In this document: one piece after another, positions 1-64,000 of the stretch
Position numbering within the stretch: the first letter of the stretch is position 1
Layout of the letters: each line of letters begins with the position of its first letter
IMG/VR virus record: IMGVR_UViG_3300009705_000015
Coordinates: 1 to 64,000 of that record
Strand: one strand, 5' to 3'
Length of the DNA: 64,000 bases
DNA from: a virus
Translations under genes and position numbers: made by a program
The notes under the pieces: generated by a model
What the model was told of the DNA's origin: nothing
Seen by the model: the letters and a program-made list of their open reading frames with translations, nothing else
The model's database searches: none

Positions 1-5
1 AAGAA

Positions 6-1409
6 GTGAGCCGCCAACGATTCAATGACTTGAAAAAGAAAATGGATGAACTTGCAGAAGAATCCAAAGAGGCTCAAAAGAAGGCTTCTAAAGCCAACGA
101 AGACGAAGAGGGTGATGATTCAACCTCTGATGCAAACGATGGCTCTGAAAGCGACGAGAACGGTGAAGAATCTGAAGGCAACGGCGACGGTGCTGACGGT
201 GATGGTGAAGAAGGCGACGAAGACGCTGGAGATTCCGATTCATCTGGAGATGCAGATGGCGAAGGAGAAGGCGAAGGCGAAGGTCAAGGCGAATCCGGTG
301 AAGGAGATTCCGATTCAGATTCCGATGGAGAAGCATCCCACGCATTCAACGAAGGCGAAGGCGAAGACGAACCATGCAATGACGGCGAATCCGATGAGAT
401 GGGGTCTGGCGGAGATAGAGGCTGGAATCAAACTGAAATGGATGAACTGTGGGCTGACACCCAAGCCGCAATGGATGATGAATACCAAGACGCTCTCGAT
501 TTGAAGAATGGATTCGACAGTGATGTTGACAACAGCAAAGACAAGGCCGATATCATTTCACCCGTTGAATCCTCCAATGATGGCAGTGGCCATGATTGCC
601 GAATCACCCACACCACTGAATCATTCGTTGAGCGTGGCGCTGTCGATATTGAAGAACTCGCAGAATCATTCCACGCTGTAATAGGCCAGAACAAGTCTGC
701 AATCACCACTATGGTCAACGAACTCAAGCGCACCCTCAAGGGCGACAACAGCAAGCACGAGCGTGGTCTAAAGCGTGGAATGCTTGATGGTCGCAAATTA
801 GCATACCACCAAACCAATTCACGCCTCTTTATGAAAAAGAATGAACCAAAGAAGGCCGTAGCAAATGTGATTATCCTCGTGGATTCATCTGGTTCAATGG
901 GTGGCTCTCGATGTGAAAACGCTGCTCAAACTGCCTGTGTCTTTGCAGAAGTATTTGACAAATTGAACTTTGGTTGCGAGATTGTTGACTTCGCTTCAAG
1001 TGGCAATTCCACAGCAATGAGAATCCGCAAACAAATGAATGCACCTCTTAACCAAATCACCAAAGCCGCTATCCGCCAACCAACCGCAGGTGGCTCAAAC
1101 GCTGATGGATATGCAGTTCAATGGTGCTTGAATCGCCTTGAGCCTATGTCTGGCAACCGTATGTTATTCGTTATCTCTGACGGACAACCAGCGGGTCCTT
1201 GTCCACCAACCATGAACTGTGATGAACACTTAATCCATGTCGTGAGCAACGCCAACAAAGACATTGGATTGTTCTCCGTTGGAATTGACGGAATGGACAC
1301 CAGCGCATATTATCCAAACGCTGTCCGTGTCAACAATAGCAAGAACTTAATCCGTGAATCAATGCCGGTTATCCGTAAAATGGTTCGCACCATCAAGAAC
1401 AAAGCATGA
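6..1409 (+). CDS. CobT-like VWA-domain protein, 5' end probably outside the window
   Basis: The frame is open to the left edge, so the GTG at 6 may not be the true start. Residues 1-150 are low-complexity and very acidic (D, E, G, S). Residues 280-465 form a von Willebrand A domain with a complete metal-binding MIDAS site: DSSGSMG near 292, a conserved T near 360 and VISDGQP near 389. An acidic linker followed by a C-terminal VWA domain is the layout of cobaltochelatase subunit CobT. Phage CobT-like proteins usually pair with a CobS/MoxR-type AAA+ ATPase, which would lie left of this window. No other cobalamin gene is visible, so a role in remodelling protein complexes is more likely than vitamin synthesis (inference). 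The next gene starts 9 bases downstream. Confidence 0.8.
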   Translation: MSRQRFNDLKKKMDELAEESKEAQKKASKANEDEEGDDSTSDANDGSESDENGEESEGNGDGADGDGEEGDEDAGDSDSSGDADGEGEGEGEGQGESGEGDSDSDSDGEASHAFNEGEGEDEPCNDGESDEMGSGGDRGWNQTEMDELWADTQAAMDDEYQDALDLKNGFDSDVDNSKDKADIISPVESSNDGSGHDCRITHTTESFVERGAVDIEELAESFHAVIGQNKSAITTMVNELKRTLKGDNSKHERGLKRGMLDGRKLAYHQTNSRLFMKKNEPKKAVANVIILVDSSGSMGGSRCENAAQTACVFAEVFDKLNFGCEIVDFASSGNSTAMRIRKQMNAPLNQITKAAIRQPTAGGSNADGYAVQWCLNRLEPMSGNRMLFVISDGQPAGPCPPTMNCDEHLIHVVSNANKDIGLFSVGIDGMDTSAYYPNAVRVNNSKNLIRESMPVIRKMVRTIKNKA

Positions 1410-1418
1410 GGGATTCCA

Positions 1419-2873
1419 ATGAGTCCGGCCTATCCATCATACCAAGCCACTTATGGTGGCCATACGGTGCATTCAATGACCGATACCATAGAGGCTGCTC
1501 TCAATCACTTTGGCCATCATACACAGGATGGTCTCATCTCGCATCAATCTCGCAGCGCCCAAAAAAGTGGCCAGCCTGATACGTTCAGGAGGTTGCTGAA
1601 TCAAGAATATCCAGCCACCGAATACAACAAATATACCATAAGAATGAACCTTGCTGATAGGTTAAATCTCAAGCAAAAGTATTGGGCGATTGAGAACACC
1701 CCTGCCAATCATTCCGATATCGCCATGCGACTCGATGTCGATGTTGACATTGCCAATGAATCATATGGCCGTTCAATTGAAATCGAATCCAATCTGTCTC
1801 ATATGGATATTTTCCGATTGGCACATCGCTCTAATCCACATATCGGAATCATGGGTATGATGAGCAAACAAGCGCATCGTGATTTGGTTGATGAAGCCAA
1901 TGTTCTTGGTGTGGAATCAGAACTCCAGCACCAGATTGGTAATACCATGCCTCTCATCTGGAAACAAATAGCCGATAGAATCGCTTTGGAATGGGGCGAG
2001 AATATGGTCGCTGGATATACCATTCTTCAAGTTCTTAAGACCGAGATTAACCAACCACCCGTATCGGCACATAGCCACATTAGTGAGCATCCCGATAGTA
2101 ATGCGTTAAACACCGCCTATTGCCGTTTGTTTCAACCGGATGGTGCATCACACCCATTGCTCTCCCAATACCCCATAATGTGCTACAATGGCATCAGTCC
2201 AGATGTGCATGAGGGTGATATTCTAATCGTGCCAATCAAGAATTGGGTTGGAACAGGATTCATGTTGGATGCAGTTCGTCAATCTGGAACAATCGTTGGA
2301 CCCATAATCATGTCCTGTGCAGAAGAGGATAGCGACTTCGATGTGATTCCACCCGATTGGTGGAGATTCAATCCCGACAATGATTCTGGGATGGATGAGA
2401 TATGTAGTCGTGTTGATGAATATGTTCGCATGACTACTGAACAAGTGGATGAATTGGTGCTTCTCTTGGATGGCGATACTGCAAAGGCAACCTATGGATT
2501 TCAATTGAATGAATCGGTGTTTGTTCATCCAACCAAAAAGGATGCCTTTGACCACAGCATTGCTATGTCGATTCTGGCGAGCGAGGTTGATACGGGTGCG
2601 GTTGTTATCCCTATTGATGAAACCGAGTTCATTCCAGCATGGAAAGACAAGCGAGAATGCAAGACAATCGACACCGCATCTCCAGCATTTGCTCACTATC
2701 ACGATGAACTCCGATGCAAAGCCTGTAATGGTCGTGTGCTGGTGAAAATGTCATTCCCCAATCGACAAGCCAACGCTGCTTGTCCTCATTGTAAAGCCGA
2801 CAAAGCAATCCAATTCCCCCATCTGATATCGGTGTCAACCGAACAATTTAAGACGGTGGGAATACACGAATGA
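1419..2873 (+). CDS. Unknown protein with C-terminal zinc ribbon
   Basis: A 484-residue protein. The only recognisable element is a C-terminal treble-clef or zinc-ribbon pattern: CKAC near residue 434 and CPHC near 455, about 18 residues apart. The rest is mixed alpha/beta with no family I can name. The ATG at 1419 follows the CobT-like gene by 9 bases with a purine-rich GAGGGA before it, so the two are probably co-transcribed and could work together. The N-terminal part has several H and D residues but no clear catalytic motif. A nucleic-acid or protein-binding role is possible from the zinc ribbon only. Confidence 0.75.
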   Translation: MSPAYPSYQATYGGHTVHSMTDTIEAALNHFGHHTQDGLISHQSRSAQKSGQPDTFRRLLNQEYPATEYNKYTIRMNLADRLNLKQKYWAIENTPANHSDIAMRLDVDVDIANESYGRSIEIESNLSHMDIFRLAHRSNPHIGIMGMMSKQAHRDLVDEANVLGVESELQHQIGNTMPLIWKQIADRIALEWGENMVAGYTILQVLKTEINQPPVSAHSHISEHPDSNALNTAYCRLFQPDGASHPLLSQYPIMCYNGISPDVHEGDILIVPIKNWVGTGFMLDAVRQSGTIVGPIIMSCAEEDSDFDVIPPDWWRFNPDNDSGMDEICSRVDEYVRMTTEQVDELVLLLDGDTAKATYGFQLNESVFVHPTKKDAFDHSIAMSILASEVDTGAVVIPIDETEFIPAWKDKRECKTIDTASPAFAHYHDELRCKACNGRVLVKMSFPNRQANAACPHCKADKAIQFPHLISVSTEQFKTVGIHE

Positions 2874-2883
2874 AGTGATACCT

Positions 2884-3363
2884 ATGGCTACTAAAATACC
2901 GAACCCCCTGATGAAATCAATCCTGACTACTTTAGTGAACTCCCAAGCAACGGGTCCATTGACTTCTGCTCAAATCTGCGAACGTGTAAATGCCGACCCA
3001 AATCTCCCAGAGAACTATCAACAGACTCCAAAAAAATTAGCATTTGTCTTGAAACAAGTCGCTCGAATCGTTGATGGCGTTGACTCGATAGTGATGAGTC
3101 GCAACGGCACGAGCCATCATGGCAATGCCAGATTCCGTGTTGGATTCCAAACCGATATGACTTTGGATGAAGCCGAGCAAGCAGCAGGTGTTATCAAAAA
3201 ACCAAAGGCAAATCTCAAACAAATCACCGTCAATCTCCCAGCAGATTGCGTTGACTACATCAAGGCGTGGAGAGAATCTGGCGTGGCCGCAGGTCGAATT
3301 GTTCAGAACCTCATCCGTGCCGATATTGAAGCCAATGGCTTGCCATCTAAGAAGGGCGAATGA
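2884..3363 (+). CDS. Putative DNA-binding protein (winged-helix-like plus RHH-like)
   Basis: A 159-residue protein. The frame also has a GTG at 2875, but the ATG at 2884 (MATKIPNPLMK) gives the more natural N-terminus. Residues 5-75 resemble a winged-helix region (helices around SAQICERV and KLAFVLKQVARIV). Residues 115-155 (KQITVNLPADCVDYIKAW...) resemble a ribbon-helix-helix: a short beta strand followed by two helices. Both readings are by eye. It lies 10 bases after the zinc-ribbon gene and overlaps the next gene by ATGA, so it is inside an operon. A transcription regulator or DNA-organising protein is the simplest inference. Confidence 0.7.
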   Translation: MATKIPNPLMKSILTTLVNSQATGPLTSAQICERVNADPNLPENYQQTPKKLAFVLKQVARIVDGVDSIVMSRNGTSHHGNARFRVGFQTDMTLDEAEQAAGVIKKPKANLKQITVNLPADCVDYIKAWRESGVAAGRIVQNLIRADIEANGLPSKKGE

Positions 3364-3479
3364 GTATGGCTACAAAGAAGCATAAGGCGCATCCAAAGGG
3401 CATCTGGCCGAACATCAAGCAAGACAAACGCAATCCACGAAAGAGTTCAACGACTACTTTGACATTCAAAAAGAAGTGA
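3360..3479 (+). CDS. Small basic protein, 39 aa
   Basis: Starts with an ATG overlapping the TGA of the preceding gene (ATGA), which suggests translational coupling. The product is about one-third K/R with a PKGIWPNIKQDKRNP core and a C-terminal FKKK. No family is recognised; the charge suggests nucleic-acid or capsid association. It is the last gene before a non-coding stretch, so it ends the first operon. Confidence 0.55.
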   Translation: MSMATKKHKAHPKGIWPNIKQDKRNPRKSSTTTLTFKKK

Positions 3480-3569
3480 ATGATTCACTTGATAGTGAAT
3501 CCAAATCTCCTGTTTATTCGTCTGGCGAAAGCCTTCTTCGTTGTCGATTTACGAATCAATTTTCAGACT

Positions 3570-3610
3570 ATTCGCGATTGCGAATAATTAGGCTTATCGA
3601 ACTCAATACC
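3570..3610. promoter_or_regulatory. Intergenic hairpin and degenerate TATTGAACTCAATA palindrome
   Basis: ATTCGC (3570-3575) and GCGAAT (3580-3585) form a 6-bp hairpin with loop GATT. At 3595-3610 lies TATCGAACTCAATACC, a degenerate copy of a palindrome seen in other gaps (11456, 48069, 55652). The gap 3480-3720 holds no convincing gene apart from the promoter at its right end. Confidence 0.35.
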
Positions 3611-3673
3611 ATTTCACGTTCAAACAGAACGTCGATTATTCTCCAGCCTGTCGATTTGTTGAATATCCCAAGA

Positions 3674-3700
3674 CATTGATAAATCGAAGCATTGATAAGG
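3674..3700 (+). promoter_or_regulatory. Two-box promoter for gene 3721
   Basis: Upstream box CATTGATAA at 3674 and TATA element CATTGATAAGG ending at 3700, repeats spaced about 16 bases. GATAAG is followed by 21 bases and then the ATG at 3721, so the transcript should be leaderless. Confidence 0.65.
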
Positions 3701-3720
3701 TGCAACCGTCAGCACCCACC

Positions 3721-4128
3721 ATGTCGAACCACTTTGACAACCGAACCGATGCCCAAAAAAAGACAGCAGCAAAGAAGCACTATCTCGGTGCTTTGTTCCA
3801 TTCTGTCTTTTACGATAACGAACAAAGAGACCGCCCAATCGTTGGTGATACGGTCATGTCCAGCACAGCAAACACATTAGTTCGCAACAAAATGGCTATG
3901 ATTCACACATTCCCAATGCCTGATGGTTCAATCAAAGTATGTCTTGGAATGATGAAATCTGGATGCAAAGTCTATGGTGAAAATGCAAACCTTTGGACTA
4001 TCGTTGATGGCAAGACCACTTCAATCTCTTCATACCCACGATACAAGCACGAGCGAGTATTCATCAATTCAGTTCGTGATGCTTGCTACAAATTGACTAA
4101 TGGAAAGTTCTCCCTAAAGGGTCTTTGA
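3721..4128 (+). CDS. Hypothetical protein, 135 aa
   Basis: The ATG at 3721 (MSNHFDNRTDAQKK) was chosen because it lies 21 bases after a clear TATA element; the frame itself extends further upstream. The protein has no membrane segment or signal peptide. The middle (MAMIHTFPMPDGSIKVCLGM) looks like a small beta-sheet and the end is basic (KLTNGKFSLKGL). No family recognised. It is a single-gene transcription unit next to other short units of the same type, which suggests an early accessory or host-takeover role (inference). Confidence 0.65.
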   Translation: MSNHFDNRTDAQKKTAAKKHYLGALFHSVFYDNEQRDRPIVGDTVMSSTANTLVRNKMAMIHTFPMPDGSIKVCLGMMKSGCKVYGENANLWTIVDGKTTSISSYPRYKHERVFINSVRDACYKLTNGKFSLKGL

Positions 4129-4174
4129 AATCAATCAACCGCCGCCTGAAAAAAGGCGATTTAATGGGTAATTC

Positions 4175-4203
4175 CATTGATATTCCCAAAGCATTGATAA
4201 GGG
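4175..4203 (+). promoter_or_regulatory. Two-box promoter for gene 4223
   Basis: CATTGATATTCCC at 4175 followed 17 bases later by CATTGATAAGGG at 4192. GATAAG ends 21 bases before the ATG at 4223. A weak hairpin (CGCC 4143, GGCG 4155, A-rich loop) just upstream may end the previous transcript. Confidence 0.7.
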
Positions 4204-4222
4204 TGTAGCCCAACGCATAGAT

Positions 4223-4576
4223 ATGAGCGCACAGACAGACTCGACTCGAATTGAGATTCGCACACGAAAAGGTGTCGAGATAATGTTCAATGTTGATAAC
4301 TCAACCGACAAGACCGTCAAGACCGGAGTTATTACTCACCGATTCAATCAAGGCGAAGGCCGAACTCACGCAATCGGATGCGGTGCAATCAACCGAGAAT
4401 CCAGAGGAACCGCAGCAGTCAATGATAGACACCGCAACCATGTTGAAATCCGCATGGTCGGATTCACCATTGAACAATCCGCTGGAATCATCTATTCCGA
4501 CTTCATCAACGAAGGCAGCATGACAATCGCAGAAGCGGTTGCTTGCATGGGTCAATGCAAGTGCGTTAAGGCATGA
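4223..4576 (+). CDS. Hypothetical protein, 117 aa
   Basis: The start is set by the TATA element 21 bases upstream. The N-terminal half (RIEIRTRKGVEIMFNV, GVITHRFNQGEGR) looks beta-rich. The C-terminus carries CMGQCKC after an acidic helix, a possible metal- or disulfide-forming cluster, but only three cysteines are present there. No family recognised. It is followed after 64 bases by another leaderless unit, so it is probably transcribed alone. Confidence 0.65.
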   Translation: MSAQTDSTRIEIRTRKGVEIMFNVDNSTDKTVKTGVITHRFNQGEGRTHAIGCGAINRESRGTAAVNDRHRNHVEIRMVGFTIEQSAGIIYSDFINEGSMTIAEAVACMGQCKCVKA

Positions 4577-4608
4577 GCCACATACCCACCATCGAGGCAT
4601 CCTCGCCC

Positions 4609-4623
4609 TTTGATAAGGGTGGG
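4609..4623 (+). promoter_or_regulatory. TATA-type promoter for gene 4641 (GGGTGGG class)
   Basis: TTTGATAAGGGTGGG at 4609-4623, with GATAAG ending 23 bases before the ATG at 4641. The same 15 bases recur before gene 7887. There is no upstream CATTGATAT box in this copy. Confidence 0.65.
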
Positions 4624-4640
4624 TTGACCCTTGAGGATTT

Positions 4641-4838
4641 ATGACCAAGTTCAGAGTTCGTGTCGATTTAGGAACTCAAGGTTGCGTTGACATAACCAAA
4701 GAAGGGAATGTCGGCGAAGCGTTGAGAGCCGCATATGAAGAATGCAGAAAACGAAAGACAAATCCCATTGCTGTCAATGTTCAGCAAGTGGTGGAGTCTG
4801 ACCCAAAATGGCAAGCCACCAACCCCTCACGCTCGTGA
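4641..4838 (+). CDS. Hypothetical protein, 65 aa
   Basis: Short protein, MTKFRVRVDLGTQGC..., predicted as beta-beta-alpha (EALRAAYEECRKRK is the helix) plus a final strand. No family recognised. The start is fixed by the TATA element 23 bases upstream. Its end overlaps the next gene by about 30 bases in another frame, indicating a shared transcript. Confidence 0.6.
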   Translation: MTKFRVRVDLGTQGCVDITKEGNVGEALRAAYEECRKRKTNPIAVNVQQVVESDPKWQATNPSRS

Positions 4839-5059
4839 GTCTGGCAACAGGTGGCTCGACAGGGCGATTGCATATCATGGAGGGCATAAGCCCCAAGACG
4901 GTCTGTGGGCGAACCACAGACGACTCCATTGTCCATGAGGGCGTGTGGGTCGAAGAGATACTCAACAACGGCGATATGAGCAAAGCAACATCAGTGTGCG
5001 CTCGATGCCGTGCAGCCGTGAATAAGTTAAGGGCTATTGTCAATAACCCCAAGCCTTGA
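4808..5059 (+). CDS. Small Cys-containing phage protein, 83 aa
   Basis: The core TGRLHIMEGISPKTVCGR followed about 30 residues later by CARCRAAV resembles a common phage family of the pattern H...KTLCGR...C.RCL, probably a single zinc site made of one isolated Cys and a CxxC pair (family resemblance by eye). ATG 4808 retains the conserved strand before the Cys; ATG 4877 would cut it. It overlaps the previous gene and precedes the next by 9 bases. Confidence 0.55.
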   Translation: MASHQPLTLVSLATGGSTGRLHIMEGISPKTVCGRTTDDSIVHEGVWVEEILNNGDMSKATSVCARCRAAVNKLRAIVNNPKP

Positions 5060-5068
5060 TGGAGGGTC

Positions 5069-5416
5069 ATGCAAGTGGTCGAGATTGGATTGATGCGCTG
5101 GGTCGTGAGTGGCCGCTTGGGAATGGAACTGTGGGGATTTATTGACGACGACTCCGATTGCAGTTCAAACCCAGATGCGATTGTTCGCATTTCACCCCTT
5201 CATTGGGATTTTACTTTTCCAAATACTCAAGGTTCTGGCCGTGTCCGAATCGGTGCGGGCTGCACATACAATCCTCTCCAGATGATTGAAGCAATGTGGC
5301 AACAAATTATCGAATCCGATAACAAGAATCCAACGCTGGTAATCGACATGGATTTTGACAATTTCACGTTCGACCCAGACAAACCATTTGGTGAACTTGG
5401 GGCGGATTGGGAATGA
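5069..5416 (+). CDS. Hypothetical protein, 115 aa
   Basis: Acidic, aromatic-rich protein (MELWGFIDDDSDCSS..., LVIDMDFDNFTFDPDKPF). No motif recognised. It lies 9 bases after the preceding gene and overlaps the following gene by ATGATG, so it is in one operon from 4641 to 5700. The alternation of short hydrophobic and acidic stretches suggests a small beta-sandwich; no function can be assigned. Confidence 0.6.
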   Translation: MQVVEIGLMRWVVSGRLGMELWGFIDDDSDCSSNPDAIVRISPLHWDFTFPNTQGSGRVRIGAGCTYNPLQMIEAMWQQIIESDNKNPTLVIDMDFDNFTFDPDKPFGELGADWE

Positions 5417-5700
5417 TGGTTTGGGTCCATAAAAACGACGATGGTTCAACAGAACTTGTCGGCTATGACAAGGGAATGAGAATCATTGCTCGGCTCATTG
5501 AGAACGGCGACGATTGGTCAATCACCAGCAAGAATGGAGATACATACTCGATGAAAGGTTCTGCTTGTCCAGACCCAATCGACTTCATATTCAAGTTAAT
5601 CTCACCCGTCAATCCAAATCCTGATGGCGAGGACATTCCCTATCTCCGATTCCAAAACGACTCCACAGGTGAATGCTGGGAGGTATGGGCTGTCAAGTGA
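5413..5700 (+). CDS. Hypothetical protein, 95 aa
   Basis: The ATG at 5413 overlaps the stop of the previous gene; the frame begins slightly upstream with TTG. The product (MMVWVHKNDDGSTELVGYDK...) shares an acidic, W-containing style with its neighbour at 5069 and ends CWEVWAVK. No family recognised. It is the last gene of the operon before the fibre gene. Confidence 0.55.
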   Translation: MMVWVHKNDDGSTELVGYDKGMRIIARLIENGDDWSITSKNGDTYSMKGSACPDPIDFIFKLISPVNPNPDGEDIPYLRFQNDSTGECWEVWAVK

Positions 5701-5778
5701 TGGCCGACCCGATACGCAGGTGGGCTGACGGCTTATCAATGTTTTGGTTCTCAATGTTTTTGGATTTTAGTGATTATT

Positions 5779-7629
5779 ATGGCAACAAGAGATGAATCAA
5801 TCCGTTCATGGATTCGCACGAACTACCCAAACCAATCAATCCGTGCCAACATGAGTTATGGTCAATTGGTCAGAATTGTTCAAGACCTGTCTGGAGGTTT
5901 GCCAGATGTTTTGGGAGAAGTTCCTGACGATATGAAATCGACACGGATATTTGGCTCGATACAACCAACAACAACGGACAGTTCTGGAACGTCAAATCTG
6001 AAAATTGGAACAACATCAACCGGCGCATCTGGCAGCAATGCCGCAGCAACAATCACCGATGGCAAATTGAATCTCACATTGCCGAGAGGAACAACGGGAA
6101 CCACAGGTGCATCTGGGGCATCTGGGGCAACAGGCTCAACCGGCGCTGATGGGTCGCAAGGCATTCAAGGCATTCAAGGCTCTCAAGGAATACAAGGAGA
6201 TGAAGGCTCTCAAGGAACTGCTGGGGCGGCGGGTTCTCAAGGTATTCAAGGTGCTACGGGAACCACAGGTTCTCAAGGTGCTACGGGTCCAGCAGGACTC
6301 CAATGGCGAGGTGCTTGGTCGTCAGCAACCGCATATATCGTATCTGATGTTTCATCCGATTCAGGCCATTCATACGTTTGCATCGTGGCGAATCAATATC
6401 GACAACCTCCCAACGCAACCTATTGGGAATTGCTCGCTGACGCTGGTGCTGCGGGTCCGACAGGTTCAACGGGTCCTCAAGGAGATGTTGGAACAACCGG
6501 CTCTCAAGGTGCGACCGGCTCAACAGGCTCACAGGGTCCTCAAGGAGATGCTGGCTCTCAAGGTATTCAAGGTAATCAAGGAGTTCAAGGCACTGCTGGA
6601 ACCACAGGTTCAACGGGTTCAACGGGGGCGCAGGGTGCAACGGGTTCATCAGGACTTGGAGTTCCTGCTGGTGGTGCAGCACATAAAGCATTGACCAAAA
6701 TTGATGCCACCGATAACAACACCCAATGGGGCGGGGTTATCGAGTTCGCTCAAGCCGATATACCATCTGCACCAGCAACGGGGAATATCCGAATCGGTGC
6801 TGGCAACAACAGCAACACATTCGCCATCAACACCGAACATGGCTACATCAACATGGGAATGCAAAACGGTGGAACATGGGCGCACATGAAAACAAGTGCA
6901 ACATACTTCTATTTTCACAGGTCAATTCAATTGGATGGTGGCGACGGATTGTATGCGTATGATGGCGATTTTTGGGTCAAGACCGACGACAAGAATAACG
7001 CACATCACGAGCGTTTGACAATTCTCGGTGGAGATAGTCTCGTTGCTGGTGAAACACGAATAGGGATTGACAAAACAACCCCAGCAACCGAACTCGATGT
7101 GAATGGAACAATTCGCCAATCTGCGACTACAAATGCAATCGTCTATGCCGATGCAAACGGCGACCTCACCCCATTGACGATTGGTGCTAATCTCACGCTC
7201 ACAGGGAACTCTTTGGCCGCATCTGGTGGTGGTGGTGGAGGAACAAATCTATTGCCACCGACTCTCCAGCCTGTTCCTGATGGTGGATTCATTCCCCAAA
7301 ACCTCAACAAAGTGATTGCTTTGGGTGGCGATGGCAGCCCTATGATAATTGACTTGCCACCAACAACCCCAACACATCAAATTACAATCACGAACACGGC
7401 ATCGACTCCTGTGTTGGTTCAATTGACTCCAGCCTCATTCCCTCCGATTCTGTGGACTAAAATGAATGGCCAAACAGGAATCCCGATGCAAGGAGGGATG
7501 CTGACAGTTCATGCAGGTGTCAGTGTGAATGCCGTCTATACTAATGATGATGGGGGCGGTCAACCCAGATACTACATCGAAACATTCAATGTCAGCGAAG
7601 AAGGTCGAACCATAGATATTGCACCATGA
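5779..7629 (+). CDS. Collagen-like tail fibre or virion surface protein
   Basis: 616 residues. After a 100-residue head (possibly the attachment part), Gly-X-Y triplets such as GSQGIQG and GATGSTG fill about 102-172 and 222-290. Between them is a 45-residue insert with W and Y residues (WRGAWSSATAYIVSDV) resembling a carbohydrate-binding module of the CBM5/12 type. The C-terminal half contains a short pattern typical of fibre shafts (IGIDKTTPATELDVNG), a hexaglycine hinge and a beta-rich tip. Such proteins form trimeric fibres that bind the host surface. ATG 5779 was preferred to the GTG 9 bases upstream. The DNA repeats make this gene prone to length variation. Confidence 0.85.
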   Translation: MATRDESIRSWIRTNYPNQSIRANMSYGQLVRIVQDLSGGLPDVLGEVPDDMKSTRIFGSIQPTTTDSSGTSNLKIGTTSTGASGSNAAATITDGKLNLTLPRGTTGTTGASGASGATGSTGADGSQGIQGIQGSQGIQGDEGSQGTAGAAGSQGIQGATGTTGSQGATGPAGLQWRGAWSSATAYIVSDVSSDSGHSYVCIVANQYRQPPNATYWELLADAGAAGPTGSTGPQGDVGTTGSQGATGSTGSQGPQGDAGSQGIQGNQGVQGTAGTTGSTGSTGAQGATGSSGLGVPAGGAAHKALTKIDATDNNTQWGGVIEFAQADIPSAPATGNIRIGAGNNSNTFAINTEHGYINMGMQNGGTWAHMKTSATYFYFHRSIQLDGGDGLYAYDGDFWVKTDDKNNAHHERLTILGGDSLVAGETRIGIDKTTPATELDVNGTIRQSATTNAIVYADANGDLTPLTIGANLTLTGNSLAASGGGGGGTNLLPPTLQPVPDGGFIPQNLNKVIALGGDGSPMIIDLPPTTPTHQITITNTASTPVLVQLTPASFPPILWTKMNGQTGIPMQGGMLTVHAGVSVNAVYTNDDGGGQPRYYIETFNVSEEGRTIDIAP

Positions 7630-7663
7630 AGCATTTATAGTGGAGTCTCATCAGTGAAACTCC

Positions 7664-7843
7664 ATGACCGAACCATCCAATCCCAAAGGCATATTCAATG
7701 GGAGTCTATGCGACCGTTGCGGGGCTGTAATCAACCAATACAACACGAGGGCTGGTCGTGGCAAAACCGCATCCAAAATACTCTGTGGCAAATGCTATTT
7801 GATAAGCAAGAGAGAACAAAGAATAAGAGATGGAATGCTTTGA
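7664..7843 (+). CDS. Small zinc-ribbon protein, 59 aa
   Basis: A short frame begins ATG at 7664 and ends TGA at 7841. It encodes CDRC near residue 16 and CGKC near 41, a textbook two-CxxC zinc ribbon separated by a basic loop (NTRAGRGKTASK), and a basic C-terminal helix. The longer overlapping frame at 7654 lacks these features and was rejected. It could bind nucleic acid or a host polymerase subunit; no specific family is assigned. It lies between the fibre gene and the next promoter. Confidence 0.6.
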   Translation: MTEPSNPKGIFNGSLCDRCGAVINQYNTRAGRGKTASKILCGKCYLISKREQRIRDGML

Positions 7844-7854
7844 TATTGCGACCC

Positions 7855-7869
7855 TTTGATAAGGGTGGG
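7855..7869 (+). promoter_or_regulatory. TATA-type promoter for gene 7887 (GGGTGGG class)
   Basis: TTTGATAAGGGTGGG, identical to the copy at 4609. GATAAG ends 23 bases before the ATG at 7887. Confidence 0.65.
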
Positions 7870-7886
7870 ATTTGACTCGCTAATCT

Positions 7887-8255
7887 ATGATAACTGACGA
7901 CCCAGCGGAATACGCAATGTGGCAACAGGAACAAATCCGTGATGCTGAAATGGCGGAGGAACACCATCTGGAACAATTGCACGAGGCCACGAACGTAATG
8001 AAGCAAATCCATGAAGTGGTTGACATCAATTGGATTGCCATGAAGCGTGAGCAAAATATGTCAGAGTCGATTATCAATTCCATCAAGGAGAGTCTTAAAA
8101 CACATCGAGACAAGAGCCATGTATTCCATTGCATCATGTCGCCGATTCTCCAAGCATTGAATGAATCTGAATACTTGCTCGAAGCGAGTCGTGATATATT
8201 CGTTGACCCAAACAGTAAAAGTGCTGGTGAGGCTGGGGAGATTAAGGGGGATTGA
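7887..8255 (+). CDS. Helical hypothetical protein, 122 aa
   Basis: Almost entirely alpha-helical and acidic, rich in E, Q, M and H (EEHHLEQLHEATNVMKQIHEV). It is probably a coiled coil. The start lies 23 bases after a TATA element. It is followed after 3 bases by the cytosine methyltransferase, so the two are co-transcribed; it might be a partner or modulator of the enzyme, but nothing in the sequence shows this. Confidence 0.65.
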   Translation: MITDDPAEYAMWQQEQIRDAEMAEEHHLEQLHEATNVMKQIHEVVDINWIAMKREQNMSESIINSIKESLKTHRDKSHVFHCIMSPILQALNESEYLLEASRDIFVDPNSKSAGEAGEIKGD

Positions 8256-8258
8256 AAT

Positions 8259-10511
8259 GTGTCTGATGAAAAACCAACAAGGCCATTCCGATACATCTCT
8301 TGCTTCTCTGGAATCGAAGCCGCATCCGTCGCTTGGGAACCACTTGGATGGGAACCTGCAGCATTCTGTGAAATCGAGCCATTCCCATCTGCGGTCTTGG
8401 CAAAACGATTCCCAGATGTTCCAAATCTCGGAGATATTACAAAGGTGAATTGGGATGAATGGAAAGACAAAGACATTGACCTTATCATCGGAGGCTCACC
8501 ATGCCAATCGTTTTCTGTTGCAGGAAAGCGACTTGGATTGGATGATGCTCGTGGGAACTTGGCAATCGAGTTCTGCCGCATTATTGACACGGTTCGACCA
8601 ACATGGTTCATCCTTGAAAATGTCGCTGGTCTCCTGTCGTCTGACGGAGGGAGGGATTTTGGTTCCCTTATCGAACTCATGGGGGAATGCGGGTATGGGG
8701 TCTCATACAGGATTCTTGACGCTCAACACTTCGGAGTTCCCCAACGCCGTCGTCGAGTCTTCGTTGTTGGACATATTAGAGCCGATTGGCGACATTCCGC
8801 AGCGGTATTATTTGAGCAAAGCAGCCTGCAGCGGAATCATTCGCCGACACACGGAGGCGAGAGCAAAGAGGATGCCAGAAGTTCTCCAGAAGGCTTTGGA
8901 GAGAGGGGCAGCGGGGATGGTAAATCTCCCGATACTCGAAGAAGAGTAAAGACCGAGACCTATGGAATCGGTGGTGGCCAAGCCGCCCAATGGACTAATC
9001 CAGCCGCCAATCTCGCACCAACACTTCATTGTCAATCGGATTGCGCTCTTGTCGGACATGAAGTCGATGATTCGGCATTTGCATTTGTTGAATCCATGAA
9101 TCACGATTCAGATGGCAAAGCACGACGACAGATTCGAGTCAAAGGAGATAAGACCAACACCGTTGGAACAACGAGTCAAGGTGGAACAACCCATGCGACT
9201 ATGGTTGCACAGGAAACTGACGACCCAGCAGCATTCGCATTCAATCAAGGATTGACTAAGAATGGCAAAGGGATTCTCCGTCAACCCGTGAATATCACAG
9301 GCGACACGACCAACACTATTTCAACAACCCAAAACCCACGAAACGCTGCAACAATGGTTGCACAGGATATGGACCCAGATGCCTTCGCATTCGTTGAGGG
9401 TATGAACCAAGCCAAAGACGGTTCGACACGCAAGCAAGTGAACGTGAAGGGCGACAAAACCAATTCTCTATCCACGCACCACGATACCAGCACGAATGCA
9501 ACAATGATTGCACAGGCTCATCCATCTGGTGTCGATTGGGATGGTGAACTGCCAATCGGTATCGGAGGCAATCAATCCAACCAACAAACAGTCAATTCGT
9601 TGATGGAGAACAAATCTCCAACATTGGCGGTTGATGCTCGCAATGCGGTTGCAGTTCCGATTCCAGATACAGCATTTGTTCTCGATGGAGTCAATTCCAA
9701 TTCGATGAAATCATCCAACCCAGATTCTGGAATCCACGAAGAATCAATATCTCCGACTCTTGACACATCAGCACCAACACCGGCCAAGAATCAAGGCGGG
9801 CTGGCGATTCTCCAAGAGGATTCCGTTTTGCCTATTCAGATATTCACGAAGGGTCAAAATGGAACAGGAGTCGGTCAGGCTGGTGCGCCTTCATACACAT
9901 TAAGTGAAATGGGGAATGAAGGGATTATTTCAATTCCCAATGATGAGGGAGATGATGTTGCAGCATTCACATCAGTGGGAGATGGCCGTGTCTTTGAATC
10001 AAAGGTTCACCCAACACTTTCATCATCTGGTGGTGGCCAAGCGGGTCAAGGTTATCCTGCAGTTCGTCAAGAAGGAGTTCCACGCCAGCCTGCGGTTGCC
10101 GTTGCTATCAATGACGACCATGAGGGTCGGCTTGTTGGTGGAGATGGTTCACGAACAGGAACTGTGTTGAGTCAACCACATAAATATCAATCCCAAATAC
10201 TTGAGAAGCGAGATATGATTGTTCGTCGATTGACTCCAAAAGAATGTGAGCGATTGCAGGGATTCCCAGATGATTGGACTAAAATTGAATGGAATGGCAA
10301 ATCGGCTGATGATTGTCCTGATGGCCACCGATACAAAGCGTGTGGGAACTCGATGGCCGTGCCGGTCATTCGATGGCTTGGCGTGAGGATTCAGAACGTG
10401 CATAATGCAATTCCAGAAGTTCCATTGCCAGATGATGATGATACGCTCTTAGCCGATTTCAAAGACGGTGTGGCGGTCGGTCAAAAGACAATGGATTCGT
10501 GGTTTTCATAA
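8259..10511 (+). CDS. DNA (cytosine-5-)-methyltransferase with repeated target-recognition insertion
   Basis: 750 residues from a GTG start 3 bases after the previous gene. The catalytic core carries motif I FSGIEAASVAWEPLGWE near 15, motif IV GGSPCQSF with the catalytic Cys at 82, ENV near 123, motif VIII FGVPQRRRRVF near 160, and motifs IX-X (RRLTPKECERLQGFP near 656, GNSMAVP near 696). About 490 residues lie between motifs VIII and IX, much longer than in typical Dcm enzymes. This insertion contains three repeats of about 50 residues (near 270, 322 and 372) with AFAF, GDKTNT and ATMVAQ signatures, then several SPTL motifs common in phage C5-methylases. It transfers a methyl group from S-adenosylmethionine to cytosine, likely protecting viral DNA from restriction. 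No cognate restriction enzyme is visible. Confidence 0.93.
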   Translation: MSDEKPTRPFRYISCFSGIEAASVAWEPLGWEPAAFCEIEPFPSAVLAKRFPDVPNLGDITKVNWDEWKDKDIDLIIGGSPCQSFSVAGKRLGLDDARGNLAIEFCRIIDTVRPTWFILENVAGLLSSDGGRDFGSLIELMGECGYGVSYRILDAQHFGVPQRRRRVFVVGHIRADWRHSAAVLFEQSSLQRNHSPTHGGESKEDARSSPEGFGERGSGDGKSPDTRRRVKTETYGIGGGQAAQWTNPAANLAPTLHCQSDCALVGHEVDDSAFAFVESMNHDSDGKARRQIRVKGDKTNTVGTTSQGGTTHATMVAQETDDPAAFAFNQGLTKNGKGILRQPVNITGDTTNTISTTQNPRNAATMVAQDMDPDAFAFVEGMNQAKDGSTRKQVNVKGDKTNSLSTHHDTSTNATMIAQAHPSGVDWDGELPIGIGGNQSNQQTVNSLMENKSPTLAVDARNAVAVPIPDTAFVLDGVNSNSMKSSNPDSGIHEESISPTLDTSAPTPAKNQGGLAILQEDSVLPIQIFTKGQNGTGVGQAGAPSYTLSEMGNEGIISIPNDEGDDVAAFTSVGDGRVFESKVHPTLSSSGGGQAGQGYPAVRQEGVPRQPAVAVAINDDHEGRLVGGDGSRTGTVLSQPHKYQSQILEKRDMIVRRLTPKECERLQGFPDDWTKIEWNGKSADDCPDGHRYKACGNSMAVPVIRWLGVRIQNVHNAIPEVPLPDDDDTLLADFKDGVAVGQKTMDSWFS

Positions 10512-10783
10512 TGACAAGAAACCAGCAATGTCGAATGCAAATTAAACAAGCATTACAGGGAATGAATGTTGGTGATGAGTTCGGTTTGGATGAATTAGTC
10601 GAAGCAATGAGAATCCCCAAATCCCCAGATAGAAGGGGGTTGAGAATGCAACAACCCCGTCAACGAGTCGCAATGATATTGACGGAATGGGTGAACCACA
10701 GATTCGTCGTCAGAGCGCAGTTAAATCAACAGACAACCATCCTATACAGGTTGGTCAAATCGGTTGATGATTGGCATGGATAG
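10511..10783 (+). CDS. Putative winged-helix protein, 90 aa
   Basis: The ATG at 10511 overlaps the TAA of the methyltransferase, so the genes are translationally coupled. The product has a helix-turn-helix-like N-terminus (GDEFGLDELVEAM), a basic loop (PDRRGLRMQQPRQR) and a strand pair at the end (RFVVRAQLNQQTTILYRLV), the order expected of a small winged helix. It could regulate the methyltransferase operon; this is inferred from fold and position. Confidence 0.6.
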   Translation: MTRNQQCRMQIKQALQGMNVGDEFGLDELVEAMRIPKSPDRRGLRMQQPRQRVAMILTEWVNHRFVVRAQLNQQTTILYRLVKSVDDWHG

Positions 10784-10810
10784 TCGCAACCTCAATACTA
10801 CGAAAGTGTG

Positions 10811-10816
10811 AATAAC
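10811..10816 (+). promoter_or_regulatory. TATA-like element for gene 10839
   Basis: GAATAACC with AATAAC ending 22 bases before the ATG at 10839, matching the spacing of the other promoters although the element is degenerate. Confidence 0.4.
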
Positions 10817-10838
10817 CACTTAGCGATAGGTCAATGAT

Positions 10839-11411
10839 ATGGATGAAACCATTGATGATGTTGACAAGGCCGATGTAATGGTGAAATCGAAACACGATGA
10901 ATCGCTCGTGAGATTCGTTGCTCATCTCTTGGTGAGGGGCAAAACTGAATCAGAAGTCAAAAGGAACTTGATTGAAAATAGTCTGTTTAACTCTTCAAGC
11001 CCAGCCGACAAATGGCGTTCTCTTATTCGACAGGCGCAGATTGTTGCAGAGGACATTAAGTGGATGGTCGTGGCGAAAGCGGAGATGGATGATATTGAAC
11101 ATCAGAGGCTCGATTCATTTGGTCGAAGGCGACGAGCGATTGCTCGGCTCGAAGCGGTGATTGAATCGGCACATGACCAAGCGGATTCCGTCAGCAAATT
11201 GAATAGCGTTTCATTCATGCTTGGTGGTCTCATCAAGGCTCAAGAGTCAATGGATAAGTTCACGGGCGCACAGGAGGCCGCACCACAGGTTGTTGTCAAT
11301 GTTGGATATGACCCGCTTCAACAATTCAGAGAAGTCATACAGGATGCAATTGAAATCATAGATGTTGAAGACGATTCAGATTCAGATGATGGAACAACAG
11401 ATTCAGATTGA
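10839..11411 (+). CDS. Possible terminase small subunit
   Basis: 190 residues. The N-terminal 60 residues contain predicted helices (ESLVRFVAHLLVRGK, ESEVKRNLI) that could form the helix-turn-helix DNA-binding part of a small terminase. A long helical middle contains FGRRRRAIARLEAVIE, and the last 20 residues are almost all D and S. The assignment rests on size, helical and acidic-tail architecture, and position before a repeat-rich non-coding block that could be a packaging site. The large subunit is 6.6 kb away, so the call is tentative; a structural or regulatory helical protein is also possible. Confidence 0.4.
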   Translation: MDETIDDVDKADVMVKSKHDESLVRFVAHLLVRGKTESEVKRNLIENSLFNSSSPADKWRSLIRQAQIVAEDIKWMVVAKAEMDDIEHQRLDSFGRRRRAIARLEAVIESAHDQADSVSKLNSVSFMLGGLIKAQESMDKFTGAQEAAPQVVVNVGYDPLQQFREVIQDAIEIIDVEDDSDSDDGTTDSD

Positions 11412-12240
11412 ACCGCATATGCGATTCGCAACAGCAGGCTGTCAGCAGCAAGTGGTATTGAACTCAATATATCGCAGCACCGATTTACAACGTGAGATAG
11501 CAATTAACAAGGCATCGACAGAAAAAAAAGCATGACCGAGAGCCTGTCTTTTATTCGGGTCAGGGAACGTGAGAATCCCAGAATCCGGTGCTGGGAATTA
11601 TCCAGCAAGAGTCGCAGCACTATTCCAGCCACCAGCCCAAGCGCAGCAAACAATCAATCGACGGTTTTTCAGACGACCAAATTAAAAACCCAATCACACC
11701 CTCGCATCGACGAACAAAAAACGCTATACTGCGAGCCTGTTGTTTTTCAAGGGTGCCTGACAAAAAGGGCATCGACACTTTTCCAGACGACCAAAGAATC
11801 TGGTGCTGCAGATTATCCAGCAAGGAGGAATGGATAGAGGAACAGAACGTGCGATTTGGTATTGAGTTCAATATCACACATAGCCTATCGACACCATTCC
11901 AGACGACCAAGTGAAACACGCCGGACCCAGACAAAATAACCGTGCTACTGCGAGCCTGTTTTTTCTTGCTAAAAAGCGTTTTAATCCCATCGACACTATT
12001 CTCAAAAAACAGGTATTGACTTCAATATATCCGTGCTGCGAATTACCCTCAATCGCACGTTGTCCATCTCCAGCACAAAACCAGCACCAGATTGATTTGT
12101 CGATTATTCTTCGAGGTTATCGACAACAGATATTGGATTCGATACTCACTAAAGGGGGTTTGTCAAAATTGACAGATTATCTGCTGCTCAAATAAATCAC
12201 TATGGAACAATGCAAAAAGCCGGTTTTGAGGGCAATTGGT
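11412..12240 (+). repeat. Non-coding block of interspersed repeats (candidate packaging site, origin or RNA locus)
   Basis: About 830 bases without a credible gene. Four repeat families alternate. (1) ATCGACACTTTTCCAGACGA-type 24-mers at 11657, 11771 and 11887, with a half copy at 11989, spaced 114, 116 and 102 bases. (2) GCGAGCCTGT followed by a T-run at 11731 and 11950, with a looser copy at 11534. (3) GGTGCTG...ATTATCCAGCAAG at 11582 and 11797, with a degenerate copy near 12031. (4) The palindrome TATTGAACTCAATAT or close variants at 11456, 11860 and 12014. A perfect TGTCAA/TTGACA inverted repeat lies at 12161-12174. Overlapping frames at 11532 and 11588 merely translate the repeats. Position between a possible small terminase and the packaging genes suits a pac site; iteron-like spacing also suits an origin. 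Confidence 0.7.
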
Positions 12241-12270
12241 ATTGATATACACGAAGCATTGATATAGTGC
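12241..12270 (+). promoter_or_regulatory. Two-box promoter for gene 12283
   Basis: ATTGATATAC at 12241 and CATTGATATAGTGC at 12257. GATATA ends 16 bases before ATG 12283 and 37 before ATG 12304, so this unit deviates from the usual 21-23. Confidence 0.65.
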
Positions 12271-12282
12271 ATAGTGCTACCA

Positions 12283-12834
12283 ATGGATAAGGAGACCGCC
12301 AATATGAGCCAAACTGAAGAATTAGAAATGAGCCAGACAAACGAACTAACCCTTGATAGGGCAACAGGAACTTTGGTTCCTGCTGTTATGTCAACAGGCG
12401 CAGGTTGCGCCGTTGCATCATGGGCTACTTCGCAGAAGAAGACCGACCGTGCTACTGTTAATGAAGCACCTGCAGAAAAGCAAACCAACGCTGTTGACTT
12501 GACCATCATAGACAACATCACAGGTGCAACAGACAACATCACCGGAGATGCAACAGTTGGTCTTGATAACCCAGACGCAATCATCACACAGAAATTGGGA
12601 ACAAAATCCCTTGCTCTATTACTATTGATGAAACAGAACAAAATCACTTCTCTAAAGCAAGCACAGGAAATGTCCGAATCACTAATCAACGGTGATGTCG
12701 CAACACAGGCTACACTACTTGGAATTGACTTTGACTCCGAGAGATTCGCTTTTGCTGAAACACTTCTAAAGGGAATCACCAACGATACTCGTGGAATGAA
12801 GGCAGGTCGCCAGCAATTCACTGACCGTTCTTGA
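12283..12834 (+). CDS. Hypothetical protein, 183 aa
   Basis: The first ATG after the promoter is 12283; ATG 12304 (MSQTEELEMSQ) is an alternative. The N-terminal half is T/N/A-rich and may be disordered. The C-terminal half is helical (KLGTKSLALLLLMKQNKITSLKQAQEMSESL), with no true membrane segment. TDNITGATDNITGDAT is an internal short repeat. No family recognised. Single-gene unit immediately right of the repeat block, so a protein acting on those repeats is conceivable but unproven. Confidence 0.6.
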   Translation: MDKETANMSQTEELEMSQTNELTLDRATGTLVPAVMSTGAGCAVASWATSQKKTDRATVNEAPAEKQTNAVDLTIIDNITGATDNITGDATVGLDNPDAIITQKLGTKSLALLLLMKQNKITSLKQAQEMSESLINGDVATQATLLGIDFDSERFAFAETLLKGITNDTRGMKAGRQQFTDRS

Positions 12835-12840
12835 ATACCA

Positions 12841-13113
12841 AGCACGAGTCGAGTCGAGTCTTAGGCTCTCCATCCCTGCGGGGGTGGGGGGTCGTTGAGA
12901 TGTGATAGTCAATTATCCATGCCACCCATCTGGTGGTGTTGGTTGCAGTTCACCCGATACTCACACCGATTGGTGTGGAGATGATGAACAATACCATGCC
13001 GGTGATGCTGGAGGGATTCATTCCTGAACTGCTCACCTCCAACATCTGTGATGGGTGCGATAGATGCCGCCCATGCGTGTGTGCTGGGGATGGCGTGTGC
13101 GTGTCGATTGCTT
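12841..13113 (+). other. Structured intergenic region, possible RNA locus
   Basis: Several strong hairpins are visible: CCACC/GGTGG (12922-12936, loop CATCT), CACACC/GGTGTG (12962-12977, loop GATT), GATG and TGGAGG (13004-13014) facing CCTCCA and CATC (13027-13037), and ATGGGTGC facing GCCGCCCAT (about 13040-13063). The region starts with three GAGTC repeats at 12850. A GTGATAGTC element at 12902 could be a weak TATA. A 44-residue Cys-rich frame overlaps it, so an RNA and a coding reading compete here. Confidence 0.35.
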
Positions 13114-13115
13114 GA
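12981..13115 (+). CDS. Possible small Cys-rich protein, 44 aa
   Basis: MMNNTMPVMLEGFIPELL followed by ICDGCDRCRPCVC, six cysteines in the C-terminal half in CxxC-like spacing. It is coupled by TGATG to the next frame. The sequence also folds into hairpins, so it may not be coding. Confidence 0.25.
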   Translation: MMNNTMPVMLEGFIPELLTSNICDGCDRCRPCVCAGDGVCVSIA

Positions 13116-13339
13116 TGAGCAACGAGATTGCCTCCAAGCGATTCATGCGCTCACAGGCCAAACAAATAAACAAAATGTTCCAGAAGAATTGCAGGCTGGA
13201 GGGATGGTTGCTGACCAACCCCCCCATCTGTTATCGAGAGCCATATTTATTTTGGATTCCTGTGCAATATCCCCTCGAAAATTATTGTCGTTTTTCACTA
13301 TTTTTTTTCTTAACTTTTCATACTACTTCTGTTCTCTAA
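13115..13339 (+). CDS. Possible small protein, 74 aa
   Basis: The start ATG overlaps the preceding TGA. The first 40 residues (IASKRFMRSQAKQINKMFQKN) look like a basic helix, but the last 25 are encoded by a strongly T-rich stretch and look unlike the neighbours, giving a hydrophobic end (FSLFFFLTF). It may be real, with a C-terminal membrane anchor, or a chance frame. Confidence 0.25.
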   Translation: MSNEIASKRFMRSQAKQINKMFQKNCRLEGWLLTNPPICYREPYLFWIPVQYPLENYCRFSLFFFLTFHTTSVL

Positions 13340-13479
13340 TAATAATTAAACAAACAAGAGGGGTATAGGACACACACACACGATACAAAACCTAAACGCA
13401 CTACGCAATCTGGAGGTGTGTGTATGCCTCAAAGGGGGGTCTGGTTCCATTCATTGTTCTAACCCCCTTTAGGGGGTTA
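13240..13479. other. AT-rich tract, CA/GT hairpin and GC palindrome
   Basis: About 110 bases (13240-13350) are clearly AT-rich with long T-runs, unlike the rest of the window. An ACACACACAC tract near 13370 can pair with GGTGTGTGT near 13413. TAACCCCC (13460) and GGGGGTTA (13472) form an 8-bp hairpin with loop TTTA, ending one base before the next start codon. Together this looks like a terminator or regulatory junction; an easily melted origin element cannot be excluded. Confidence 0.45.
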
Positions 13480-13803
13480 ATGATTGCAGGCTGGTTTCAC
13501 AGGCTCAAGAAGCATCCCAATCATTCCAAGTCATTGAAATACGGTGAGCGCATCCATCCAGATATGACCGACTCGATGTTGAAGTGGGGCTATGATAATT
13601 ATTCCACATACTCATCCGTTTGTCCAAACACAGGCTGGGAATTACGGATTCAACGAGTTCGGGTTCGGGCGGTTCGGAACGTATGGGTGATATTTGTCAA
13701 TGGTGAAGAATACTCCAATAAGCGACGATACTCGGATGCTCAACGAGCGATTGAGAATTGGGTGAGCGAAGGTTCAATGGAATCTCGACTCACGCTGGTT
13801 TGA
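13480..13803 (+). CDS. Hypothetical protein, 107 aa
   Basis: ATG 13480 (MIAGWFHRLKKHPNHSK) begins right after the GC palindrome; an in-frame GTG at 13420 would translate through it and was rejected. The protein is basic. The C-terminal part (WELRIQRVRVRAVRNVWVIFVNG, then KRRYSDAQRAIENWV) looks like beta strands followed by a helix, a double-stranded-RNA-binding-like order seen only by eye. No family assigned. It overlaps no neighbour. Confidence 0.55.
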   Translation: MIAGWFHRLKKHPNHSKSLKYGERIHPDMTDSMLKWGYDNYSTYSSVCPNTGWELRIQRVRVRAVRNVWVIFVNGEEYSNKRRYSDAQRAIENWVSEGSMESRLTLV

Positions 13804-13829
13804 AATACAGGATTCATCTCCGAGAAGTT

Positions 13830-14030
13830 ATGGCTCGCAGATGTGTTCAAAAGAATTGCACCAACCAACCCAATCGTGGATTCAGGGTTTGCTCAATCCA
13901 CCGCCCAGATTTATTGAAAAAACAAAAGGCTGCTTTGGCCAAAGTGAAATCAATCGAAGAGGCAAGTGGAATCCTCAAACAAGGCTCGCCATTATCTGAT
14001 AGAACATCTCCATCTGGTGAAGACGAATAG
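13830..14030 (+). CDS. Small zinc-finger-like protein, 66 aa
   Basis: ATG 13830 gives MARRCVQKNCTNQPNRGFR then VCSIHR. The C-x4-C-x10-C-x2-H arrangement resembles short zinc knuckles common in phage accessory proteins. A basic helix (DLLKKQKAALAKVK) follows, then a polar tail. The frame extends upstream but the earlier part overlaps the preceding gene. Nucleic-acid binding is the likely role by analogy. Confidence 0.55.
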   Translation: MARRCVQKNCTNQPNRGFRVCSIHRPDLLKKQKAALAKVKSIEEASGILKQGSPLSDRTSPSGEDE

Positions 14031-14039
14031 GCCAATACC

Positions 14040-14048
14040 GTGATAACC
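14040..14048 (+). promoter_or_regulatory. TATA-like promoter for gene 14070
   Basis: GTGATAACC, with GATAAC ending 22 bases before the ATG at 14070. The same GTGATAACCCCCC form occurs before the protease gene at 27160. Confidence 0.5.
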
Positions 14049-14069
14049 CCCCACGCAAGAGGTTGAGTT

Positions 14070-14366
14070 ATGGTTTTGACTCACATTGCTCTTTCAGCAA
14101 CAGGAACACAGGTCGTGTCAGCGACTCCGTTTTCAATGTTATCTGGAATAAGTGGCTCTTTCAAACAAGACGAATGCACCATCACCGTGTATGATGCCAA
14201 AAGTGTTGCCGATGCGGTTGCTGGTGCGGTTGCATTTGAGTTCGACGCATACCTGCAAAATCAGTTTTCATTTGTATTCAACGAGGCTATATTCTTGCAG
14301 GGAATTGTTGTCAAGGCAACAATCGTTGGCACGGGTCCGGCAAATATAATTGTCGATTGGGAATGA
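14070..14366 (+). CDS. Hypothetical beta-rich protein, 98 aa
   Basis: Mostly beta-strand (MVLTHIALSATGTQVVSATPF, ITVYDAKSVADAVAGAV, IVVKATIVGTGPANIIVDW). No charged helices, no signal peptide. The composition resembles small virion decoration or head-completion proteins, but no family is recognised. It is followed after 5 bases by the next gene, so they share a transcript starting at the GATAAC promoter. Confidence 0.6.
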   Translation: MVLTHIALSATGTQVVSATPFSMLSGISGSFKQDECTITVYDAKSVADAVAGAVAFEFDAYLQNQFSFVFNEAIFLQGIVVKATIVGTGPANIIVDWE

Positions 14367-14371
14367 TTTGA

Positions 14372-14695
14372 ATGGATTCCGATTTGAACAGTGTTCTGGG
14401 CGAAACGGTATTGAAGCCGATAATGTTGTTGATTCAATCTGGCGACAACGTGAGAATCATAAACGAAGACGACGACATCGGTGAAGTCAAAATCACCAGC
14501 ACATTCGAGGATATTATTGCTGGAATCAGTTCAGCAATGCAAGAAGCATTCAAACATCAAGTCGAGAATCCAAAAGTCATTATGGATATGACTCGTTGCT
14601 GCAACCCAGATGGCCAATTGGAACATTTGGTATTCGACCACGATGCGGAGTCAGGACATAACAACGCTTGTCGATTGCTATGGTCGGCATATTGA
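14372..14695 (+). CDS. Hypothetical protein, 107 aa
   Basis: Acidic protein with an N-terminal helix (VLGETVLKPIMLLIQSGDN) and IINEDDDIGEVKITSTFEDI. It contains TRCCNPDGQLEHLVFDHD, a CC...H...H pattern that could bind metal. No family recognised. It is cotranscribed with the preceding beta-rich gene and followed by a promoter for the next unit. Confidence 0.55.
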   Translation: MDSDLNSVLGETVLKPIMLLIQSGDNVRIINEDDDIGEVKITSTFEDIIAGISSAMQEAFKHQVENPKVIMDMTRCCNPDGQLEHLVFDHDAESGHNNACRLLWSAY

Positions 14696-14705
14696 GGAAC
14701 AAGAG

Positions 14706-14719
14706 CATTGATATACTCG
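14706..14719 (+). promoter_or_regulatory. Promoter for gene 14730
   Basis: CATTGATATACTCG, with GATATA ending 14 bases before ATG 14730. The short spacing may mean that translation begins further in or that the start site is shifted. Confidence 0.55.
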
Positions 14720-14729
14720 CAACACCACC

Positions 14730-15551
14730 ATGAGGTGGAGGCCGATTGGTGTGAGTTCAAAAATAATTCCATTCAATTTCATCGAGATTGATTATGTTGA
14801 CAAGAGAATAGAGGCTGTGTTGAATGCTGCTCACCTCGCACAGATTTCAGGCATAGTTCCAGATTGTTGCTATCAAGTGAGCGAGGGCATTGCATACTCT
14901 TTGAATGAGATGGGATTCCCAGATGCAAAGTCAATGGCCTGTGATGTTTATGGATGGAACCATCACTTCACACGAGCCAAAAGTGGAGAAGCCATAGTCA
15001 AAAGGATTCCAAAACATCAGGTCAATCGGCATCCCCAGCGTGGCGGTCGAAAAAAGAAGGAGACGAGGATTTGGCCATATTGCCTCGCCATCCACCACGA
15101 ACAAGAAGTCGAAGGAACAGGATATGATGGTCATGTTGTTGCCATGTGCGACGGCTGGGTTCTCGATTCAACCGCCGGTCAATTCACCCGACCAGCAAAG
15201 AAGGTTCTTGTTCCTGACCAATTGATAATTCCATTGAAAGCGTTTGTCGCAATTGACCCAGCACTAATGACAAATGGTTGGTGCGAATGGATAGATACTC
15301 ACGATGTTGAAGAAGAATGGTTTTCCAAAAAGTCGATTGCACCAGAATTGGTTTCAATCGGCTCGATGAATGAAATCAAACCGAGCGAATCTGGATTCAT
15401 GGCGATTTGCCTTCGACCAGATATTGACTCCGATAATTGGATGCTGCATACTCCACAGACCAAAACCAATCTCCAGAATACAAATAAAATTATTCTTGAA
15501 CTGTCAAATCAAATCCTCAAAGACCCGACAAAGGTTTCAATCGACATATGA
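14730..15551 (+). CDS. Candidate papain- or transglutaminase-like cysteine hydrolase
   Basis: 273 residues. CCYQVSEGIAYSL near residue 48 places Cys at the head of a helix, and GHVVAMCDGWVLDSTAGQF near 140-158 provides a His strand and an Asp on the next strand. This Cys-His-Asp order is that of papain-fold and transglutaminase-like enzymes. Between them is a basic insertion (HQVNRHPQRGGRKKKETR). The C-terminal 90 residues carry no motif. Possible roles are processing of a viral or host protein, or cell-envelope degradation; the fold call is by eye. Promoter CATTGATATACTCG lies just upstream, and the next gene follows after 12 bases. Confidence 0.5.
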   Translation: MRWRPIGVSSKIIPFNFIEIDYVDKRIEAVLNAAHLAQISGIVPDCCYQVSEGIAYSLNEMGFPDAKSMACDVYGWNHHFTRAKSGEAIVKRIPKHQVNRHPQRGGRKKKETRIWPYCLAIHHEQEVEGTGYDGHVVAMCDGWVLDSTAGQFTRPAKKVLVPDQLIIPLKAFVAIDPALMTNGWCEWIDTHDVEEEWFSKKSIAPELVSIGSMNEIKPSESGFMAICLRPDIDSDNWMLHTPQTKTNLQNTNKIILELSNQILKDPTKVSIDI

Positions 15552-15563
15552 GTCGCATTCATA

Positions 15564-15827
15564 ATGGTGGGGAGACACCCCAAAGTTATGTGTCCAGACG
15601 ATGCCATAGATGATGATGATTCCGTTCAGATTGAAATTAACGGTCGAAGAGAAACCCGTTCTTGGGAACTCAACGCCAACACAGCACCATCGGCGATTGG
15701 TGAAAAAGTCCAAATGTTATTGATGTCGAATCCTCAACAGGTTTTCAGAATGTTCCGTGCAGATGAAGTCATATTCATCACCGCCGTCGAGGGAGAAGAA
15801 TGGAAAAGAGTCGAGAACGAGGATTGA
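15564..15827 (+). CDS. Hypothetical acidic protein, 87 aa
   Basis: DDAIDDDDSVQIEINGRRETRSWELN, then a helix with NPQQVFRMFRADEVIFITAVEG. No family recognised. It starts 12 bases after the preceding gene, and its end overlaps the start of the SprT-like gene by 28 bases, which implies one transcript and perhaps coordinated expression. Confidence 0.55.
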   Translation: MVGRHPKVMCPDDAIDDDDSVQIEINGRRETRSWELNANTAPSAIGEKVQMLLMSNPQQVFRMFRADEVIFITAVEGEEWKRVENED

Positions 15828-16378
15828 CCAATCCATTAAGTGTTGAACATCTCTTGCTCGTGCGCTCGTTGTATCGTGAACTTCGTGCCGAGAGGCCAGA
15901 CGAACTCGGTGGGTTGCCATCAGGAACTTCTTGGTTGAGATGGCGATATCTCCGTGAAGGAACTATTCGTGTGCTGGCGCAAGTCAGGCTGAAAGACGAC
16001 GACTTTACGTTGTCGATTAACCGATATGCCTTCGATTATTACTTCGAGGGTTCACCGATACTACTCAAAGGATTGATTCATCACGAACTGATTCACATAG
16101 TTCTCGGTTCGAGCGAGGGTCATGGACCCATGTTCCAAAGGATGGAGAAGTCTTGGATGGAATATCCAGATTACAAATACCACAGAGCCAAGTTCGTGCG
16201 CTCGGTGGAACGGCTTGAACGTGAAAGAGGCAACCTCCATCGCTATGAATGTCCGAATTGCCAAAAGGTATTATTCCGAACAAGGGCTATGTCTCCCGAA
16301 TCGGCTTGTCGAGAGTGCTGCAAAGTATTCAACAAAGGTGTTTGGTGTGAATCCTATGTATTGATAAAGGTGGGATAA
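15800..16378 (+). CDS. SprT-like zinc metallopeptidase
   Basis: 192 residues. GLIHHELIHIVLGSSEGHGPMF near residues 92-113 carries the HExxH-type zinc site (HHELIH) with a further His in GHG, as in SprT/Spartan proteases. A C-terminal zinc ribbon follows (CPNCQ near 152, CREC near 172). Spartan-type enzymes cut DNA-protein crosslinks; in a virus this could clear protein-DNA adducts or host proteins. The ATG at 15800 lies inside the previous gene. The third-ligand region reads GHGPMFQRM, consistent with the family. Confidence 0.8.
   Translation: MEKSRERGLTNPLSVEHLLLVRSLYRELRAERPDELGGLPSGTSWLRWRYLREGTIRVLAQVRLKDDDFTLSINRYAFDYYFEGSPILLKGLIHHELIHIVLGSSEGHGPMFQRMEKSWMEYPDYKYHRAKFVRSVERLERERGNLHRYECPNCQKVLFRTRAMSPESACRECCKVFNKGVWCESYVLIKVG
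16360..16375 (+). promoter_or_regulatory. Promoter for gene 16391
   Basis: TATTGATAAAGGTGGG, overlapping the last codons and stop of the SprT-like gene. GATAAA ends 22 bases before ATG 16391. Confidence 0.6.
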
Positions 16379-16390
16379 CCAGCACGGCTC

Positions 16391-16876
16391 ATGCCGAGAA
16401 AAAAACCACTGATAGGAAAGCGTGAAATGAAGAAAATGTGCCGAACAAATATCCAGATGTCTTTGGAATCCAAAGGACTCCAATGTGAGGATATGACAGC
16501 AGGTTCAATCAAATACACCGTCGCCAGATACCCACATGAAGAGAATCAGATTGTCGCCGCTATCTATGGCTCAATCAAGGGCTGTGCATCGTTATGGATG
16601 AAAGAAGCAGCATTCGCTCAAATCAAAGAATCATTGCCAGCCGATACTATTGTCGAAGATGTCGCATTATTCCGCAGAGGATTTCAATGGGCGGTTCACT
16701 TTGAATCGCACACGGATGAGCGAATCGAATTATGTGTCAATGCCTCGATTAGTGCAGGTAATGTCAGACTCAAAAAAACCGAACTCCGCCGTGCAGATGA
16801 TGTTCGCAGAGATGAAAGTCGTGCAGAGCGTGAAACCAAAATGGCAGAACGCAAGCGTGATTGGAAAGACGCTTGA
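16391..16876 (+). CDS. Hypothetical basic-tailed protein, 161 aa
   Basis: The N-terminus is basic (MPRKKPLIGKREMKKM). Residues 30-110 alternate strands and helices (IVAAIYGSIKGCASLWMKEAAFAQIKESL). The C-terminal 45 residues are a highly charged helix (RRADDVRRDESRAERETK). No enzyme motif. The architecture resembles a small globular domain with a nucleic-acid-binding tail. It is its own transcription unit; the next promoter overlaps its last codons. Confidence 0.6.
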   Translation: MPRKKPLIGKREMKKMCRTNIQMSLESKGLQCEDMTAGSIKYTVARYPHEENQIVAAIYGSIKGCASLWMKEAAFAQIKESLPADTIVEDVALFRRGFQWAVHFESHTDERIELCVNASISAGNVRLKKTELRRADDVRRDESRAERETKMAERKRDWKDA

Positions 16877-16904
16877 TTGATATACCGAACCATTGATATA
16901 GTGG
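16876..16904 (+). promoter_or_regulatory. Two-box promoter for gene 16922
   Basis: ATTGATATACCG at 16876 and CATTGATATAGTGG at 16891, direct repeats 16 bases apart. GATATA is followed by 21 bases and ATG 16922. The clearest example of the promoter architecture. Confidence 0.75.
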
Positions 16905-16921
16905 AACTACTTAGGATGGGT

Positions 16922-18055
16922 ATGGCCACCATACCAGAAACCCAGACCACAGCGATATCGGCACTTGCAGAAGTGCTTGAAGTATTACCGACCAGAAGCC
17001 AAAAGTTCGCCGGAGACCTCGTGTCAAAAGGCAGCAAGTGGGTTCTATCGAGCAAACAAATGTTCTATGTCAACAAGTTCGTCAAAGAAGGCGAAGACGC
17101 AACCTCGACAACAGGCGAAGAGGGCGCTGGTAAAACAATCACCACCGTCAGCACCATCACCCCGTCAACAACCGAGAACATCTCGGAACTGTGCGACCAA
17201 TTAGAAGCAGTTCGACCACACTTGAAATCAAGTGGCCAGAACTTCGCTCAATCCTTGATTCGTCAAGGTCGAAGCAAAGGCTTCTTATCCGCCAAGCAAT
17301 TGCCATTTGTCCATAAAATGATTGCAGAAGGCAATGACATGAAAGGCAAACACGCATCGACAATGGCATCCAGAGATGCGGCTCGTGTGGCTCGTGAAGC
17401 GGCTCGTGAAGCACATCGAATCGCAACCACACCTGTGAGCGATTCAGAAGCAATGACAGGATTTGAAGCAGTTCTCGAATTATTCGACGGTGCTGGTGCA
17501 ACATTAACACGCACCAAAATCCACTTGATTACTGATGATGGCCAAGAAGTCGTTGTTCGCTCGAACCGACGCAACGGCGAATCCAATGATGTTCTCTATA
17601 TCCATAATCATGGCGCTGACTACAACGACCGTGATTCCCAATTCGGACACATCACCAAATCAACCGCAGGCTGGAACTTCACACCAGCAACCACAGAATC
17701 GGTTGTTGCAGTTATGACTCAATTCCGCAATGACCCAATCGCAACGGTTTCAGAGATGGGGCGCAAATCCGGTCGCTGTTGCTTCTGCTCTTTGCCTCTA
17801 ACTGACTTCAAGTCCACCGCACACGGCTATGGACCCATCTGTGCCAAGCATTACGCATTACCATACTCTAAGACCACCGCTATGGTCATTGAAGGCACTA
17901 TCGAAGCACGAGTCGTTGAAGTCGTTATCCTTCGTGATGATGAAGGGAACTACGCTGTCAAAGACCGTTCCACAGGCGAAACAATCTGCACATTCCAATC
18001 CCGTCAAAAGGCAAACGAATATGCAGACCAATTCTCCGTTGTCGAAAAGGTTTGA
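16922..18055 (+). CDS. DUF6011-like zinc-binding protein with duplicated N-terminal module
   Basis: 377 residues; ATG 16922 chosen from its promoter. Two related modules of about 35 residues occur: SQKFAGDLVSKG...LSSKQMFYVNKF near 27 and GQNFAQSLIRQG...LSAKQLPFVHKM near 105. A basic coiled linker (ARVAREAAREAHR) follows. GRCCFCSLPLTDFKSTAHGY near residue 282, followed by GPICAKH, matches the Cys-rich signature of DUF6011. The N-terminal repeats resemble modules accompanying zinc domains in phage single-strand or repair-related proteins of unknown function. Likely nucleic-acid binding. Confidence 0.65.
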   Translation: MATIPETQTTAISALAEVLEVLPTRSQKFAGDLVSKGSKWVLSSKQMFYVNKFVKEGEDATSTTGEEGAGKTITTVSTITPSTTENISELCDQLEAVRPHLKSSGQNFAQSLIRQGRSKGFLSAKQLPFVHKMIAEGNDMKGKHASTMASRDAARVAREAAREAHRIATTPVSDSEAMTGFEAVLELFDGAGATLTRTKIHLITDDGQEVVVRSNRRNGESNDVLYIHNHGADYNDRDSQFGHITKSTAGWNFTPATTESVVAVMTQFRNDPIATVSEMGRKSGRCCFCSLPLTDFKSTAHGYGPICAKHYALPYSKTTAMVIEGTIEARVVEVVILRDDEGNYAVKDRSTGETICTFQSRQKANEYADQFSVVEKV

Positions 18056-18094
18056 ACAGATAGATTGAATGTGGGCGGCTTGCCTCCTTGTATT

Positions 18095-19630
18095 ATGAGC
18101 AAGGCTGGCAATGCTGTTCTCACAGGCGAACAAGCGAGGGAGATTGCTCTCTATCCAGACCGTTGGGCTTCTTATTTCAGAACCATCAACGGCAAAGCAT
18201 TCTTGCTGGGAGAGCGACCGTATCTCCAAGAAGTCTATCGCCACTTTGGTGCAACCGAGCGCAATGACATAACGAAAGTGATTGTTCTCAAGTGTTCTCG
18301 CAAGGTTGAAAAAACTGAAACCATCTGCAACATTCTCCTGTATGGGTTGCTCAACATTCCATACTTCAATGCGGTCTATACTGCGCCCAGACAACCGCAA
18401 GTGAGCCGATTCGTCGAGGAACGGTTCAATGGGGCTATGATGAGTTCGGTGAACAATGGATGCCTTCTAAAGCAGCGTATCAAGACAAGCGTGAGCCACC
18501 AGACATTCGATGTTGGTGCAAGGTCTTTGAATCACTTCTATGCCTATTCAAATTGGGGAGATGCACATGGGCTTCTTGGTATCGCCGCAGACCTGTGTTG
18601 CATTGACGAATATCAGGATTGCGACCCAGACGTTCTCCCGATGCTGATGGAGATGCTCACCCAATCGAACTTCAAAATAGTGCTTGTATCTGGCACAGCC
18701 CGTGAACAAGGCTCGGAGTTCTGGAGGCTTTGGGAATCCAGCACGAAGGGCGAATGGGATGGCAGCCAATGGGTGCATCAAAACGGCGGTGCAACGCAAG
18801 TTCAGAACATCTATGGCTATCACATAACCCAATTGATTCATCCATCCGTGTCAGACGCCGATATAGAGCAAAAGCGAGGAACATACTCGCCTCGTCGATT
18901 TCAAAACGAAGTGCTTGGCGAGTTCTTTGCCGGTTCTGCAAAACCTCTCACGTTCGATGTTGCGTTGAATTGTATTGACCCCAATAAGTTCCCAGCGGAG
19001 TCTCTGGCGATTCCAGCAGAATCGGTCATGGGAATTGATTGGGGATTGACAACGACAATCGTGATTTGCAGCAAGGATGGAAAAGAGATATTGAATGCAA
19101 TACGGATTGAGGCGAGAGGCGATGGAGAATTGGATGAAGTCGCCAGAATCAAAGAACTAATTCTCCGATACAATTGCGTGAAGGTCGTGTGCGATATCGG
19201 ATATGGTGCAAGACAAACAAAGGAACTCCAAGACGAGTTCGCCGACCGTGTTTGCTCGTGCTATTATTCATCTCGACCAATGACTCCATATCAGTTCAAG
19301 CGAAGAGATAACAACCGCAACATAATCAATATGGCCGTTGTCGATAGGACAACGTATGTGGAAAAAACGCTTGAAATTATCAAGAACAAGGAAATCTCTC
19401 TCCCATTCAAAGACCGAGATTTGGAATGGGTTCTCCATGAATGGTGCGCCATCAACAGTTCGGTCGAAGACGACATGAAAAGCCAGAGACAATTGCGAGG
19501 GCAAACCTTGACCAAGTATGGTCGAGATGGCGACGACCACGCATTCCACGCCCTGCTGTATGCGTTGCTGGCTATCGAGATGATGGATGAGGGTGGCGGA
19601 TTGCCAACCATGAGAACCTTTGGTGCTTAG
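18095..19630 (+). CDS. terL: Terminase large subunit (packaging ATPase-nuclease)
   Basis: 511 residues from ATG 18095; the frame is open from a TTG at 18065. The ATPase half has CSRKVEKTET near 67 in the Walker A position, IDEYQ near 170 as Walker B and VSGTAREQ near 197 as the coupling motif. The RNase H-fold nuclease half has the three acidic positions GIDWG near 312, VCDIGYG near 365 and DGDDHAFHALL near 478. This motor cuts and pumps viral DNA into proheads through the portal. The usual glycine before the Walker A lysine is replaced by glutamate (VEKT instead of VGKT), which is odd. It is followed tail-to-tail by a - strand gene. Confidence 0.9.
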   Translation: MSKAGNAVLTGEQAREIALYPDRWASYFRTINGKAFLLGERPYLQEVYRHFGATERNDITKVIVLKCSRKVEKTETICNILLYGLLNIPYFNAVYTAPRQPQVSRFVEERFNGAMMSSVNNGCLLKQRIKTSVSHQTFDVGARSLNHFYAYSNWGDAHGLLGIAADLCCIDEYQDCDPDVLPMLMEMLTQSNFKIVLVSGTAREQGSEFWRLWESSTKGEWDGSQWVHQNGGATQVQNIYGYHITQLIHPSVSDADIEQKRGTYSPRRFQNEVLGEFFAGSAKPLTFDVALNCIDPNKFPAESLAIPAESVMGIDWGLTTTIVICSKDGKEILNAIRIEARGDGELDEVARIKELILRYNCVKVVCDIGYGARQTKELQDEFADRVCSCYYSSRPMTPYQFKRRDNNRNIINMAVVDRTTYVEKTLEIIKNKEISLPFKDRDLEWVLHEWCAINSSVEDDMKSQRQLRGQTLTKYGRDGDDHAFHALLYALLAIEMMDEGGGLPTMRTFGA

Positions 19631-19956
19631 AGACCAAGCAATCTGGCTTCTGTTGCATCTCGCATCTCGGTGATGATTTGCATTCGGCGTTCACATCTCT
19701 TTTCCAATTTGGCAACATCGGTTGATTTGGACCCCATGTCTCGCCAATCGACAATGACCAATTTTGTTTCAACGAACTCTTGGCAATCATGGCAGAACCA
19801 ACGAGTCCATTTACACTGCACCTTCGCTTTAATGTTGTCAGTAATTTGTTGAACAAGGAGATTGCATTCGCAGGCTCCGCAGCGTCTTTCTTTATACACA
19901 TAACCTAAATCAAGAAGTCCGTTTTCATCTCTTTCTGTTAGTTCTGGTTGCGTCAT
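19627..19956 (-). CDS. Zinc-ribbon protein on the opposite strand, 109 aa
   Basis: Starts at MTQPELTERDENG; the frame extends 17 codons further upstream. Residues 20-60 contain CGACECN and CHDCQEFVET, two Cys pairs forming a zinc ribbon with the basic-aromatic KWTRWF before the second pair. The C-terminus is a charged helix (KLEKRCERRMQIITEMRD). Its end overlaps the last bases of the terminase gene on the other strand. It may be expressed divergently from the RNA locus at 20037. Function unknown. Confidence 0.65.
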   Translation of the reverse strand: MTQPELTERDENGLLDLGYVYKERRCGACECNLLVQQITDNIKAKVQCKWTRWFCHDCQEFVETKLVIVDWRDMGSKSTDVAKLEKRCERRMQIITEMRDATEARLLGL

Positions 19957-20020
19957 TTGTCTATACCCTCTGTGCTGACCCACCTCGTTGTAGTATATCA
20001 AACCCATTGATATTACTCAC

Positions 20021-20050
20021 CATTGATACACCGGCACATTGATATAGTGG
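20021..20050 (+). promoter_or_regulatory. Two-box promoter for the structured locus at 20051
   Basis: CATTGATACACC at 20021 and CATTGATATAGTGG at 20037, 16 bases apart. No start codon in a plausible gene lies 21-23 bases downstream; a structured non-coding stretch does. Confidence 0.65.
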
Positions 20051-20265
20051 TGGTGCGTGGTGTGGTTTGTAGCAGACAACCACCACCTGCGAGCGAAATC
20101 GACGAAGCGCATTGAGCGCAGACTCCTAAGCCGCCTGTGGGGTCGGCTGCTACAATTCCAGACCAGCGCACCGGCAAACCACAGGCGACGGCTTAGTGGG
20201 GAGTTCACGAGGTTGGCTGGGAATCCTTTTCACCAATCCATAAAAAACCCCAGCGCCAATGTTAT
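20051..20265 (+). ncRNA. Candidate structured RNA or structured leader
   Basis: About 215 bases with strong complementary arms. GTGGTGGT (20047) pairs with ACCACCAC (20079); GCGC (20107) with GCGC (20116); ACTCC, TAAGCCG and CCTGTGG (20122-20140) pair in order with CCACAGG (20179), CGGCTTA (20189) and GGAGT (20200), 19 pairs in all. GTAGCAG (20069) can pair with CTGCTAC (20147) inside the loop of that arm, which would form a pseudoknot. The promoter just upstream is of the standard type. The region ends with CCATAAAAAACCCC at 20238. It is either an independent RNA or the 5' leader of gene 20270. Confidence 0.55.
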
Positions 20266-20269
20266 TGGT

Positions 20270-21184
20270 ATGGGCGACGATGAGGTTGATTTAACAGAAC
20301 TGTCAGCCCGTGCTGAATTGCTTGCAGAAGCATCTGGGAGAGATGCCAAAGCGGTTCTCGCCGATTTGCTCGACGACGGTGAGATGAATTGGTCGAATGA
20401 AAAACAAGGAGTCTTGGATAGGGCTAATGAGCAAGCCAAGAAGTTCAAGGCTCTCCTTATGACTCTCATTCCCATCATTGCTCTTGTCATAGGCGGAGGG
20501 GGTCTGGAGATGCTTGGAATCGACTTGATGGGTTCGGATGATATAGACGAAGCAGAACGTCAAGACGAGCCTGTAATCACCATATTCTGGGGCTGTATGG
20601 ATTCGACCGCCGAGAATTACGATTCAATGGCCAATGAGGATGATGGCTCGTGCCAATATCCACCACCACCACCGCCTCCACCAGAACCAATCTATGGTTG
20701 CACGGACCCAGCAGCAAACAATTACAATGAGACAGCAACAGATGATGATGGTTCATGTGAATATGACTCATATCAAAATCCAGATAACGGCACTGAATCT
20801 GGCAATGAATCTGGCAATGAAACCGAACCAGCCTGCAATTTATCAGCACTATTCTATCATAGTGAAATCATCTGGACAGAAGAGGACAACAAAACATTGG
20901 CAACGGTTCGATGGGATGCCGATTTGAACTGCGACCTGACTCACCATATCGAAGTCGATATAACCATCAAGAATGAATCTGGAGATGTTGTTCGCTCAAT
21001 TTTCACCGGCTACAATACAACATATCAAGACCCAGATTGGAAAACATGGACTTGGGATGGTGCGATAACAAACGAAACCTATTCGTTTTGCCTTAGCATT
21101 TGGCTTGAGAAGGATGGCGAATGGTTCAATACAGATGAAACCAAACATGAAAATCAAATTGCCAAAGTTCCTGAATCGGAATAA
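20270..21184 (+). CDS. Membrane-anchored, N-glycosylation-rich surface protein with GCTDP/DDGSC repeats
   Basis: 304 residues from ATG 20270; the frame opens earlier but would run through the structured region. Residues 1-60 are acidic and helical. A membrane segment (ALLMTLIPIIALVIGGGG) follows near 62. Two repeats begin GCMDSTAENYDS and GCTDPAANNYNE, each ending with DDGSC, a pattern common in secreted proteins of marine microbes. A run of eight prolines separates them. The C-terminal domain is beta-rich with at least eight N-x-S/T sequons, as expected for archaeal N-glycosylation. Probably type-I-like with the repeats outside the cell; may be a virion or host-surface protein. Confidence 0.7.
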   Translation: MGDDEVDLTELSARAELLAEASGRDAKAVLADLLDDGEMNWSNEKQGVLDRANEQAKKFKALLMTLIPIIALVIGGGGLEMLGIDLMGSDDIDEAERQDEPVITIFWGCMDSTAENYDSMANEDDGSCQYPPPPPPPPEPIYGCTDPAANNYNETATDDDGSCEYDSYQNPDNGTESGNESGNETEPACNLSALFYHSEIIWTEEDNKTLATVRWDADLNCDLTHHIEVDITIKNESGDVVRSIFTGYNTTYQDPDWKTWTWDGAITNETYSFCLSIWLEKDGEWFNTDETKHENQIAKVPESE

Positions 21185-21221
21185 TACACGACTATTGTAT
21201 TAAACCCCAGCCGATTCACCA

Positions 21222-21440
21222 ATGGATATGGAAATCGAAACCATTCTCTTAATCGCAACCGCCGTAGCAATACCAACAGGGCTTTGGCTCAAAGAGCGAT
21301 ACACACGTTTGATGGCCGATGGTAAAATCACACTTGATGAAGTCATAGGTGAAATCAAAGCAATCGGAGATAAAGCAGAAGAAGTCAAAGCAGAAGTCGA
21401 AGAGATAGTCGAGTCAGATGGTGAGGCTGTTGTCGAATAA
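21222..21440 (+). CDS. Small membrane protein, 72 aa (holin-like candidate)
   Basis: One N-terminal membrane segment (ILLIATAVAIPTGLWL) followed by a basic stop and a charged coiled-coil (IKAIGDKAEEVKAEVEEI). TATTAAACC upstream is a possible TATA. It overlaps the next membrane gene, so the three membrane genes 21222-22236 form one operon. Similar groups of small membrane proteins with coiled coils often act as holins or in superinfection exclusion; which role applies cannot be told. Confidence 0.6.
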   Translation: MDMEIETILLIATAVAIPTGLWLKERYTRLMADGKITLDEVIGEIKAIGDKAEEVKAEVEEIVESDGEAVVE

Positions 21441-21939
21441 GAAGGGAATGTCCTTCAACGACCGCCTGATGCTTCTGGTGGGAGTTCCTGTCGTGCTGGC
21501 ATGGATGGGCTTCGCCTGTCTTGTCATTTGGTATGGTCTGCATTCATCTGCAGTTCTTGTCAACATCAAGGATTATACAACCCTCATAGCCATCATTGGT
21601 GGACCCGCTTTGCTCATCCTCACATCTATTCTTGAACTGTGGAAAAACGAACAGAATCAAGAGATTGGTTCGATGCCAGAGTATTGGGAACATCAAAACA
21701 CCGATATTCAAAATCAGGCCGCACATCTCCGAATGGTCGAAACCAAAAACCAGCAGCACGAGCAGATTCTCGAAGCAGAGCGACAGGCTGTGGCATTGGG
21801 TCTTATTGGCCTCGATACGGACCCAGCAGCAGAACGTGGAGAAGAGGCTAATTCTCAAACCATCGAAAATCCAACCGTTGACGAATTGGATGCAATCGAC
21901 GAATTGGAATCGCTTGACATCGAGAACTTGTCAGAATAA
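21418..21939 (+). CDS. Two-segment membrane protein, 173 aa
   Basis: Two membrane helices, LMLLVGVPVVLAWMGFACLV near 18 and LIAIIGGPALLILTSILEL near 57, then a long cytoplasmic coiled-coil and very acidic tail (DELDAIDELESLDIENLSE). An internal ATG at 21448 with AAGGGA before it is an alternative start. The overlap with 21222 implies coupling. The topology fits a holin or membrane spanin-like protein of an archaeal virus, inferred only. Confidence 0.6.
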   Translation: MVRLLSNKKGMSFNDRLMLLVGVPVVLAWMGFACLVIWYGLHSSAVLVNIKDYTTLIAIIGGPALLILTSILELWKNEQNQEIGSMPEYWEHQNTDIQNQAAHLRMVETKNQQHEQILEAERQAVALGLIGLDTDPAAERGEEANSQTIENPTVDELDAIDELESLDIENLSE

Positions 21940-21954
21940 AATTGAGATGATATT

Positions 21955-22236
21955 ATGCCGAATCCTGAAATCGACAACAACCATTTATTCCAATGGACCC
22001 AAGCGATTCACAGGGATTTATCCAACCTGCGTGATAATCACTTGGCTCATATTGCTGACGACTTGACGACCCTGAAACATGATGTGGCTCGGCTCAAAAT
22101 TGATGTTGTTGAACTGAAAGAGATTAAAATTGATGTGCTTGCTGTGATTCGCAGATATTCGAGGCGAGCGATTCTATTCATACTTGCAGGTGTCGCCGCT
22201 GGTTTGGGTGTTCCTGAATTGGTGGGGTTGTTTTGA
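21955..22236 (+). CDS. XhlA/holin-like protein, 93 aa
   Basis: A 65-residue amphipathic coiled coil (LTTLKHDVARLKIDVVELKEIKID) precedes a single C-terminal membrane helix (AILFILAGVAAGLGVPELVGLF). This order and length match the hemolysin XhlA/holin-accessory type. It is the third membrane gene in the operon and is joined to the next small gene by a TTGA overlap. Confidence 0.6.
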   Translation: MPNPEIDNNHLFQWTQAIHRDLSNLRDNHLAHIADDLTTLKHDVARLKIDVVELKEIKIDVLAVIRRYSRRAILFILAGVAAGLGVPELVGLF

Positions 22237-22370
22237 CCATCACCTCACCAATTAGACCTGATGATTGCCCTCCTGACGTTCACGATTGCCTCAAGAACAA
22301 AACACGCCTTGCCGATATGTGCATCAAGTGTCTTGTTCACCAAGCATCTCTCTGGGGGCGACCATACTAA
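22233..22370 (+). CDS. Small Cys/His protein, 45 aa, TTG start
   Basis: The TTG at 22233 overlaps the previous TGA (TTGA). The product has DDCPPDVHDC and DMCIKCLVH, a pattern of four cysteines and two histidines suitable for one zinc ion. Its TAA overlaps the ATG of the next zinc protein (TAATG). The tight overlaps on both sides support coding despite the short length. Confidence 0.5.
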   Translation: MTITSPIRPDDCPPDVHDCLKNKTRLADMCIKCLVHQASLWGRPY

Positions 22371-22516
22371 TGCCTCTCGTCTTGGCCAAGTGTCCGGCCT
22401 GTGGCCATGAAAAGTGGACTCGCTCGAACCGACCTAAGTGTGGTTCAAATCAATGCGGGAGACCGCATGGAAACATGAAAATAGTTCAGACCGATAGCAA
22501 GCCCAATTGGGATTGA
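22370..22516 (+). CDS. Small zinc-ribbon protein, 48 aa
   Basis: CPACGHEKWTR near residue 8 and CGSNQCGR near 24 form a compact zinc ribbon with basic surroundings. ATG 22370 overlaps the previous stop. A longer in-frame extension upstream overlaps the neighbour and is unlikely. It could bind nucleic acid or a polymerase. Confidence 0.6.
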   Translation: MPLVLAKCPACGHEKWTRSNRPKCGSNQCGRPHGNMKIVQTDSKPNWD

Positions 22517-22519
22517 TAT

Positions 22520-22847
22520 GTTCATCGAAATAATTTGCCGATTCGCTATGCGCTATCGACAATGGAGATTCAAGAAGTGAACCCAACCGCCCCATCCCCC
22601 GATATTAGCGGAGGCGAGCGACGAGACTGCCTTAGACCATCCTCCAATTCCCGCACAGATTGTTTGCTTTGGGTCTCTTATGTGAGGTGGCCGTCATGTT
22701 TGGCGACGGTCAGGTTCTGGCAGAGACGAACACTACAACACCTCGACACTTCGCATCTCCCATCCATCCACGCCTGTTGCTCGGATTTCAGTTCTTGCGC
22801 CTGTGGGTTGGTCGGGTTGTTCGCCTCTATTCTGATGCTGGAGATGA
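22520..22847 (-). ncRNA. Candidate RNA locus on the - strand
   Basis: A two-box promoter on the - strand (22848-22877) points into this stretch, which has no credible gene on that strand. Possible helices are CCGTC (22691) with GACGG (22705) and GAGAC (22623) with GTCTC (22673). The + strand frames at 22535 and 22660 look unlike real genes (Cys- and Ser-rich, poor composition). The evidence for structure is weaker than for the loci at 20051, 45271 and 48160; the 3' end is unknown. Confidence 0.35.
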
Positions 22848-22877
22848 TACTATATCAATTGTTCGGTCTATCAATGT
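22848..22877 (-). promoter_or_regulatory. Two-box promoter pointing left
   Basis: Read on the - strand: CATTGATAGACCG then, about 16 bases on, CAATTGATATAGT. It matches the promoter architecture of the + strand units. The gap 22878-23061 that follows contains nothing else recognisable apart from ACTCTCGAGAATCGGGAGGGT near 22961, a short inverted repeat. Confidence 0.5.
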
Positions 22878-23061
22878 TGAATATCACAATAGCAATGTTC
22901 TTATACTCGTGGCCTCACCCATAGATTGTCGGGGAACAGCGACAATTCTCACAAACGGCACTCTCGAGAATCGGGAGGGTGTGGACTGCGTGGACTGAAC
23001 AAATCAATTCTCACGTTCTCAATTGCCAATGCAATTAAACCATGAGGCGCAACCACCAATC

Positions 23062-25488
23062 ATGTCCGAGCGAAAGCGCAGCATCCGTGAGCGTGTTTTT
23101 GGCCGTCAAAGAACCGATGCGCCCGACCCTGCTGATGTTCAACGATTCACCGATTTGGTGAATGAAGCGAACCAGCCTGAATCTGGATTGCTTTGGGATG
23201 GCAAGGCTTTGGCATCAATGTCAAGAATCGGTCAAGCCACCAAGAAGGGGCGAGCAGCAGAAGGCAGCGGAACTGATACGCTGGTGTCATATTCCCTCTT
23301 GAGAGATATTTCATTGAAGTCAGAAGTCGTCAATGCTATCCTCCGCAGAACTGTCGATGATTGTCTGGGGAATGGATATGAGTTCATCCTCCCCGTTGGC
23401 GAAGAGACCGGAGATGCTGACCAATTGAAGAAGGCACGAGAATGGTTCAAGAATCCTAATCCTGACGATAATGGCAACGAATGGTTGGAATCCCTCATCT
23501 ATGATTTGGCTTTGTTCGGAGATGCCTATCTGGAACTCGATGGGTCCGAAGACAAGAACACGGGTGGCAAAGGTGTCAAGTGGACATATGGAGGCGACCT
23601 CGTGAGCGTATGGCCTATCCCATCTGAACAAATGACTCTCCTTGCTGGCAATCGACGACCAGCCCCACCAAGAATGGCATATGAGCAAAAACTGAATGGC
23701 GAGACTCGTCAATTCTCATCTGACAAAGTGCTTCACATATCGAAGTTCAAACACGACCGAGCGTATGGAACATCTCCGCTTATCTCTTTATTGAACGTAA
23801 TTTCAGGACACATGAATCTGTCAAATTATCTCAACGAACTCTATACAGGAACTCTCCCCAAGACCATCCTGAATGTTGGCGATATATCCAACGGCGAGAT
23901 GAAAGCAATGCTCGCTCTCCTTGAACAACAATTGACCGGAGGCAAATCGCCATTCGGTCTGGTCGCCGTCAATGGTGGAACGGGATTCAATATGCACCGA
24001 GTTCTCGATTCAACCCGTGAAGGGGCGCAATTGGATTTGCTCTATTACTATCGTGAAGAGATATGTGCTGTGTTTGGAATCCCACCGATGAAATTGGGCT
24101 GGGTTCAGACAGGCAAAATGTCGAATCCCGAACAGCAATTGGATGCGTGGTATGATGTGATTGAATCATTCCATCGTCGAATTGAAGCCGTCATTAACAA
24201 TCGACTTCTCCCCTTGCTGGGAATCACCGATTGGCAATTCGATTTCATCACAGTTCGCCCAAGCCGTGAGAAGGAACTTGCTGAAACCCGCAAGGCCGAA
24301 TCATTGGCAATCAGCCATTTGCGACAGGAGAGCATAGTCAGCATCAATGAAGGCCGTATGATGCTCGGTCTTGAACGTCTAAGCGAGCCAGAAGCCGACG
24401 ACCCATTCTTTTTATCTCCAAAGTTATCCATTAACATGGGTGCGGAGGATTCTGCGGAGGAAAATCCAACAACACCTCCATCTCTTGAAGAATTATTCCC
24501 TCCCGATTCAACACCAGATGGTGAAGGAAAATATGCTGGCGAGCATCCAGCAATGACCGATATCCATCCAGCACCAGAACTATCAAATGATATTCGGCTC
24601 GATATGGGTTCTCGAAGAGTCAAAGCATCTGGCGAATATGAATCGCTCATCAGCAATTCCCAGACTTTGCTCGATGCAACATTTGAAGACAATCAACAAA
24701 CATTCGCAACCGATGTTCTCGCCAGCCTGAATGATTTGTTCGCAGCAGGAGATGAAGCGGTTGAGATTCCCGATATTGAAATCGACATACCTGTGAAGTC
24801 ATATCGTCGCAAGGCAAAAATCAATCTCGACGACATCGAAGTCGCATTTGGCCGTATTGATGCCAATATCGCAACAACGCTGGAAAAGCAAATTGTCGAG
24901 GCTGAACTCTTGCTGACTACAACGTATGGAGAATCTCTGGGATTGACTCTTGCACCGACCGGAATGGCGAGCGCATTGATGGCCGACGACATTGCTGCTA
25001 TTGCATTCTGGCGAAGGAGATGGGTCATACCAGCCCTTCGCCGAACTCTTGGCTCACATAGGGCTAATATCACCACCGTCTTTGAACAGATGGTTGGAGA
25101 AGGCCAATCGTGGAAATGGGCTTCTGGCCGAATGAAAGAACTCATTGACCCATCTGGTTCAAAATATCCAAAATACTTTTACAATCGAATCGCTCGAACC
25201 GAGACTCGTCGAGTCGTTGAGAACTCCCACATTTCAGGATTGCGCCGAGCCGGATTCAAATATGTTGAGCGACTCGTTGAAATCGACACCCAAACCGACA
25301 AGGATTTATGTGCGCCGTATGAAGGTGCTGTGTATAAAATCGAAGACTCGAACTCCGTGATTCCAGCCCATCCAAATTGCCGTTGCACGTTCGTTGCACG
25401 AGATGGAGAACCTGCTTCGACCGTGCCAGCATCAGATGTGTTGGTTCCAGCAATTGAAACCCTCCCAGAGCGTGAAGGTGGCAATTGA
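23062..25488 (+). CDS. Portal protein fused to a Mu gpF-like (MuF) domain
   Basis: 808 residues from ATG 23062 (MSERKRSIRERVFG). Residues 60-440 match the HK97-type portal: LLRDISLKSEVVNAILRRTV, GDAYLEL, a stem region and EEICAVFGIPPMKLG. Residues 440-560 form an acidic linker. Residues 640-790 carry a MuF domain with RIARTETRRVVE near 708 and IPAHPNCRCTF near 766, including the conserved HPNCRC. The portal is the dodecameric ring for DNA entry; MuF domains are injected or head-associated minor proteins. In many phages the two are separate genes, so the fusion is notable. The following gene starts within its stop codon. Confidence 0.9.
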   Translation: MSERKRSIRERVFGRQRTDAPDPADVQRFTDLVNEANQPESGLLWDGKALASMSRIGQATKKGRAAEGSGTDTLVSYSLLRDISLKSEVVNAILRRTVDDCLGNGYEFILPVGEETGDADQLKKAREWFKNPNPDDNGNEWLESLIYDLALFGDAYLELDGSEDKNTGGKGVKWTYGGDLVSVWPIPSEQMTLLAGNRRPAPPRMAYEQKLNGETRQFSSDKVLHISKFKHDRAYGTSPLISLLNVISGHMNLSNYLNELYTGTLPKTILNVGDISNGEMKAMLALLEQQLTGGKSPFGLVAVNGGTGFNMHRVLDSTREGAQLDLLYYYREEICAVFGIPPMKLGWVQTGKMSNPEQQLDAWYDVIESFHRRIEAVINNRLLPLLGITDWQFDFITVRPSREKELAETRKAESLAISHLRQESIVSINEGRMMLGLERLSEPEADDPFFLSPKLSINMGAEDSAEENPTTPPSLEELFPPDSTPDGEGKYAGEHPAMTDIHPAPELSNDIRLDMGSRRVKASGEYESLISNSQTLLDATFEDNQQTFATDVLASLNDLFAAGDEAVEIPDIEIDIPVKSYRRKAKINLDDIEVAFGRIDANIATTLEKQIVEAELLLTTTYGESLGLTLAPTGMASALMADDIAAIAFWRRRWVIPALRRTLGSHRANITTVFEQMVGEGQSWKWASGRMKELIDPSGSKYPKYFYNRIARTETRRVVENSHISGLRRAGFKYVERLVEIDTQTDKDLCAPYEGAVYKIEDSNSVIPAHPNCRCTFVARDGEPASTVPASDVLVPAIETLPEREGGN

Positions 25489-25892
25489 TGAGCAAGAGCA
25501 AGGCAATGAATCTGGCGAGGATGCTCAAGGCGAGAACCGCCATTGCTCTCGGCTCTATGTCGATTACAGGAACAACCATGCCGAGCGCACTTGACAAGGT
25601 GGCTCATTTGATTCTTGGAGAAGCCAAAAAGTTAGCACCTGTCGAGACGGGTGCATTGAGAGCATCCGGTCGGGTTGTTCGTGTTAATCAATATCAACGC
25701 ATCGTGCAATTCGGTGGGTCCGGTTCTGGTGTGAACTACGCACAGGCTGTGGAGTTCGGAACCATGAGGCAACGACCTCAACCATTCTTATATCCAGCCG
25801 TGATGAAGAACAAGAAGGCAATCAAAGGTCTCATCATCAACGATGTGAACAAGTCATTGAGCCGTGTGGCCAGAATGGGGTCAAGCAAATGA
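25488..25892 (+). CDS. HK97 gp10-like head-tail joining protein
   Basis: 134 residues. ATG 25488 overlaps the portal stop. LILGEAKKLAPVETGALRAS near residue 42 and YAQAVEFGTMRQRPQPFL near 86 are the hallmark pattern of the gp10 (neck/tail completion) family: APVxTGxLR then EFGT...PxPF. The C-terminal helix is basic. It acts at the head-tail interface during assembly. Confidence 0.85.
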   Translation: MSKSKAMNLARMLKARTAIALGSMSITGTTMPSALDKVAHLILGEAKKLAPVETGALRASGRVVRVNQYQRIVQFGGSGSGVNYAQAVEFGTMRQRPQPFLYPAVMKNKKAIKGLIINDVNKSLSRVARMGSSK

Positions 25893-26014
25893 CGAGCATT
25901 GCTGGCCGTGATGCTGACCACCGCTGGTGCAGACAATCCAAAGTGTGGATTCTCAAGCGACTATCGAATCAGAGCCGCAAGAAGCCGCCATTGAATAAGA
26001 CCCAAAGGGCATGA
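25889..26014 (+). CDS. Possible small basic protein, 41 aa
   Basis: An ATG overlaps the preceding TGA (ATGA) and the product is basic (KVWILKRLSNQSRKKPPLNK). It overlaps the convergent - strand gene 25953-26186 by 62 bases, so it may be a chance frame. Confidence 0.3.
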   Translation: MTSIAGRDADHRWCRQSKVWILKRLSNQSRKKPPLNKTQRA

Positions 26015-26186
26015 AGTATTCGCTGTCGTCAAAATGACTTTGCTTGATTACTCGGCGACACATAACGCCGTCGATTGTTGTCCAGATTGAACCAGCGGTT
26101 CGGCGTTCAACGGTGAAATACCAATGGCATTCTGAATCGCAAACGGAGGTTGCTCGGTATGTTTGGCCTGCTGTGAATTGGGTCAT
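25953..26186 (-). CDS. Small conserved phage-type protein, 77 aa
   Basis: Start MTQFTAGQTYRATSVCDSEC lies 21 bases after a - strand TATA element. FTVERRTAGSIWTTIDGVMCRR and a C-terminal MPFGSYSMAAS match a widespread small family in bacterial and phage genomes with the pattern Y..RS.CD..C...F.V..RT........PLG.YSMAP. The family function is unknown. The frame extends upstream, but those residues overlap the promoter. Confidence 0.7.
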   Translation of the reverse strand: MTQFTAGQTYRATSVCDSECHWYFTVERRTAGSIWTTIDGVMCRRVIKQSHFDDSEYFMPFGSYSMAASCGSDSIVA

Positions 26187-26204
26187 ATCTAATGCTACAC
26201 CTCC

Positions 26205-26217
26205 GAGTATATCAATG
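26205..26217 (-). promoter_or_regulatory. Promoter for the - strand gene 26186
   Basis: CATTGATATACTC on the - strand; GATATA ends exactly 21 bases before the ATG. It is divergent from the promoter at 26235. Confidence 0.65.
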
Positions 26218-26234
26218 CTTTGGCAATCACAATG

Positions 26235-26244
26235 TTTAAGTATC
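26235..26244 (+). promoter_or_regulatory. TATA-like promoter for gene 26265
   Basis: TTTAAGTATC ending 20 bases before ATG 26265, spaced like the other elements but different in sequence. Confidence 0.4.
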
Positions 26245-26264
26245 TCATTGCTTTGGGATAGGGG

Positions 26265-26765
26265 ATGAACATATTCATACTTGACACTGACCCACGCCAA
26301 GCCGCTGAAAACCTCGCTGACGTTCATACAATCAAAATGGCGCTGGAGTCAGCCCAAATCCTGACGACCTGTTTGTATCTGGTGGGGGTTGATGAATCGG
26401 AGATGCCTTTGACTAAATCTGGAACTCCATACAAGCCAACCCACCGGAATCACCCCTGCACCATCTGGGCGCAATCGACTCGAAGCAATTTCATCTGGCT
26501 GGCGCAACACGGCTGGTGGATATGCCAAGAATACTCCAACCGATATGGAAAAGTTCACGCTTGTCAATTGCCAATCGAACAGTTAATTTCAATGGCTCAT
26601 CATATTCCAGACGGTGAACTGACACCGTTTGTTCAAGCAATGCCAGACGAGTTCAAGCACGAAAGTGCGGTTGTTGCATATCGCCGATACTACATCGAGG
26701 GCAAATCTAAAATCGTCAAATGGGCGAATGGCCGACCAGCACCGGCATGGTTCTCAAGACATTGA
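26265..26765 (+). CDS. Conserved phage protein of unknown function (DP...D.H..KM family)
   Basis: 166 residues. MNIFILDTDPRQAAENLAD, then HTIKMALESAQIL, HRNHPCTIWAQSTRSNFIW, YGKVHACQLPIE and FVQAMPDEFK are in the same order as in a conserved protein widespread in tailed phages, including cyanophages (pattern MNIF.LD.DP...A....DKHVVKM...AQ...HP...W...S..N...L). The many conserved H, D and W residues suggest an enzyme, but no function is established to my knowledge. Monocistronic unit. Confidence 0.7.
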   Translation: MNIFILDTDPRQAAENLADVHTIKMALESAQILTTCLYLVGVDESEMPLTKSGTPYKPTHRNHPCTIWAQSTRSNFIWLAQHGWWICQEYSNRYGKVHACQLPIEQLISMAHHIPDGELTPFVQAMPDEFKHESAVVAYRRYYIEGKSKIVKWANGRPAPAWFSRH

Positions 26766-26788
26766 TACGCCAAAGGATTGATAAGGGG
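26760..26788 (+). promoter_or_regulatory. Two-box promoter for gene 26807
   Basis: CATTGATACGCC at 26760 and GATTGATAAGGGG at 26776, 16 bases apart. GATAAG ends 21 bases before ATG 26807. Confidence 0.65.
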
Positions 26789-26806
26789 CAACCCACAGGG
26801 GTGTAT

Positions 26807-27106
26807 ATGACCCACGAAGCATTCGAGATGCAAACGCCATGCCAAACCCCAACACCTGTCTTTGATTCGGTCGATTGGGCGTTCCAGAACAACAGCCTCC
26901 AAGTCGGATGGTTGCCAAAAGACCATCCAGAGTTCGTCAGATATGAACAAGCACATTGGAATGTTGTAGCATGGTCGCCAGATTGGGTTCAGTATACCAT
27001 CCCCGTAGTCAGCCAAGAGTTCGCTACTGCACTTCTTAATGAGTTCCACGCAATGAATTGGAACTCAATGCTGATAACTTATGATGTTGGATTGTTCAAC
27101 CGTTGA
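26807..27106 (+). CDS. Hypothetical protein, 99 aa
   Basis: The ATG at 26807 is set by the promoter; earlier in-frame codons overlap the previous gene. The protein is W- and Y-rich (SLQVGWLPKDHPEFVRYEQ, WNVVAWSPDWVQYTIPVV) with a helix near the end. No family recognised. It is a leaderless single-gene unit before the capsid operon. Confidence 0.6.
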   Translation: MTHEAFEMQTPCQTPTPVFDSVDWAFQNNSLQVGWLPKDHPEFVRYEQAHWNVVAWSPDWVQYTIPVVSQEFATALLNEFHAMNWNSMLITYDVGLFNR

Positions 27107-27126
27107 ATCCACCAGACCAAACAGAA

Positions 27127-27140
27127 GGGTGATAACCCCC
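27127..27140 (+). promoter_or_regulatory. TATA-type promoter of the protease-capsid operon
   Basis: GGGTGATAACCCCC is itself a palindrome; GATAAC ends 23 bases before ATG 27160. Confidence 0.55.
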
Positions 27141-27159
27141 CTCGCTCAACCATTGAGGC

Positions 27160-28728
27160 ATGAGTCAACCTATTCGTGCTGTGGTGCTTGATATTGACGA
27201 CTACAAGGCTCGTGGTGGCAATAGCCGTCAGGTGTCTATGAAAATGAACTTTGAGATTCCATTCGAGATTGACACATCGAACAAGGCCGTTGATGGATAT
27301 ACTCCTGACCCAGATGATGTGATAGTGCGTGGACCCGTGTATGTTGGCAATGCCGATATGCTTGACCGCCACAGTGAACTCGTCGCCCCAGAAGCAATTC
27401 TAAACGCTTGGGGGAACTACTCAAAGAATCCTGTAATACTATACAACCACAGCAAGGATGCTGGGGTCATTGGGCGAATGCTCGATGTTGAGATGGGTAT
27501 GTGGGATGGTATCGAAGGCGAAGTTCCAATCGGGCGAGCCTTGATTGATGGTGGCGAGAAGGCCATCGTCAGGAAAATACGCAAGGGAATGCTTCGTGCG
27601 TTCTCTATTGGATTCATTGCCAAAGCCGCTATCAAAGAATGTGCTGACGAGGATTCATGTTATCTGACCTTCACCGATATTGATTGGCTTGAGACCAGCG
27701 TGGTTGATGTTCCAGCCTCACCCAACGCACTATTCCAAGTCGAGAAGCACATAATTGGATATGAAGACTTAGGAGATTCATTCGCAATAGTATTCGAGAA
27801 GGAGTATTCCGATGATGAGGATATTGCTGACGAGGATGATGATGATGATATGGTTGTCGAAGAATCGGTTGGTTGCGGAGGTTGCGGAACGTGCAATTGC
27901 GGTTCAAAGGTTATCGAGGCCGATACCGAACAGGATTTGGCAATCGACGAATCGACAACAATCTCGGAATTGAAAGACTTAATTTCAAGCCTAAACGATA
28001 GACTCGATGCGATTTCACCTATCTCTGAACCTCAATCCTCCAAAAGTGAATGCACCGAATCGCTTAATACCCCAATAGATGAAGACATAGGATATACAGC
28101 GAAGGCGAACACTATGACTGACGAAACAATCATCGAAACCGCAGAACAAGAATCTCTTGTTGTTGTTGAAGACTCTATTACTACACCTGAACTCGAAATC
28201 AAAACTGTTGAAGAATCAACAGAAGAGGTTGTAGTTAAGGCAACAGAAGAAGCAACAGAAGAAGCAGAAGAACTCCCAGCAGAAGAACTCCCAGCAGAAG
28301 TCGTTGAAGAGGTTGCAGAAGCAACAGAAGAGGAATCTGCACCATCTGACCCAACAACCACAGCAATACTTATTGAAGTCGTGAAGGCATTAACAGGTGT
28401 CGAGGCTCGTTTGTCAACAATCGAATCTCACGTTGCTGTTGATGATGAAATCAATTCCCTCAAGGCTCAATTAGAAGCCCTGAAAACCGAGAAGGATGCT
28501 GCAATCGCAGAAGCCGCACTTGAAGCAGAAGTCTCCAAGCGAGTCGCAGCACTTGTTGGAGAAGTTCCTGCTGCTGAATTATCAGCAAACCCAAAATCCA
28601 TTGGCGGGGCAACAGTTCCTAAAGTGAACAAGTCCATCACACGCCACGACCCACAGCCTGTAGTATCACATGGCATGAACGGTCTTGCATCATGGTTGGA
28701 AAACCAAATCTCAAGCAGAGGTGCTTGA
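27160..28728 (+). CDS. Prohead protease fused to scaffold-like C-terminus
   Basis: 522 residues. Residues 1-195 match the HK97/U35 prohead protease: RGPVYVGNADMLDRHSELV, NPVILYNHSKDAGVIGR (candidate catalytic His near 97), MLRAFSIGFIA (candidate Ser near 148) and WLETSVVDVPASPNALF. Residues 220-400 are very acidic with EE- and EEA-type repeats and a short Cys cluster (CGGCGTCNCG near 246). Residues 400-470 form a coiled coil like the delta-domain scaffold. The protease cleaves scaffold and capsid protein during maturation. Fusion of protease and scaffold in one chain is known in several phages. The Cys cluster may bind metal and is unusual. Confidence 0.85.
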   Translation: MSQPIRAVVLDIDDYKARGGNSRQVSMKMNFEIPFEIDTSNKAVDGYTPDPDDVIVRGPVYVGNADMLDRHSELVAPEAILNAWGNYSKNPVILYNHSKDAGVIGRMLDVEMGMWDGIEGEVPIGRALIDGGEKAIVRKIRKGMLRAFSIGFIAKAAIKECADEDSCYLTFTDIDWLETSVVDVPASPNALFQVEKHIIGYEDLGDSFAIVFEKEYSDDEDIADEDDDDDMVVEESVGCGGCGTCNCGSKVIEADTEQDLAIDESTTISELKDLISSLNDRLDAISPISEPQSSKSECTESLNTPIDEDIGYTAKANTMTDETIIETAEQESLVVVEDSITTPELEIKTVEESTEEVVVKATEEATEEAEELPAEELPAEVVEEVAEATEEESAPSDPTTTAILIEVVKALTGVEARLSTIESHVAVDDEINSLKAQLEALKTEKDAAIAEAALEAEVSKRVAALVGEVPAAELSANPKSIGGATVPKVNKSITRHDPQPVVSHGMNGLASWLENQISSRGA

Positions 28729-28771
28729 ATCACAGTCCAAAGGGCAATAAATAAAAACGGAGATGAATGAT

Positions 28772-29830
28772 ATGACAACTGAAATTAACTTTACTGATAT
28801 GGTCAGCCGTGTGAAAGACGCACTTGCTGGCGATTCCGCCTCGAATGGTGCAACCTTTTTTCCAACTGAAACCGCTGATGAGATTATTCAGATAGTGTAT
28901 GAACGTAATTTCATGCGCTCTCTATTCCCATCTATGCCAATGTCAACCAGAACTGTTAAGGTTCCAAAATTGAATGGCAGCGTTGGATTCCACCGCCAGA
29001 CTCTTGCTCAAACAAAAGCCGGAACTGCATCTGATGAATCAACCCAGACTTCAACAGAAGTCGATTTGACTTTGAAGACCATGATTGCCAACATTCCAAT
29101 CGGGAACTATTTGATTGCATACGGTGTCGAAGGTTTGTTATCCGTTCTCCGTGATGATATCGCTTCTCGCCTTGCATACAATGAAGAATCCCTATTGATT
29201 AACGGTGATACTGAACTCACACTTGCTGACAACATCAACGGTGTCTATGCTTTGCCAAACAACGCACATGGTATCAACATCACAGCAGGAACAGAACAGA
29301 ATGATTACCTTCTGAACTTCAATGGTCTTCGCAAATTGGCTGGTGCAACATCTGTATCGGTTAGTGGAACATTCGCTTTGAGCCACCTTCGCTCTGCAAT
29401 CAACAATCTCGGTGTCTATGCTGACAATCGTGCTGAACTCTCTTTGATTGTTCCTCGAAACCTTGAAGTTCAATTGCTTGGAATGACCGAACTTCAAACT
29501 GTCGATAAGTATGGTGCTGGCGCAACAATTCTCTCTGGAGAACTTGGCCGCATTTACGGAATCCGTGTGTTCGCAACAGGAGTTATCCCAACCAACCTAA
29601 ATTGGCTTGGCAAGTTCGACAACACAGTTCTCACCAAGACCGTTGCTCTATTACTGAACAACCGTTCTCCACTGATTGGAAATCCAACTGACCCTGACCG
29701 CAGATTCAGCATGGGATTCCTTGATGAGCCGACCAAAGACCGATTCGTCTTAATCCCTCGTCAAGACCTTGCATTCAATGTCCGTTATTCAGAGGCCGTG
29801 TGCCTAATGACAGGCATAGCAACAGTCTGA
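28772..29830 (+). CDS. Major capsid protein, HK97 fold
   Basis: 352 residues. ATG 28772 was chosen over 28763 because GGAG at 28759 then gives the normal SD spacing; the upstream ATG would abut it. The sequence runs N-arm helix, E-loop (SVGFHRQTLAQTKAGTASDE), P-domain with spine helix (LLSVLRDDIASRLAYNEESLL), A-domain strands (AELSLIVPRNLEVQLLGM, GRIYGIRVFATG) and a C-terminal strand, the order of HK97-like capsid proteins. It follows the protease gene and is the main shell protein. The mature N-terminus is probably produced by proteolysis. Confidence 0.85.
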   Translation: MTTEINFTDMVSRVKDALAGDSASNGATFFPTETADEIIQIVYERNFMRSLFPSMPMSTRTVKVPKLNGSVGFHRQTLAQTKAGTASDESTQTSTEVDLTLKTMIANIPIGNYLIAYGVEGLLSVLRDDIASRLAYNEESLLINGDTELTLADNINGVYALPNNAHGINITAGTEQNDYLLNFNGLRKLAGATSVSVSGTFALSHLRSAINNLGVYADNRAELSLIVPRNLEVQLLGMTELQTVDKYGAGATILSGELGRIYGIRVFATGVIPTNLNWLGKFDNTVLTKTVALLLNNRSPLIGNPTDPDRRFSMGFLDEPTKDRFVLIPRQDLAFNVRYSEAVCLMTGIATV

Positions 29831-29839
29831 TTCTGATTA

Positions 29840-29905
29840 GAGTCGCCTATCCAACATGGGTATAGCGTGAGCCATCCCCAAAATGGGATGCGACTCCGTG
29901 ATAAA
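29840..29905 (+). promoter_or_regulatory. Three-way-junction-like hairpin and promoter after the capsid gene
   Basis: GAGTCGC (29840-29846) and GCGACTC (29890-29896) are perfect complements. They enclose two further hairpins, TATCC/GGGTA (about 29848-29862) and CATCCC/GGGATG (about 29873-29890), a compact junction of about 57 bases. Immediately downstream, GATAAA (29900-29905) ends 23 bases before ATG 29929. The element could terminate or stabilise the capsid mRNA while a new promoter serves the connector genes. Confidence 0.5.
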
Positions 29906-29928
29906 CCATGAAGGATAAGGGATAGATA

Positions 29929-30588
29929 ATGACAGCAATCGACTACTGCACACTTGCCGATGTCGAAGCGTATGCTGGCGTTGACTTCTCTGATGGAATC
30001 GGACCCACCGATGCTCAAATCCTATTGATGATTGGAAACGCATCCCGATTGATGGATGCTTATGCTGGCAAACAATTCGCTGGCGCTGAACAACATGAAG
30101 AATGGTTCGACACAGGTTTTGGTTCCTCCAATTTCACGTTGTCAGAACGACCCGTCATAAGTATCACTTCATTCCATATTGTCAGTTCGTCAGGTGTTGA
30201 AACCCTCTTGAGCAAAGGCCGAGTCGGGAACACCAACGACTATTATTTGGCAGACCCAGAAGCGGGTCTCATCCGTATGTTTTACGCATTCCAATACAAC
30301 GCTCAATCTCGATTGAAAGCAGTATATCAGGCTGGTGCAACCACACCTCCAGCCGATGTCAAAATGGCCACCATTCTTCATGTTGTCAGGTCGTGCGCTC
30401 GTGCGGCCATGAATGACGAAAACTGTATGGAGAGAGTCAAGGAGTTCTGGATTGGACTTCTCAAAGACAGCAATAGTGAGTATCGTGATTTGCTTGAGAT
30501 GGTGAAATCACATCACCTCATCGGAGTCGCATCGTGGGGTCAAAATAACGCACCCCAGAATTATTCTGGAATCGGTCGGGGCTGGTGA
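29929..30588 (+). CDS. Head-tail connector (gp6-like)
   Basis: 219 residues. MTAIDYCTLADVEAYAGVDF, then two helices with DAQILLMIGNASRLMDAYAG, SERPVISITSFHIV and a final helical bundle match the HK97 gp6 / SPP1 gp15 connector family that adds to the portal ring. Position right after the capsid gene agrees. Its stop overlaps the GTG of the next gene. Confidence 0.75.
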   Translation: MTAIDYCTLADVEAYAGVDFSDGIGPTDAQILLMIGNASRLMDAYAGKQFAGAEQHEEWFDTGFGSSNFTLSERPVISITSFHIVSSSGVETLLSKGRVGNTNDYYLADPEAGLIRMFYAFQYNAQSRLKAVYQAGATTPPADVKMATILHVVRSCARAAMNDENCMERVKEFWIGLLKDSNSEYRDLLEMVKSHHLIGVASWGQNNAPQNYSGIGRGW

Positions 30589-31100
30589 TACGTTTGGCAA
30601 TCGGAGATACAGGTCTGCCGTCGATTGACCCACACACTACTCTCGCCAACCTTATTGAAGCCAATATGGTTTCACCAGATGGCGTCTGGACACCTGTTGT
30701 AAATCCCGAATGGCTCGAATACAAAAAGCAAAAGACATATCAAATCGCAATTCAACCCATGATTGGATTGACAAGTGAAGCATTCTTCGATTCAACATCG
30801 ACAACGATTGCGAAGACTTCTCAATGGTTCGGTCGTGTGTGTTTGTTCGCACCAACCCGTGTGAAATGCTGGGAGATGATGGCCAAGTTCTTGGTGGTGA
30901 TGAACAACGGCGTTCTCACGTTCCCATCGGCTGGATTGGAACCTGCTGGCAATGGTGCATATCAATATGCCAGAATTACAAGGTCAGATGAATCCAAACC
31001 TGTTCGGTATTTTGAGCCTGAATGTGGACCCTCTGGAGATGCTGGAAACTGTATCGGATATCGCACCGATTACACGGTGGAATTGAGATGGGGCGAATGA
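30585..31100 (+). CDS. Tail-completion/neck protein candidate
   Basis: 171 residues from a GTG overlapping the previous stop (GTGA). Beta-rich with few motifs (TYQIAIQPMIGLTSEAFFD, GRVCLFAPTRVKCWEMM, RTDYTVELRWGE). Size, strand-rich nature and position after the connector fit a head-closure or tail-terminator protein; this is inferred from gene order. A hairpin with T-run follows at 31106. Confidence 0.5.
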   Translation: MIRLAIGDTGLPSIDPHTTLANLIEANMVSPDGVWTPVVNPEWLEYKKQKTYQIAIQPMIGLTSEAFFDSTSTTIAKTSQWFGRVCLFAPTRVKCWEMMAKFLVVMNNGVLTFPSAGLEPAGNGAYQYARITRSDESKPVRYFEPECGPSGDAGNCIGYRTDYTVELRWGE

Positions 31101-31105
31101 TTTAT

Positions 31106-31127
31106 CCATTTAACGAATGGGGTTTTT
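31106..31127 (+). terminator. Hairpin terminator with T-run
   Basis: CCATT and AATGG with loop TAACG, followed by GGGTTTTT, directly after the end of the head gene operon. Confidence 0.5.
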
Positions 31128-31147
31128 GAAACATTGTTGTTCCAAAC

Positions 31148-31161
31148 CATTGATATAGTCG
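31148..31161 (+). promoter_or_regulatory. Promoter for gene 31178
   Basis: CATTGATATAGTCG; GATATA is followed by 20 bases and a TTG at 31178, or 29 bases and the ATG at 31187. The usual spacing favours the TTG. Confidence 0.6.
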
Positions 31162-31177
31162 AACCTGTTGGCTATGT

Positions 31178-31435
31178 TTGAGCATCATGCAAACGAGCCA
31201 ATACGATAACCAAGACGAGCCAAGAACCCATAGTGGAATGAACTACATTTGTTCATTCAACGATATGAAAAAAGCAAACGCCATCCATGCTACATTGACA
31301 GAGATTGGAATGGTTGTTGAAATGGTCAAAAAACCAAATGGTTGGGGCTATCATGCACACCTATACACCAACGATGAAACCTTGAAAGTCCAAGTAATCA
31401 ATGGTGAAGACTCATTGTATTTGACCGAGATGTGA
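31178..31435 (+). CDS. Hypothetical protein, 85 aa
   Basis: TTG 31178 is favoured by promoter spacing; ATG 31187 (MQTSQYDN) is the alternative. The fold looks like beta-alpha-beta (NYICSFNDMKKANAIHATLTEIG, then VEMVKKPNGWGYHAHLY). No family recognised. It is followed after 4 bases by gene 31440, so they are co-transcribed. Confidence 0.6.
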   Translation: MSIMQTSQYDNQDEPRTHSGMNYICSFNDMKKANAIHATLTEIGMVVEMVKKPNGWGYHAHLYTNDETLKVQVINGEDSLYLTEM

Positions 31436-31439
31436 GACT

Positions 31440-31709
31440 GTGCAACAGCAAATCCACACCCTGATGAGGGGCTTGGGCGTTGAGGATGAATCATTCACCC
31501 TCCACGAGCCTCTCACGGACACACACCATGTTTTCACGACCTATGGGGTCGTTGAATGGATAACGAACAATGGTGGTGAATCGGCGATTCAAAGAGTCGT
31601 TGAGTTCCTGACCGTTTGTCCAGATGGAAAAACAGTTCGTGAGTTATTCATTGACATTGCCAAAGGCTCAATCGACTTGAGTTCAGACCCAGATTTCAAA
31701 TCAAAGTGA
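31440..31709 (+). CDS. Hypothetical protein, 89 aa
   Basis: Begins with GTG 31440, 4 bases after the preceding stop. Moderately acidic, with a helix (AIQRVVEFLTVCPDGKTVRELF). No motif. Its end overlaps the end of the - strand gene 31701-32108 by 9 bases, so the two transcripts converge. Confidence 0.55.
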   Translation: MQQQIHTLMRGLGVEDESFTLHEPLTDTHHVFTTYGVVEWITNNGGESAIQRVVEFLTVCPDGKTVRELFIDIAKGSIDLSSDPDFKSK

Positions 31710-32108
31710 TTTGTATTCTGACGATTCTTTCAAGTCTGCGATTATTTGTTCTTCTGACCATCCATGTGCCATCAATTGCACGGTGTAGTGTTGGAGGCCA
31801 CCAGCATCGGCTTCACGCTTCAGGACTTCTTTGAATGCACTTTTGACAAAATCCTCTGGCGCAAGACCAGATGTTTCTGCTTCGACTTCTTCAACGAGTT
31901 CGGGAACTGCGACTTCTTCAACAACCTCTTCGACTTCTTCAACAACCTCTTCGACTACTTCTTCGACCACAGGTTCGACTTCTTCAAGCGATTCCAGATG
32001 GGCTTCGATTCGAGCCAATAGTTCGGCTTTTGTTCCACCGATTGCGAGTTCATGTTCCTCTGCAAGTGCGAGTAATTTTGTCTTGGACAATCCTTTCAGG
32101 TCAGTCAT
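31701..32108 (-). CDS. SAP domain plus DUF4214 protein
   Basis: 135 residues from MTDLKGLSKTKLLALAEEHE. Residues 1-40 match a SAP motif (L..LSK.KL..LA.E..L...G.KAELL.RI), which binds DNA or RNA. Residues 45-75 are a VEEVVEE acidic repeat. Residues 85-135 match DUF4214 (FVKSAFKEVLKREADAGGLQ, then an EEQII helix). DUF4214 occurs in secreted and phycobilisome-linker-like proteins and on some phage proteins. The repeats make the opposite strand read as spurious Ser/Thr or Leu/Arg frames. The start was placed after the upstream acid-free stretch, which is rejected as coding. Confidence 0.7.
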   Translation of the reverse strand: MTDLKGLSKTKLLALAEEHELAIGGTKAELLARIEAHLESLEEVEPVVEEVVEEVVEEVEEVVEEVAVPELVEEVEAETSGLAPEDFVKSAFKEVLKREADAGGLQHYTVQLMAHGWSEEQIIADLKESSEYKSL

Positions 32109-32195
32109 ACCCGAAAGGTGGGGCTTGGGGGTTAAATTAGTATCGGTCTCGATAAGGTGTCGATTCCTGAACGTGAAAATCATTTGGAACAATAG

Positions 32196-32226
32196 CATTG
32201 ATATTCCGATATGTTGATATAGTCGG
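32196..32226 (+). promoter_or_regulatory. Two-box promoter for gene 32244
   Basis: CATTGATATTCCG at 32196 and TGTTGATATAGTCGG at 32212, 16 bases apart. GATATA ends 22 bases before ATG 32244. Between 32108 and 32196 lies the divergent start region of the SAP gene. Confidence 0.65.
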
Positions 32227-32243
32227 TGGTGTTGGTTCAACAC

Positions 32244-32558
32244 ATGAGCGCAATTAGCCCCTCTATCAAGCAATACCTGTGGACTGACATCTATGGCCAA
32301 GAAGTGTATGAAGACGATTTGGTGGCATCATACCACCAAATATATGCAAAGGATTCCTATTTATTAGGAACTCTTGAAGCAATCGAACAAGACTATGCCG
32401 GATGCCCTTGCGGTGAACCACACCTTCGCATTGCAGTTATTCAAGAAGTCTCCAACGGTGTTCCAACAACCCTCCCAGAAGCAGACCGATACTTTGCATA
32501 TCCATCATGTGTTCCAATCGAGCAAGGTGGGGCAGTTATCTCACTTCTCAAAATCTGA
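32244..32558 (+). CDS. Hypothetical protein, 104 aa
   Basis: ATG 32244 set by promoter. QEVYEDDLVASYHQIYAKDSY and CPCGEPHLRIAVIQEV are the visible features; the CxC...H group could bind metal. SH3-like beta strands are possible. No family assigned. Followed by a structured gap before the HNH gene. Confidence 0.6.
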   Translation: MSAISPSIKQYLWTDIYGQEVYEDDLVASYHQIYAKDSYLLGTLEAIEQDYAGCPCGEPHLRIAVIQEVSNGVPTTLPEADRYFAYPSCVPIEQGGAVISLLKI

Positions 32559-32574
32559 ATCGGGCAATTCTTTA

Positions 32575-32720
32575 AGAATAGTCGGTGCTGACTATCGTTT
32601 GCACCGGCACACCTCCCAATTGGGCGGCGAAGGGGTCGGTGCGAGGTGTTTGGTAATTCCTCTCTTAACCCTTCGTCGCCCACCTCTCATTCTTAACCCC
32701 AGCACAGCACACTTAGATAT
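32575..32720 (+). ncRNA. Candidate structured leader or RNA before the HNH gene
   Basis: GGGCGGCGAAGGGGT (32622-32636) can pair with ACCCTTCGTCGCCC (32668-32681) with one G-T pair and one bulge. ACACCTC (32609) can pair with GAGGTGT (32643) in the loop of that arm, a possible pseudoknot. ATAGTC and GACTAT (32578, 32590) form a 6-bp hairpin, although this overlaps a TTTAAGAATAGTCGG element that may be the promoter. No gene is visible within it. Confidence 0.45.
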
Positions 32721-32721
32721 C

Positions 32722-33426
32722 GTGCCGATTAAGGACCCAATCAAACGGGCTGCATATTCCAAAGCATATCATAAGAGATGGTATGAGCAAAATAAGAACA
32801 ATCGAGTCAAAGAAGTCGCCGTCAGGAAAAAGAGCATCCGTGAATGGATGAGGCTGCTTAAAGAGAGCCTGTTTTGTTCCAGATGTGGACTAAGTGGCAA
32901 AGACAACGCTTGGGCTATGGAGTTCCACCACCAAGACCCAACGAAGAAAGAATCTCTTGTATCTGGGATGGTGTCTGGTGGATATGCAAAGGCTCGAATC
33001 ATGGAGGAGATTGAGAAGTGTGATGTGGTGTGTGCATCGTGCCATCGCAAAGAACACTATCAAGAGCATCAGCAATCGCTCGAAGACGGAACTGAATCAA
33101 TTTGGACTGCAGCAGGTAAATCTGGGGCGAAGTTCGAGGTGCATGGAAACGACGATATGACAAGGAACAAGAAGCGAAGGCGCAAGCGAAGGCAACAACG
33201 ATTGCGAGAGGCACGAGGCACGAACAACAATTCGGGTCCGCAAAGAATGAACAAAGACGATATCGACACCATGTTATTCAAAATGGAAAATGGTGCGAAG
33301 TTATCCAAATCAGAAGTGAAGAGATTCAGAATGCTGATTGGTCGAGAGCAGGCTGGATTAGAAGTCGAAGGCGATTGCGAACATATTGAGTTCGATACCA
33401 ACATAAACCGAGAACGTGAATCGTGA
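32722..33426 (+). CDS. HNH endonuclease
   Basis: 234 residues from GTG 32722 (MPIKDPIKRAAYSKAYHKRW), the usual N-terminus of free-standing phage HNH proteins; the long in-frame extension upstream runs across a structured gap and is rejected. CSRCG near residue 53, MEFHHQDPTKK near 69 and CASCHRKEHY near 103 form the HNH (beta-beta-alpha-metal) site with a zinc pair. A very basic stretch (NKKRRRKRRQQRLREARG) and a helical tail follow. It probably nicks or cuts DNA, as a homing or packaging-associated nuclease. It lies 3 bases before the lectin-like gene. Confidence 0.85.
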   Translation: MPIKDPIKRAAYSKAYHKRWYEQNKNNRVKEVAVRKKSIREWMRLLKESLFCSRCGLSGKDNAWAMEFHHQDPTKKESLVSGMVSGGYAKARIMEEIEKCDVVCASCHRKEHYQEHQQSLEDGTESIWTAAGKSGAKFEVHGNDDMTRNKKRRRKRRQQRLREARGTNNNSGPQRMNKDDIDTMLFKMENGAKLSKSEVKRFRMLIGREQAGLEVEGDCEHIEFDTNINRERES

Positions 33427-33429
33427 TTC

Positions 33430-34578
33430 ATGGCTTGGGGCGCACTTGCACTTTCACGATTTGCTCGAACTGCACCAGAATGGGCGGCGCAGACAAGACG
33501 GGGAACAAACCCAGCATCGTTTGAATGGAAAACCAAAGCCATTGCGAATGGGAATTATTACCAATTAAGTGGAATCAACGCTTCTCCGAATGTAATCCTC
33601 CCAACCGTTGCTGCTGGGTATTCGTTTTCAATCGGTGTGCGATTCAAACCAACAGCCTCATTGCCAATCGGGCTGTGGGAGATTGTCGATACCAGCGGCA
33701 ATGACATTCTCGCTCTTGAAATCAACGCTGCTAATGCGGTTCAAATCACATTCGGGGCGGTTGGATATGTCGGGTCTGTGAACATCACACCGAACTCGTG
33801 GAACTACGTTCTAATGACCATCCAAGACAATGTATTCACTATCTATGTCAATGATGTTGCTTGGAGTCATAGCCATTCTGTTCCAGCAAATATGTCAACC
33901 GCCGTCTCGTGGAGATTGGGCGTTGCCAGAACCGCATTCTTTGAAGGACTCATCACGGAGGCTTGGGTTGCATCGGGATGGCAACCAACCGCATCAGACG
34001 CCACCATCCTATACAATGGAGGCTCAACCTTCGACCTGACCCAAACAATAGCCCCAATCAATCCAATGCTGGGATATATGACAGCGTGGTGGAATGGTCA
34101 AAATACAGGAACAACCGCATTCTTTGGTCAGGCTCGGTCTTATTGGTCAACCAAAGTGGCTGGAGGCGACCTCGCATGGGTCGGGAATGGTGGAGGCATA
34201 GCGACATTACCCAGCGTATCTGCGACCAGACCAGCGAATCGAAGCAACACATACTCCAGATTGGCTACATTAGCATCCCTGTGGGCGTCTGGAACAGCAA
34301 TCGACAGTAAGACACCACTTGGGGTCGGCGTGGTCTTAGAGGCGTCTGCACCACACTTCTTGCCCTATCCTCAAACGGGATGGGGAATCAAGGCTGGTGC
34401 TGGGTCATTCACCGGAGTTCTCGATGTTCCACGACAAACCCCTCAATTGGCGATATCGGGAACTCTCCAAGAACAAGGACAATCGGCATGGCCGAATGTT
34501 GGTGATGGAACTCTCCAATACGCATTGGATGGTCGAACCGTCAATCGGCTATTGCCAACCTTTGCCAAGAAGTCTTGA
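33430..34578 (+). CDS. LamG/concanavalin-like virion surface protein
   Basis: 382 residues. Residues 50-215 match a LamG-type jelly roll: FSIGVRFKPTASLPIGLWEIVD, SWNYVLMTIQDNVFTIYVND, SWRLGVARTAFFEGLITEAW and TILYNGGS. The C-terminal half is a separate beta domain. Such domains bind sugars and often decorate phage heads or tails. The gene lies 3 bases after the HNH gene; its stop nearly meets the - strand gene 34580. Confidence 0.7.
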   Translation: MAWGALALSRFARTAPEWAAQTRRGTNPASFEWKTKAIANGNYYQLSGINASPNVILPTVAAGYSFSIGVRFKPTASLPIGLWEIVDTSGNDILALEINAANAVQITFGAVGYVGSVNITPNSWNYVLMTIQDNVFTIYVNDVAWSHSHSVPANMSTAVSWRLGVARTAFFEGLITEAWVASGWQPTASDATILYNGGSTFDLTQTIAPINPMLGYMTAWWNGQNTGTTAFFGQARSYWSTKVAGGDLAWVGNGGGIATLPSVSATRPANRSNTYSRLATLASLWASGTAIDSKTPLGVGVVLEASAPHFLPYPQTGWGIKAGAGSFTGVLDVPRQTPQLAISGTLQEQGQSAWPNVGDGTLQYALDGRTVNRLLPTFAKKS

Positions 34579-34579
34579 T

Positions 34580-34933
34580 TCAAGCATTCTGACGAGCCTG
34601 AAATCCAGCGCTGAATGCGTTGGATGCGACTCCTGTTGCGAATGCAATTCCTGTGGTTGAGCGCACACCCAAGAGGTTATACTTGTTGAAGACCATTGTT
34701 CCGAACTTTGCTTGGCAACGGTCTGCTTGCTCATATCCAGCGGAGTATGCTTGTTGCATCTCTTCACGGGTTTGGGAGAATCGAGCCTTGTTGAATGAAG
34801 GCTTTTGTTCGTTTGCTGCGAAGACTCGTGCTTGCATATCCATGTATGCTGTGATTACTTCATCAGGTAGTGCAACATTGGTGTTCCATGTGCGGCTGTC
34901 GTCGGCGTATTGGTTTGGGCTGTTGTTGTCCAT
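34580..34933 (-). CDS. Hypothetical helical protein, 117 aa
   Basis: MDNNSPNQYADDSRTWNTN start lies 21 bases after a - strand promoter. Q/N/A-rich helices (ARFSQTREEMQQAYSAGYEQADR) and a GVASNAFSAGFQA tail suggest a helical bundle with a weakly hydrophobic C-terminus. No family assigned. It is an isolated - strand unit converging on the lectin-like gene. Confidence 0.65.
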   Translation of the reverse strand: MDNNSPNQYADDSRTWNTNVALPDEVITAYMDMQARVFAANEQKPSFNKARFSQTREEMQQAYSAGYEQADRCQAKFGTMVFNKYNLLGVRSTTGIAFATGVASNAFSAGFQARQNA

Positions 34934-34952
34934 GTTTAGTGCTGCAGGTTCC

Positions 34953-34980
34953 CCCTATTAAGGGTGTCGGTATATCAATG
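34953..34980 (-). promoter_or_regulatory. Two-box promoter for the - strand gene 34933
   Basis: On the - strand: CATTGATATACCG then CTTAATAGGGGG, with the TATA element ending 21 bases before the ATG. It is nearly the same as the promoter at 61498. Confidence 0.7.
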
Positions 34981-35058
34981 GTTTGAACCCCTTATTATTC
35001 TCAATATGGTGGTTATCGAATGGAATAATTATGATTCAAAACATTGAAATTATCCCAC

Positions 35059-35089
35059 CATTGATGAATCGAAGGATTAAATAGGTGGG
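35059..35089 (+). promoter_or_regulatory. Two-box promoter before the glycosyltransferase leader
   Basis: CATTGATGAATCG at 35059 and GGATTAAATAGGTGGG at 35074. It is not followed by a good gene start at 21-23 bases but by a hairpin leader (35101). Confidence 0.55.
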
Positions 35090-35100
35090 TTTTCATGGAT

Positions 35101-35224
35101 GATTTGGAGGGTGCGTGAACTCCCCATCTGTTTCAGGTTCTATCTCAAAGCGCATCCTCCAAATCAATCTCAATCTCACGTTCTCGCCAAAGGCTTGAAG
35201 AGGTTCGAGGGCTTCGAGTCTTTT
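35101..35224 (+). ncRNA. Structured leader of the glycosyltransferase gene (candidate)
   Basis: GATTTGGAGGGTGCG (35101-35115) pairs with CGCATCCTCCAAATC (35151-35165), 15 pairs with one G-T. The transcript start expected from the promoter falls at about the base of this helix. The remaining bases up to ATG 35225 may regulate translation. The frame from 35099 would encode a 42-residue extension with no GT homology. Confidence 0.45.
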
Positions 35225-36568
35225 ATGGCGAGGATATTATGGGGTTCAGAGCAACCCCTCCGACCAACAGGCTATGCGGTTGTCAGCCGTGAAATTATCA
35301 AACGATTGATTGCAGATTATGGACATGAAGTTCATGTCATAGGTTGGGATTACAACGGCGAGGATTTCAAACACGAAGAAGGATGGATATTGAAACACTG
35401 TGGACTTCAATTCGGTGCATCAGAACCTCTTCAAATCGGCGTTGAAAACAGCCCAACCGTCTTGGACTATCACCTTCAAACCGTTGAGCCTGATGTTTAT
35501 TTGAGCCTTGTTGATTGCTGGTTTTGTGGCCACATGGTTCAATCGACAAACAAGGCTGGAGTTCCATACATTGGATATTTTCCAATCGACGGAGTTCCTA
35601 TTTCAAACCAATGGACACCTATTCTGGCGCACACCCACACCCCTCTATGGATGAGCGAGTTCGGTCGCCAGCAGTTCAAGGAGTTCGTGGCCAAATACCG
35701 ACCAGATGGAAATGGACATGAGAACTTGAAAATGCCTGACCTTGACCGATTCAATTTGGATAACGACGACGACTTTCCAATGATTCATCACGGCGTTGAC
35801 ATTGATACATTCAAACCTCTATCGCTCACGGACAAAGAGATAATGAGGGGCAAATTGGGAATCAAATGGGAGACCGTCTTGAGTTCAATCGGGCGCAACA
35901 CCAATCGCAAGCAGATTCCAAGACTCTTGAGGGCGTTGAGAATTGCTCTTGATAAATTGGGAGATGATAATGCCATTGGTATAATTTTGCATTGCGGCGA
36001 CCCTCTTGACCAAATGAATCAGGGCGGTTGGAAACTGCCAGAACTCATCAAGCAATATGAACTCGTTGGGAATGTCATGTTCTCCGATGGTTCAAGCAAT
36101 CCACTTCATGGAATAAGTCGTGAGGATATCGCCAATCTATTAGGTTGCTCGGATGCTCATGTGCTGGCAACAGGTGGAGAAGGATTTGGAATCCCATCGG
36201 CAGAAGCAATGGGAGTCGGAATCCCGATAATCCTCCCAGATAATTCAACGGGTCCAGAACTTATTGGACTCAATAATGAAAGAGGCTGGCTCGTGCCGTG
36301 TTCCGATTCGATAACGGGTCCGAGATGGGGTGTCGATTTGGGGCTGGTTGACATTGAAGCGTTGGCCGATACCTTGATTGAACTTCACCAATCTCCGATT
36401 GAACGTATAAAAAGAGGCAAAGCGGCTCGCAAGTTCGTGGTCGAAAATCTCGATTGGGATTTGATAACTCGTCAGTTCCACGATTTGATTGAATCCAGAA
36501 TCGGTATGAACCATCCCATGCAAGAATTATTGGAATCTCGTGCTGGGGGCGAAGAACCTGTCGAATAA
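35225..36568 (+). CDS. GT4-type glycosyltransferase
   Basis: 447 residues from ATG 35225 (MARILWGSEQPLRPTGYAVV), the usual GT-B start with the glycine loop. The C-terminal half has IGRNTNRKQIPRLLRAL near 218 and EGFGIPSAEAMGVGIPIILP near 318, the E-x7-E nucleotide-sugar site of family GT4. The enzyme transfers a sugar from an NDP-sugar, perhaps to virion proteins such as the fibres, to modified DNA, or to host surface glycans. In-frame start codons exist upstream but are outside the conserved domain. Preceded by a hairpin leader. Confidence 0.8.
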   Translation: MARILWGSEQPLRPTGYAVVSREIIKRLIADYGHEVHVIGWDYNGEDFKHEEGWILKHCGLQFGASEPLQIGVENSPTVLDYHLQTVEPDVYLSLVDCWFCGHMVQSTNKAGVPYIGYFPIDGVPISNQWTPILAHTHTPLWMSEFGRQQFKEFVAKYRPDGNGHENLKMPDLDRFNLDNDDDFPMIHHGVDIDTFKPLSLTDKEIMRGKLGIKWETVLSSIGRNTNRKQIPRLLRALRIALDKLGDDNAIGIILHCGDPLDQMNQGGWKLPELIKQYELVGNVMFSDGSSNPLHGISREDIANLLGCSDAHVLATGGEGFGIPSAEAMGVGIPIILPDNSTGPELIGLNNERGWLVPCSDSITGPRWGVDLGLVDIEALADTLIELHQSPIERIKRGKAARKFVVENLDWDLITRQFHDLIESRIGMNHPMQELLESRAGGEEPVE

Positions 36569-36935
36569 GCACCCACAGCGCAAGCGAACCCAAGAACCCC
36601 CCAAGAAGGTGTCTGGCGTGGTCAAGAAGCCACGAGTTATCAAGAAGCCCATTACTTGCGGGTCTCGCAACAAGACGGTCTGTGAGAAGCATGAGAAGCC
36701 ATGTGCAATCCATGTCGATTATCCACCAAATGACGACCGACTCAAGTGGAGAGCAAAATTAACTGAAATCGGCGCACCATCTCACGATTCGGATAGCGAA
36801 CACCGATGCAAACATTGTATGGAGGAACGCTTGCAGCACAGCCCCCACCAGAACCTCGAAGTCGAGGGTTTGAATGCCATGCAATCTGCAAGGCTGACTC
36901 GTGAAAGTGGTCGGTTCATTAGAAGGGCTGAATAA
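36540..36935 (+). CDS. Basic Cys/His protein, 131 aa
   Basis: GTG 36540 lies inside the end of the glycosyltransferase gene (other frame). The N-terminus is very basic and P-rich (KVSGVVKKPRVIKKP). CGSRNKTVCEKHEKPCAIH and HRCKHCMEERLQH give Cys/His groups for two zinc ions. The end is a helix with R/E. No family recognised; a nucleic-acid-binding role is likely. Also possible: a head-tail or internal basic protein, since the tail tube gene follows. Confidence 0.55.
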   Translation: MLGAKNLSNKHPQRKRTQEPPKKVSGVVKKPRVIKKPITCGSRNKTVCEKHEKPCAIHVDYPPNDDRLKWRAKLTEIGAPSHDSDSEHRCKHCMEERLQHSPHQNLEVEGLNAMQSARLTRESGRFIRRAE

Positions 36936-36982
36936 ACACCGTTAAGAACCCCAACGAAGACAGGATGGGCTAAGGGATTACA

Positions 36983-37378
36983 ATGGCAATTCATTCATAC
37001 ACAGGTTGCACCGGCAAAATCACGGCAAACGGAACTGTCATTGGATTCGTGTCTGGTGATTTCAGCCTCGCAACGGCAACAGGAAAATACATCACACTTG
37101 GAACAAACACCAACACCTCACATACTCGTGGTGTCAGAACCGTCAGTGGTTCGCTCAAGAAGGCTTGGGGAATCTCCGATGATGAACTATACATCTGGTA
37201 TAATACTGACCTTGAATATACAATCGTTTTTGATGCCGACCAAGCGGGAACTAAATCCTATACTTGTTCGGGCTGCGTCTTGACCGACCTTGCTATCGAA
37301 GGACTTGAAGCAGGTGGCGACGGGGCATTGATGGTCAATGCTTCATTTGAGGGCTTGACGTTCAGTCGAGCAGTGTGA
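36983..37378 (+). CDS. Major tail tube protein (candidate)
   Basis: 131 residues, almost all beta strand: GKITANGTVIGFVSGDFSLA, VRTVSGSLKKAWGISDDEL and TIVFDADQAGTKSYTCSGCV. This resembles the beta-sandwich and alpha-helix tube fold of siphophage tube proteins. Position directly before two small chaperone-like genes and the tape measure is the canonical place. No baseplate wedge or sheath gene is seen, so the tail is probably non-contractile. Confidence 0.65.
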   Translation: MAIHSYTGCTGKITANGTVIGFVSGDFSLATATGKYITLGTNTNTSHTRGVRTVSGSLKKAWGISDDELYIWYNTDLEYTIVFDADQAGTKSYTCSGCVLTDLAIEGLEAGGDGALMVNASFEGLTFSRAV

Positions 37379-37389
37379 GGTGATTTAGA

Positions 37390-37752
37390 TTGGCTCAATG
37401 GTTGGATTCCACGCTGGACAAAGCAAATGCAGACATCGAAGTCGATATGACAGGCGTGGGTCTGGTCGGCGAGGATGGAAAAGAAGTCAAGGTTCTCATG
37501 GCTCGACCGATTTCAGCAGCGGAATATCAAGTTCTGAAATCCGACCCACAGGCTCAAAAGTTAAAGGGCGAAGACCGAACAGAATATCTCGGACTTCGCA
37601 TGACATTCGAGATGCTCGCCAAGTGCGATGCAACATTAACTTGGGGTTCATTCCAGAAATTACCTCTCAATATGCTTGGCAAATTAGCCCAAGCAGTTAT
37701 ACAATCAGTAGGCCAACCCACCGAGTCCGGTGGTGGTGTGCTGGGGGAATGA
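37390..37752 (+). CDS. Tail assembly chaperone, G-like
   Basis: 120 residues from a TTG at 37390 (MAQWLDSTLDKANADIEVDM). Contents resemble gpG-type chaperones: beta strands, then a helix (RTEYLGLRMTFEMLAKCDATL) and a final LPLNMLGKLAQAVI. The last codons before TGA read CTG GGG GAA TGA; the G-run could allow a -1 slip into the next frame, as for lambda G/GT. It binds the tape measure during tail assembly. Confidence 0.65.
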   Translation: MAQWLDSTLDKANADIEVDMTGVGLVGEDGKEVKVLMARPISAAEYQVLKSDPQAQKLKGEDRTEYLGLRMTFEMLAKCDATLTWGSFQKLPLNMLGKLAQAVIQSVGQPTESGGGVLGE

Positions 37753-37922
37753 CGACCTTCGCAAAATCGAGCGAAGGCCAATTCTATTTTCATCTATTTT
37801 CACACTTAGGAATCACGCCACAGGATTGGCGTGAACTCGACCCACGAGATGCTGCATTCTTGGCGAATGCTTTTGTTCAAATGAATGAGAATAAGGCACG
37901 ACAACAAAGGAGGTCTCGTTGA
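37749..37922 (+). CDS. Tail assembly chaperone, T-like, 57 aa
   Basis: ATG 37749 overlaps the previous stop (ATGA). The product HLGITPQDWRELDPRDAAFL resembles the T part of lambda-type G-T fusions (LGI.P..W.ELDPR). The frame stays open upstream to 37398, so a fusion with the G part by -1 slip is possible. Its end carries the SD (AAAGGAGG) of the tape measure. Confidence 0.65.
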   Translation: MTTFAKSSEGQFYFHLFSHLGITPQDWRELDPRDAAFLANAFVQMNENKARQQRRSR

Positions 37923-40192
37923 TGTCTAATGACATGAATCTCAAGGTTGTTCTCGATGCTCAAACCGGCGGGTTCAGCAAAGGAATGAAATCAATGCAGC
38001 AAGGCTTGTCTGCATCCGGCGGCTCTATGGCGAAGTTCTCAAGTATGGCCAAAATGGGATTCGTTGCGATTGGTGTTGCGGCTGCTGCGGCGGGTGCAAT
38101 GATTCTCACATCATTCATCATCAAGGCGACCAAGCAATTCATCGAGTTCGAGGAGACGATGATTAAGACGGCGGCAATCATGGGTAAAACCGGCATGGAT
38201 GAACTGCCAAAATTAACTTCTGAAATTAAGCAATTGGGTGCTGAAACCAAGACGACAACCCAAGAGGTTGCAGAAGCAGCACAGATTCTTGCTCTCGCAG
38301 GTCTGGGCGAATCGGAGATGGTTGATGATGGCGCACTTCGCAACCTCAACAACCTCGCAATCGCAGCAGGAATTACTCTCCCAGAAGCGGCGGCTGTCGC
38401 AATCTCAACCCTCAAGGGAATGCAAATGGAAACCAGCGAACTGCGAAAAGTCAATGATATTCTGCTCAATACGCTCTCCAGCACGTTCACCGATATCACA
38501 TCTCTCGGAGAAGCAATGAAGTTCCTCGCCCCAACCGCTTCTGCGGCTGGAGTTAGTCTTGAAGAAGCGGCTGCGGCGGCTGGTATTCTTGGGAACGCCG
38601 GACTCAAAGGTTCGATGGCTGGAACAGGCTTGCGTATGATGATAACCAAATTGCTCAAGCCAACAGAAGCGGCTCGAATCCAGATGGAAAAATTGGCACT
38701 TGACATATTCACATTGACTCCTGCTGGTGCGGCGGCGAAGGCTTCTTTAGGTAGTGTCAGACGAACATTGGATGCGGCCAAAATGTCTGCAGAAGCCACG
38801 AATGCTCAAATGACAGCACTTAACGAAGTGTTGTCGGATTTGTCGATTGAGCAACAAACCAATAGCCTCGCCATAATGAAAATCAAGAGGCGAGCCGAGA
38901 AGGAGGGTCGTGAATTAAGCAAACGTGAAGTCGAACAAATCGACAGGCTGGAAAATGCAAATGACGATTTGAATATCACTATGGCCGAGCGCAGAATCGA
39001 GCAACAAATCGTTGGCGCACAGCAGAAAAAGACCAACGCAACCATCTCCGAACAAGCGAAAGAATACTCCAATTTGAACAAAACCGTCAGTGAGCAAACA
39101 ACAGGAATCACGAGCCTTTCCGATGTGTTCCATCAATTAGAAGCGGCTGGCGCAACAACCTCCCAGATGCTTGCTATATTCGGTGTTCGTGGTGGAACGG
39201 CGGCGAATGCTTTGCTCGCCAATGTTGATGCTATGGATGAACTCACAGGTGCAAACAAATCGGCTCAAGAAGGGCTTGGATTGACGGCGGAGATGGTTGA
39301 TGTGATGGGAACATCAACCTCATATGCTTTGGCAACATTGAACTCGGAATGGAAAGCATTCATGCTTCAAATCGGTGAAGAGTTCGCACCCATGTTGGTT
39401 GCAGAAGTCATACCGGCTCTGCGAGAATTGATTGCATCGTTGTTGCCATTGGTTCCAACATTTGCAGAATTGGCGGTGTCTTTGGGTGAGGTTCTCCCTC
39501 CGATAATAGAAGCGTTGATTCCGATACTCACCAATTTGGGAACTATCCTTAAATTGCTTGCACCATTCATCACCCTAATCGGCTACGCTATGGAGTTATG
39601 GTTCTTGTTCATGGAACCTGTGTTTGGTTTGGTTGGAGATTTATCGCAAGCACTTATTGACCTTATGAATGGCGACTTTGAAGGATTCATTGGGAGTATC
39701 GCATCGGCATTTGGAAATCTGATTCTGGTTCTCAATCCTGTGTATAGAATGTTGACGGCAATCGCCGAGATGCTCAACGATACAGCAATTGGAGAAGCGG
39801 CTGATGATGCAGGGTTTAATCTCGGCTCGGCGGCTGCGGGCGCAGGTGTTGGATTCGCCGTTGGTGGACCCGTTGGTGCTGCAATCGGAGGTGCGGTCGG
39901 TGGATTCTTCTTTGCTGATGGTGGAATTGTTGACAAGCCAACATTGGGAATCGTTGGAGAGGCCGGACCCGAAGCCGTTATTCCCCTCAATAAATTGGAT
40001 GGCATCATTGCCAATTCCAGCAAGCACGATTCAGCATCCTCTTCACCATCATCATCTCTGACCATCAATGGTGGAATCCACATCGGCGCAGGGAATAACC
40101 TCAATAAGCGAGATGTGAAGTCTGCAATTGAGCAAGTTCTCCCGTCGATGTTATCGGCTGGAACAAGGTCTGGCGCACGGGGGGTTATTTGA
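37922..40192 (+). CDS. Tape measure protein
   Basis: 756 residues, starting after AAAGGAGG (37907). Order: N-terminal coiled part (GFSKGMKSMQQGLSASGG), a membrane-like segment (MGFVAIGVAAAAAGAMILTS near 37), long helical and coiled regions, hydrophobic helices near 525 and 590, a G/A-rich segment (GAAAGVGFAVGGPVGAAIG-like near 635) and the tape-measure C-terminal signature GEAGPEAVIPLNKLDG. It sets tail length and helps DNA pass the membrane. By the usual ratio, 756 residues means roughly 110 nm of tail. No peptidase motif was noticed. Confidence 0.85.
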   Translation: MSNDMNLKVVLDAQTGGFSKGMKSMQQGLSASGGSMAKFSSMAKMGFVAIGVAAAAAGAMILTSFIIKATKQFIEFEETMIKTAAIMGKTGMDELPKLTSEIKQLGAETKTTTQEVAEAAQILALAGLGESEMVDDGALRNLNNLAIAAGITLPEAAAVAISTLKGMQMETSELRKVNDILLNTLSSTFTDITSLGEAMKFLAPTASAAGVSLEEAAAAAGILGNAGLKGSMAGTGLRMMITKLLKPTEAARIQMEKLALDIFTLTPAGAAAKASLGSVRRTLDAAKMSAEATNAQMTALNEVLSDLSIEQQTNSLAIMKIKRRAEKEGRELSKREVEQIDRLENANDDLNITMAERRIEQQIVGAQQKKTNATISEQAKEYSNLNKTVSEQTTGITSLSDVFHQLEAAGATTSQMLAIFGVRGGTAANALLANVDAMDELTGANKSAQEGLGLTAEMVDVMGTSTSYALATLNSEWKAFMLQIGEEFAPMLVAEVIPALRELIASLLPLVPTFAELAVSLGEVLPPIIEALIPILTNLGTILKLLAPFITLIGYAMELWFLFMEPVFGLVGDLSQALIDLMNGDFEGFIGSIASAFGNLILVLNPVYRMLTAIAEMLNDTAIGEAADDAGFNLGSAAAGAGVGFAVGGPVGAAIGGAVGGFFFADGGIVDKPTLGIVGEAGPEAVIPLNKLDGIIANSSKHDSASSSPSSSLTINGGIHIGAGNNLNKRDVKSAIEQVLPSMLSAGTRSGARGVI

Positions 40193-43100
40193 TGGCATCA
40201 ACAACACAGAAAATAACCTTCGTCTATTCAAGACAGAAGAATGGTTTATGTGAAGTTCAACGATGGTGGCCAGCGTATATCAAGAATGATGGCGTTGGCG
40301 GATTGACCGTTGACCCCGTTTTATTCCGGTCAACATTTGGACCCGATACAATCGCAGATGAAGGGCGAGGTTTGATGGATGAGGCCAATACTGCTGGTCT
40401 GCGTGTCGAGATGATTGGATTCGATGGGTCAGCACCATCTGGAACTCCATCACTTGAAATTATCGGCAGCGGCACACTTGATGCACGATGCGTTCTCACC
40501 CACGAGGATGGAACAAAAACCGAATGGAGATTCATTGGACCCAGCGCAGATGGGATTCTGGCAACAGGCTCGGCTGGATATGGTGCATCCGACAGGCACA
40601 GAGCCATGTCGATGAATGATGGAATGAATCCAGCAACCTTAGCATCATCGGGTCCATATCCTGTATTTGCCACCATGCAAGACTTTGCCGATTGGTTGGA
40701 TGGATATGTGAATCACGGATTCGGTGCATACGTTGCTGGATTTGACGAAAATGCAGCCTCGTATTCATTCTTGCCTGCTGGCCTTATCGAACCCGATACA
40801 AGTGCTTGGCCACCGGCAAATGCTGACCCAAGACAGGATGCGGCAAACAAAGCGGCGATTCCAACCTCAAGCAAAATGTGTGCAACAATTTTCATGCCAT
40901 TGTTATTGGATAACAACCAAATGAGGGATTCTCAATCTGGAAATACCGCCACCAGCGACATAGTGAAGGGGCAATGGGATGGTGCAACCATCGAAACCGG
41001 CGCAGGGAACTCCGGCGCATATTTTAACTTCTATGACGAGGGAATGACTCGCTATGACCAATCGCCGAACCGAGAAGGCGGGGCGGTTATTTACAAACAA
41101 TTAGGGAACTCCGGCGACCATAAGCCAGCAAAGGTTGGTTCTTATCATACAACCGACCCAACATACAACCCAGACAACATAGATGATTTCATCAATAATG
41201 ATTCCGACCCATCATCATCGGCATATGGGGGTCCATCATATCGAATGCGAACTGCACTTGCTTGCTTCTTGAAGGATGGAACGTATTTGCTCACCGGAGG
41301 CTCATTCATCCCCTATATCTATGACCCAGCACGAACCATTGGCGGCTCGAATGGCAACACTTGTTATGCGGTGTGGAATGGCGATAAGGGAATAGCAAAC
41401 ACACCGGCTGAAATCCTCGCCGTTGATACAGATGAAATGTCGTCAGCACAGATATTCCCATTGACGGAGTTCGTGCAGGGTCCACTTTGTTCTGGGGCGC
41501 AGGGATGGAATTGGGATGCCGATGTTGATGGATTGACAACCTATATGAATTGGATTTATTACACACAAGAGCAAACCGATTTGAAGGCTCAATATGATAC
41601 TACAACCTATTCAGGGCAAACCCGACCGAACTCATGCACTAAAATTGGTCAACCCAGACAAGGTTTGGTTCGACCGAATCCCATCCGAGCCAAAATATAT
41701 GCGGCTGAACAAATCGGAACAACGAATGCGACAGGATTGGCGGGGATAACCACAGGTGAATGCAAGGGAGTTCTGAAGGTTTGGATTGAGAAAATGGGAA
41801 CCAAATCGGTTCATGTTCCAAGCGGTATGCCCGTGAACTTAGACTTCTTGGGATTGATGGATGGAACAAAGGATATTGTTGGGAACAACGATGTGCAATA
41901 TATGATTGGAACAAATACCCCCAAAGTCGGTGCAACCGAAAATTATCAATTGGGCGATACAGGAACGGCGGCAACAACCGGAACTTTACTCGGCGTTTCA
42001 CGTTCAGGCTGGTGGATTCCATCAATTTCAACCACCCTCACGGCGGTCAATAAATCGACAATTGTTGCTGGTGCAACCGGCACATTCACGGGTGTGTTGT
42101 TGGAGTTCTATATCAATCAAGAAGTGGATTTGCCAGACATTGCATCATATGAAGAGGGTGGATGGGCTTGTCAGGGCTTGATGGGTGGTGCAGAAGTTCA
42201 ATATGGAACCGGCACATACACAACAGGGTCTTGGCCATACCAACCTCTCAATGACCCAACAAATGGAACTCTCGGCGGCACGGGTCAGAAGTATTCGCCA
42301 AATGCAAAAAACAAGTATAATATCCCAGCGGCTCAATTTGATGGCAAAAACGCATTGCCATTCTATTCTTTTCCAACAGGACTTGGATGGAATGCAGGCT
42401 GGAATCAAGCGGGTCAAAATGTTCCAACGGCGGCGGGGCATGATTACAGGCACCCAACCGTTGCCGTCAATTCACCACAGGCCACATGGGTTTCAGACTT
42501 TTCTGGTTATCAAGACGACCAACAAATAACACCACGAGGATTGTCAATCGTGGCAGCCGATGATAGTCGATACCTAATGACTCCGACTGCTCAAGGAATC
42601 GGCGGTGGAATGTTGAGATTGCCAGCACCACCCAATTTTGGTCTTGCTGACTATTACTATTCCCCAACAGAAGTGCTACATCTCGACGATGGCACTAATG
42701 CGCCGATTTACGGCGACTTCTCTGGATATTTTGCCTATGGACCCCTTGATGTTGCTGCTGCAGACAGTTCCATATTTAAGTCAGATACGACCGATGCGAG
42801 ATGGCGAAGCAAATCAATGGTCATGCCATTATATTCATACATGGAAAATCGAACCGGCGATTCTGGATTCGATAAGACCCTCCCATCGTCTTGGAGAGTC
42901 GGTCGAAACCGACCTTATCCAATCCACGAAAGGATAGGCACTAAGGGTGGTTATGGACCCCTGTCTGGATTGAATTATTGGGCGATAAATAATGCAAATG
43001 CGGCTCACAGCAGCAACCGCCCACAGGTTGGTGAAGAGACCATTATGACAGGATTGGCTGAAATAGGCTGCTCTCCGATTTGGCTTGACTTGACTATTCG

Positions 43101-45156
43101 AGCGTGGTGGCCAACCCAAACCGACCGCATGACTCTAATTGAGTTCGATACGGGCGCACCCTCAATGTATCATGGCAGACACGCATTCACGACTCGTGGA
43201 ACTGCAATGGCAGAGTCAATGAGAAGTGGATTCTTGCCTCGAAGTCAAGGTGGTTCAAGTTCCAACAGACCCGAATGGACTTCTTGGGAGTCGATGATTA
43301 TTAACTCACAGGTCAGCCAACACATTGGGAACACAGAACTGTTCATCTGGGGCGGCTCGAAGACCTTTGACTCAACCGGATTCGATGCGGCTGCATGGAA
43401 AAACACCCTCACCAATCCAGCCAATGGATGGATATTCAATTCGGCAATGGGGTCAAACAATGTTGGATGGGGCAATATGTCTAATGGATATGGAACAGGC
43501 ACACCCACCACCATTTCAGAAGGTTATCACACTATCCGAACAACATTCGATGAAGAGGGAATGCTTCTCAACATTGATGGCACTACAATCGGCAAAGACT
43601 TGAACGTGAACAATCCGGTTTGGGGCTTCGCCATTCAAATGTCGAATGCCGGTGGTGCTGGCGCACGGGCTTCAACCTCACCAATCATTGACCCAAATAA
43701 TTACTATCTATTCCCATCAGGGATGGCATACAATAAGAGCCAAGCCGATTTGCAGATTGATGAAATGGTTGTTCGTCAAATACCATCTCTCCCAATGACA
43801 CCATTCCCCGTTGATACAATTACGCAGCAGGTTGCTGGGGTTGGAAAATACACAGCACTATCTATCGAGGCCGATAACATTTCAGTCAACGCTGGAATGA
43901 ACGTGAGAGTCTCAATTTGTCCGGTGTCGGCAAATGTCGGCGGTCGTGAGATTGAAGGAGGAACTCCATACACCGGATTCAGCAACATGGATTGCGGCTT
44001 CGTTGGTGGATATGGCTCTGTCGATTTATCCACCTTGCCAGCCGATGCAATCACCAATGGATTCGTTATCCGATTCCTGTTTTTCACCCCAACCGCTTCT
44101 GACCCATCCCTCCAGCCTGTGAATTGGTCTTCGACACCAATAGTTCGAGCATGGACTTTGGAATATGACCTATCTCCGACATCAACAATTGCTTGCACGG
44201 GCAACACATTCAACGGCGACACCGTTGCACCAATCGACACGAAGGTCGGACACATAGTATCATTTAGAGGAACTGCAACCACCACCGATATTGACAGAAC
44301 AATGTCGTCAGTTCGATTCAATTTTGGAGATGGCGTGTCAACCGATTGGTTGCCATTCACCGACCAAACCCTTCAAAGCAACACATTCGATACGGCTCAT
44401 TCTTATCTGACAACAGGAACTTATTCAGCAACACTTGAAGTCAGAGATGATGTTGGGAATCTCGCCACATCAGCGGCCTTGAGCGTGGTTGTTGCCAATG
44501 CACCTCCGGTCGCAATCCTCCGTGCTGTGCCTTCTTTGGTTCGTGCTGGAGATGTTTGCACTTTGGATGCAACCGATTCATTCGATGTCAATGCCGGTGG
44601 CTCTTTGACCTCATATACATTCGACTTTGGAGATGGCTCTGGAACAATCACGCAAGGCACACCAACGGCTCAACATACATATGCGGCGGCTGGTGAGTAT
44701 CGAGCGACTCTCACAGTTCTGGATGCAGATTCGGCGGTATCTCAAACAGCATCGTCGATTGTCAAGTGTTTGCCAGCAACCCTCATTGTTCCATTAGTCT
44801 TCAACACCAAACCAAGAGCATTCAATCGCACACGCTCGGCGGAGATTGGCATGACTCCGGTTCTTGATGCGGTCTATCCTGAAATGACCGATACGGGCAA
44901 TCGGTCAGATACGTTCTCATTGTCTGGAATGTTTTTGAAATCGACAGCCAATTCCGATATAGGATTCGTCGAAGAATTACTGCTGACGGGCGCACTTGTT
45001 GAGTTCCTGTATGAGAATGTTGACTATGTTGGCAACCCATCTGGCAAAGTATTCACAGGGCGAATCACTTCATTCGATTATGAACGTCAAGGCGGCGAAC
45101 ATGGCCAAACCCCATACACGATAACTTTGGTTCGAGAAGCCGGACTTGGAGTATGA
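40192..45156 (+). CDS. Giant tail or fibre protein with two PKD domains
   Basis: 1654 residues; ATG 40192 overlaps the tape-measure stop. No signal peptide. Residues 1-1340 are strand-rich, G/N/T-rich and without recognised domains. Residues 1342-1435 and 1437-1527 are PKD domains (SSVRFNFGDGVSTDW, YTFDFGDGSGTI, AAAGEYRATLTVLDAD). The last 120 residues form a compact domain with GFVEELLLTGALVEFLYEN that could dock to the baseplate. PKD domains mediate protein or sugar contact on cell surfaces. The position after the tape measure fits a tail-tip or distal tail protein involved in host binding. Confidence 0.75.
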   Translation: MASTTQKITFVYSRQKNGLCEVQRWWPAYIKNDGVGGLTVDPVLFRSTFGPDTIADEGRGLMDEANTAGLRVEMIGFDGSAPSGTPSLEIIGSGTLDARCVLTHEDGTKTEWRFIGPSADGILATGSAGYGASDRHRAMSMNDGMNPATLASSGPYPVFATMQDFADWLDGYVNHGFGAYVAGFDENAASYSFLPAGLIEPDTSAWPPANADPRQDAANKAAIPTSSKMCATIFMPLLLDNNQMRDSQSGNTATSDIVKGQWDGATIETGAGNSGAYFNFYDEGMTRYDQSPNREGGAVIYKQLGNSGDHKPAKVGSYHTTDPTYNPDNIDDFINNDSDPSSSAYGGPSYRMRTALACFLKDGTYLLTGGSFIPYIYDPARTIGGSNGNTCYAVWNGDKGIANTPAEILAVDTDEMSSAQIFPLTEFVQGPLCSGAQGWNWDADVDGLTTYMNWIYYTQEQTDLKAQYDTTTYSGQTRPNSCTKIGQPRQGLVRPNPIRAKIYAAEQIGTTNATGLAGITTGECKGVLKVWIEKMGTKSVHVPSGMPVNLDFLGLMDGTKDIVGNNDVQYMIGTNTPKVGATENYQLGDTGTAATTGTLLGVSRSGWWIPSISTTLTAVNKSTIVAGATGTFTGVLLEFYINQEVDLPDIASYEEGGWACQGLMGGAEVQYGTGTYTTGSWPYQPLNDPTNGTLGGTGQKYSPNAKNKYNIPAAQFDGKNALPFYSFPTGLGWNAGWNQAGQNVPTAAGHDYRHPTVAVNSPQATWVSDFSGYQDDQQITPRGLSIVAADDSRYLMTPTAQGIGGGMLRLPAPPNFGLADYYYSPTEVLHLDDGTNAPIYGDFSGYFAYGPLDVAAADSSIFKSDTTDARWRSKSMVMPLYSYMENRTGDSGFDKTLPSSWRVGRNRPYPIHERIGTKGGYGPLSGLNYWAINNANAAHSSNRPQVGEETIMTGLAEIGCSPIWLDLTIRAWWPTQTDRMTLIEFDTGAPSMYHGRHAFTTRGTAMAESMRSGFLPRSQGGSSSNRPEWTSWESMIINSQVSQHIGNTELFIWGGSKTFDSTGFDAAAWKNTLTNPANGWIFNSAMGSNNVGWGNMSNGYGTGTPTTISEGYHTIRTTFDEEGMLLNIDGTTIGKDLNVNNPVWGFAIQMSNAGGAGARASTSPIIDPNNYYLFPSGMAYNKSQADLQIDEMVVRQIPSLPMTPFPVDTITQQVAGVGKYTALSIEADNISVNAGMNVRVSICPVSANVGGREIEGGTPYTGFSNMDCGFVGGYGSVDLSTLPADAITNGFVIRFLFFTPTASDPSLQPVNWSSTPIVRAWTLEYDLSPTSTIACTGNTFNGDTVAPIDTKVGHIVSFRGTATTTDIDRTMSSVRFNFGDGVSTDWLPFTDQTLQSNTFDTAHSYLTTGTYSATLEVRDDVGNLATSAALSVVVANAPPVAILRAVPSLVRAGDVCTLDATDSFDVNAGGSLTSYTFDFGDGSGTITQGTPTAQHTYAAAGEYRATLTVLDADSAVSQTASSIVKCLPATLIVPLVFNTKPRAFNRTRSAEIGMTPVLDAVYPEMTDTGNRSDTFSLSGMFLKSTANSDIGFVEELLLTGALVEFLYENVDYVGNPSGKVFTGRITSFDYERQGGEHGQTPYTITLVREAGLGV

Positions 45157-45241
45157 TTATACGACCGATATTGACTCCAATACATCGGAATATCAATACG
45201 AACTTCGAGAGTATATGAACTCCGCAAAAAAGAACCTAAGT

Positions 45242-45270
45242 ATTGATATACCGACACATTGATATAGTCG
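45242..45270 (+). promoter_or_regulatory. Two-box promoter of the structured locus at 45271
   Basis: ATTGATATACCGAC at 45242 and CATTGATATAGTCG at 45257, 16 bases apart. A terminator-like hairpin (CCGAT...ATCGG with ATTG/CAAT inside) just after the stop at 45156 precedes it. Confidence 0.7.
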
Positions 45271-45530
45271 AGGCTACACCATTCAAATTGTCCGAGCATC
45301 CAGCCGAACACCCGACTCCCCCAAAGCGGGGCTGAGAACGGTGGGAGTCTGGCGGCTAAGACCGATGCGCCTCCGCATGAAAAGTGCGGGGGATAAAATT
45401 GGAAACGAGAGCGATTAGAGTCCTCAAGCCTTGAGCCTCCAGAGTCTCCCAAGCAGGTTAAAATGTGCGGGATTACGGCATGGTAGCAAGACAGGATTAG
45501 TGTCCACCCTTTGGCGAGGGTGGTTGGGTA
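45271..45530 (+). ncRNA. Candidate structured RNA, strongest of the set
   Basis: A 260-base stretch with several perfect stems. AGCCG (45302) pairs with CGGCT (45353) and encloses GACTCCC (45314) with GGGAGTC (45343). CCTCCGCA (45370) pairs with TGCGGGGG (45385), loop TGAAAAG. CTCAA (45423) pairs with TTGAG (45431). CCACCCT (45504) pairs with AGGGTGG (45517). It has a promoter of the standard two-box type and no gene on either strand. I compared it by eye with RNase P, SRP, 6S, tRNA and CRISPR RNAs and saw no match. Confidence 0.65.
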
Positions 45531-45719
45531 TATGATTTGTTTGCGAATATCAGATATTCACAGAACGCACCGACTTCACCTATTTACACGGTGATGTCGA
45601 TTGTCAGTATGTGTTTGCTCTCGTTCCCCTGCCTGTCAGAAAGAGTATCGGCGCACTACGCCAAGTGTGTCGAGAGGGTATCTGGCAAGGGTGGGCGCAT
45701 CGGTTTGGGCTTCTTATTC

Positions 45720-45750
45720 CATTGATATTACCAAAGCATTGATAAGGGGG
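45720..45750 (+). promoter_or_regulatory. Two-box promoter for gene 45768
   Basis: CATTGATATTACC at 45720 and GCATTGATAAGGGGG at 45736, 17 bases apart; GATAAG ends 21 bases before ATG 45768. From the RNA locus to here (45531-45719) no gene is convincing. Confidence 0.7.
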
Positions 45751-45767
45751 AACTGCCAGCGTTGGAT

Positions 45768-46112
45768 ATGACCCAACAGTCAAAGCCAACCAGCCTAAAA
45801 GACCGAATGACCAAAATGGGGCAAAATAGCCTTTATCCTAATCACATCATCCACCCGATGATGCCAACGGATGCAACCCCTTTGATGCAGAAAATGGTTG
45901 AGAACTTTTGCTCTTATAATGATACATGGGTCAGCACCCACATGGATAGAGACTTTCTCCTTAGCCTAAACAAATCGCAATACCAATCTCACCGCAATGG
46001 CTACAACGCCTCTCCTGAACAAAGCGAAGCAATCAACGCTCTCGTTGCAGCAGAAGTCTTTGAACTCAATACCACATACAAGCCGGTTCTTATCCTCATC
46101 AATTGGGTTTAA
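45768..46112 (+). CDS. Hypothetical protein, 114 aa
   Basis: ATG 45768 set by promoter; TTG 45762 in frame is not needed. N-terminus basic and polar, with SLKDRMTKMGQNSLYPNH; C-terminus hydrophobic (YKPVLILINWV). No domain. Helical region QSEAINALVAAEVFELN. Single-gene unit immediately left of the hub gene. Confidence 0.6.
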   Translation: MTQQSKPTSLKDRMTKMGQNSLYPNHIIHPMMPTDATPLMQKMVENFCSYNDTWVSTHMDRDFLLSLNKSQYQSHRNGYNASPEQSEAINALVAAEVFELNTTYKPVLILINWV

Positions 46113-46156
46113 TCAAAAGCGAATCCGTGATAAGCCCCAAGCGTTCCACTTGAAGT

Positions 46157-47983
46157 GTGGTTGACGATAGCATAGAGCGATTCCACCGGCTGGTGCGGTC
46201 GCCAGAGGATGCGATGGTGATTACACCACCTCAACCCCTTCTCGATGAGATAGAGCGTCTTGGACAAGACCCTCGCCGACCACGAACAGCAATTGCGAGA
46301 TGGGCTTCAAGAATCTGGTTGGAACACGCTCACACGGCTCGGCTCGAAGGTATCTCCGATAATGAAATTGATTCCACGCATAGTGAAAAAGAATTGATGG
46401 AACGGCCATCTCATTATCCTGATGATTGGGGTCTTGATTTGATTCCATTCCCATCCGACTTGGGCGGTTCATGGACACGAGATAAGACAACAACGCTCGC
46501 ATACACCAGCCTCACCACACCAAGACCATTCGACCCTCAATTGCATGGTGATGTTGGAACCAGCCCAGACCAAGCACTTGGGTTTGGATATAATTATCAA
46601 GGCAAATCGGGATTCCCAGACCAGCACGACATTGTTGCTCGTCGTGGCGGGGGTCCTCGTGGCGGATTCGCAATGACGACGGGTCCAACAGAAGGTGCAT
46701 ATCCCACAGCAATCCTCCCACAGCCCGTGTTCAATTTAGGGCGTCTGGGCTTCTCTAATGGAGGTTGGAATCCTGAAGGGCTACAATGGACAAACAGACC
46801 CAAGAGGATGCGCTTAGGAGGTCTTAGGAACGGCTGGGCGCATCGTGTGTTCTTCGCTCGCTCTCGTCGTGTGATGTTCCGCAATTTATTCGGTGCGATT
46901 TCAGAAGACGAAGCGACTCCACTATGCCCGACCGTAGTGGTCAATGGAATGAATGACCTTCATGGAATACTATCGGTTTCAATGGACAAGACGTTCAATG
47001 CACCAACAATTTGCTCTATCGAAGTCAATAACCCATCTGGTCGTCGAACAGGAACTATCGTCGTTGGCGATACGATTCAGATTTATGCAGCACCGAGAAC
47101 TTGGGCTGACCCTCCTTTGGTGTTCACCGGATATGTCTCCGAGATTAACGAATCGACAGAATCAATATCAGTTCGATGTTCAGATGCTCTCGGCTATCTC
47201 GGAATCGAAGTTATCAAATCCGAGCCTCATTATTATCAAACAGATGCGGCGACCGTTATCAAAGACTTCATTGCTAATTCAAATTATTCGCCACCAATCG
47301 GTCGGATATTGAATCAATCATTCGTTATCCTCCCAGCAGGCATTCTCTTTGCTGGAATGACAAGACTCAAAGCGGTGCAGGGGATATTGAACATCATCAA
47401 CAGCACACCAAATCTCATTCAATTGTATTGCTCGCCAGATGGAATGATTTGTATGAAGCGGCTCAAAGAAGTTCACGATTCGACAACCATTCCGTATGTT
47501 GGAGGGCGACTCCCCAGAACTGCATCACCTCAAGACTTCTATGCTACGGGAATTGAACGTGAAAGCGGAGATTCAACGGGATTCAATGTGGTCGTGGTTA
47601 GCAATCCAAAATTGAACATATTGGTCAGCATTCCGGTGAAGGGTTCACTTGCTTATCCAAACATTCCGGTTGAAAGAATTATCAAAGACGAGTCGATTAT
47701 CAATGACAATCAAGCCAAAATGGTCGGGGAATATATGTTGAATACTCAAGGATTGGCGAAGACCAGATGGGTCGTTGAAGGAATCCCAGAGCGATTGGAT
47801 ATTGAAACCGGACAAATCATGGAGTTCGCATCGGTTGAGGCGAGTCTTGCAGGGCGACAAAGGATATTCAATGTGTCTTGGCAAATCAGCCCAGCAATGT
47901 CAACCATGACTTTGAATGTTGGCCGACAAGCACCAGACCTGCTCTCGACTTTGAAGTTCGCAGCAGGAATAAATCAGGGCTGA
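46157..47983 (+). CDS. Baseplate hub or tail-tip protein
   Basis: 608 residues from GTG 46157. The N-terminal 240 residues are R/G/P-rich without a known domain. From residue 265, MNDLHGILSVSMDKTFNAPTICSIEVNNP, TGTIVVGDTIQIYAAP and VFTGYVSEINESTESISVRC, then FVILPAGILFAGMT and ETGQIMEFASV, follow the order of gpD/gp27-type hub domains (late control D). Such hubs bind the tape measure and hold the fibres. A strong terminator hairpin follows at 48011. Confidence 0.7.
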   Translation: MVDDSIERFHRLVRSPEDAMVITPPQPLLDEIERLGQDPRRPRTAIARWASRIWLEHAHTARLEGISDNEIDSTHSEKELMERPSHYPDDWGLDLIPFPSDLGGSWTRDKTTTLAYTSLTTPRPFDPQLHGDVGTSPDQALGFGYNYQGKSGFPDQHDIVARRGGGPRGGFAMTTGPTEGAYPTAILPQPVFNLGRLGFSNGGWNPEGLQWTNRPKRMRLGGLRNGWAHRVFFARSRRVMFRNLFGAISEDEATPLCPTVVVNGMNDLHGILSVSMDKTFNAPTICSIEVNNPSGRRTGTIVVGDTIQIYAAPRTWADPPLVFTGYVSEINESTESISVRCSDALGYLGIEVIKSEPHYYQTDAATVIKDFIANSNYSPPIGRILNQSFVILPAGILFAGMTRLKAVQGILNIINSTPNLIQLYCSPDGMICMKRLKEVHDSTTIPYVGGRLPRTASPQDFYATGIERESGDSTGFNVVVVSNPKLNILVSIPVKGSLAYPNIPVERIIKDESIINDNQAKMVGEYMLNTQGLAKTRWVVEGIPERLDIETGQIMEFASVEASLAGRQRIFNVSWQISPAMSTMTLNVGRQAPDLLSTLKFAAGINQG

Positions 47984-48010
47984 TATTGGATTCGATATGA
48001 AAGTCGCTGA

Positions 48011-48040
48011 TTTCAGCAACCCCCCAGCGGGTTGATGAAA
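48011..48040 (+). terminator. Hairpin terminator after the hub gene
   Basis: TTTCA and CAACCC (48011-48023) pair with GGGTTG and TGAAA (48030-48040), 11 pairs with single bulges. Confidence 0.6.
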
Positions 48041-48068
48041 TGCAATTTGACGTTCTATTTGCCTGTCA

Positions 48069-48083
48069 TATTGAACTCAATAG
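48069..48083. promoter_or_regulatory. TATTGAACTCAATAG palindrome
   Basis: Copy of the recurring intergenic palindrome (others at 11456, 11860, 12014, 55652), about 60 bases before the promoter at 48146. Confidence 0.4.
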
Positions 48084-48145
48084 CATTGTCGATGTTTCAG
48101 GCTGGCTCGAAACGACCGATTTCATTGCTGATTAAAGAACCAAAG

Positions 48146-48159
48146 CATTGATATAGTGG
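48146..48159 (+). promoter_or_regulatory. Promoter of the structured locus at 48160
   Basis: CATTGATATAGTGG preceded by CCAAAG. It has no upstream CATTGATAT copy at 16 bases but shares the TATA box with the promoter at 16891. No coding start lies 21-23 bases downstream. Confidence 0.6.
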
Positions 48160-48660
48160 AATGCACACCGTTGTTTGTAGCCGGAACATCAGGCCACCGA
48201 CGACCCTCGACAATAACCGACCACTTTTGAGTCGGCTGGCGGGGATTATTTGAAACGCTACACACCTCAACATGGTGGATAGGGTGCGTGAGTCTCCTTC
48301 GAGGAGAACGGATGAAATAGCCACCTCCCAGATGTTGAGGCGTTCTAAAGACGAGCCTGTGCAGCACCTCGTGAACATCACTTGGTCAGACACCAGCGGA
48401 GAACTTAAAGTGGAATTGGTTGAAAACCAATGAGAACGGGAGGCATGAGTCTTTCTCCCTCGTTTCAAATACATGGTGAGAATCTCTCCCTTAGCGGGGA
48501 GGGTCGTTGCCTTCAACCGCACAGGGGGGAGGTCAATCAGAAACATCGAGTTCGTCTTTATTCGGGTGCAAACCGGAACTGAAAGGGTGGCGGGGGTGTG
48601 GGCGACAAGCGAAGAGTTCTATCAACCTCACCGATGATTTGGTTTAGCGACCATCTCATC
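48160..48660 (+). ncRNA. Candidate long structured RNA or leader of the giant fibre gene
   Basis: About 500 bases without a gene. CCGAC (48217) pairs with GTCGG (48231). CCTCAACAT and GGTGG (48265-48278) pair with CCACC (48321) and ATGTTGAGG (48332), 14 pairs with a 6-base bulge, and enclose TCTCC/GGAGA (48293, loop TTCGA). AACG (48254) and CGTT (48341) extend it. ATTGGTT/AACCAAT (48415) and CTCCC/GGGAG (48486) are further hairpins. It could be an independent RNA or the long 5' leader of the fibre gene, whose own TATA-like element is weak. Confidence 0.6.
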
Positions 48661-48668
48661 GGTGCTGG

Positions 48669-51600
48669 TTGGCCACTTCACCTTCTTTCATCCTTAGCAA
48701 CAACCACTTAAAGCGGCGAGGATTACCATTTGATGTGCCACCAGCGCCAGCAATAACCCCCTCCACAGGAATGCCGGTTGATACGGTGGATATGATTCCA
48801 CCAATCGGGAGTCGGGGCTTGCCCTTGACCCTCGTTTTTCACGATAGCATTGACGACACCATTGCCGATGCAGCCAATTCCCGTATGGCTCTCTGGGATG
48901 AAGCGGTTTGGACACCGAGAGCGACGAATGCGGTCGGTGCATCTGGAACTGTAATCAATCCCAAAGGGGTCGTGCCATCAACAACAACATTCGACAAATC
49001 AAGTTATCCACCAACACCAACCAATCTCGGAATGGAACAAATCCCAAGAGCGTTTGGATTGCGAATCGCAACAACCGCACCCAGATTGAATCATGCGAGA
49101 GGGCATTTGCTTCAAGGACAAACAGGTCAAGACATTGGGGCGAGTCGCCACTATCCAGAACAAGTGAAAGGAACTTGCGGATTTGGAGGCTTGTCGATTA
49201 CAGAAGCGGGTCAATTCACATCTCATCCAACAGAAGGCTACACATCGGCTCGTGCTGGGAATCACACTTGGTCTCAAACATCAAGGTCTCAAACATCTCA
49301 ATTTGACCAGATGGCCGGAATGCCATTCGTTGAAGGAACATTCTCCAGCACAGAATCCACATGGATTGGGGGTCCTCAAGTGGCCAACATAGCCCACAGT
49401 GTTGCTGGCGATATTCCATCAAATGGTCTTGGGATAATTTATGGAGATAAGCACAATTCACAGTTCCAAACCACGCTTGTATCGAGTCCGATATTGTCAA
49501 CGGCGACAACGTGTGGAATCGCTTTCACCGAAGACGAACATACATTCTCATCTCATTGGGTCATAAATCTCCGAACAGACCAACCATTCGTTGAAACGGG
49601 TCAAGACATTTCAATGCCAGATGGATTGACAGGCTGGTCAGTGATGGGTCAAGCGTCTGCTCGCCATGCCAATGCTGCGTTCAGTGGTGAAGACACCATC
49701 CAACAAATCCTCACACACGATGCAATATCCAATGGCACAGCCCCACCTCAATCGAAGGAAAACACGACTCTTGGTCGTGTTGATTTGGGCGCAAGTGTGG
49801 TTGTCGATTCAGCAGGTTTGATTGGATATGAAGGTGTGATTGTAGCCAGCGCATTCTTCGCACCAACGAGAGACACCGACCCGACCCAGATTCAAGGTGC
49901 AATATCCAACGACACCACCTCGAAGGGCTATGCGGGGATTAACATTCAAGTTCATAGTGGAATGACGGCCAGACGAAACCAGACACCATTGATTGATACT
50001 GGACCCGAACCCTATCTCTATGGAACCGATGGTTTAGTAGTCATGCCAATGACCGATATGGTCAAGACATATGCAGGTCGAGGAATCGGACACACTGTTC
50101 CAGCCTCAACAAATGCAAACAACACATGGGTTCGGAACTTTGGTCGTGTCAGAGATGATGGGTCGGGATTGCCAAGTCAAGCCCCAGCGGTTGGCGATAC
50201 CACCGCCAAGCCATTTGGGAATGGGCTAATCGAACGTAAAGGGGCGGGTCGAGCCACTAAAATTGTTGGCTCGAATGCGTGTTCGGTTGGTTCGCCAGAG
50301 TCGATTGATTTAGAATACAGCACAGGCCGTTGGATTGCAGATGGAGTTCCAACCAAAGTTCAAGTCATTCCCTCAATTGTTGGCTACACCGATGTGGTTG
50401 TTGCTGCCGGTGCTGCAAAATTAGCAGCCAATCCCGCAGCACCAAACCAAACATTCCGCAAGCCAATCGTGGATTATCACGTTCTGGTATCGGTTATTGA
50501 CCCCAATAATGTTCCTGCTGCGGTTGCCGATACTGACCCAGCGAACACGAACATTGGTCAACCAACGAACAGGAATGCGCCGATGTCAAATCGACTACAC
50601 ATTGATGCTAATTATCAAGACATTCCATGCACTATTTATCACGCTATTTTCAGAATTGACCCGACCAATCTGGAACAGATATTTATTGAATCTGGTGCTG
50701 GAGTTATGGCCGGTTTGGATGCCACCAATTTTGATTGTAAAGCATCCATCATCCCTCGTCATTCTTTCACCGATGGTGAATATGCTCAACAAGGTTGGGG
50801 TCTTCACCAAGCGACACCATTCCGACCGATAGCATTGGCCGACTCGAATACTCGGATTCCAAAATTATGCGCCGCCATCGAGGCTGGTGGATTCTATCAA
50901 CGAGGTGGGATTTCACATCTCTGGGATGCCTCCATCTATGAAGGTGAACTCTTTGTTGGGGCTGATTTCATTGACTCACATGACCTATGTGTAGCCACCG
51001 GCACGAAGGATGGCCACACCACATTTGGTGTGTTTGGCAATGGTCAAATATGGCCAGATGGAACTCCATCCCCTCAACGACCAAAGGGAACTGAATTGAT
51101 GGTGTGGCGATACTCGCCGACCCTCGACCCTCTTTGGACTAAAGACACCACATTTGCCAGCAATCCAATCAAGGATATGTTCCCAAAGTCAGTGGTATCG
51201 GTGGCATATGATACCTCTTGCGACACCATGACGAGAGCATCCACCGACTTGTTGAATATATCACGAACTGCAATCGGAATCGGTGCGGTCTGGAATCTCC
51301 ACGATTGGGTTATGCCACAGATTGAAATGATGAGATATTTGGGTCGTGAAGAGAAGGATGCGGTGGTTCATCCTTTATCATCACAGGCTGCATCTCCACC
51401 TCTCCCCATCTATCACCCAACGCTTCATTGTTCCAGCCTGCGAATCATGGAGGATGGTCGGATGGCTATGGCGGCGGTGCATATCGACTACATCAAAACC
51501 GAGAATGATTATCCAGCGGTTGACATCAAATATCCTTTGAATCCTGACCTTGACACGGGCGGTTGTCCTGCTGGATATTACCAATCTGGTGGCAAGTGCA

Positions 51601-54600
51601 TTCCACTTGATGGTGGTCAAAGCGACAATCCATCGGGATATGGTTCAGACCCAGCATCTGGAGATGTAGTTCCCGAACCAACCGGCGCACCATCACCCGT
51701 CAATGGGTCAGGTGGTTCGACTCCCAAGAGCGATAACTTCTCCGCATATCCAACATGGTCGAAACTGATGGCGAACACACAGGCTCGCTCGTTGATTTTG
51801 ATGTTCACCGATGTCAAAGAGGATGAACAAACAGGACTCGCCAAGCGTGGGCGAGCGTTGTTTGATATTCGATGGGAGACCATTCCTATGGGAGATGGAG
51901 AAGTTCCAGATACTATCGCCAACCAAATGTGGGTTGATGGAGATACTTGGTGGTCAGGTGCAAGAATCTCATATTGGTATGCCGAATCTGGACAACAAGC
52001 AATTCCAATCACATATGGTTCATATCCCGATTGCCGAATGACTTTTGCACATTTACCACGTTCATTGCCATTCATCGAAAATATAATTATTGGGTCCAAT
52101 ACGGTTGGAACTATCCGTTCTGGATTCCCGCAGATTCAGCCGATTACCACAGCACGAACTTTGAGCGTTGCTTTGCCATTTATCAATGCAAATCTCGGCC
52201 AGCCTGTGAGCGCATGGTCGGTTGAGCGCATTGCGTTTTTGACATTGACTCGGTTCGTGGCAACGACAATCGGCTTTGCTGACTTTGGCTCTGGTGCGAA
52301 TCCTCACCAAGAACTTGGGTGGTCTGGTTGGTCATTCCCTCGTGGCCTCTATGACCCAGCAGCATTCGGAGATAACACTTTATTCTTTTCAGATGCGCCA
52401 GAATCAACAGAAGCAGAACCACCAATCGGTGGTGTCATTGTTCCAACCGAGCAAGGGATATTCGCTGGATTCGGAGATATTATTGACGATAATGCTGGAG
52501 GGGCGAATCCATACGCACCAGCATTTGCATATTCTCTCGATTGTTCAGCCATCACATATCCTGTGAACCTTGAATCATTCAGAGCATACAAAGCCGGTGG
52601 AACAGGAGAACAATTGTTGAATCCACCAAGAACCTGTGGTGGTTTGACAGAAGTTCTCGCCAACATAATGGACCCAGCGCAATCGACTTATTTTGCTCTC
52701 GACCAAGAATATGTCAACACCGGAGAGCCTCCATTCCAGATTATTGGAACTTCATTGGTGAGAACATACAACCCCTTCAATCCTCCAACGATTGAAGCGC
52801 AGATGCTTTGGACTTCAATAACTCTTGGTGGAACTACAATTCCATTCGTGTTTCATGGAACAGAAGGCCACCGATTGATGCGGGGTGGACAAGGTGGATG
52901 GTCGCATCACGGACCCCTCCACTATGGAATCTCAACCAAATTGCATCCATACCGTGTCGATAGAGTCTTCAAACAAGTTCACGGTGGTGTTGGCTACAAT
53001 TTGCCGATTCATTTGCTCAAGCCTCCTGCTGTCCATGTGCGAGCGAGAGCCGGAGGGCGCAATTCTCTTGAACTTGAAATGGAGACTCCATTCCACCGAA
53101 CTGACAACATTCACTTGCTCGGTGCTGCGACTTTCAACACCGGATTTGAACTCGGTGGGGAATCTCCAGCAGGTCAAGCACGACCCGTTGCTGGTCAATA
53201 CTTCTTGCGAACTAATCTATGGGATAAACCAATGTGGCCAACGGGTGGTGCAAAGCCAGCCAAGACTCTTGGGCTTGGTGCATACACGAGAGTTCACGGA
53301 CCCATTGTCAGTGGCTCATATGGGCTTGAGGCATTCTGGTCAGACCATCCAACCGACCACTTTCATGCTGCGGCGATACCAATTCTCCCCAACACCGATT
53401 ATGACCTATCTATGATTCAAAATAGCCGATACTCACCAATGATGCTTGGTCGAATCAAGGAAATGAGTCGGCACGATATGATTGCTGTGTCAGAACAATT
53501 GATGTCGTCTGTTGACGTTCATGTATCGAAAAGTTCTCGACCAATGTGGGATTCTGGCGGAATCGTATCGGCTCAAGGTATTGGGTATAAGGATGCGGTT
53601 GCGGGTCCATACATGATTCAAACACAATCCTCGATGGATGGTGAGAACTTGAAGGGTCCGGCGACTATGGCCGGTGGTTCGGGTCCACAGTGTCTCGGTC
53701 ATGGCCAACGTATAGTCAGAACTCCAGATGGAACTCTTCACCAATTCCAATTCCACAGGTCGGTTCAATCTGGGTCGCTCAATCTCCCCCAATGGTGTCA
53801 TTTGAAAAAGCCAATTCATGCGGATTTGTTTTACAATCGCAGAGCAATGAAACCAGACCAAGACGCTGCGGTGTTCGGTGGCAAGGATGAATGTGGACCC
53901 ACATTGGCATCCGTTGGTGCTGGGATGAGTCAAGGTGAATACCATAAAGGCCGAGTCATGGGGGCTGCGTTTTGTTCCGATTCAAATGGAACTCTCCATG
54001 CGGTTATTGAATATCATCCAAATCCAAATGATGTGCCAAGCCATCAAGCGCATGAACTGTATTATCATAAGGCTGAAAGAACCATGTCAACATACAATCC
54101 AGAACCCGTTTATGATTGGGATTGGTCAGTTCACACACCCGTGTTGATTCAATCTGGATTGACAGGAACAACAGAATCGGGAGGAACTCGATGGGATTTG
54201 AGGCAACCATCTCTCGTGTGCGATTCTCAAGACAAATTGCATCTCGCCGTTGTCCAAGTTCTATCCACCGTTGGTGGTTCAGGATTGCCTCAATCGACAA
54301 GGATATTCTATACTTGTAAATTGGATAGTGAACCATCATTCGCCGATTGGGTTCCATTGGATTCCACAGCACGGCCTGACGACAATAGGTGGCAATTGGT
54401 TCACGGCTCGATTCCTGATGCTGGCTATACTACGCTCAACCAAGCATCGGTGGGTCCACATTACACCAATTTCAACGCAGAGCCAAAGGTTTGTCTTCGT
54501 GGCGACAACCTGCCTGTTGTATTTTATCGAGGTTTTCCAATCCAATCGTTTGGAATTGCTGACAGGAACTATTCGGCGATATATGCCAACATAGGAATAA

Positions 54601-55646
54601 GCCCAAATGTATTGTCAAACGACCCATCAGGGAGATACGCATTCGACACCAAACGATGTTATCATGTGGTTGGATTGCCACCAGATGCAAAGAATACTCT
54701 TGAGCCATACAATGTCGTGTATTATGACGCAATCATAGATGAGCGAGATAGAGCATTGGTCGTGTCGTGCAAGGATGATAGAGACACCTCGTTGGCCAAA
54801 ACATTCGCACCAAGACAAACACTTCTCACCGTCTTTGATACTCGCAAGACACTTGCTGAACAATACGATGCAATCAATGGACTTGGCAATCACATAACGG
54901 TCTGGCGTGGACCCGTGTATAATGGAACAAGCGAACTGAAAGCCGTTGACCCATCATATCGAGATTTGACTTTAAGCACGGATGGAAAAGGCAACATTCA
55001 TCTGGTAATGACTTTCAGTATGATTGGCGAAGACGATGGGAGACTCGGAGAAGTGTATCGAGATGCTGCTTCTCCACAGGTCAGACAATCGGCGCTGGGT
55101 CCACTTCAATGGGCGGCGACTCCAACGGGCAAACTGAACGTCAGCGGGGTCGAAACCCCATATCTGGGTGGATTCATCAAGCCAAACATTTCACCGAATT
55201 GGTCTGGGGCGGTTGTTCCACCATATCCACCATACATGGATTCAACCACAGGCCGTGAATATCAACATATTTTGCATTGCTGGATTCCGTCGATTGAGTT
55301 CGACACGACTGCGAACGTATTACGCTCAATCAATATCCGCTGGCTATCCGTGCCATCTCTCCGATGGGATAACGCCAACAACACTTGGAGTCCTGTTGGC
55401 TCGGCTCAAACAATGGCCGGTCAAGAGGATTTTCCACACCATTCGACTCAATTGCGCTATCAACGATTCTGGGGATATGATGCGTCAGAGATTGATTTGA
55501 GATGGTTCACCAACGAAACCTCATGGTATCGAACAGGACATAAAGGCGCAGATTTGTATTATCCATCGGCTGGCGGAGTTCAAATGCAAATGGGAGATTC
55601 TCAAACGAAAGGTGAAGGAATCGCAGGTTATCCAGACGGGCTGTGA
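48669..55646 (+). CDS. Giant tail fibre/receptor-binding protein, 2325 aa
   Basis: The largest gene in the window. The TTG at 48669 was chosen because no ATG lies near and TTTAG ends 21 bases before it; the frame has no earlier start without crossing structure. No signal peptide or membrane segment. The middle contains a short Cys-containing patch (CPAGYYQSGGKCIP near 966). Several repeats near 1770, 1852 and 2104 read G-x-L-H-x-V or G-x-I-H-L-V after an Asp, like Asp-box or BNR-type beta-propeller blades seen in sialidase-like proteins. The rest is strand-rich. Likely forms the long side or central fibre and may bind or trim host sugars. Active-site residues are not identifiable by eye. Confidence 0.7.
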   Translation: MATSPSFILSNNHLKRRGLPFDVPPAPAITPSTGMPVDTVDMIPPIGSRGLPLTLVFHDSIDDTIADAANSRMALWDEAVWTPRATNAVGASGTVINPKGVVPSTTTFDKSSYPPTPTNLGMEQIPRAFGLRIATTAPRLNHARGHLLQGQTGQDIGASRHYPEQVKGTCGFGGLSITEAGQFTSHPTEGYTSARAGNHTWSQTSRSQTSQFDQMAGMPFVEGTFSSTESTWIGGPQVANIAHSVAGDIPSNGLGIIYGDKHNSQFQTTLVSSPILSTATTCGIAFTEDEHTFSSHWVINLRTDQPFVETGQDISMPDGLTGWSVMGQASARHANAAFSGEDTIQQILTHDAISNGTAPPQSKENTTLGRVDLGASVVVDSAGLIGYEGVIVASAFFAPTRDTDPTQIQGAISNDTTSKGYAGINIQVHSGMTARRNQTPLIDTGPEPYLYGTDGLVVMPMTDMVKTYAGRGIGHTVPASTNANNTWVRNFGRVRDDGSGLPSQAPAVGDTTAKPFGNGLIERKGAGRATKIVGSNACSVGSPESIDLEYSTGRWIADGVPTKVQVIPSIVGYTDVVVAAGAAKLAANPAAPNQTFRKPIVDYHVLVSVIDPNNVPAAVADTDPANTNIGQPTNRNAPMSNRLHIDANYQDIPCTIYHAIFRIDPTNLEQIFIESGAGVMAGLDATNFDCKASIIPRHSFTDGEYAQQGWGLHQATPFRPIALADSNTRIPKLCAAIEAGGFYQRGGISHLWDASIYEGELFVGADFIDSHDLCVATGTKDGHTTFGVFGNGQIWPDGTPSPQRPKGTELMVWRYSPTLDPLWTKDTTFASNPIKDMFPKSVVSVAYDTSCDTMTRASTDLLNISRTAIGIGAVWNLHDWVMPQIEMMRYLGREEKDAVVHPLSSQAASPPLPIYHPTLHCSSLRIMEDGRMAMAAVHIDYIKTENDYPAVDIKYPLNPDLDTGGCPAGYYQSGGKCIPLDGGQSDNPSGYGSDPASGDVVPEPTGAPSPVNGSGGSTPKSDNFSAYPTWSKLMANTQARSLILMFTDVKEDEQTGLAKRGRALFDIRWETIPMGDGEVPDTIANQMWVDGDTWWSGARISYWYAESGQQAIPITYGSYPDCRMTFAHLPRSLPFIENIIIGSNTVGTIRSGFPQIQPITTARTLSVALPFINANLGQPVSAWSVERIAFLTLTRFVATTIGFADFGSGANPHQELGWSGWSFPRGLYDPAAFGDNTLFFSDAPESTEAEPPIGGVIVPTEQGIFAGFGDIIDDNAGGANPYAPAFAYSLDCSAITYPVNLESFRAYKAGGTGEQLLNPPRTCGGLTEVLANIMDPAQSTYFALDQEYVNTGEPPFQIIGTSLVRTYNPFNPPTIEAQMLWTSITLGGTTIPFVFHGTEGHRLMRGGQGGWSHHGPLHYGISTKLHPYRVDRVFKQVHGGVGYNLPIHLLKPPAVHVRARAGGRNSLELEMETPFHRTDNIHLLGAATFNTGFELGGESPAGQARPVAGQYFLRTNLWDKPMWPTGGAKPAKTLGLGAYTRVHGPIVSGSYGLEAFWSDHPTDHFHAAAIPILPNTDYDLSMIQNSRYSPMMLGRIKEMSRHDMIAVSEQLMSSVDVHVSKSSRPMWDSGGIVSAQGIGYKDAVAGPYMIQTQSSMDGENLKGPATMAGGSGPQCLGHGQRIVRTPDGTLHQFQFHRSVQSGSLNLPQWCHLKKPIHADLFYNRRAMKPDQDAAVFGGKDECGPTLASVGAGMSQGEYHKGRVMGAAFCSDSNGTLHAVIEYHPNPNDVPSHQAHELYYHKAERTMSTYNPEPVYDWDWSVHTPVLIQSGLTGTTESGGTRWDLRQPSLVCDSQDKLHLAVVQVLSTVGGSGLPQSTRIFYTCKLDSEPSFADWVPLDSTARPDDNRWQLVHGSIPDAGYTTLNQASVGPHYTNFNAEPKVCLRGDNLPVVFYRGFPIQSFGIADRNYSAIYANIGISPNVLSNDPSGRYAFDTKRCYHVVGLPPDAKNTLEPYNVVYYDAIIDERDRALVVSCKDDRDTSLAKTFAPRQTLLTVFDTRKTLAEQYDAINGLGNHITVWRGPVYNGTSELKAVDPSYRDLTLSTDGKGNIHLVMTFSMIGEDDGRLGEVYRDAASPQVRQSALGPLQWAATPTGKLNVSGVETPYLGGFIKPNISPNWSGAVVPPYPPYMDSTTGREYQHILHCWIPSIEFDTTANVLRSINIRWLSVPSLRWDNANNTWSPVGSAQTMAGQEDFPHHSTQLRYQRFWGYDASEIDLRWFTNETSWYRTGHKGADLYYPSAGGVQMQMGDSQTKGEGIAGYPDGL

Positions 55647-55651
55647 AAATT

Positions 55652-55669
55652 GATATTGAACTCAATATC
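55652..55669. promoter_or_regulatory. GATATTGAACTCAATATC palindrome
   Basis: The best copy of the recurring palindrome: two 8-base arms around AC, 5 bases after the stop of the giant fibre gene. It may be a protein-binding site or terminator; the loop is too small for a good RNA hairpin. Confidence 0.5.
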
Positions 55670-55698
55670 CAATTACCAAATACATCGAGGAACAAAAC

Positions 55699-55728
55699 CA
55701 TTGAGATTCCGAACATACTATAAGGGGG
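55699..55728 (+). promoter_or_regulatory. Two-box promoter for gene 55746
   Basis: CATTGAGATTCCG at 55699 and CTATAAGGGGG at 55718. TATAAG ends 21 bases before ATG 55746. Confidence 0.65.
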
Positions 55729-55745
55729 AACTCCCACGACTGTAT

Positions 55746-56018
55746 ATGAGCAGCCAATACCTCCGCACATACTTCAACGAGCGCAACCTCCCAGAACGCA
55801 TCATCACGGTGAACTTCGTGTATGACTTTGGCGACAGGTCAGCAATCCACATGATTGAATCCTCCGCTGTTATCGACATGGTTCTCAATGTTGCACCAGC
55901 AAAAGAACAAGAGAACATCGCAAACATGATTCGCAAAATTGAGTTCTCAAACCCAAACGCAATTCACGGATTCATTGACCACTTGGCATATTGCTATGTG
56001 GACATGAACTTCTATTGA
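55746..56018 (+). CDS. Hypothetical protein, 90 aa
   Basis: ATG 55746 set by promoter. Beta strands (ERIITVNFVYDFGDRSAIHMIE) followed by helices (AKEQENIANMIRKIEF). No family recognised. The next gene follows after 24 bases and has an SD, so they are co-transcribed. Confidence 0.65.
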   Translation: MSSQYLRTYFNERNLPERIITVNFVYDFGDRSAIHMIESSAVIDMVLNVAPAKEQENIANMIRKIEFSNPNAIHGFIDHLAYCYVDMNFY

Positions 56019-56042
56019 AAATAAAAAAAGGAGATGAACAGA

Positions 56043-56441
56043 ATGACATACGCAGTAAAAATGATTAACAGACAACCAGACTATGAAGCCGAATACCCTC
56101 ACACCGTTGAGGATGGAATTATGCACTATCGTGGATTCAGCACATTCCCAGACCAATCTGGGTTTTATGGCGATGATATTGATTGCATCACGACCTTCGT
56201 TTGCCGAACTACTGACCTTCGTGTCGCTATGGCGGACAAGCCACGAGGCTGGACAGTCATGTCATGCCAACACCCAATGCAAGGCGATGAGAAGGGCTAC
56301 AAGCAACGCCCATACTTCTTCGTTCCTCAAACTGACAAGTTCATCGCTACGGCTGAATCGAACCTCGCTGAATCCGACTTATCGGACTCCGACAAAGACG
56401 AGGTTCGTGCGCTCTGGGAATCATACGGATGGTTCGCTTGA
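56043..56441 (+). CDS. Hypothetical protein, 132 aa
   Basis: ATG 56043 lies 8 bases after GGAG; ATG 56034 would be too close. Contents: MTYAVKMINRQPDYEAEYP, many W, Y and D residues, and an acidic end (ESDLSDSDKDEVRALWES). No motif. Second gene of a two-gene operon ending at the 56506 hairpin. Confidence 0.6.
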   Translation: MTYAVKMINRQPDYEAEYPHTVEDGIMHYRGFSTFPDQSGFYGDDIDCITTFVCRTTDLRVAMADKPRGWTVMSCQHPMQGDEKGYKQRPYFFVPQTDKFIATAESNLAESDLSDSDKDEVRALWESYGWFA

Positions 56442-56505
56442 ATTGATATTCTGATTTGATACTCAATAAGCATTGATAGAAGCCCTGCAATCCATCTGCA
56501 TCATT

Positions 56506-56524
56506 AGCCCCCCATAGGGGGGCT
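56506..56524 (+). terminator. Perfect GC hairpin terminator
   Basis: AGCCCCCC, loop ATA, GGGGGGCT: 8 perfect pairs. A second weaker inverted repeat (ACACATA and TATGTGT) lies at about 56558-56588. The 56442-56607 gap holds nothing else. Confidence 0.6.
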
Positions 56525-56607
56525 ATATCAATCAATCAAACCCACAGGGGTGTTAGAACACATATACGATAGTCAATATGTATGTGTATGAGCATAGGGG
56601 GTGATTC

Positions 56608-56623
56608 CATTGATTAAGGTGGG
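56608..56623 (+). promoter_or_regulatory. Promoter for the helicase gene (GGTGGG class)
   Basis: CATTGATTAAGGTGGG; GATTAA ends 23 bases before ATG 56641. Confidence 0.65.
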
Positions 56624-56640
56624 ATGCTGGTGTCTTGGAT

Positions 56641-58386
56641 ATGGCAATCGTGAGAATCGACATTCCCTCTCGTGCAGAACTGCCCGATGAATGGGAACAA
56701 GTCAGACCGCACTTTCCGATGCCAGCCCCAAGAAAATATCAAGACGATGCGTTGTCGGTTATGTATTGGGCTTTGGATAATGACGACTTCGACAACATCG
56801 TGATTGAAGCACCCACAGGAATCGGCAAATCAGCAATCGCTATGACCGTGCAAAACCGTTTTCAATCCGCATACCTCCTGACTCCATCTCTTGGCCTTGC
56901 AGACCAATACAAGCGTGATTATGGCCATGCCTTGAAAGAAGTCAAAGGCCGTTCCAATTTTGCCTGCTGGGTTAATTCTGGAACTGCCGATAAGGGTCCA
57001 TGTTATGTTGGCAAGAAGCGGTGTCCACACACCAAAGAAGCCGACCCTTGTCCGTATTATGCACAGAAGTTCGAGGCTGTAAATGCAAGAATCACCCTTT
57101 CAAATCCAGCATATTTATTCCGAGTTATCAAATCCCCAGACCAATCATTTGGTCAACGAGACTTCGCCATAATCGACGAGGCTCACGGCATGGAGGGATT
57201 CCTGATGGGCTTGATGGAGGTTCGTGTCAATCAAGTGGATTTCAACCGTGTGTTTGGGGCAAAGACTCCATTCCCAATGCACTATCACCCAGCCGATTGG
57301 GTTGACGATATAACCAAATTGCACGAGGGTGCGACGAAGACTTTGACAAGTGCAGAAGAGGATGAGAACGTGAATCTCGTGGATGAAATGCGAGGAATTA
57401 TTTCACGAACTGCAACATTGCTGGAATTGCTTGCTGTGCCAAATGATGTAGTGGTCGAACTCGACCATGACAGAAGAGGCAACCGAGTTCTCATTGTTAA
57501 ACCGATTCGAGTCAGCAAATTAGCACCGGATATATTGGAGTCAATAAGCCGCCAGCGGATATTTATGTCTGCAACAATTCTCAATGTTGACGAGTTCTTG
57601 GCTGGGCTTGGACTCTCCGACCAAAAGACTCTCTTCATCCGAATCACAGAATCGCCATTCCCAAAGGAGAACTTCAATGTTCACTATGCACCAACAGGCT
57701 CAATGTCATATGCTCGCCGTGAGAAGTCGATTCCTCGTCAGGTCAAGGCAATCGCAGCAATCATGGAGAAGTGGCCAGATAAGCGAGGCGTTGTCCTCCC
57801 TCACACCCATGCAATCCGCAAAGGATTGGTCGAGGGGCTACAAGCAGCCGGTCTTGGAGACCGAATCATAACTCACGATTCAAACGGCCATGCACGTTCA
57901 CTTGCGCTTGATAAGTTCTTCACTTCAGAGCGTGATGATTTAGTTCTCATTTCAACCTATGTCGGCGAAGGATTCGACTTCAAGGGCAGGCTGGCGGAAT
58001 GGTTGGTCATATCCAAAATACCATATCTATTCACACCAGACCCACAGGTCGCTCAAAGGATGGAACAAGACGAGCATGAATGGCGAAGAGAACACGAAGG
58101 CACACCTAAATGCCCCTATGAACCTCCGAACAAATACAGTGGAAATCTATGCTCATCATTCACTTGTCCTAAACCATGTCAATCGTGGTTCAATGTGGCA
58201 ACCACTTTGAAATTGGTTCAAGGTGCTGGGAGAATCAACAGAACTCCAGATGATGTTGGCCACTTGTTCATCCTCGACCAATCGTGGGAACGCTATTATC
58301 GACTAAACGGACATCTCTTGCCTTCGTGGTTCAGGAATGCAATCCAACCAGCACCAGCGTGGTTGAAACGCCATCTGGTGTTATGA
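56641..58386 (+). CDS. XPD/DinG-type iron-sulfur superfamily 2 helicase
   Basis: 581 residues. Walker A APTGIGKSAIA near 58, DEAH box IIDEAHG near 177 and the final motif VQGAGRINRTPDDVG near 528 are intact. Between Walker A and DEAH, cysteines in NFACWV (about 109) and in KGPCYVGKKRCPHTKEADPC (about 120-136) match the four-Cys iron-sulfur cluster of XPD/DinG. A second Cys-rich region near 490-510 (CPYEPPNKYSG...CSSFTCPKPCQ) is additional. These helicases unwind DNA 5' to 3', use ATP, and help repair or replication. The ATG is fixed by the TATA element 23 bases upstream; the in-frame TTG at 56635 is not needed. Confidence 0.88.
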   Translation: MAIVRIDIPSRAELPDEWEQVRPHFPMPAPRKYQDDALSVMYWALDNDDFDNIVIEAPTGIGKSAIAMTVQNRFQSAYLLTPSLGLADQYKRDYGHALKEVKGRSNFACWVNSGTADKGPCYVGKKRCPHTKEADPCPYYAQKFEAVNARITLSNPAYLFRVIKSPDQSFGQRDFAIIDEAHGMEGFLMGLMEVRVNQVDFNRVFGAKTPFPMHYHPADWVDDITKLHEGATKTLTSAEEDENVNLVDEMRGIISRTATLLELLAVPNDVVVELDHDRRGNRVLIVKPIRVSKLAPDILESISRQRIFMSATILNVDEFLAGLGLSDQKTLFIRITESPFPKENFNVHYAPTGSMSYARREKSIPRQVKAIAAIMEKWPDKRGVVLPHTHAIRKGLVEGLQAAGLGDRIITHDSNGHARSLALDKFFTSERDDLVLISTYVGEGFDFKGRLAEWLVISKIPYLFTPDPQVAQRMEQDEHEWRREHEGTPKCPYEPPNKYSGNLCSSFTCPKPCQSWFNVATTLKLVQGAGRINRTPDDVGHLFILDQSWERYYRLNGHLLPSWFRNAIQPAPAWLKRHLVL

Positions 58387-58423
58387 ATATGAATGGTTTG
58401 GTGTGCTAAGTGGAGAACAGAAG

Positions 58424-58437
58424 TATTGATAAGGGTG
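58424..58437 (+). promoter_or_regulatory. Promoter for the small-gene operon at 58455
   Basis: TATTGATAAGGGTG; GATAAG ends 21 bases before ATG 58455. Confidence 0.6.
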
Positions 58438-58454
58438 ATGGTGGTGCGACAAAC

Positions 58455-58613
58455 ATGAGCGACAAAGAAGCCGACGAACAATCCCGCCGCATGGCTATTG
58501 CAGAAAGCGGAATATACCGTTCTATGAAACAACATAAAGAAGCACAGAAAAAAGGCGCAGACCTGTATGACAGGTTTGCTAAAATGATTGCTGAAAGAGA
58601 TGGAGATGAATGA
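58455..58613 (+). CDS. Small helical protein, 52 aa
   Basis: MSDKEADEQSRRMAIAESGIYR continues as an amphipathic, charged helix and ends RDGDE. The bases for that C-terminal GDE also form the GGAG SD of the next gene (GGAGATGAATGATATG), so the end of one protein and the start signal of the next are shared. The start is 21 bases after the TATA element. No function known. Confidence 0.6.
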   Translation: MSDKEADEQSRRMAIAESGIYRSMKQHKEAQKKGADLYDRFAKMIAERDGDE

Positions 58614-58614
58614 T

Positions 58615-58938
58615 ATGTTCCACTCACGCCTATACACAGCCCGAATTGAAGAACTGAAAAATGTTGAGATTAAATACACTCCAGACGGTGAACCGCACTA
58701 CAACACATTGAACCATTGGAACAATGAGGATTGGTTTGGTTCACTTTGTAATGTATCTGGAACAGGAAAATACCGATTCAACCAAGTGGGAACTGACGGA
58801 TTCGCATGGAGTCAAATGCGATTCAAGAACAAAGACGATGCGATTGCATACCTTTGTCATGGAGTCCAACGATACTATCAAGTCAAAGAAGGCGACGGAC
58901 AATATGAAGTTCGCACATACTACATGGAGGGATATTGA
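58615..58938 (+). CDS. Hypothetical protein, 107 aa
   Basis: ATG 58615, 9 bases after GGAG. Beta-rich (VEIKYTPDGEPHYNTLNHW, YRFNQVGTDGFAWSQMRF) with one helix (DDAIAYLCHGVQRYY). No motif. Its end (MEGY) provides the GGAGGG SD for the next gene. Confidence 0.65.
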   Translation: MFHSRLYTARIEELKNVEIKYTPDGEPHYNTLNHWNNEDWFGSLCNVSGTGKYRFNQVGTDGFAWSQMRFKNKDDAIAYLCHGVQRYYQVKEGDGQYEVRTYYMEGY

Positions 58939-58939
58939 A

Positions 58940-59101
58940 ATGCAAAAGACAATCGTAGTCATTATTGACGGTAAAAAAGAAACCGCTGAAGGAGATGCTG
59001 GTCTAATTGAGACCCTTGCCGATTGGGCGAGCGTGAATGGATATGGACACTATATCTATGACCACACATTGACAAATACCACAGGAGATGAAAGCAAATG
59101 A
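58940..59101 (+). CDS. Small protein, 53 aa
   Basis: MQKTIVVIIDGKKETAEGDAGL, with a beta-hairpin then a helix; ends TGDESK. SD GGAGGG lies in the end of the previous gene. It overlaps the next start by ATGA. Confidence 0.6.
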   Translation: MQKTIVVIIDGKKETAEGDAGLIETLADWASVNGYGHYIYDHTLTNTTGDESK

Positions 59102-59250
59102 AATGGACAGTTAAATTGAATGGGAATATAGTATTCCAGAGCGAATCATTGCACGAATGCACGAATCATGTGAACAAGAATATCAAGCGTGTCAATCAAC
59201 ATCAAAAGGTCAGCATCAGCAGACTCGCACACGAACAAGGAGATGAATGA
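59098..59250 (+). CDS. Small protein, 50 aa
   Basis: A short frame begins ATG 59098, overlapping the previous TGA. MKWTVKLNGNIVFQSESLHE then a basic helix. It ends QGDE, and GGA GAT GAA again serves as the SD of the next gene. Confidence 0.55.
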   Translation: MKWTVKLNGNIVFQSESLHECTNHVNKNIKRVNQHQKVSISRLAHEQGDE

Positions 59251-59251
59251 G

Positions 59252-59503
59252 ATGTTTAAGTGGATATTAAAAAAGCAATACGATTGCATGGGGTGGGTCT
59301 CCGATAATGATGGAGAAGTCATGGTTGGAAAAACCGACGAACATAACGATTCAAATGTGCTGGATTGGTTCATGGGGAATATCCATGAAGCCGATTCCAT
59401 ATCCAACATGGATTTCATCAGGATTGATTCTTGCTGGAGATTATTCAACCACTTTGACTTCAAAGACCGTGAAGTATTTTGCCACGATATGGGTGGTGTT
59501 TGA
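59252..59503 (+). CDS. Hypothetical protein, 83 aa
   Basis: ATG 59252 follows GGAGATGAATGAG. Mixed W, D, H, C content (YDCMGWVSDNDGEVMVGK, FKDREVFCHDMGG). No family recognised. Separated by 1 base from the next gene; whole cassette 58455-59732 is one operon of very small genes. Confidence 0.6.
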   Translation: MFKWILKKQYDCMGWVSDNDGEVMVGKTDEHNDSNVLDWFMGNIHEADSISNMDFIRIDSCWRLFNHFDFKDREVFCHDMGGV

Positions 59504-59504
59504 A

Positions 59505-59732
59505 ATGACGACACGACACACCTTGAAAGGATGCAAAATAGATGCGAACTTTCATCGGGTTATATCTGATGAAATAGACAGATTGTTGTTGCTTGCGAAT
59601 CAACGAATCGTGCCGGTTGAAGTGGCACTTGGTTCGGTTGAATTGGCAATAGAGTTCCATAAGGATGATGATGGATTGCCGATTGAAAACCAACCATTTA
59701 TGACAATTACAATCAACAAAGAGGTTGAATGA
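59505..59732 (+). CDS. Hypothetical protein, 75 aa
   Basis: ATG 59505 is 1 base after the preceding stop. Contains a helix (VISDEIDRLLLLANQRIVPVE) and acidic loop. No motif. Ends NKEVE just before the ATGATATG start of the larger gene 59734, where GAGGTTGAATGATATG is a variant of the shared SD element. Confidence 0.6.
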   Translation: MTTRHTLKGCKIDANFHRVISDEIDRLLLLANQRIVPVEVALGSVELAIEFHKDDDGLPIENQPFMTITINKEVE

Positions 59733-59733
59733 T

Positions 59734-60852
59734 ATGAGCGCACTTCTCACCAGACAGGCTCGCCGCTGGAAATCCCAACAGGTTGCTCACGATATGCCAC
59801 ACGAACTCTATGAGGCATTGGCATCAGGCCGAGCAAAGGCATATGAACGCCGTGTGATTCGCAATCTGGCAAAGGTTTCAAACATCATTTCAGATGATGG
59901 TGGCATTCGCAGTTATGATGATTTCAGCACCGATTGGAATTACTCTCGCTCGGTCTTTGGCCACACCAACAAATGTGAATTATGTGGCCACGCACCAATC
60001 GTGGAGAACTGTGTTTTAGTCGATGAAGTCAATGGCACTGAAATAATGATTGGGAACACCTGTGTTCACCGCTACATCGAGATTCGAGACCCAGCAACAG
60101 GTCGAGTATTGAATGACAAAGAGAAGTCGGCATTCCTGAAAGAGAACATGACCAAAGCAAAGGCCGAGTTCAAGAAGCAAGAGTTCGCAGCCTCATATCC
60201 AAATGTTATGAATGACTTGAAGCGATATGAGTCAATGATGAACTCTCGAAAGGTTTCAAAGTCATTGGCCAGAACAGTTCTCAATCGGATAGTCAAGTAT
60301 GGCTTCTTGGGTCCAAAGCAACGCCGCCAATGGGATGATTTCATGTTCGATGCAGAGAAAGAACTCTCCGCATACAATGTGCGTATAACGCAACGCAAGG
60401 CAGAAGCAAGAATGCGAGCCGAGCGCAACCACGAAGCATCGGCGAACTTCGCTCAACAGATAGCAAAGAACCGCAATCTATGGGCTGCAGAAGCAGAAAC
60501 ATTCATCGAATTGAGCATTGACATTGAAGACGAATTAAATGCTTGGGAGAAGGAGATGGTTGGTCGAGTCCAAAGTAAAATCCGAGATGAGGGAGGTATC
60601 GCCGCATTGCGTGGAGGTTATCTCCGATTCCGTGAAGAACTCGTTGCTCGCCATATGATTGCCAATGGTCTTGATATTCCATTGCCACCCGTTGCAGAAC
60701 GTCTAATGGCCTTGAAAAACACAGGAAAATTGAACAAGTGGGAGACCGATTTCATCCAATCTCTGATGGGGCGATTCGCTCAAGGCCGGTCAATATCGAC
60801 AGGTCAACAGACCGTTGTTGACAAATTATTATCGAAGGAGGTGAAGGCGTGA
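59734..60852 (+). CDS. Helical zinc-binding protein, 372 aa
   Basis: ATG 59734. Residues 65-115 contain NKCELCGHAPIVENCVLVD and GNTCVHRY, Cys pairs for a zinc site around a beta hairpin. The rest is a long helical region rich in E, K, R and A (ERRVIRNLAKVS; AYNVRITQRKAEARMRAER; WAAEAETFIELSIDIEDEL). The architecture of a small zinc domain plus helical rods recurs in proteins that bind DNA ends or recruit nucleases, but no specific family is assigned. Its GTG-started neighbour overlaps by 4 bases and uses GGAGGTG at 60836. Confidence 0.6.
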   Translation: MSALLTRQARRWKSQQVAHDMPHELYEALASGRAKAYERRVIRNLAKVSNIISDDGGIRSYDDFSTDWNYSRSVFGHTNKCELCGHAPIVENCVLVDEVNGTEIMIGNTCVHRYIEIRDPATGRVLNDKEKSAFLKENMTKAKAEFKKQEFAASYPNVMNDLKRYESMMNSRKVSKSLARTVLNRIVKYGFLGPKQRRQWDDFMFDAEKELSAYNVRITQRKAEARMRAERNHEASANFAQQIAKNRNLWAAEAETFIELSIDIEDELNAWEKEMVGRVQSKIRDEGGIAALRGGYLRFREELVARHMIANGLDIPLPPVAERLMALKNTGKLNKWETDFIQSLMGRFAQGRSISTGQQTVVDKLLSKEVKA

Positions 60853-61064
60853 TTCCAGATTTACAATACTATATGATTGACTTCTGCGAACCCACCTTGA
60901 GTCCTGAACTTTTCAGAGCAATAAACGGTCAAGTTCTCAATGTCATGGTTCAATACGCTCATTCACAGGGCTGGATGATTGTTCCAATGGGGGATTCCAG
61001 ACCAAGCGGTCAACAGATGAATGCCAAACTGCAATACCCAGCACGAATGGAGGATGGGCGATAA
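60849..61064 (+). CDS. Small protein, 71 aa
   Basis: GTG 60849 follows GGAGGTG and overlaps the previous TGA. MIPDLQYYMIDFCEPTLSPE and a QGWMIVPMGDSRP loop. No function assigned. Joined by TAATG to the next gene. Confidence 0.55.
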   Translation: MIPDLQYYMIDFCEPTLSPELFRAINGQVLNVMVQYAHSQGWMIVPMGDSRPSGQQMNAKLQYPARMEDGR

Positions 61065-61231
61065 TGTCAGGCTGGAAAAGTTATACTTGTAAATTATGCA
61101 AGCGGTCTTTCAAGGGCATCAATCGACACATTGCTGGTGTCGGACATTCCCTATCCAAAGGTGGATATTGCTGTGATAAATGCAACCGTTCTCACGTTCT
61201 CCCAGCACGAATGAAAGGCGAACATCTATGA
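61064..61231 (+). CDS. Small C2H2-like zinc-finger protein, 55 aa
   Basis: ATG 61064 overlaps the previous TAA. YTCKLCKRSFKGINRHIAGV with a following H matches a C-x2-C-x3-F-x5-H-x5-H finger, and CCDKCNRSH forms a second Cys pair. C2H2 fingers are typical of archaeal viral regulators. Ends ATGA into the next gene. Confidence 0.6.
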   Translation: MSGWKSYTCKLCKRSFKGINRHIAGVGHSLSKGGYCCDKCNRSHVLPARMKGEHL

Positions 61232-61503
61232 CCGATTTGACCTCAAATGAAATCCCACCAGCAATGGTTTTTGCTTGGGATGGTGAAGACCAATTGCGAG
61301 ATATTCATTCGGCAAAACGCTCGCATTCTGTTTGTCCAACCTGCAATGTCATTGCTGAAATCTGGGAGTTCCGATTGGAACCGATTGAACGCCATCCGAA
61401 TTATTTGAGAGTTCATCGTGGCAAACATTCCTGTGGAATCCATTTGGCATCGGTGAATCCGATGCGATTCGATGGCTGGACAATTAAAGAACAGAACCAT
61501 TGA
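61228..61503 (+). CDS. Hypothetical Cys protein, 91 aa
   Basis: ATG 61228 overlaps the previous stop. SVCPTCNVIAEI and HRGKHSCGIHLA supply three Cys and two His, a likely zinc site. No family recognised. Last gene of the operon before the 61498 promoter. Confidence 0.6.
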   Translation: MTDLTSNEIPPAMVFAWDGEDQLRDIHSAKRSHSVCPTCNVIAEIWEFRLEPIERHPNYLRVHRGKHSCGIHLASVNPMRFDGWTIKEQNH

Positions 61504-61528
61504 TATACCGAACCTCTTATAAGGGGGG
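61498..61528 (+). promoter_or_regulatory. Two-box promoter for gene 61545
   Basis: CATTGATATACCG at 61498 and CTTATAAGGGGGG at 61516; TATAAG ends 21 bases before ATG 61545. Confidence 0.7.
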
Positions 61529-61544
61529 ATGCTCACGCAAGGAT

Positions 61545-61895
61545 ATGAGCCAACAAACTGACTCCGCCCGAACCAACAACCTCGACCTTATGATTGCACA
61601 GGCAATGAAGTCGAAGTCCAAGAAGCAATACCGAGTCGCTGGCGTTATGGTCGTTGCTGACCAAGAGAAGTTCAACGCTGCGAACCGTGCCAAATTGCAC
61701 ATGAGCGCAGATGGCGAGCAAATCGTCTGGTCTCAAGCAATCGCTTCACTATCATCCAAAACCATCACCGACACTATCACTTTTATGAACAGCAACACTA
61801 CTACATGGTGGGGCTACCGAACAACCGAGTTCGTCGTCTATGATGTTCTTAACCAAGAAGTCGCATTCGTTGGCGTGGACCCACGCACCTTCTGA
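61545..61895 (+). CDS. Hypothetical protein, 116 aa
   Basis: Leaderless start at 61545. MSQQTDSARTNNLDLMIAQA, then KKQYRVAGVMVVADQEKF, then beta strands (TWWGYRTTEFVVYDVLNQEVAFVG). No motif. Single-gene unit before the ATPase gene. A regulatory or single-stranded-DNA-binding role is possible. Confidence 0.6.
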   Translation: MSQQTDSARTNNLDLMIAQAMKSKSKKQYRVAGVMVVADQEKFNAANRAKLHMSADGEQIVWSQAIASLSSKTITDTITFMNSNTTTWWGYRTTEFVVYDVLNQEVAFVGVDPRTF

Positions 61896-61906
61896 ATCTG
61901 ATTCGG

Positions 61907-61921
61907 TTTCATAAGGGTGGG
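61907..61921 (+). promoter_or_regulatory. Promoter for the ATPase gene (GGGTGGG class)
   Basis: TTTCATAAGGGTGGG; CATAAG ends 23 bases before ATG 61939. Confidence 0.65.
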
Positions 61922-61938
61922 TGAAACCCGTCTAATCC

Positions 61939-63963
61939 ATGACGGATGCAGATGCTACACCGAGCAAGCCAATCGTTAGGCAATCTGCAGATGCAGCGAG
62001 CCGCTATGAATCGACTATCGCTGGATTCGATATGGCATTCACATTCCTATCATCTGCGAAGGGTCGGATGGACTTCACCGCCGAATATGAAGGCAAGCCA
62101 CTTGGCAAGTTCAATGTCCTCTCACAGCATTCTCTCGCACGATTGGCGAAGGCATTGAAATTAGAGGATTCAATAAAATCCGATTTCATCACCGCCGGAT
62201 TGTCGGTCGGAATCTCTCTTCAAAATGGCGACTATGTTCCAGCAGCAATGCCAGATAGAATCGAGATTGAGCAAAATGAATATGAAGGCCGCAGTTCGTC
62301 ATTAGGTGTTATTGACTCCAATACGGTTGATACGTTCCTGAACCAAAAAAATCTGCTGGACAGAATAAATGAGATTCTTCACAGTTCACGATTGACTCCA
62401 TTCATTGGTGATGATGCCAACCTGCTGTTGACATTCTTGGTTTTCCTGTCATGCAAGACCGAGCATCCTTTGAATCTGGAGATGATTGGCGCATCATCAT
62501 CTGGAAAAACATACTTGACATTGACGGCTCGGAATGGATTCCCCAAGTCAATGTGCATGGTCTTGGCCGGTGCATCCAAAGAGGCTCTGAAATATGATTA
62601 TGACGAAGTGAGCGACGATGGTGAGTATATCGTCAATGTCGGGAATCGCTGCATCGTGATTCTGGAAAAGGATGAATCTCTTCAATTCATGCGCCGAATG
62701 AAGCCGTTGATGTCTGGTGATGATAAAGAATTGCTGCGGAAAACCCCAATCAAGAATGAAATGACCGGCGAGATTGAAACCCGTGATTTCATCATTCGTG
62801 GCCAACCTTCATTCATCACGCTGACGACTCGCAATCCAAGTGAAGAAGAACAAATCACCCGTCAATTACTAATGACTCCTGACACCACACCTGACAAGGT
62901 TGAAGCGGTTGTCTTCAATACTCTCCGAGCAAAGGCTCGCCCAGAAGAATTATCACTTCATCCCGATTTGCATCTGCTTCAAGCATCCATGTTGAAATTA
63001 CAAAACCAACGAGTTCGGAATATATTCGCACCATTGATGGCTGACTTTTTTCCATCAACATCGGCACAGCACCAACGAGACATCACCAAAGTGTTGTCGA
63101 TTATTGACACCATCACGCTTCTGCATCAGAATCAACGACCGACACACGAATCAAACGATGAAGTATTCATATTGAGTTCGATAGAGGATAATGTTGCAGG
63201 TCTGATTCTTTGCGATTTGGTTTTGAGAGCCAGCCTGTCTGGAGTTCCAGAGGATTCGTGGATGGTTTTCAACGAACTGAAGAAAATGGTTGACAGCAAT
63301 CGAGGATTGTCGGAGGATAACATTCTCCAATGGTTGCACATTCACGCATTCTCATGCTCTAAGAACGCCCTCAAGGAGAAGCATCTGCCAACGCTGGAGG
63401 ATGCGGGCTTGGTCGAAGTTAAGAGTCGTGGAGGTGGTCGTGGAGGTGGTCGAAAGACATGGAACATAGTCAAGACCCGAACAGGATTGATGGATAACTA
63501 TGCGCTCGCACCATTATTTATCGAAGCGGTTCGCAAGAATCTGAATAATACAATGGCCGACTTCAACGATATTCTGGAGGATGCCCTCCCAGCGATTATG
63601 AAATCGACACTTCGAGATGGAGATGCTGATTTATTGAAGCAGGCTGGTTGTTTGACCAAAGCCGATTCGCTGGTTTGGCGGTCGTTGATTCTCCCATCAT
63701 ACTTGACCGATACTTCAAAAGGAGTTCTCTATGATATTGTTGGCGATAGCCCACATAAGCCAACATTGTTTGGTTCACGCTGCTCGTGGCTCAATTTGAA
63801 CGTGAAAGCGGTTGCGACCGATGCTCTCAAGGCCAAGAATAAGGTGCGAAAGAAGGTTCAAACAATAGCCCAGACTTCGCTTGAGTCAGACGATTCCGAC
63901 CTGTGGGAACAGATTGCGAATGCACACCTTGACACCCTCGACCCAGACTATTCGGCTTCATAA
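61939..63963 (+). CDS. Large P-loop ATPase, candidate replicative helicase
   Basis: 674 residues. The N-terminal 150 residues are non-catalytic. Walker A GASSSGKTYLT near 184 and a Walker B-like hydrophobic strand with acidic residues (CIVILEKDE near 238) define a RecA/AAA-type ATPase; LTTRNP near 294 may be sensor 1. Residues 490-530 contain an R/G linker (RGGGRGGGRK). The C-terminal region includes a winged-helix-like segment (DNILQWLHIHAFSCSKNALK near 456). The layout resembles MCM-like and other plasmid or virus replicative helicases of archaea, but it does not match one exactly. Its stop lies inside the next promoter. Confidence 0.65.
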   Translation: MTDADATPSKPIVRQSADAASRYESTIAGFDMAFTFLSSAKGRMDFTAEYEGKPLGKFNVLSQHSLARLAKALKLEDSIKSDFITAGLSVGISLQNGDYVPAAMPDRIEIEQNEYEGRSSSLGVIDSNTVDTFLNQKNLLDRINEILHSSRLTPFIGDDANLLLTFLVFLSCKTEHPLNLEMIGASSSGKTYLTLTARNGFPKSMCMVLAGASKEALKYDYDEVSDDGEYIVNVGNRCIVILEKDESLQFMRRMKPLMSGDDKELLRKTPIKNEMTGEIETRDFIIRGQPSFITLTTRNPSEEEQITRQLLMTPDTTPDKVEAVVFNTLRAKARPEELSLHPDLHLLQASMLKLQNQRVRNIFAPLMADFFPSTSAQHQRDITKVLSIIDTITLLHQNQRPTHESNDEVFILSSIEDNVAGLILCDLVLRASLSGVPEDSWMVFNELKKMVDSNRGLSEDNILQWLHIHAFSCSKNALKEKHLPTLEDAGLVEVKSRGGGRGGGRKTWNIVKTRTGLMDNYALAPLFIEAVRKNLNNTMADFNDILEDALPAIMKSTLRDGDADLLKQAGCLTKADSLVWRSLILPSYLTDTSKGVLYDIVGDSPHKPTLFGSRCSWLNLNVKAVATDALKAKNKVRKKVQTIAQTSLESDDSDLWEQIANAHLDTLDPDYSAS

Positions 63964-63971
63964 GGGTGGGG
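63957..63971 (+). promoter_or_regulatory. Promoter for the gene at the right edge (GGGTGGG class)
   Basis: TTCATAAGGGTGGGG overlaps the TAA of the ATPase gene; CATAAG ends 23 bases before ATG 63988, the same class as at 61907. Confidence 0.6.
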
Positions 63972-63987
63972 AATCTCTGGGTGAATT

Positions 63988-64000
63988 ATGTCAGCCAACA
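63988..64000 (+). CDS. Start of a gene cut by the window edge
   Basis: ATG 63988 (MSAN...) lies at the promoter-determined position; only 4 codons are visible. Confidence 0.4.

Follow-up and report, generated by a model that had tools for sequence, protein, structure and literature searches.

We read the locus between two tail genes of this virus as a free-standing non-coding RNA gene that belongs to a new family in related tailed viruses, which are probably archaeal, and we favour a trans-acting accessory role for its product; we put the probability of this reading at about 0.6. The predicted structured RNA, here called RNA1, would comprise about 430 bases (approximately positions 45287–45720, plus strand, of the window, that is, of the whole 64,000 nt stretch that was analysed). 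Sequence comparison gives good support to the view that RNA1 is a member of a previously uncatalogued family of structured RNAs, with about 11 distinct members in IMG/VR. The helices P1, P2 and P3 of this family (by covariation or by architecture), the independence of RNA1 from neighbouring genes, and its presence or absence within the virus population are likewise well supported by these comparisons. The features, all on the plus strand, are as follows.

45243–45266, plus strand: RNA1 promoter, read from the sequence, with tandem TATA-like boxes TTGATAT (45243–45249) and TTGATATA (45259–45266).
45265–45729, plus strand: 465-bp unit missing from the near-identical contig L001, as seen by comparison of the two.
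45287–45720, plus strand: RNA1, with inferred ends, based on the folding z, the lowest value among tiled windows and the family match (0/1000 shuffles).
45287–45358, plus strand: 5′ end ATTGT, 28 nt past TTGATATA as in the family, followed by the P1 region, which RNA1 has in the form of an enlarged hairpin domain (AGCCG/CGGCT, GACTCCC/GGGAGTC).
45360–45369, plus strand: linker GACCGATGCG, which is also the 5′ strand of P4 and pairs with 45696–45705 (0/300 shuffles).
45370–45392, plus strand: hairpin P2, CCTCCGCAT / GTGCGGGGG, aligned with P2 of the family.
45401–45412, plus strand: 5′ strand of P3, GGAAACGAGAGC, pairing with 45617–45628 (0/300 shuffles).
45617–45628, plus strand: 3′ strand of P3, GCTCTCGTTCCC, partner of 45401–45412.
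45696–45705, plus strand: 3′ strand of P4, CGCATCGGTT, partner of 45360–45369.
45722–45746, plus strand: promoter of the next gene and right border of the cassette, with a TATA box 29 nt before the ATG at 45768; homology to L001 resumes at 45730.
48174–48706, plus strand: RNA2, second likely member, with the same promoter (48148), P3 TATTTGAAACG/CGTTTCAAATA at 48247/48461 (2/300 shuffles) and P4 (13/300); its position is shared with the RNAs of contigs L003, L035 and L002.
20066–20240, plus strand: RNA3, tentative third member, with the same promoter (20039), a TTTGT start and P3 (8/300 shuffles), no P4, and the ORF 20057–21184 open through it.

The first-pass annotation had placed a two-box promoter ahead of the locus, and boxes are indeed seen at 45243 and 45259; boxes of this type also precede many other genes of the virus genome. 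It had described the following 260 bases as gene-free, which is correct for a stretch that is really longer: positions 45157–45767 are without a plus-strand gene, and no plus-strand ORF of at least 80 aa lies between the stop of the tail gene (45156) and the next gene. The latter is listed as an ORF from 45762, has its likely start at ATG 45768 (gene span 45768–46112), and its promoter holds two TATA boxes, at 45722 and 45739. A minus-strand ORF runs across the locus (45087–45452) and gave no match in a family search; a conserved ORF over the region did not appear. Genes preceded by boxes in this genome often start 22–29 nt past the box, and the box-to-ATG distance of 29 nt repeats at 3692, 4194, 45739, 61500, and, on the minus strand, 26215. 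Judged from the sequence, this spacing is what archaeal TATA promoters and leaderless mRNAs show. With the same spacing, transcription of RNA1 is predicted to begin near 45287, a position without a start codon. RNA1 would share its promoter type with protein genes, as had been proposed, the type being that of archaeal TATA promoters also found at leaderless protein genes. Tandem TATA-like boxes about 16–17 nt apart stand before many genes (e.g., 4177, 12242, 45722, 56456, and 34956 on the minus strand), and the two-box pattern has 57 matches in the whole window against 29 expected.

To evaluate folding, sequences were compared with shuffled versions. The excess was modest for the 268 nt interval annotated initially (z −2.2; 6/200 shuffles) and strong for the natural unit 45284–45719 (z −3.5; 0/100). 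When the genome was tiled into 71 windows, RNA1 showed the lowest folding z, −4.3 to −4.4, against a background mean of −0.7 and a standard deviation of 1.3. The next-lowest values belong to windows 56100–56535 (−3.4) and 12000–12435 (−3.0), each of which overlaps short predicted ORFs and might contain more structured RNAs. The minus strand, folded for the shorter interval, reached z −1.9; as the comparison of strands was not decisive, RNA1 was assigned to the plus strand because of the promoter orientation. The unconstrained minimum-energy fold of RNA1 includes P2, P3 and P4, and a joint fold with all helices forced was informative for RNA1, RNA3, L002, L003 and L124. All stems named in the first-pass annotation were found in the sequence, and its hairpin CCTCCGCA/TGCGGGGG is real and equals P2 of the family. 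Its limits for the RNA were too narrow: the predicted 3′ end lies about 190 nt farther downstream, and the long-range helices P3 and P4, which carry the most information, had been missed.

For comparison, 37 related loci were gathered by means of a 608-aa gene downstream; one search for relatives at the protein level returned just the twin contig. In L003, L035 and L002 the gap after this gene, which corresponds to the 48160 locus in the window, holds RNAs with a common start (ATTGTTGGGG...CCCC, CCGAAGCGATAC, a hairpin, GGGGTGAATTGG), the form in L002 being diverged. By scanning IMG/VR for patterns, we also obtained L116 (and copies), L120, L122, L124 and L128. The RNAs of the family begin with WUUGU, 26–28 nt after TTGATATA, followed by hairpin P1, the linker CCGAnGC, hairpin P2, the long-range helix P3 and often a closing helix P4, and their sizes range from 240 to 700 nt. 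In an alignment of five relatives, a small set, P1 and P2 were paired in 80/80 cells, with two-sided changes at one pair in P1 and one in P2, and G–U pairs were tolerated. Homologous RNAs with covarying helices, the search for which had been suggested as a check, thus exist in related viruses.

P3 follows P2 directly, and one strand pairs with a distant strand; its sequences are unrelated between members (e.g., AACGAGAGC/GCTCTCGTT in RNA1, GAGTCGAGA/TCTCGACTC in L002, GGTGCCCGCCTATGG/CCATAGGCGGGTGCC in L128). Pairing amounts to 9/9 within the own member versus 3.8/9 across members. By a shuffle test that is inflated about twofold, as judged on random window positions, P3 was reached in 0/300 shuffles for RNA1 and L128, in 1–4/300 for RNA2, L003, L035, L120 and L124, in 8/300 for RNA3, in 18–20/300 for L002 and L116, and in 246/300 for L122, where P3 is unsupported. 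P3 of L128 is a perfect 15-bp helix. P4 is strong in RNA1, L120 and L122 (0–1/300 shuffles) and suggestive in L116, L003 and RNA2; the shuffle test did not support it in L035, L002, L124, L128 and RNA3.

RNA1 shares these traits of the family: the TATA box TTGATATA at 45259 with ATTGT at 45287 and no start codon, the linker CCGAnGC, a P2 ending in GGGG and a AATTGGAAAC-like strand (alignment score 38), with P3 just after P2 and the closing P4 (0/300 shuffles each). Where the family has the simple 5′ hairpin P1, it carries a larger domain of 70 nt. The local alignment over linker, P2 and P3 was the best in the window on both strands, and 0/1000 shuffles were as good. Scored by the covariance model of the five relatives alone, RNA1 reached 13.8 bits (E 0.056), which is near chance, and a chance hit inside a gene scored better; in a descriptor scan over 1.02 Mb it ranked sixth, after five relatives and above every chance hit. 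Covariance-model hits in L105 and L085 were rejected as coding. We consider the membership of RNA1, as judged by these comparisons, well supported, and the initial reading as a promoter-driven structured RNA is strengthened by the RNAs of related viruses and by the match of the RNA1 5′ module.

These values also bear on whether the locus is a decayed small protein gene or a functionless spacer that folds by chance. The slot does hold small protein genes in relatives, and there is no close homologue in which purifying selection on RNA1 could be seen: a sequence search of the 37 related records returned nothing above chance. RNA1's own helices cannot show compensatory change for the same reason. 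A scan of IMG/VR for an RNA1-type module found none, and a scan for the TTTGTAGC start returned twin contigs and two chance hits only. However, RNA1 is the genome's most strongly folding window, shuffles reproduced neither its module (0/1000) nor P3 or P4, the promoter is preserved, and the predicted start falls on the 5′ motif of the family. We regard chance folding as improbable.

A set of such RNAs, with further loci at 20051 and 48160, had been suggested by the first-pass annotation. The same promoter is present at both. The 48160 locus (RNA2) likely fits the family, mainly by architecture and position, and a search of the 37 records matched it in the near-identical twin only. The proposal holds partly for 20051 (RNA3), for which the same search returned nothing above chance; we treat RNA3 as tentative because its agreement with the family is limited to the start and P3, and because the downstream ORF stays open in frame across it. 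The mechanical start of ORF 20057–21184, GTG 20057, precedes the predicted start of RNA3, and a likelier start is ATG 20270, 29 nt past a TATA-like CATAAAAA at about 20241.

Contig L001 is 99.8% identical to positions 45730–52980 but is without 45265–45729, and the flanks join inside a TATA-box repeat. L077, from the same metagenome as L001 (3300027801), can be aligned to the window as far as 45236, where it stops with unit-bearing sequence; it therefore appears that the two alleles coexist and that the assembly broke at this point. In L003, L035 and L002, small ORFs, one or two per contig, occupy the slot of RNA1 under a promoter of the same type. The unit thus appears to be an exchangeable, dispensable RNA-gene cassette, whose dispensability we infer from one contig pair; recombination between the repeated promoters flanking each unit would account for gain and loss.

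RNA1 lies directly upstream of the gene 45768–46112 on the same strand, and could in principle be its structured 5′ leader, acting as a riboswitch or attenuator. This gene, however, is served by a TATA box of its own, 29 nt ahead of the ATG, and is kept in L001 where the RNA is missing, while members of the family adjoin different genes and the copies in L124 and L128 converge on their neighbour. A leader is thus very unlikely, and a cassette is preferred because the unit is cleanly missing between promoters, the alleles appear to coexist and related viruses have small protein genes in the slot. The clean presence or absence between repeated boxes would also suit an element acting at the DNA level (a recombination site, a replication or packaging signal, or a miniature mobile element) whose inverted repeats mimic RNA structure. 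Against this stand the functional-looking promoter with its fixed spacing to a conserved 5′ end, the tolerance of G–U pairs in P1 and P2, and the lack of terminal inverted repeats and of any target duplication except the promoter boxes. We give such an element hardly any probability.

Members of the family adjoin tail, portal and terminase genes; in L116, L120 and L122 the RNA precedes the portal gene. Inverted members, convergent with the 608-aa gene, are found in L124 (minus strand from 1953) and L128 (minus strand from 6281). In a more distant sister group, L016 (2018–2522) and L022 (3579–4233) have gene-free stretches in which long inverted repeats surround TATA boxes; these stretches do not match the RNA1 family and may represent an RNA of another type. 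Tail, portal and terminase genes as neighbours of the family would fit an RNA for capsid or tail assembly or for DNA packaging, as the packaging RNA of phi29, likewise a small structured RNA of a tailed virus. But the positions vary between genomes without tracking any one structural gene, a near-identical virus lacks the unit, genomes hold more than one member, and there is no Rfam match to the phi29 RNA, which makes this role quite unlikely.

A search of Rfam 15, including relaxed thresholds, gave no family match and only weak chance matches, and ARAGORN found no tRNA or tmRNA in the window, in agreement with the initial statement that no known RNA class could be recognised. A phage collection contained no match to RNA1 or to the family module, a plasmid collection gave chance matches only for the module, and the family search of GTDB genomes gave two chance hits in bacterial sequence and no true member. 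In the literature searched, which covered Poseidoniales viruses in part, structured RNA genes of magroviruses or related archaeal viruses did not turn up, and an earlier description is possible.

ROOL and GOLLD, from bacterial phages and prophages, form RNA-only cages (PMC12286853). RNA1 could in principle likewise assemble into a multimer or cage, which might enclose or sequester host factors. The RNA1 family resembles GOLLD as a large virus-encoded structured RNA with a conserved and a variable region, and ROOL in being a large, multi-helix RNA that is virus-encoded and dispensable (PMC12286853); its size range is similar. In contrast to both, it has no covariance-model match in Rfam and no tRNAs nearby, although proximity to tRNA genes is frequent rather than universal for GOLLD and ROOL. 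Compared with GOLLD, its conserved part is at the 5′ end, its length is 240–700 nt and the host genes point to archaea; compared with ROOL, its anatomy differs, a genome can hold more than one member and there is no tRNA island. Several different members per genome, some of them very short, fit poorly to a cage of fixed symmetry, and a cage seems unlikely to us.

The related genomes have genes for a DNA polymerase of family B, a clamp loader resembling RFC and a nuclease resembling XPF, and for this reason an archaeal host is likely, as far as gene content can tell. The host might belong to the Poseidoniales, a guess from what is known of magroviruses. The window also encodes a 750-aa C5 cytosine methyltransferase (8259–10511), whose conserved parts (about residues 10–245 and 570–716) are split by some 300 residues, perhaps an intein or extra domain.

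As a free-standing RNA gene, the locus would be transcribed from about 27 nt past the TATA box, beginning with WUUGU. In the predicted fold, hairpin P1 stands at the 5′ end and a three-way junction unites the closing P4, hairpin P2 and a long arm that P3 closes. Because the 5′ head is conserved and the arms vary, a common partner combined with individual specificity is suggested: the partner would recognise the head (P1-CCGAAGC-P2), and what lies beyond P3, the variable arm, would set the specific action of each RNA. A trans-acting accessory RNA is favoured since RNA1 is unlikely to be a simple leader, shows the head and arm pattern, and sits in an accessory slot; it would most likely serve host takeover or counter-defence. 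The longest exact complementarity elsewhere in the window was 13–14 nt, which gives no indication of an antisense action on viral genes. The VA RNAs and EBERs of animal DNA viruses are free-standing structured RNA genes with their own promoters and more than one per genome, and VA RNAs counter a host defence. The RNA1 family is alike in these genetic features and differs in domain of life, polymerase, size and fold, and for it counter-defence is a hypothesis only.

More speculatively, the family may work as plug-in RNAs, with several promoter-bounded genes per genome, a 5′ head read by one factor and exchangeable bodies that give the targets; archaeal viruses might then swap RNA effectors at hot spots as others swap small accessory proteins, an idea we hold tentatively. 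Large structured RNAs are already known in bacterial phages, and no Rfam 15 entry matches the RNA1 family. Its conserved 5′ module, its two or three loci in a single genome, and its gain and loss within a population would make it a source of concrete RNAs for studying a role in the infection of uncultured, probably marine, archaea.

Follow-up and report, generated by a model that had tools for sequence, protein, structure and literature searches.

The question raised by this locus is whether the roughly 500 gene-free bases ahead of a very long fibre gene belong to that gene as a leader or form an RNA gene of their own, a preliminary description of positions 48144-48660 having spoken of a "structured RNA or leader". 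The window, by which we mean the whole stretch of 64,000 bases analysed here out of a 65,015-base IMG/VR virus record, contains portal, HK97-type capsid, prohead protease, terminase, and tape-measure genes, and therefore comes from a tailed virus. The TATA-like promoter class of this virus is CATTGATAT/AA, and around the 27 such sites on both strands of the window the start codons cluster about 22 nt past the box, with five at exactly 22 nt and five at 21 or 23–25 nt. Together, the TATA-like box and the leaderless starts suggest an archaeal virus, and the viruses of Poseidoniales are a plausible group for it (PMC13108676, PMC10160649). The nearest terminases in a phage collection, mostly those of phages of Gram-positive bacteria, share about 30% identity with that of the window; the 608-aa protein encoded upstream of the locus has no match in that collection, and BLASTN of window and L087 sequence against phage records gave no match either. 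Among the strong sense-strand promoters, the clearest sites lacking an ORF are those at 45258 and 48147.

The gene-free stretch ahead of the fibre gene

As had been described, a promoter precedes the stretch: CATTGATATAG at 48146-48156 on the plus strand belongs to the same class as the promoters of the leaderless genes of the virus. The following 500 bases or so contain no sense ORF and no frame conserved as protein; the idea that the region or its antisense ORFs encode protein was discarded for lack of any Pfam match or conserved frame, the 149-aa antisense ORF at 48097-48546 included. The long arm reported before, spanning 48262-48343 on the plus strand, was recovered as two 12-nt strands (48262-48273/48332-48343, 92% complementary), the 14 pairs originally counted including further outer pairs, and both its inner TCTCC-TTCGA-GGAGA hairpin (48293-48307) and the ATTGGTT/AACCAAT repeat (48415-48432) are present. 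That reading had missed two stronger elements, namely the perfect 11-nt inverted repeat 48247-48257/48461-48471 and a 3′ hairpin at 48629-48664 on the plus strand, which is followed by the U-rich CUUCUUUCAUCC and is a putative terminator. From the promoter, this hairpin, and the U-rich stretch, we infer a non-coding transcript, here called RNA2, that would be made from its own viral promoter between about 48173 and about 48690 on the plus strand, and thus would reach past the end at 48660 first given to the feature.

The folding energy of RNA2 lies below that of shuffled controls (z −2.65; −2.4 to −2.8 across estimates); nevertheless, among 71 control segments taken from all over this genome, 7 reach a z at least as low (one of these overlaps the second RNA described below), and the antisense strand of the region reaches −2.10. 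Since about one in ten segments of this genome folds equally well, folding energy by itself is not decisive for RNA2, and we dropped it as proof.

Relatives sharing a 5′ head

The upstream 608-aa protein has 37 relatives in viral contigs. In the closest ones (L003/L014, L004/L061, and L036/L062), the site after its gene is likewise gene-free, and in other relatives different small ORFs are found there, so that the cassette at this site varies. What follows the 608-aa gene in L003, L004, L036, L005-L007, and L016-L018, at this hypervariable site, is small ORFs or RNA on either strand, several of which have a promoter of their own. L004 and L036 have two blocks in common, about 80% identical, that differ by single-base indels and match in several frames and on both strands, and so do not look coding. 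A 66-codon open frame with an internal repeat (TELVLGVFAPDVVASVKN...VVASVRKP), for which no homologue was found, lies in the 3′ half of the L004 RNA (about 8280-8480). Gene-free, hairpin-rich stretches also follow a GGTGGG element after the 608-aa homologue in L018 (about 7186-7356) and L021/L023 (about 7924-8094); they are unmatched by the covariance models R1 and R2 presented below and are perhaps another RNA.

The pattern GGGGN{1,4}AWTTGRAA, taken from the end of the shared 5′ head, matches the window only at the site of RNA2 and at that of a second copy, RNA1, with no match in the reversed control, and it led us to a record with the RNA ahead of a portal gene. Searching with CGATGCGAGTCGRGGGGTGAA retrieved ten contigs, each of which contains the head: the L081 group, L085, L087, and the L004 and L036 types; in the L081 group, L085, and L087, the RNA lies upstream of a portal homologue with 59–62% identity to the portal of the window. 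The members amount to nine (L003, L004, L036, L081, L085, L087, L147, RNA1, and RNA2), with lengths of about 290–780 nt, and they occupy four kinds of genome site: ahead of a fibre gene (L003, L004, L036, and RNA2), ahead of a portal gene (L081, L085, and L087), ahead of an unrelated small ORF (RNA1), and among small ORFs (L147). Wide degenerate patterns run on viral contigs returned only chance matches beyond the known members, and in genomes taken one per species neither relatives of the 608-aa neighbour nor the 21-base head pattern were found.

In all nine members, the head starts 18–20 nt after the 8-base TATA-like motif (20 in RNA1, 18 in RNA2, and 18–19 in the others); the box of L147 differs, yet the spacing is kept. 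A spacing this constant is an argument for placing the head at the 5′ end of a transcript. Its elements follow the order UUGU, hairpin 1, CCGAwG, hairpin 2, and AAUUGGAAA, with an AACA-type loop on hairpin 1 and a GNRA-type loop on hairpin 2 (GCGA, GGGA, and, in RNA1, GAAA) in most members. An 11-nt tetraloop receptor for hairpin 2, sought by eye, was inconsistent across members and is not claimed. Beyond the head, the interior is variable and little sequence is shared between lineages; the family, with its few members, is defined mostly by 70 bases.

Two covariance models were built. R1 contains the heads of L081, L085, L004, and L036, without any window or L003 sequence, these four having been chosen because MAFFT misaligned parts of the full set of seven heads; R2 adds the newly found members, including RNA1 and L003, and RNA2 is in neither model. 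R1 found the distant member L147 in record G019 (E 5.1e-16, 50.6 bits), matched L003/L014 precisely where the RNA was expected (E 1.2e-4 and 3.9e-4, 18.7 bits), and gave RNA1 as its top match in the window, starting at 45286 (E 0.012, 14.3 bits), with a second window match at E 0.065 that is presumably due to chance. R2 scores RNA1 at 46.3 bits, a figure that is not evidence, given that RNA1 is part of R2. Its top match in the 746 bases at 47990-48735, with filters off, is RNA2 at 48173-48260 (13.1 bits, E 0.0011), and a filtered search of the whole window with R2 did not report RNA2 at E ≤ 10; the whole-record search did not list L003 either, although L003 is a training row of R2. Going by these sequence comparisons, RNA1 is a member of the family, and RNA2 is likely a divergent one, a placing helped by its position at the same site as L003, L004, and L036, its promoter spacing, and its perfect 11-base P3 helix.

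RNA1 came to light when the window was read for the same head; it lies in another stretch free of genes, 45157-45735, whose anatomy matches that of RNA2. Its promoter core ATTGATAT lies at 45258-45265, and the predicted non-coding RNA extends over 45286-45715 on the plus strand (z −3.59/−3.6). The 5′ strand of its helix P1, ACCGATGCGCC at 45361-45371, is complementary in 11 of 11 positions to 45694-45704 (mean pair probability 0.93; p 0.0025); the covariance-model alignment places hairpin 2, with its GAAA-type loop, at 45370-45392; and the P3 5′ strand, GGAAACGAGAGC at 45401-45412, has its partner at 45617-45628 (p 0.005). Downstream of RNA1 there is another promoter, followed by an ORF of 114–116 aa starting at 45762/45768. 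Relative to shuffles, the folding of the 430-base segments at window 4600 and 12700 is as strong as that of RNA1 (z −4.0 and −3.9), and 12835-13047 is a gene-free gap.

The corresponding parts of RNA2 all lie on the plus strand, and R2 aligned those of the head. Hairpin 1 (GUAGCC ggaacauca GGCCAC, 48177-48197) keeps the [CG]AACA loop of L081, L085, and L003; CCGAcG at 48197-48202 would be the 5′ strand of P1, written CCGAwG in other members, with two possible 3′ strands at 48499-48507 (a perfect 9 bp) or 48546-48556; and hairpin 2 (48205-48244) is extended, CCUCGACA...UGGCGGGG enclosing an inner CCGAC/GUCGG. The AUUUGAAACG element at 48247-48257 would be the 5′ strand of the long helix P3, complementary in 11 of 11 positions to the 3′ strand at 48461-48471.

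The covariation in related viruses that had been proposed as a check was found in the head. Across eight heads, 96.4% of the cells of hairpins 1 and 2 are paired, and 9 of their 18 pairs show two-sided changes (shuffled mean 2.8; reached in 0 of 500 shuffles) in an alignment that was fitted to the model and so leans towards structure; the signal is best at slide 0 and is destroyed by sliding the partner. A MAFFT-only alignment of four sequences gave 2 two-sided pairs (30 of 500 shuffles). P3, in which the AAUUGGAAA element pairs with a strand farther downstream, a different one in every member, has a combined p of 8e-6 over the nine members in the partner search, vs. 0.86 for control segments; taken singly, it falls below 0.05 in five of the nine, is not significant in L004 and L087, and reaches only p 0.06 in RNA2 despite its perfect complementarity. 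P1, the pairing of CCGAwG with a strand close to the 3′ terminus, has a combined p of 0.001 and is clear in RNA1, as well as, at full length, in L085 (p 0.005) and L087 (p 0.0025), its partner being uncertain in the others.

Weighing the readings of RNA2

We consider it quite probable (roughly 0.78) that RNA2 is an independent non-coding RNA gene under a promoter of its own and that it belongs, as a divergent member, to a family of large structured RNAs of viruses, of which RNA1 is the second, better-conserved copy in this genome. The element stands at predicted transcript 5′ ends, occurs at four kinds of site without a fixed neighbour, shows compensatory changes, and encodes no protein, and therefore a trans-acting non-coding RNA gene is its best account. 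Homology, covariation, promoter spacing, and the variety of sites are what the data support, while transcription, termination, trans action, and any function are what we infer. The members are placed like accessory (moron) cassettes at varied genome sites, and this placement makes trans action probable; during infection, the RNA would act as a structural molecule that is folded and perhaps forms oligomers or binds protein. Counted against this account are the 13.1 bits of RNA2, significant only as a test of the chosen 746-base region, its folding energy, which is ordinary for this genome, the absence of P1 from some members, the lack of significance of P3 in L004 and L087, the fitting of the covariation alignment to the model, the scarcity of shared sequence beyond the head, and the 66-codon frame of L004, which is without homologues.

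The leader half of the preliminary description did not hold up, while its structured-RNA half is borne out by the homologues, the covariation, and the fixed promoter spacing. A 5′ leader of about 500 bases or a cis-regulatory element of the fibre gene, riboswitch-like or for translational control, would fit an RNA that lies on the same strand directly upstream of that gene, as also happens with the fibre homologues of L003 and L004. However, the fibre gene has a promoter core of its own, TTAAA at 48708-48712, exactly 22 nt ahead of a GTG at 48735, in an arrangement kept in three lineages (the window, L003, and L004), for which reason the automatic ORF start at 48669 is probably too early and the gene most likely encodes 2303 aa (48735-55646, plus strand), its homologues beginning at the same codon, rather than the 2325 residues first reported. 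The fibre mRNA should therefore be leaderless; at the sequence level, a promoter intervenes between RNA2 and the gene, and a leader would require a transcript that ignores it. Moreover, the spacing from RNA to gene is not kept, and the same element precedes a portal gene in some members and an unrelated small ORF in the case of RNA1, and in L147 it has small ORFs around it; it is thus not bound to the expression of a fibre. All of this makes a leader very unlikely, the least probable of the readings considered here.

That the stretch is a spacer, decayed or without function, in a hypervariable cassette, so that only the promoter is real and the structure arises by chance, is improbable, but somewhat less so than the leader: relatives carry different small ORFs at this site, the energy of RNA2 falls inside the range of the genome, and its homology is weak, against which stand a head conserved across lineages with two-sided changes, the fixed promoter spacing, and the P3 pairing in members. 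Two further readings are functional sub-cases of the independent RNA gene, with which their confidence overlaps, and each is, as a specific proposal, unlikely to a similar degree. A pRNA-like RNA for packaging or head/tail assembly would agree with the position of every member of known site except L147 in or adjoining the structural-gene region, like the viral RNA gene of the phi29 type; however, there is no fixed partner gene, phi29 pRNA is far shorter than these RNAs, and since this genome has two copies while the search of most relatives' records detected none, the RNA would not be essential for assembly. The reading as an antisense or sponge RNA that targets a transcript of the host or the virus draws on the haloarchaeal tailed virus HFTV1, in which regulatory antisense RNAs are frequent (PMC12542753). 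These are likewise non-coding transcripts of an archaeal tailed virus, those described here being predicted from sequence, but the HFTV1 RNAs are antisense to genes, whereas RNA1 and RNA2 are intergenic with their own promoter and conserved structure; BLAST of RNA2 against the relatives' loci showed no notable complementarity except the promoter motif, and outside the head the conservation is structural and not sequence-specific.

Relation to known viral RNAs

To our knowledge, large structured RNAs of no known function have been described so far mainly in bacteria and their phages. Two of them, GOLLD and ROOL, form homo-oligomeric RNA-only cages. As our best guess, by analogy, the independent RNA gene proposed here would be a trans-acting structural RNA, GOLLD/ROOL-like in kind and unrelated in sequence. 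GOLLD is a large, heavily structured non-coding RNA of phages and prophages with one conserved end and a variable remainder, ROOL is a phage-encoded large structured RNA without a known protein partner, and neither has a known function (PMC12286853). The new family resembles GOLLD in being a large structured non-coding RNA of tailed viruses with one conserved end, but in GOLLD the conserved part is the 3′ end, many examples are longer than 800 nt, and tRNA genes are often nearby, whereas here the 5′ head is conserved, the length is 290–780 nt, and the window has no tRNA gene. With ROOL it shares being a large structured phage-encoded RNA, and differs in that no tRNA island is found here and no Rfam model was matched at the thresholds tried. 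The family is absent from the public RNA-family library: Rfam 15, in both gathering and permissive modes, gave nothing credible and no match near any gathering score, and a search of the open-access literature turned up no report of such RNAs from magroviruses.

We would give even odds to the wider proposal, namely that tailed viruses of presumed marine archaea carry, as mobile accessory cassettes, a family of large structured RNAs that act in trans and have not been described before, with two copies here and possibly forming RNA-only assemblies. The presence in archaeal-looking viruses of a family that has a promoter of its own and a defined 5′ head and shows covariation would extend the class of large structured RNAs to another virus group, and the R1 and R2 alignments provide a model for finding it in metatranscriptomes. 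The accessory cassette sites of these viruses seem to hold RNA genes, missed by gene callers, besides small protein genes.

Elsewhere in the window, a strong promoter-like site on the minus strand at 5740, CATTGATAA, points leftward and has no ORF at the usual distance. Other genes of the window encode a 619-aa protein with collagen-like repeats (5770-7629), a C5 cytosine methylase (8259-10511), and a glycosyltransferase (35099-36568).
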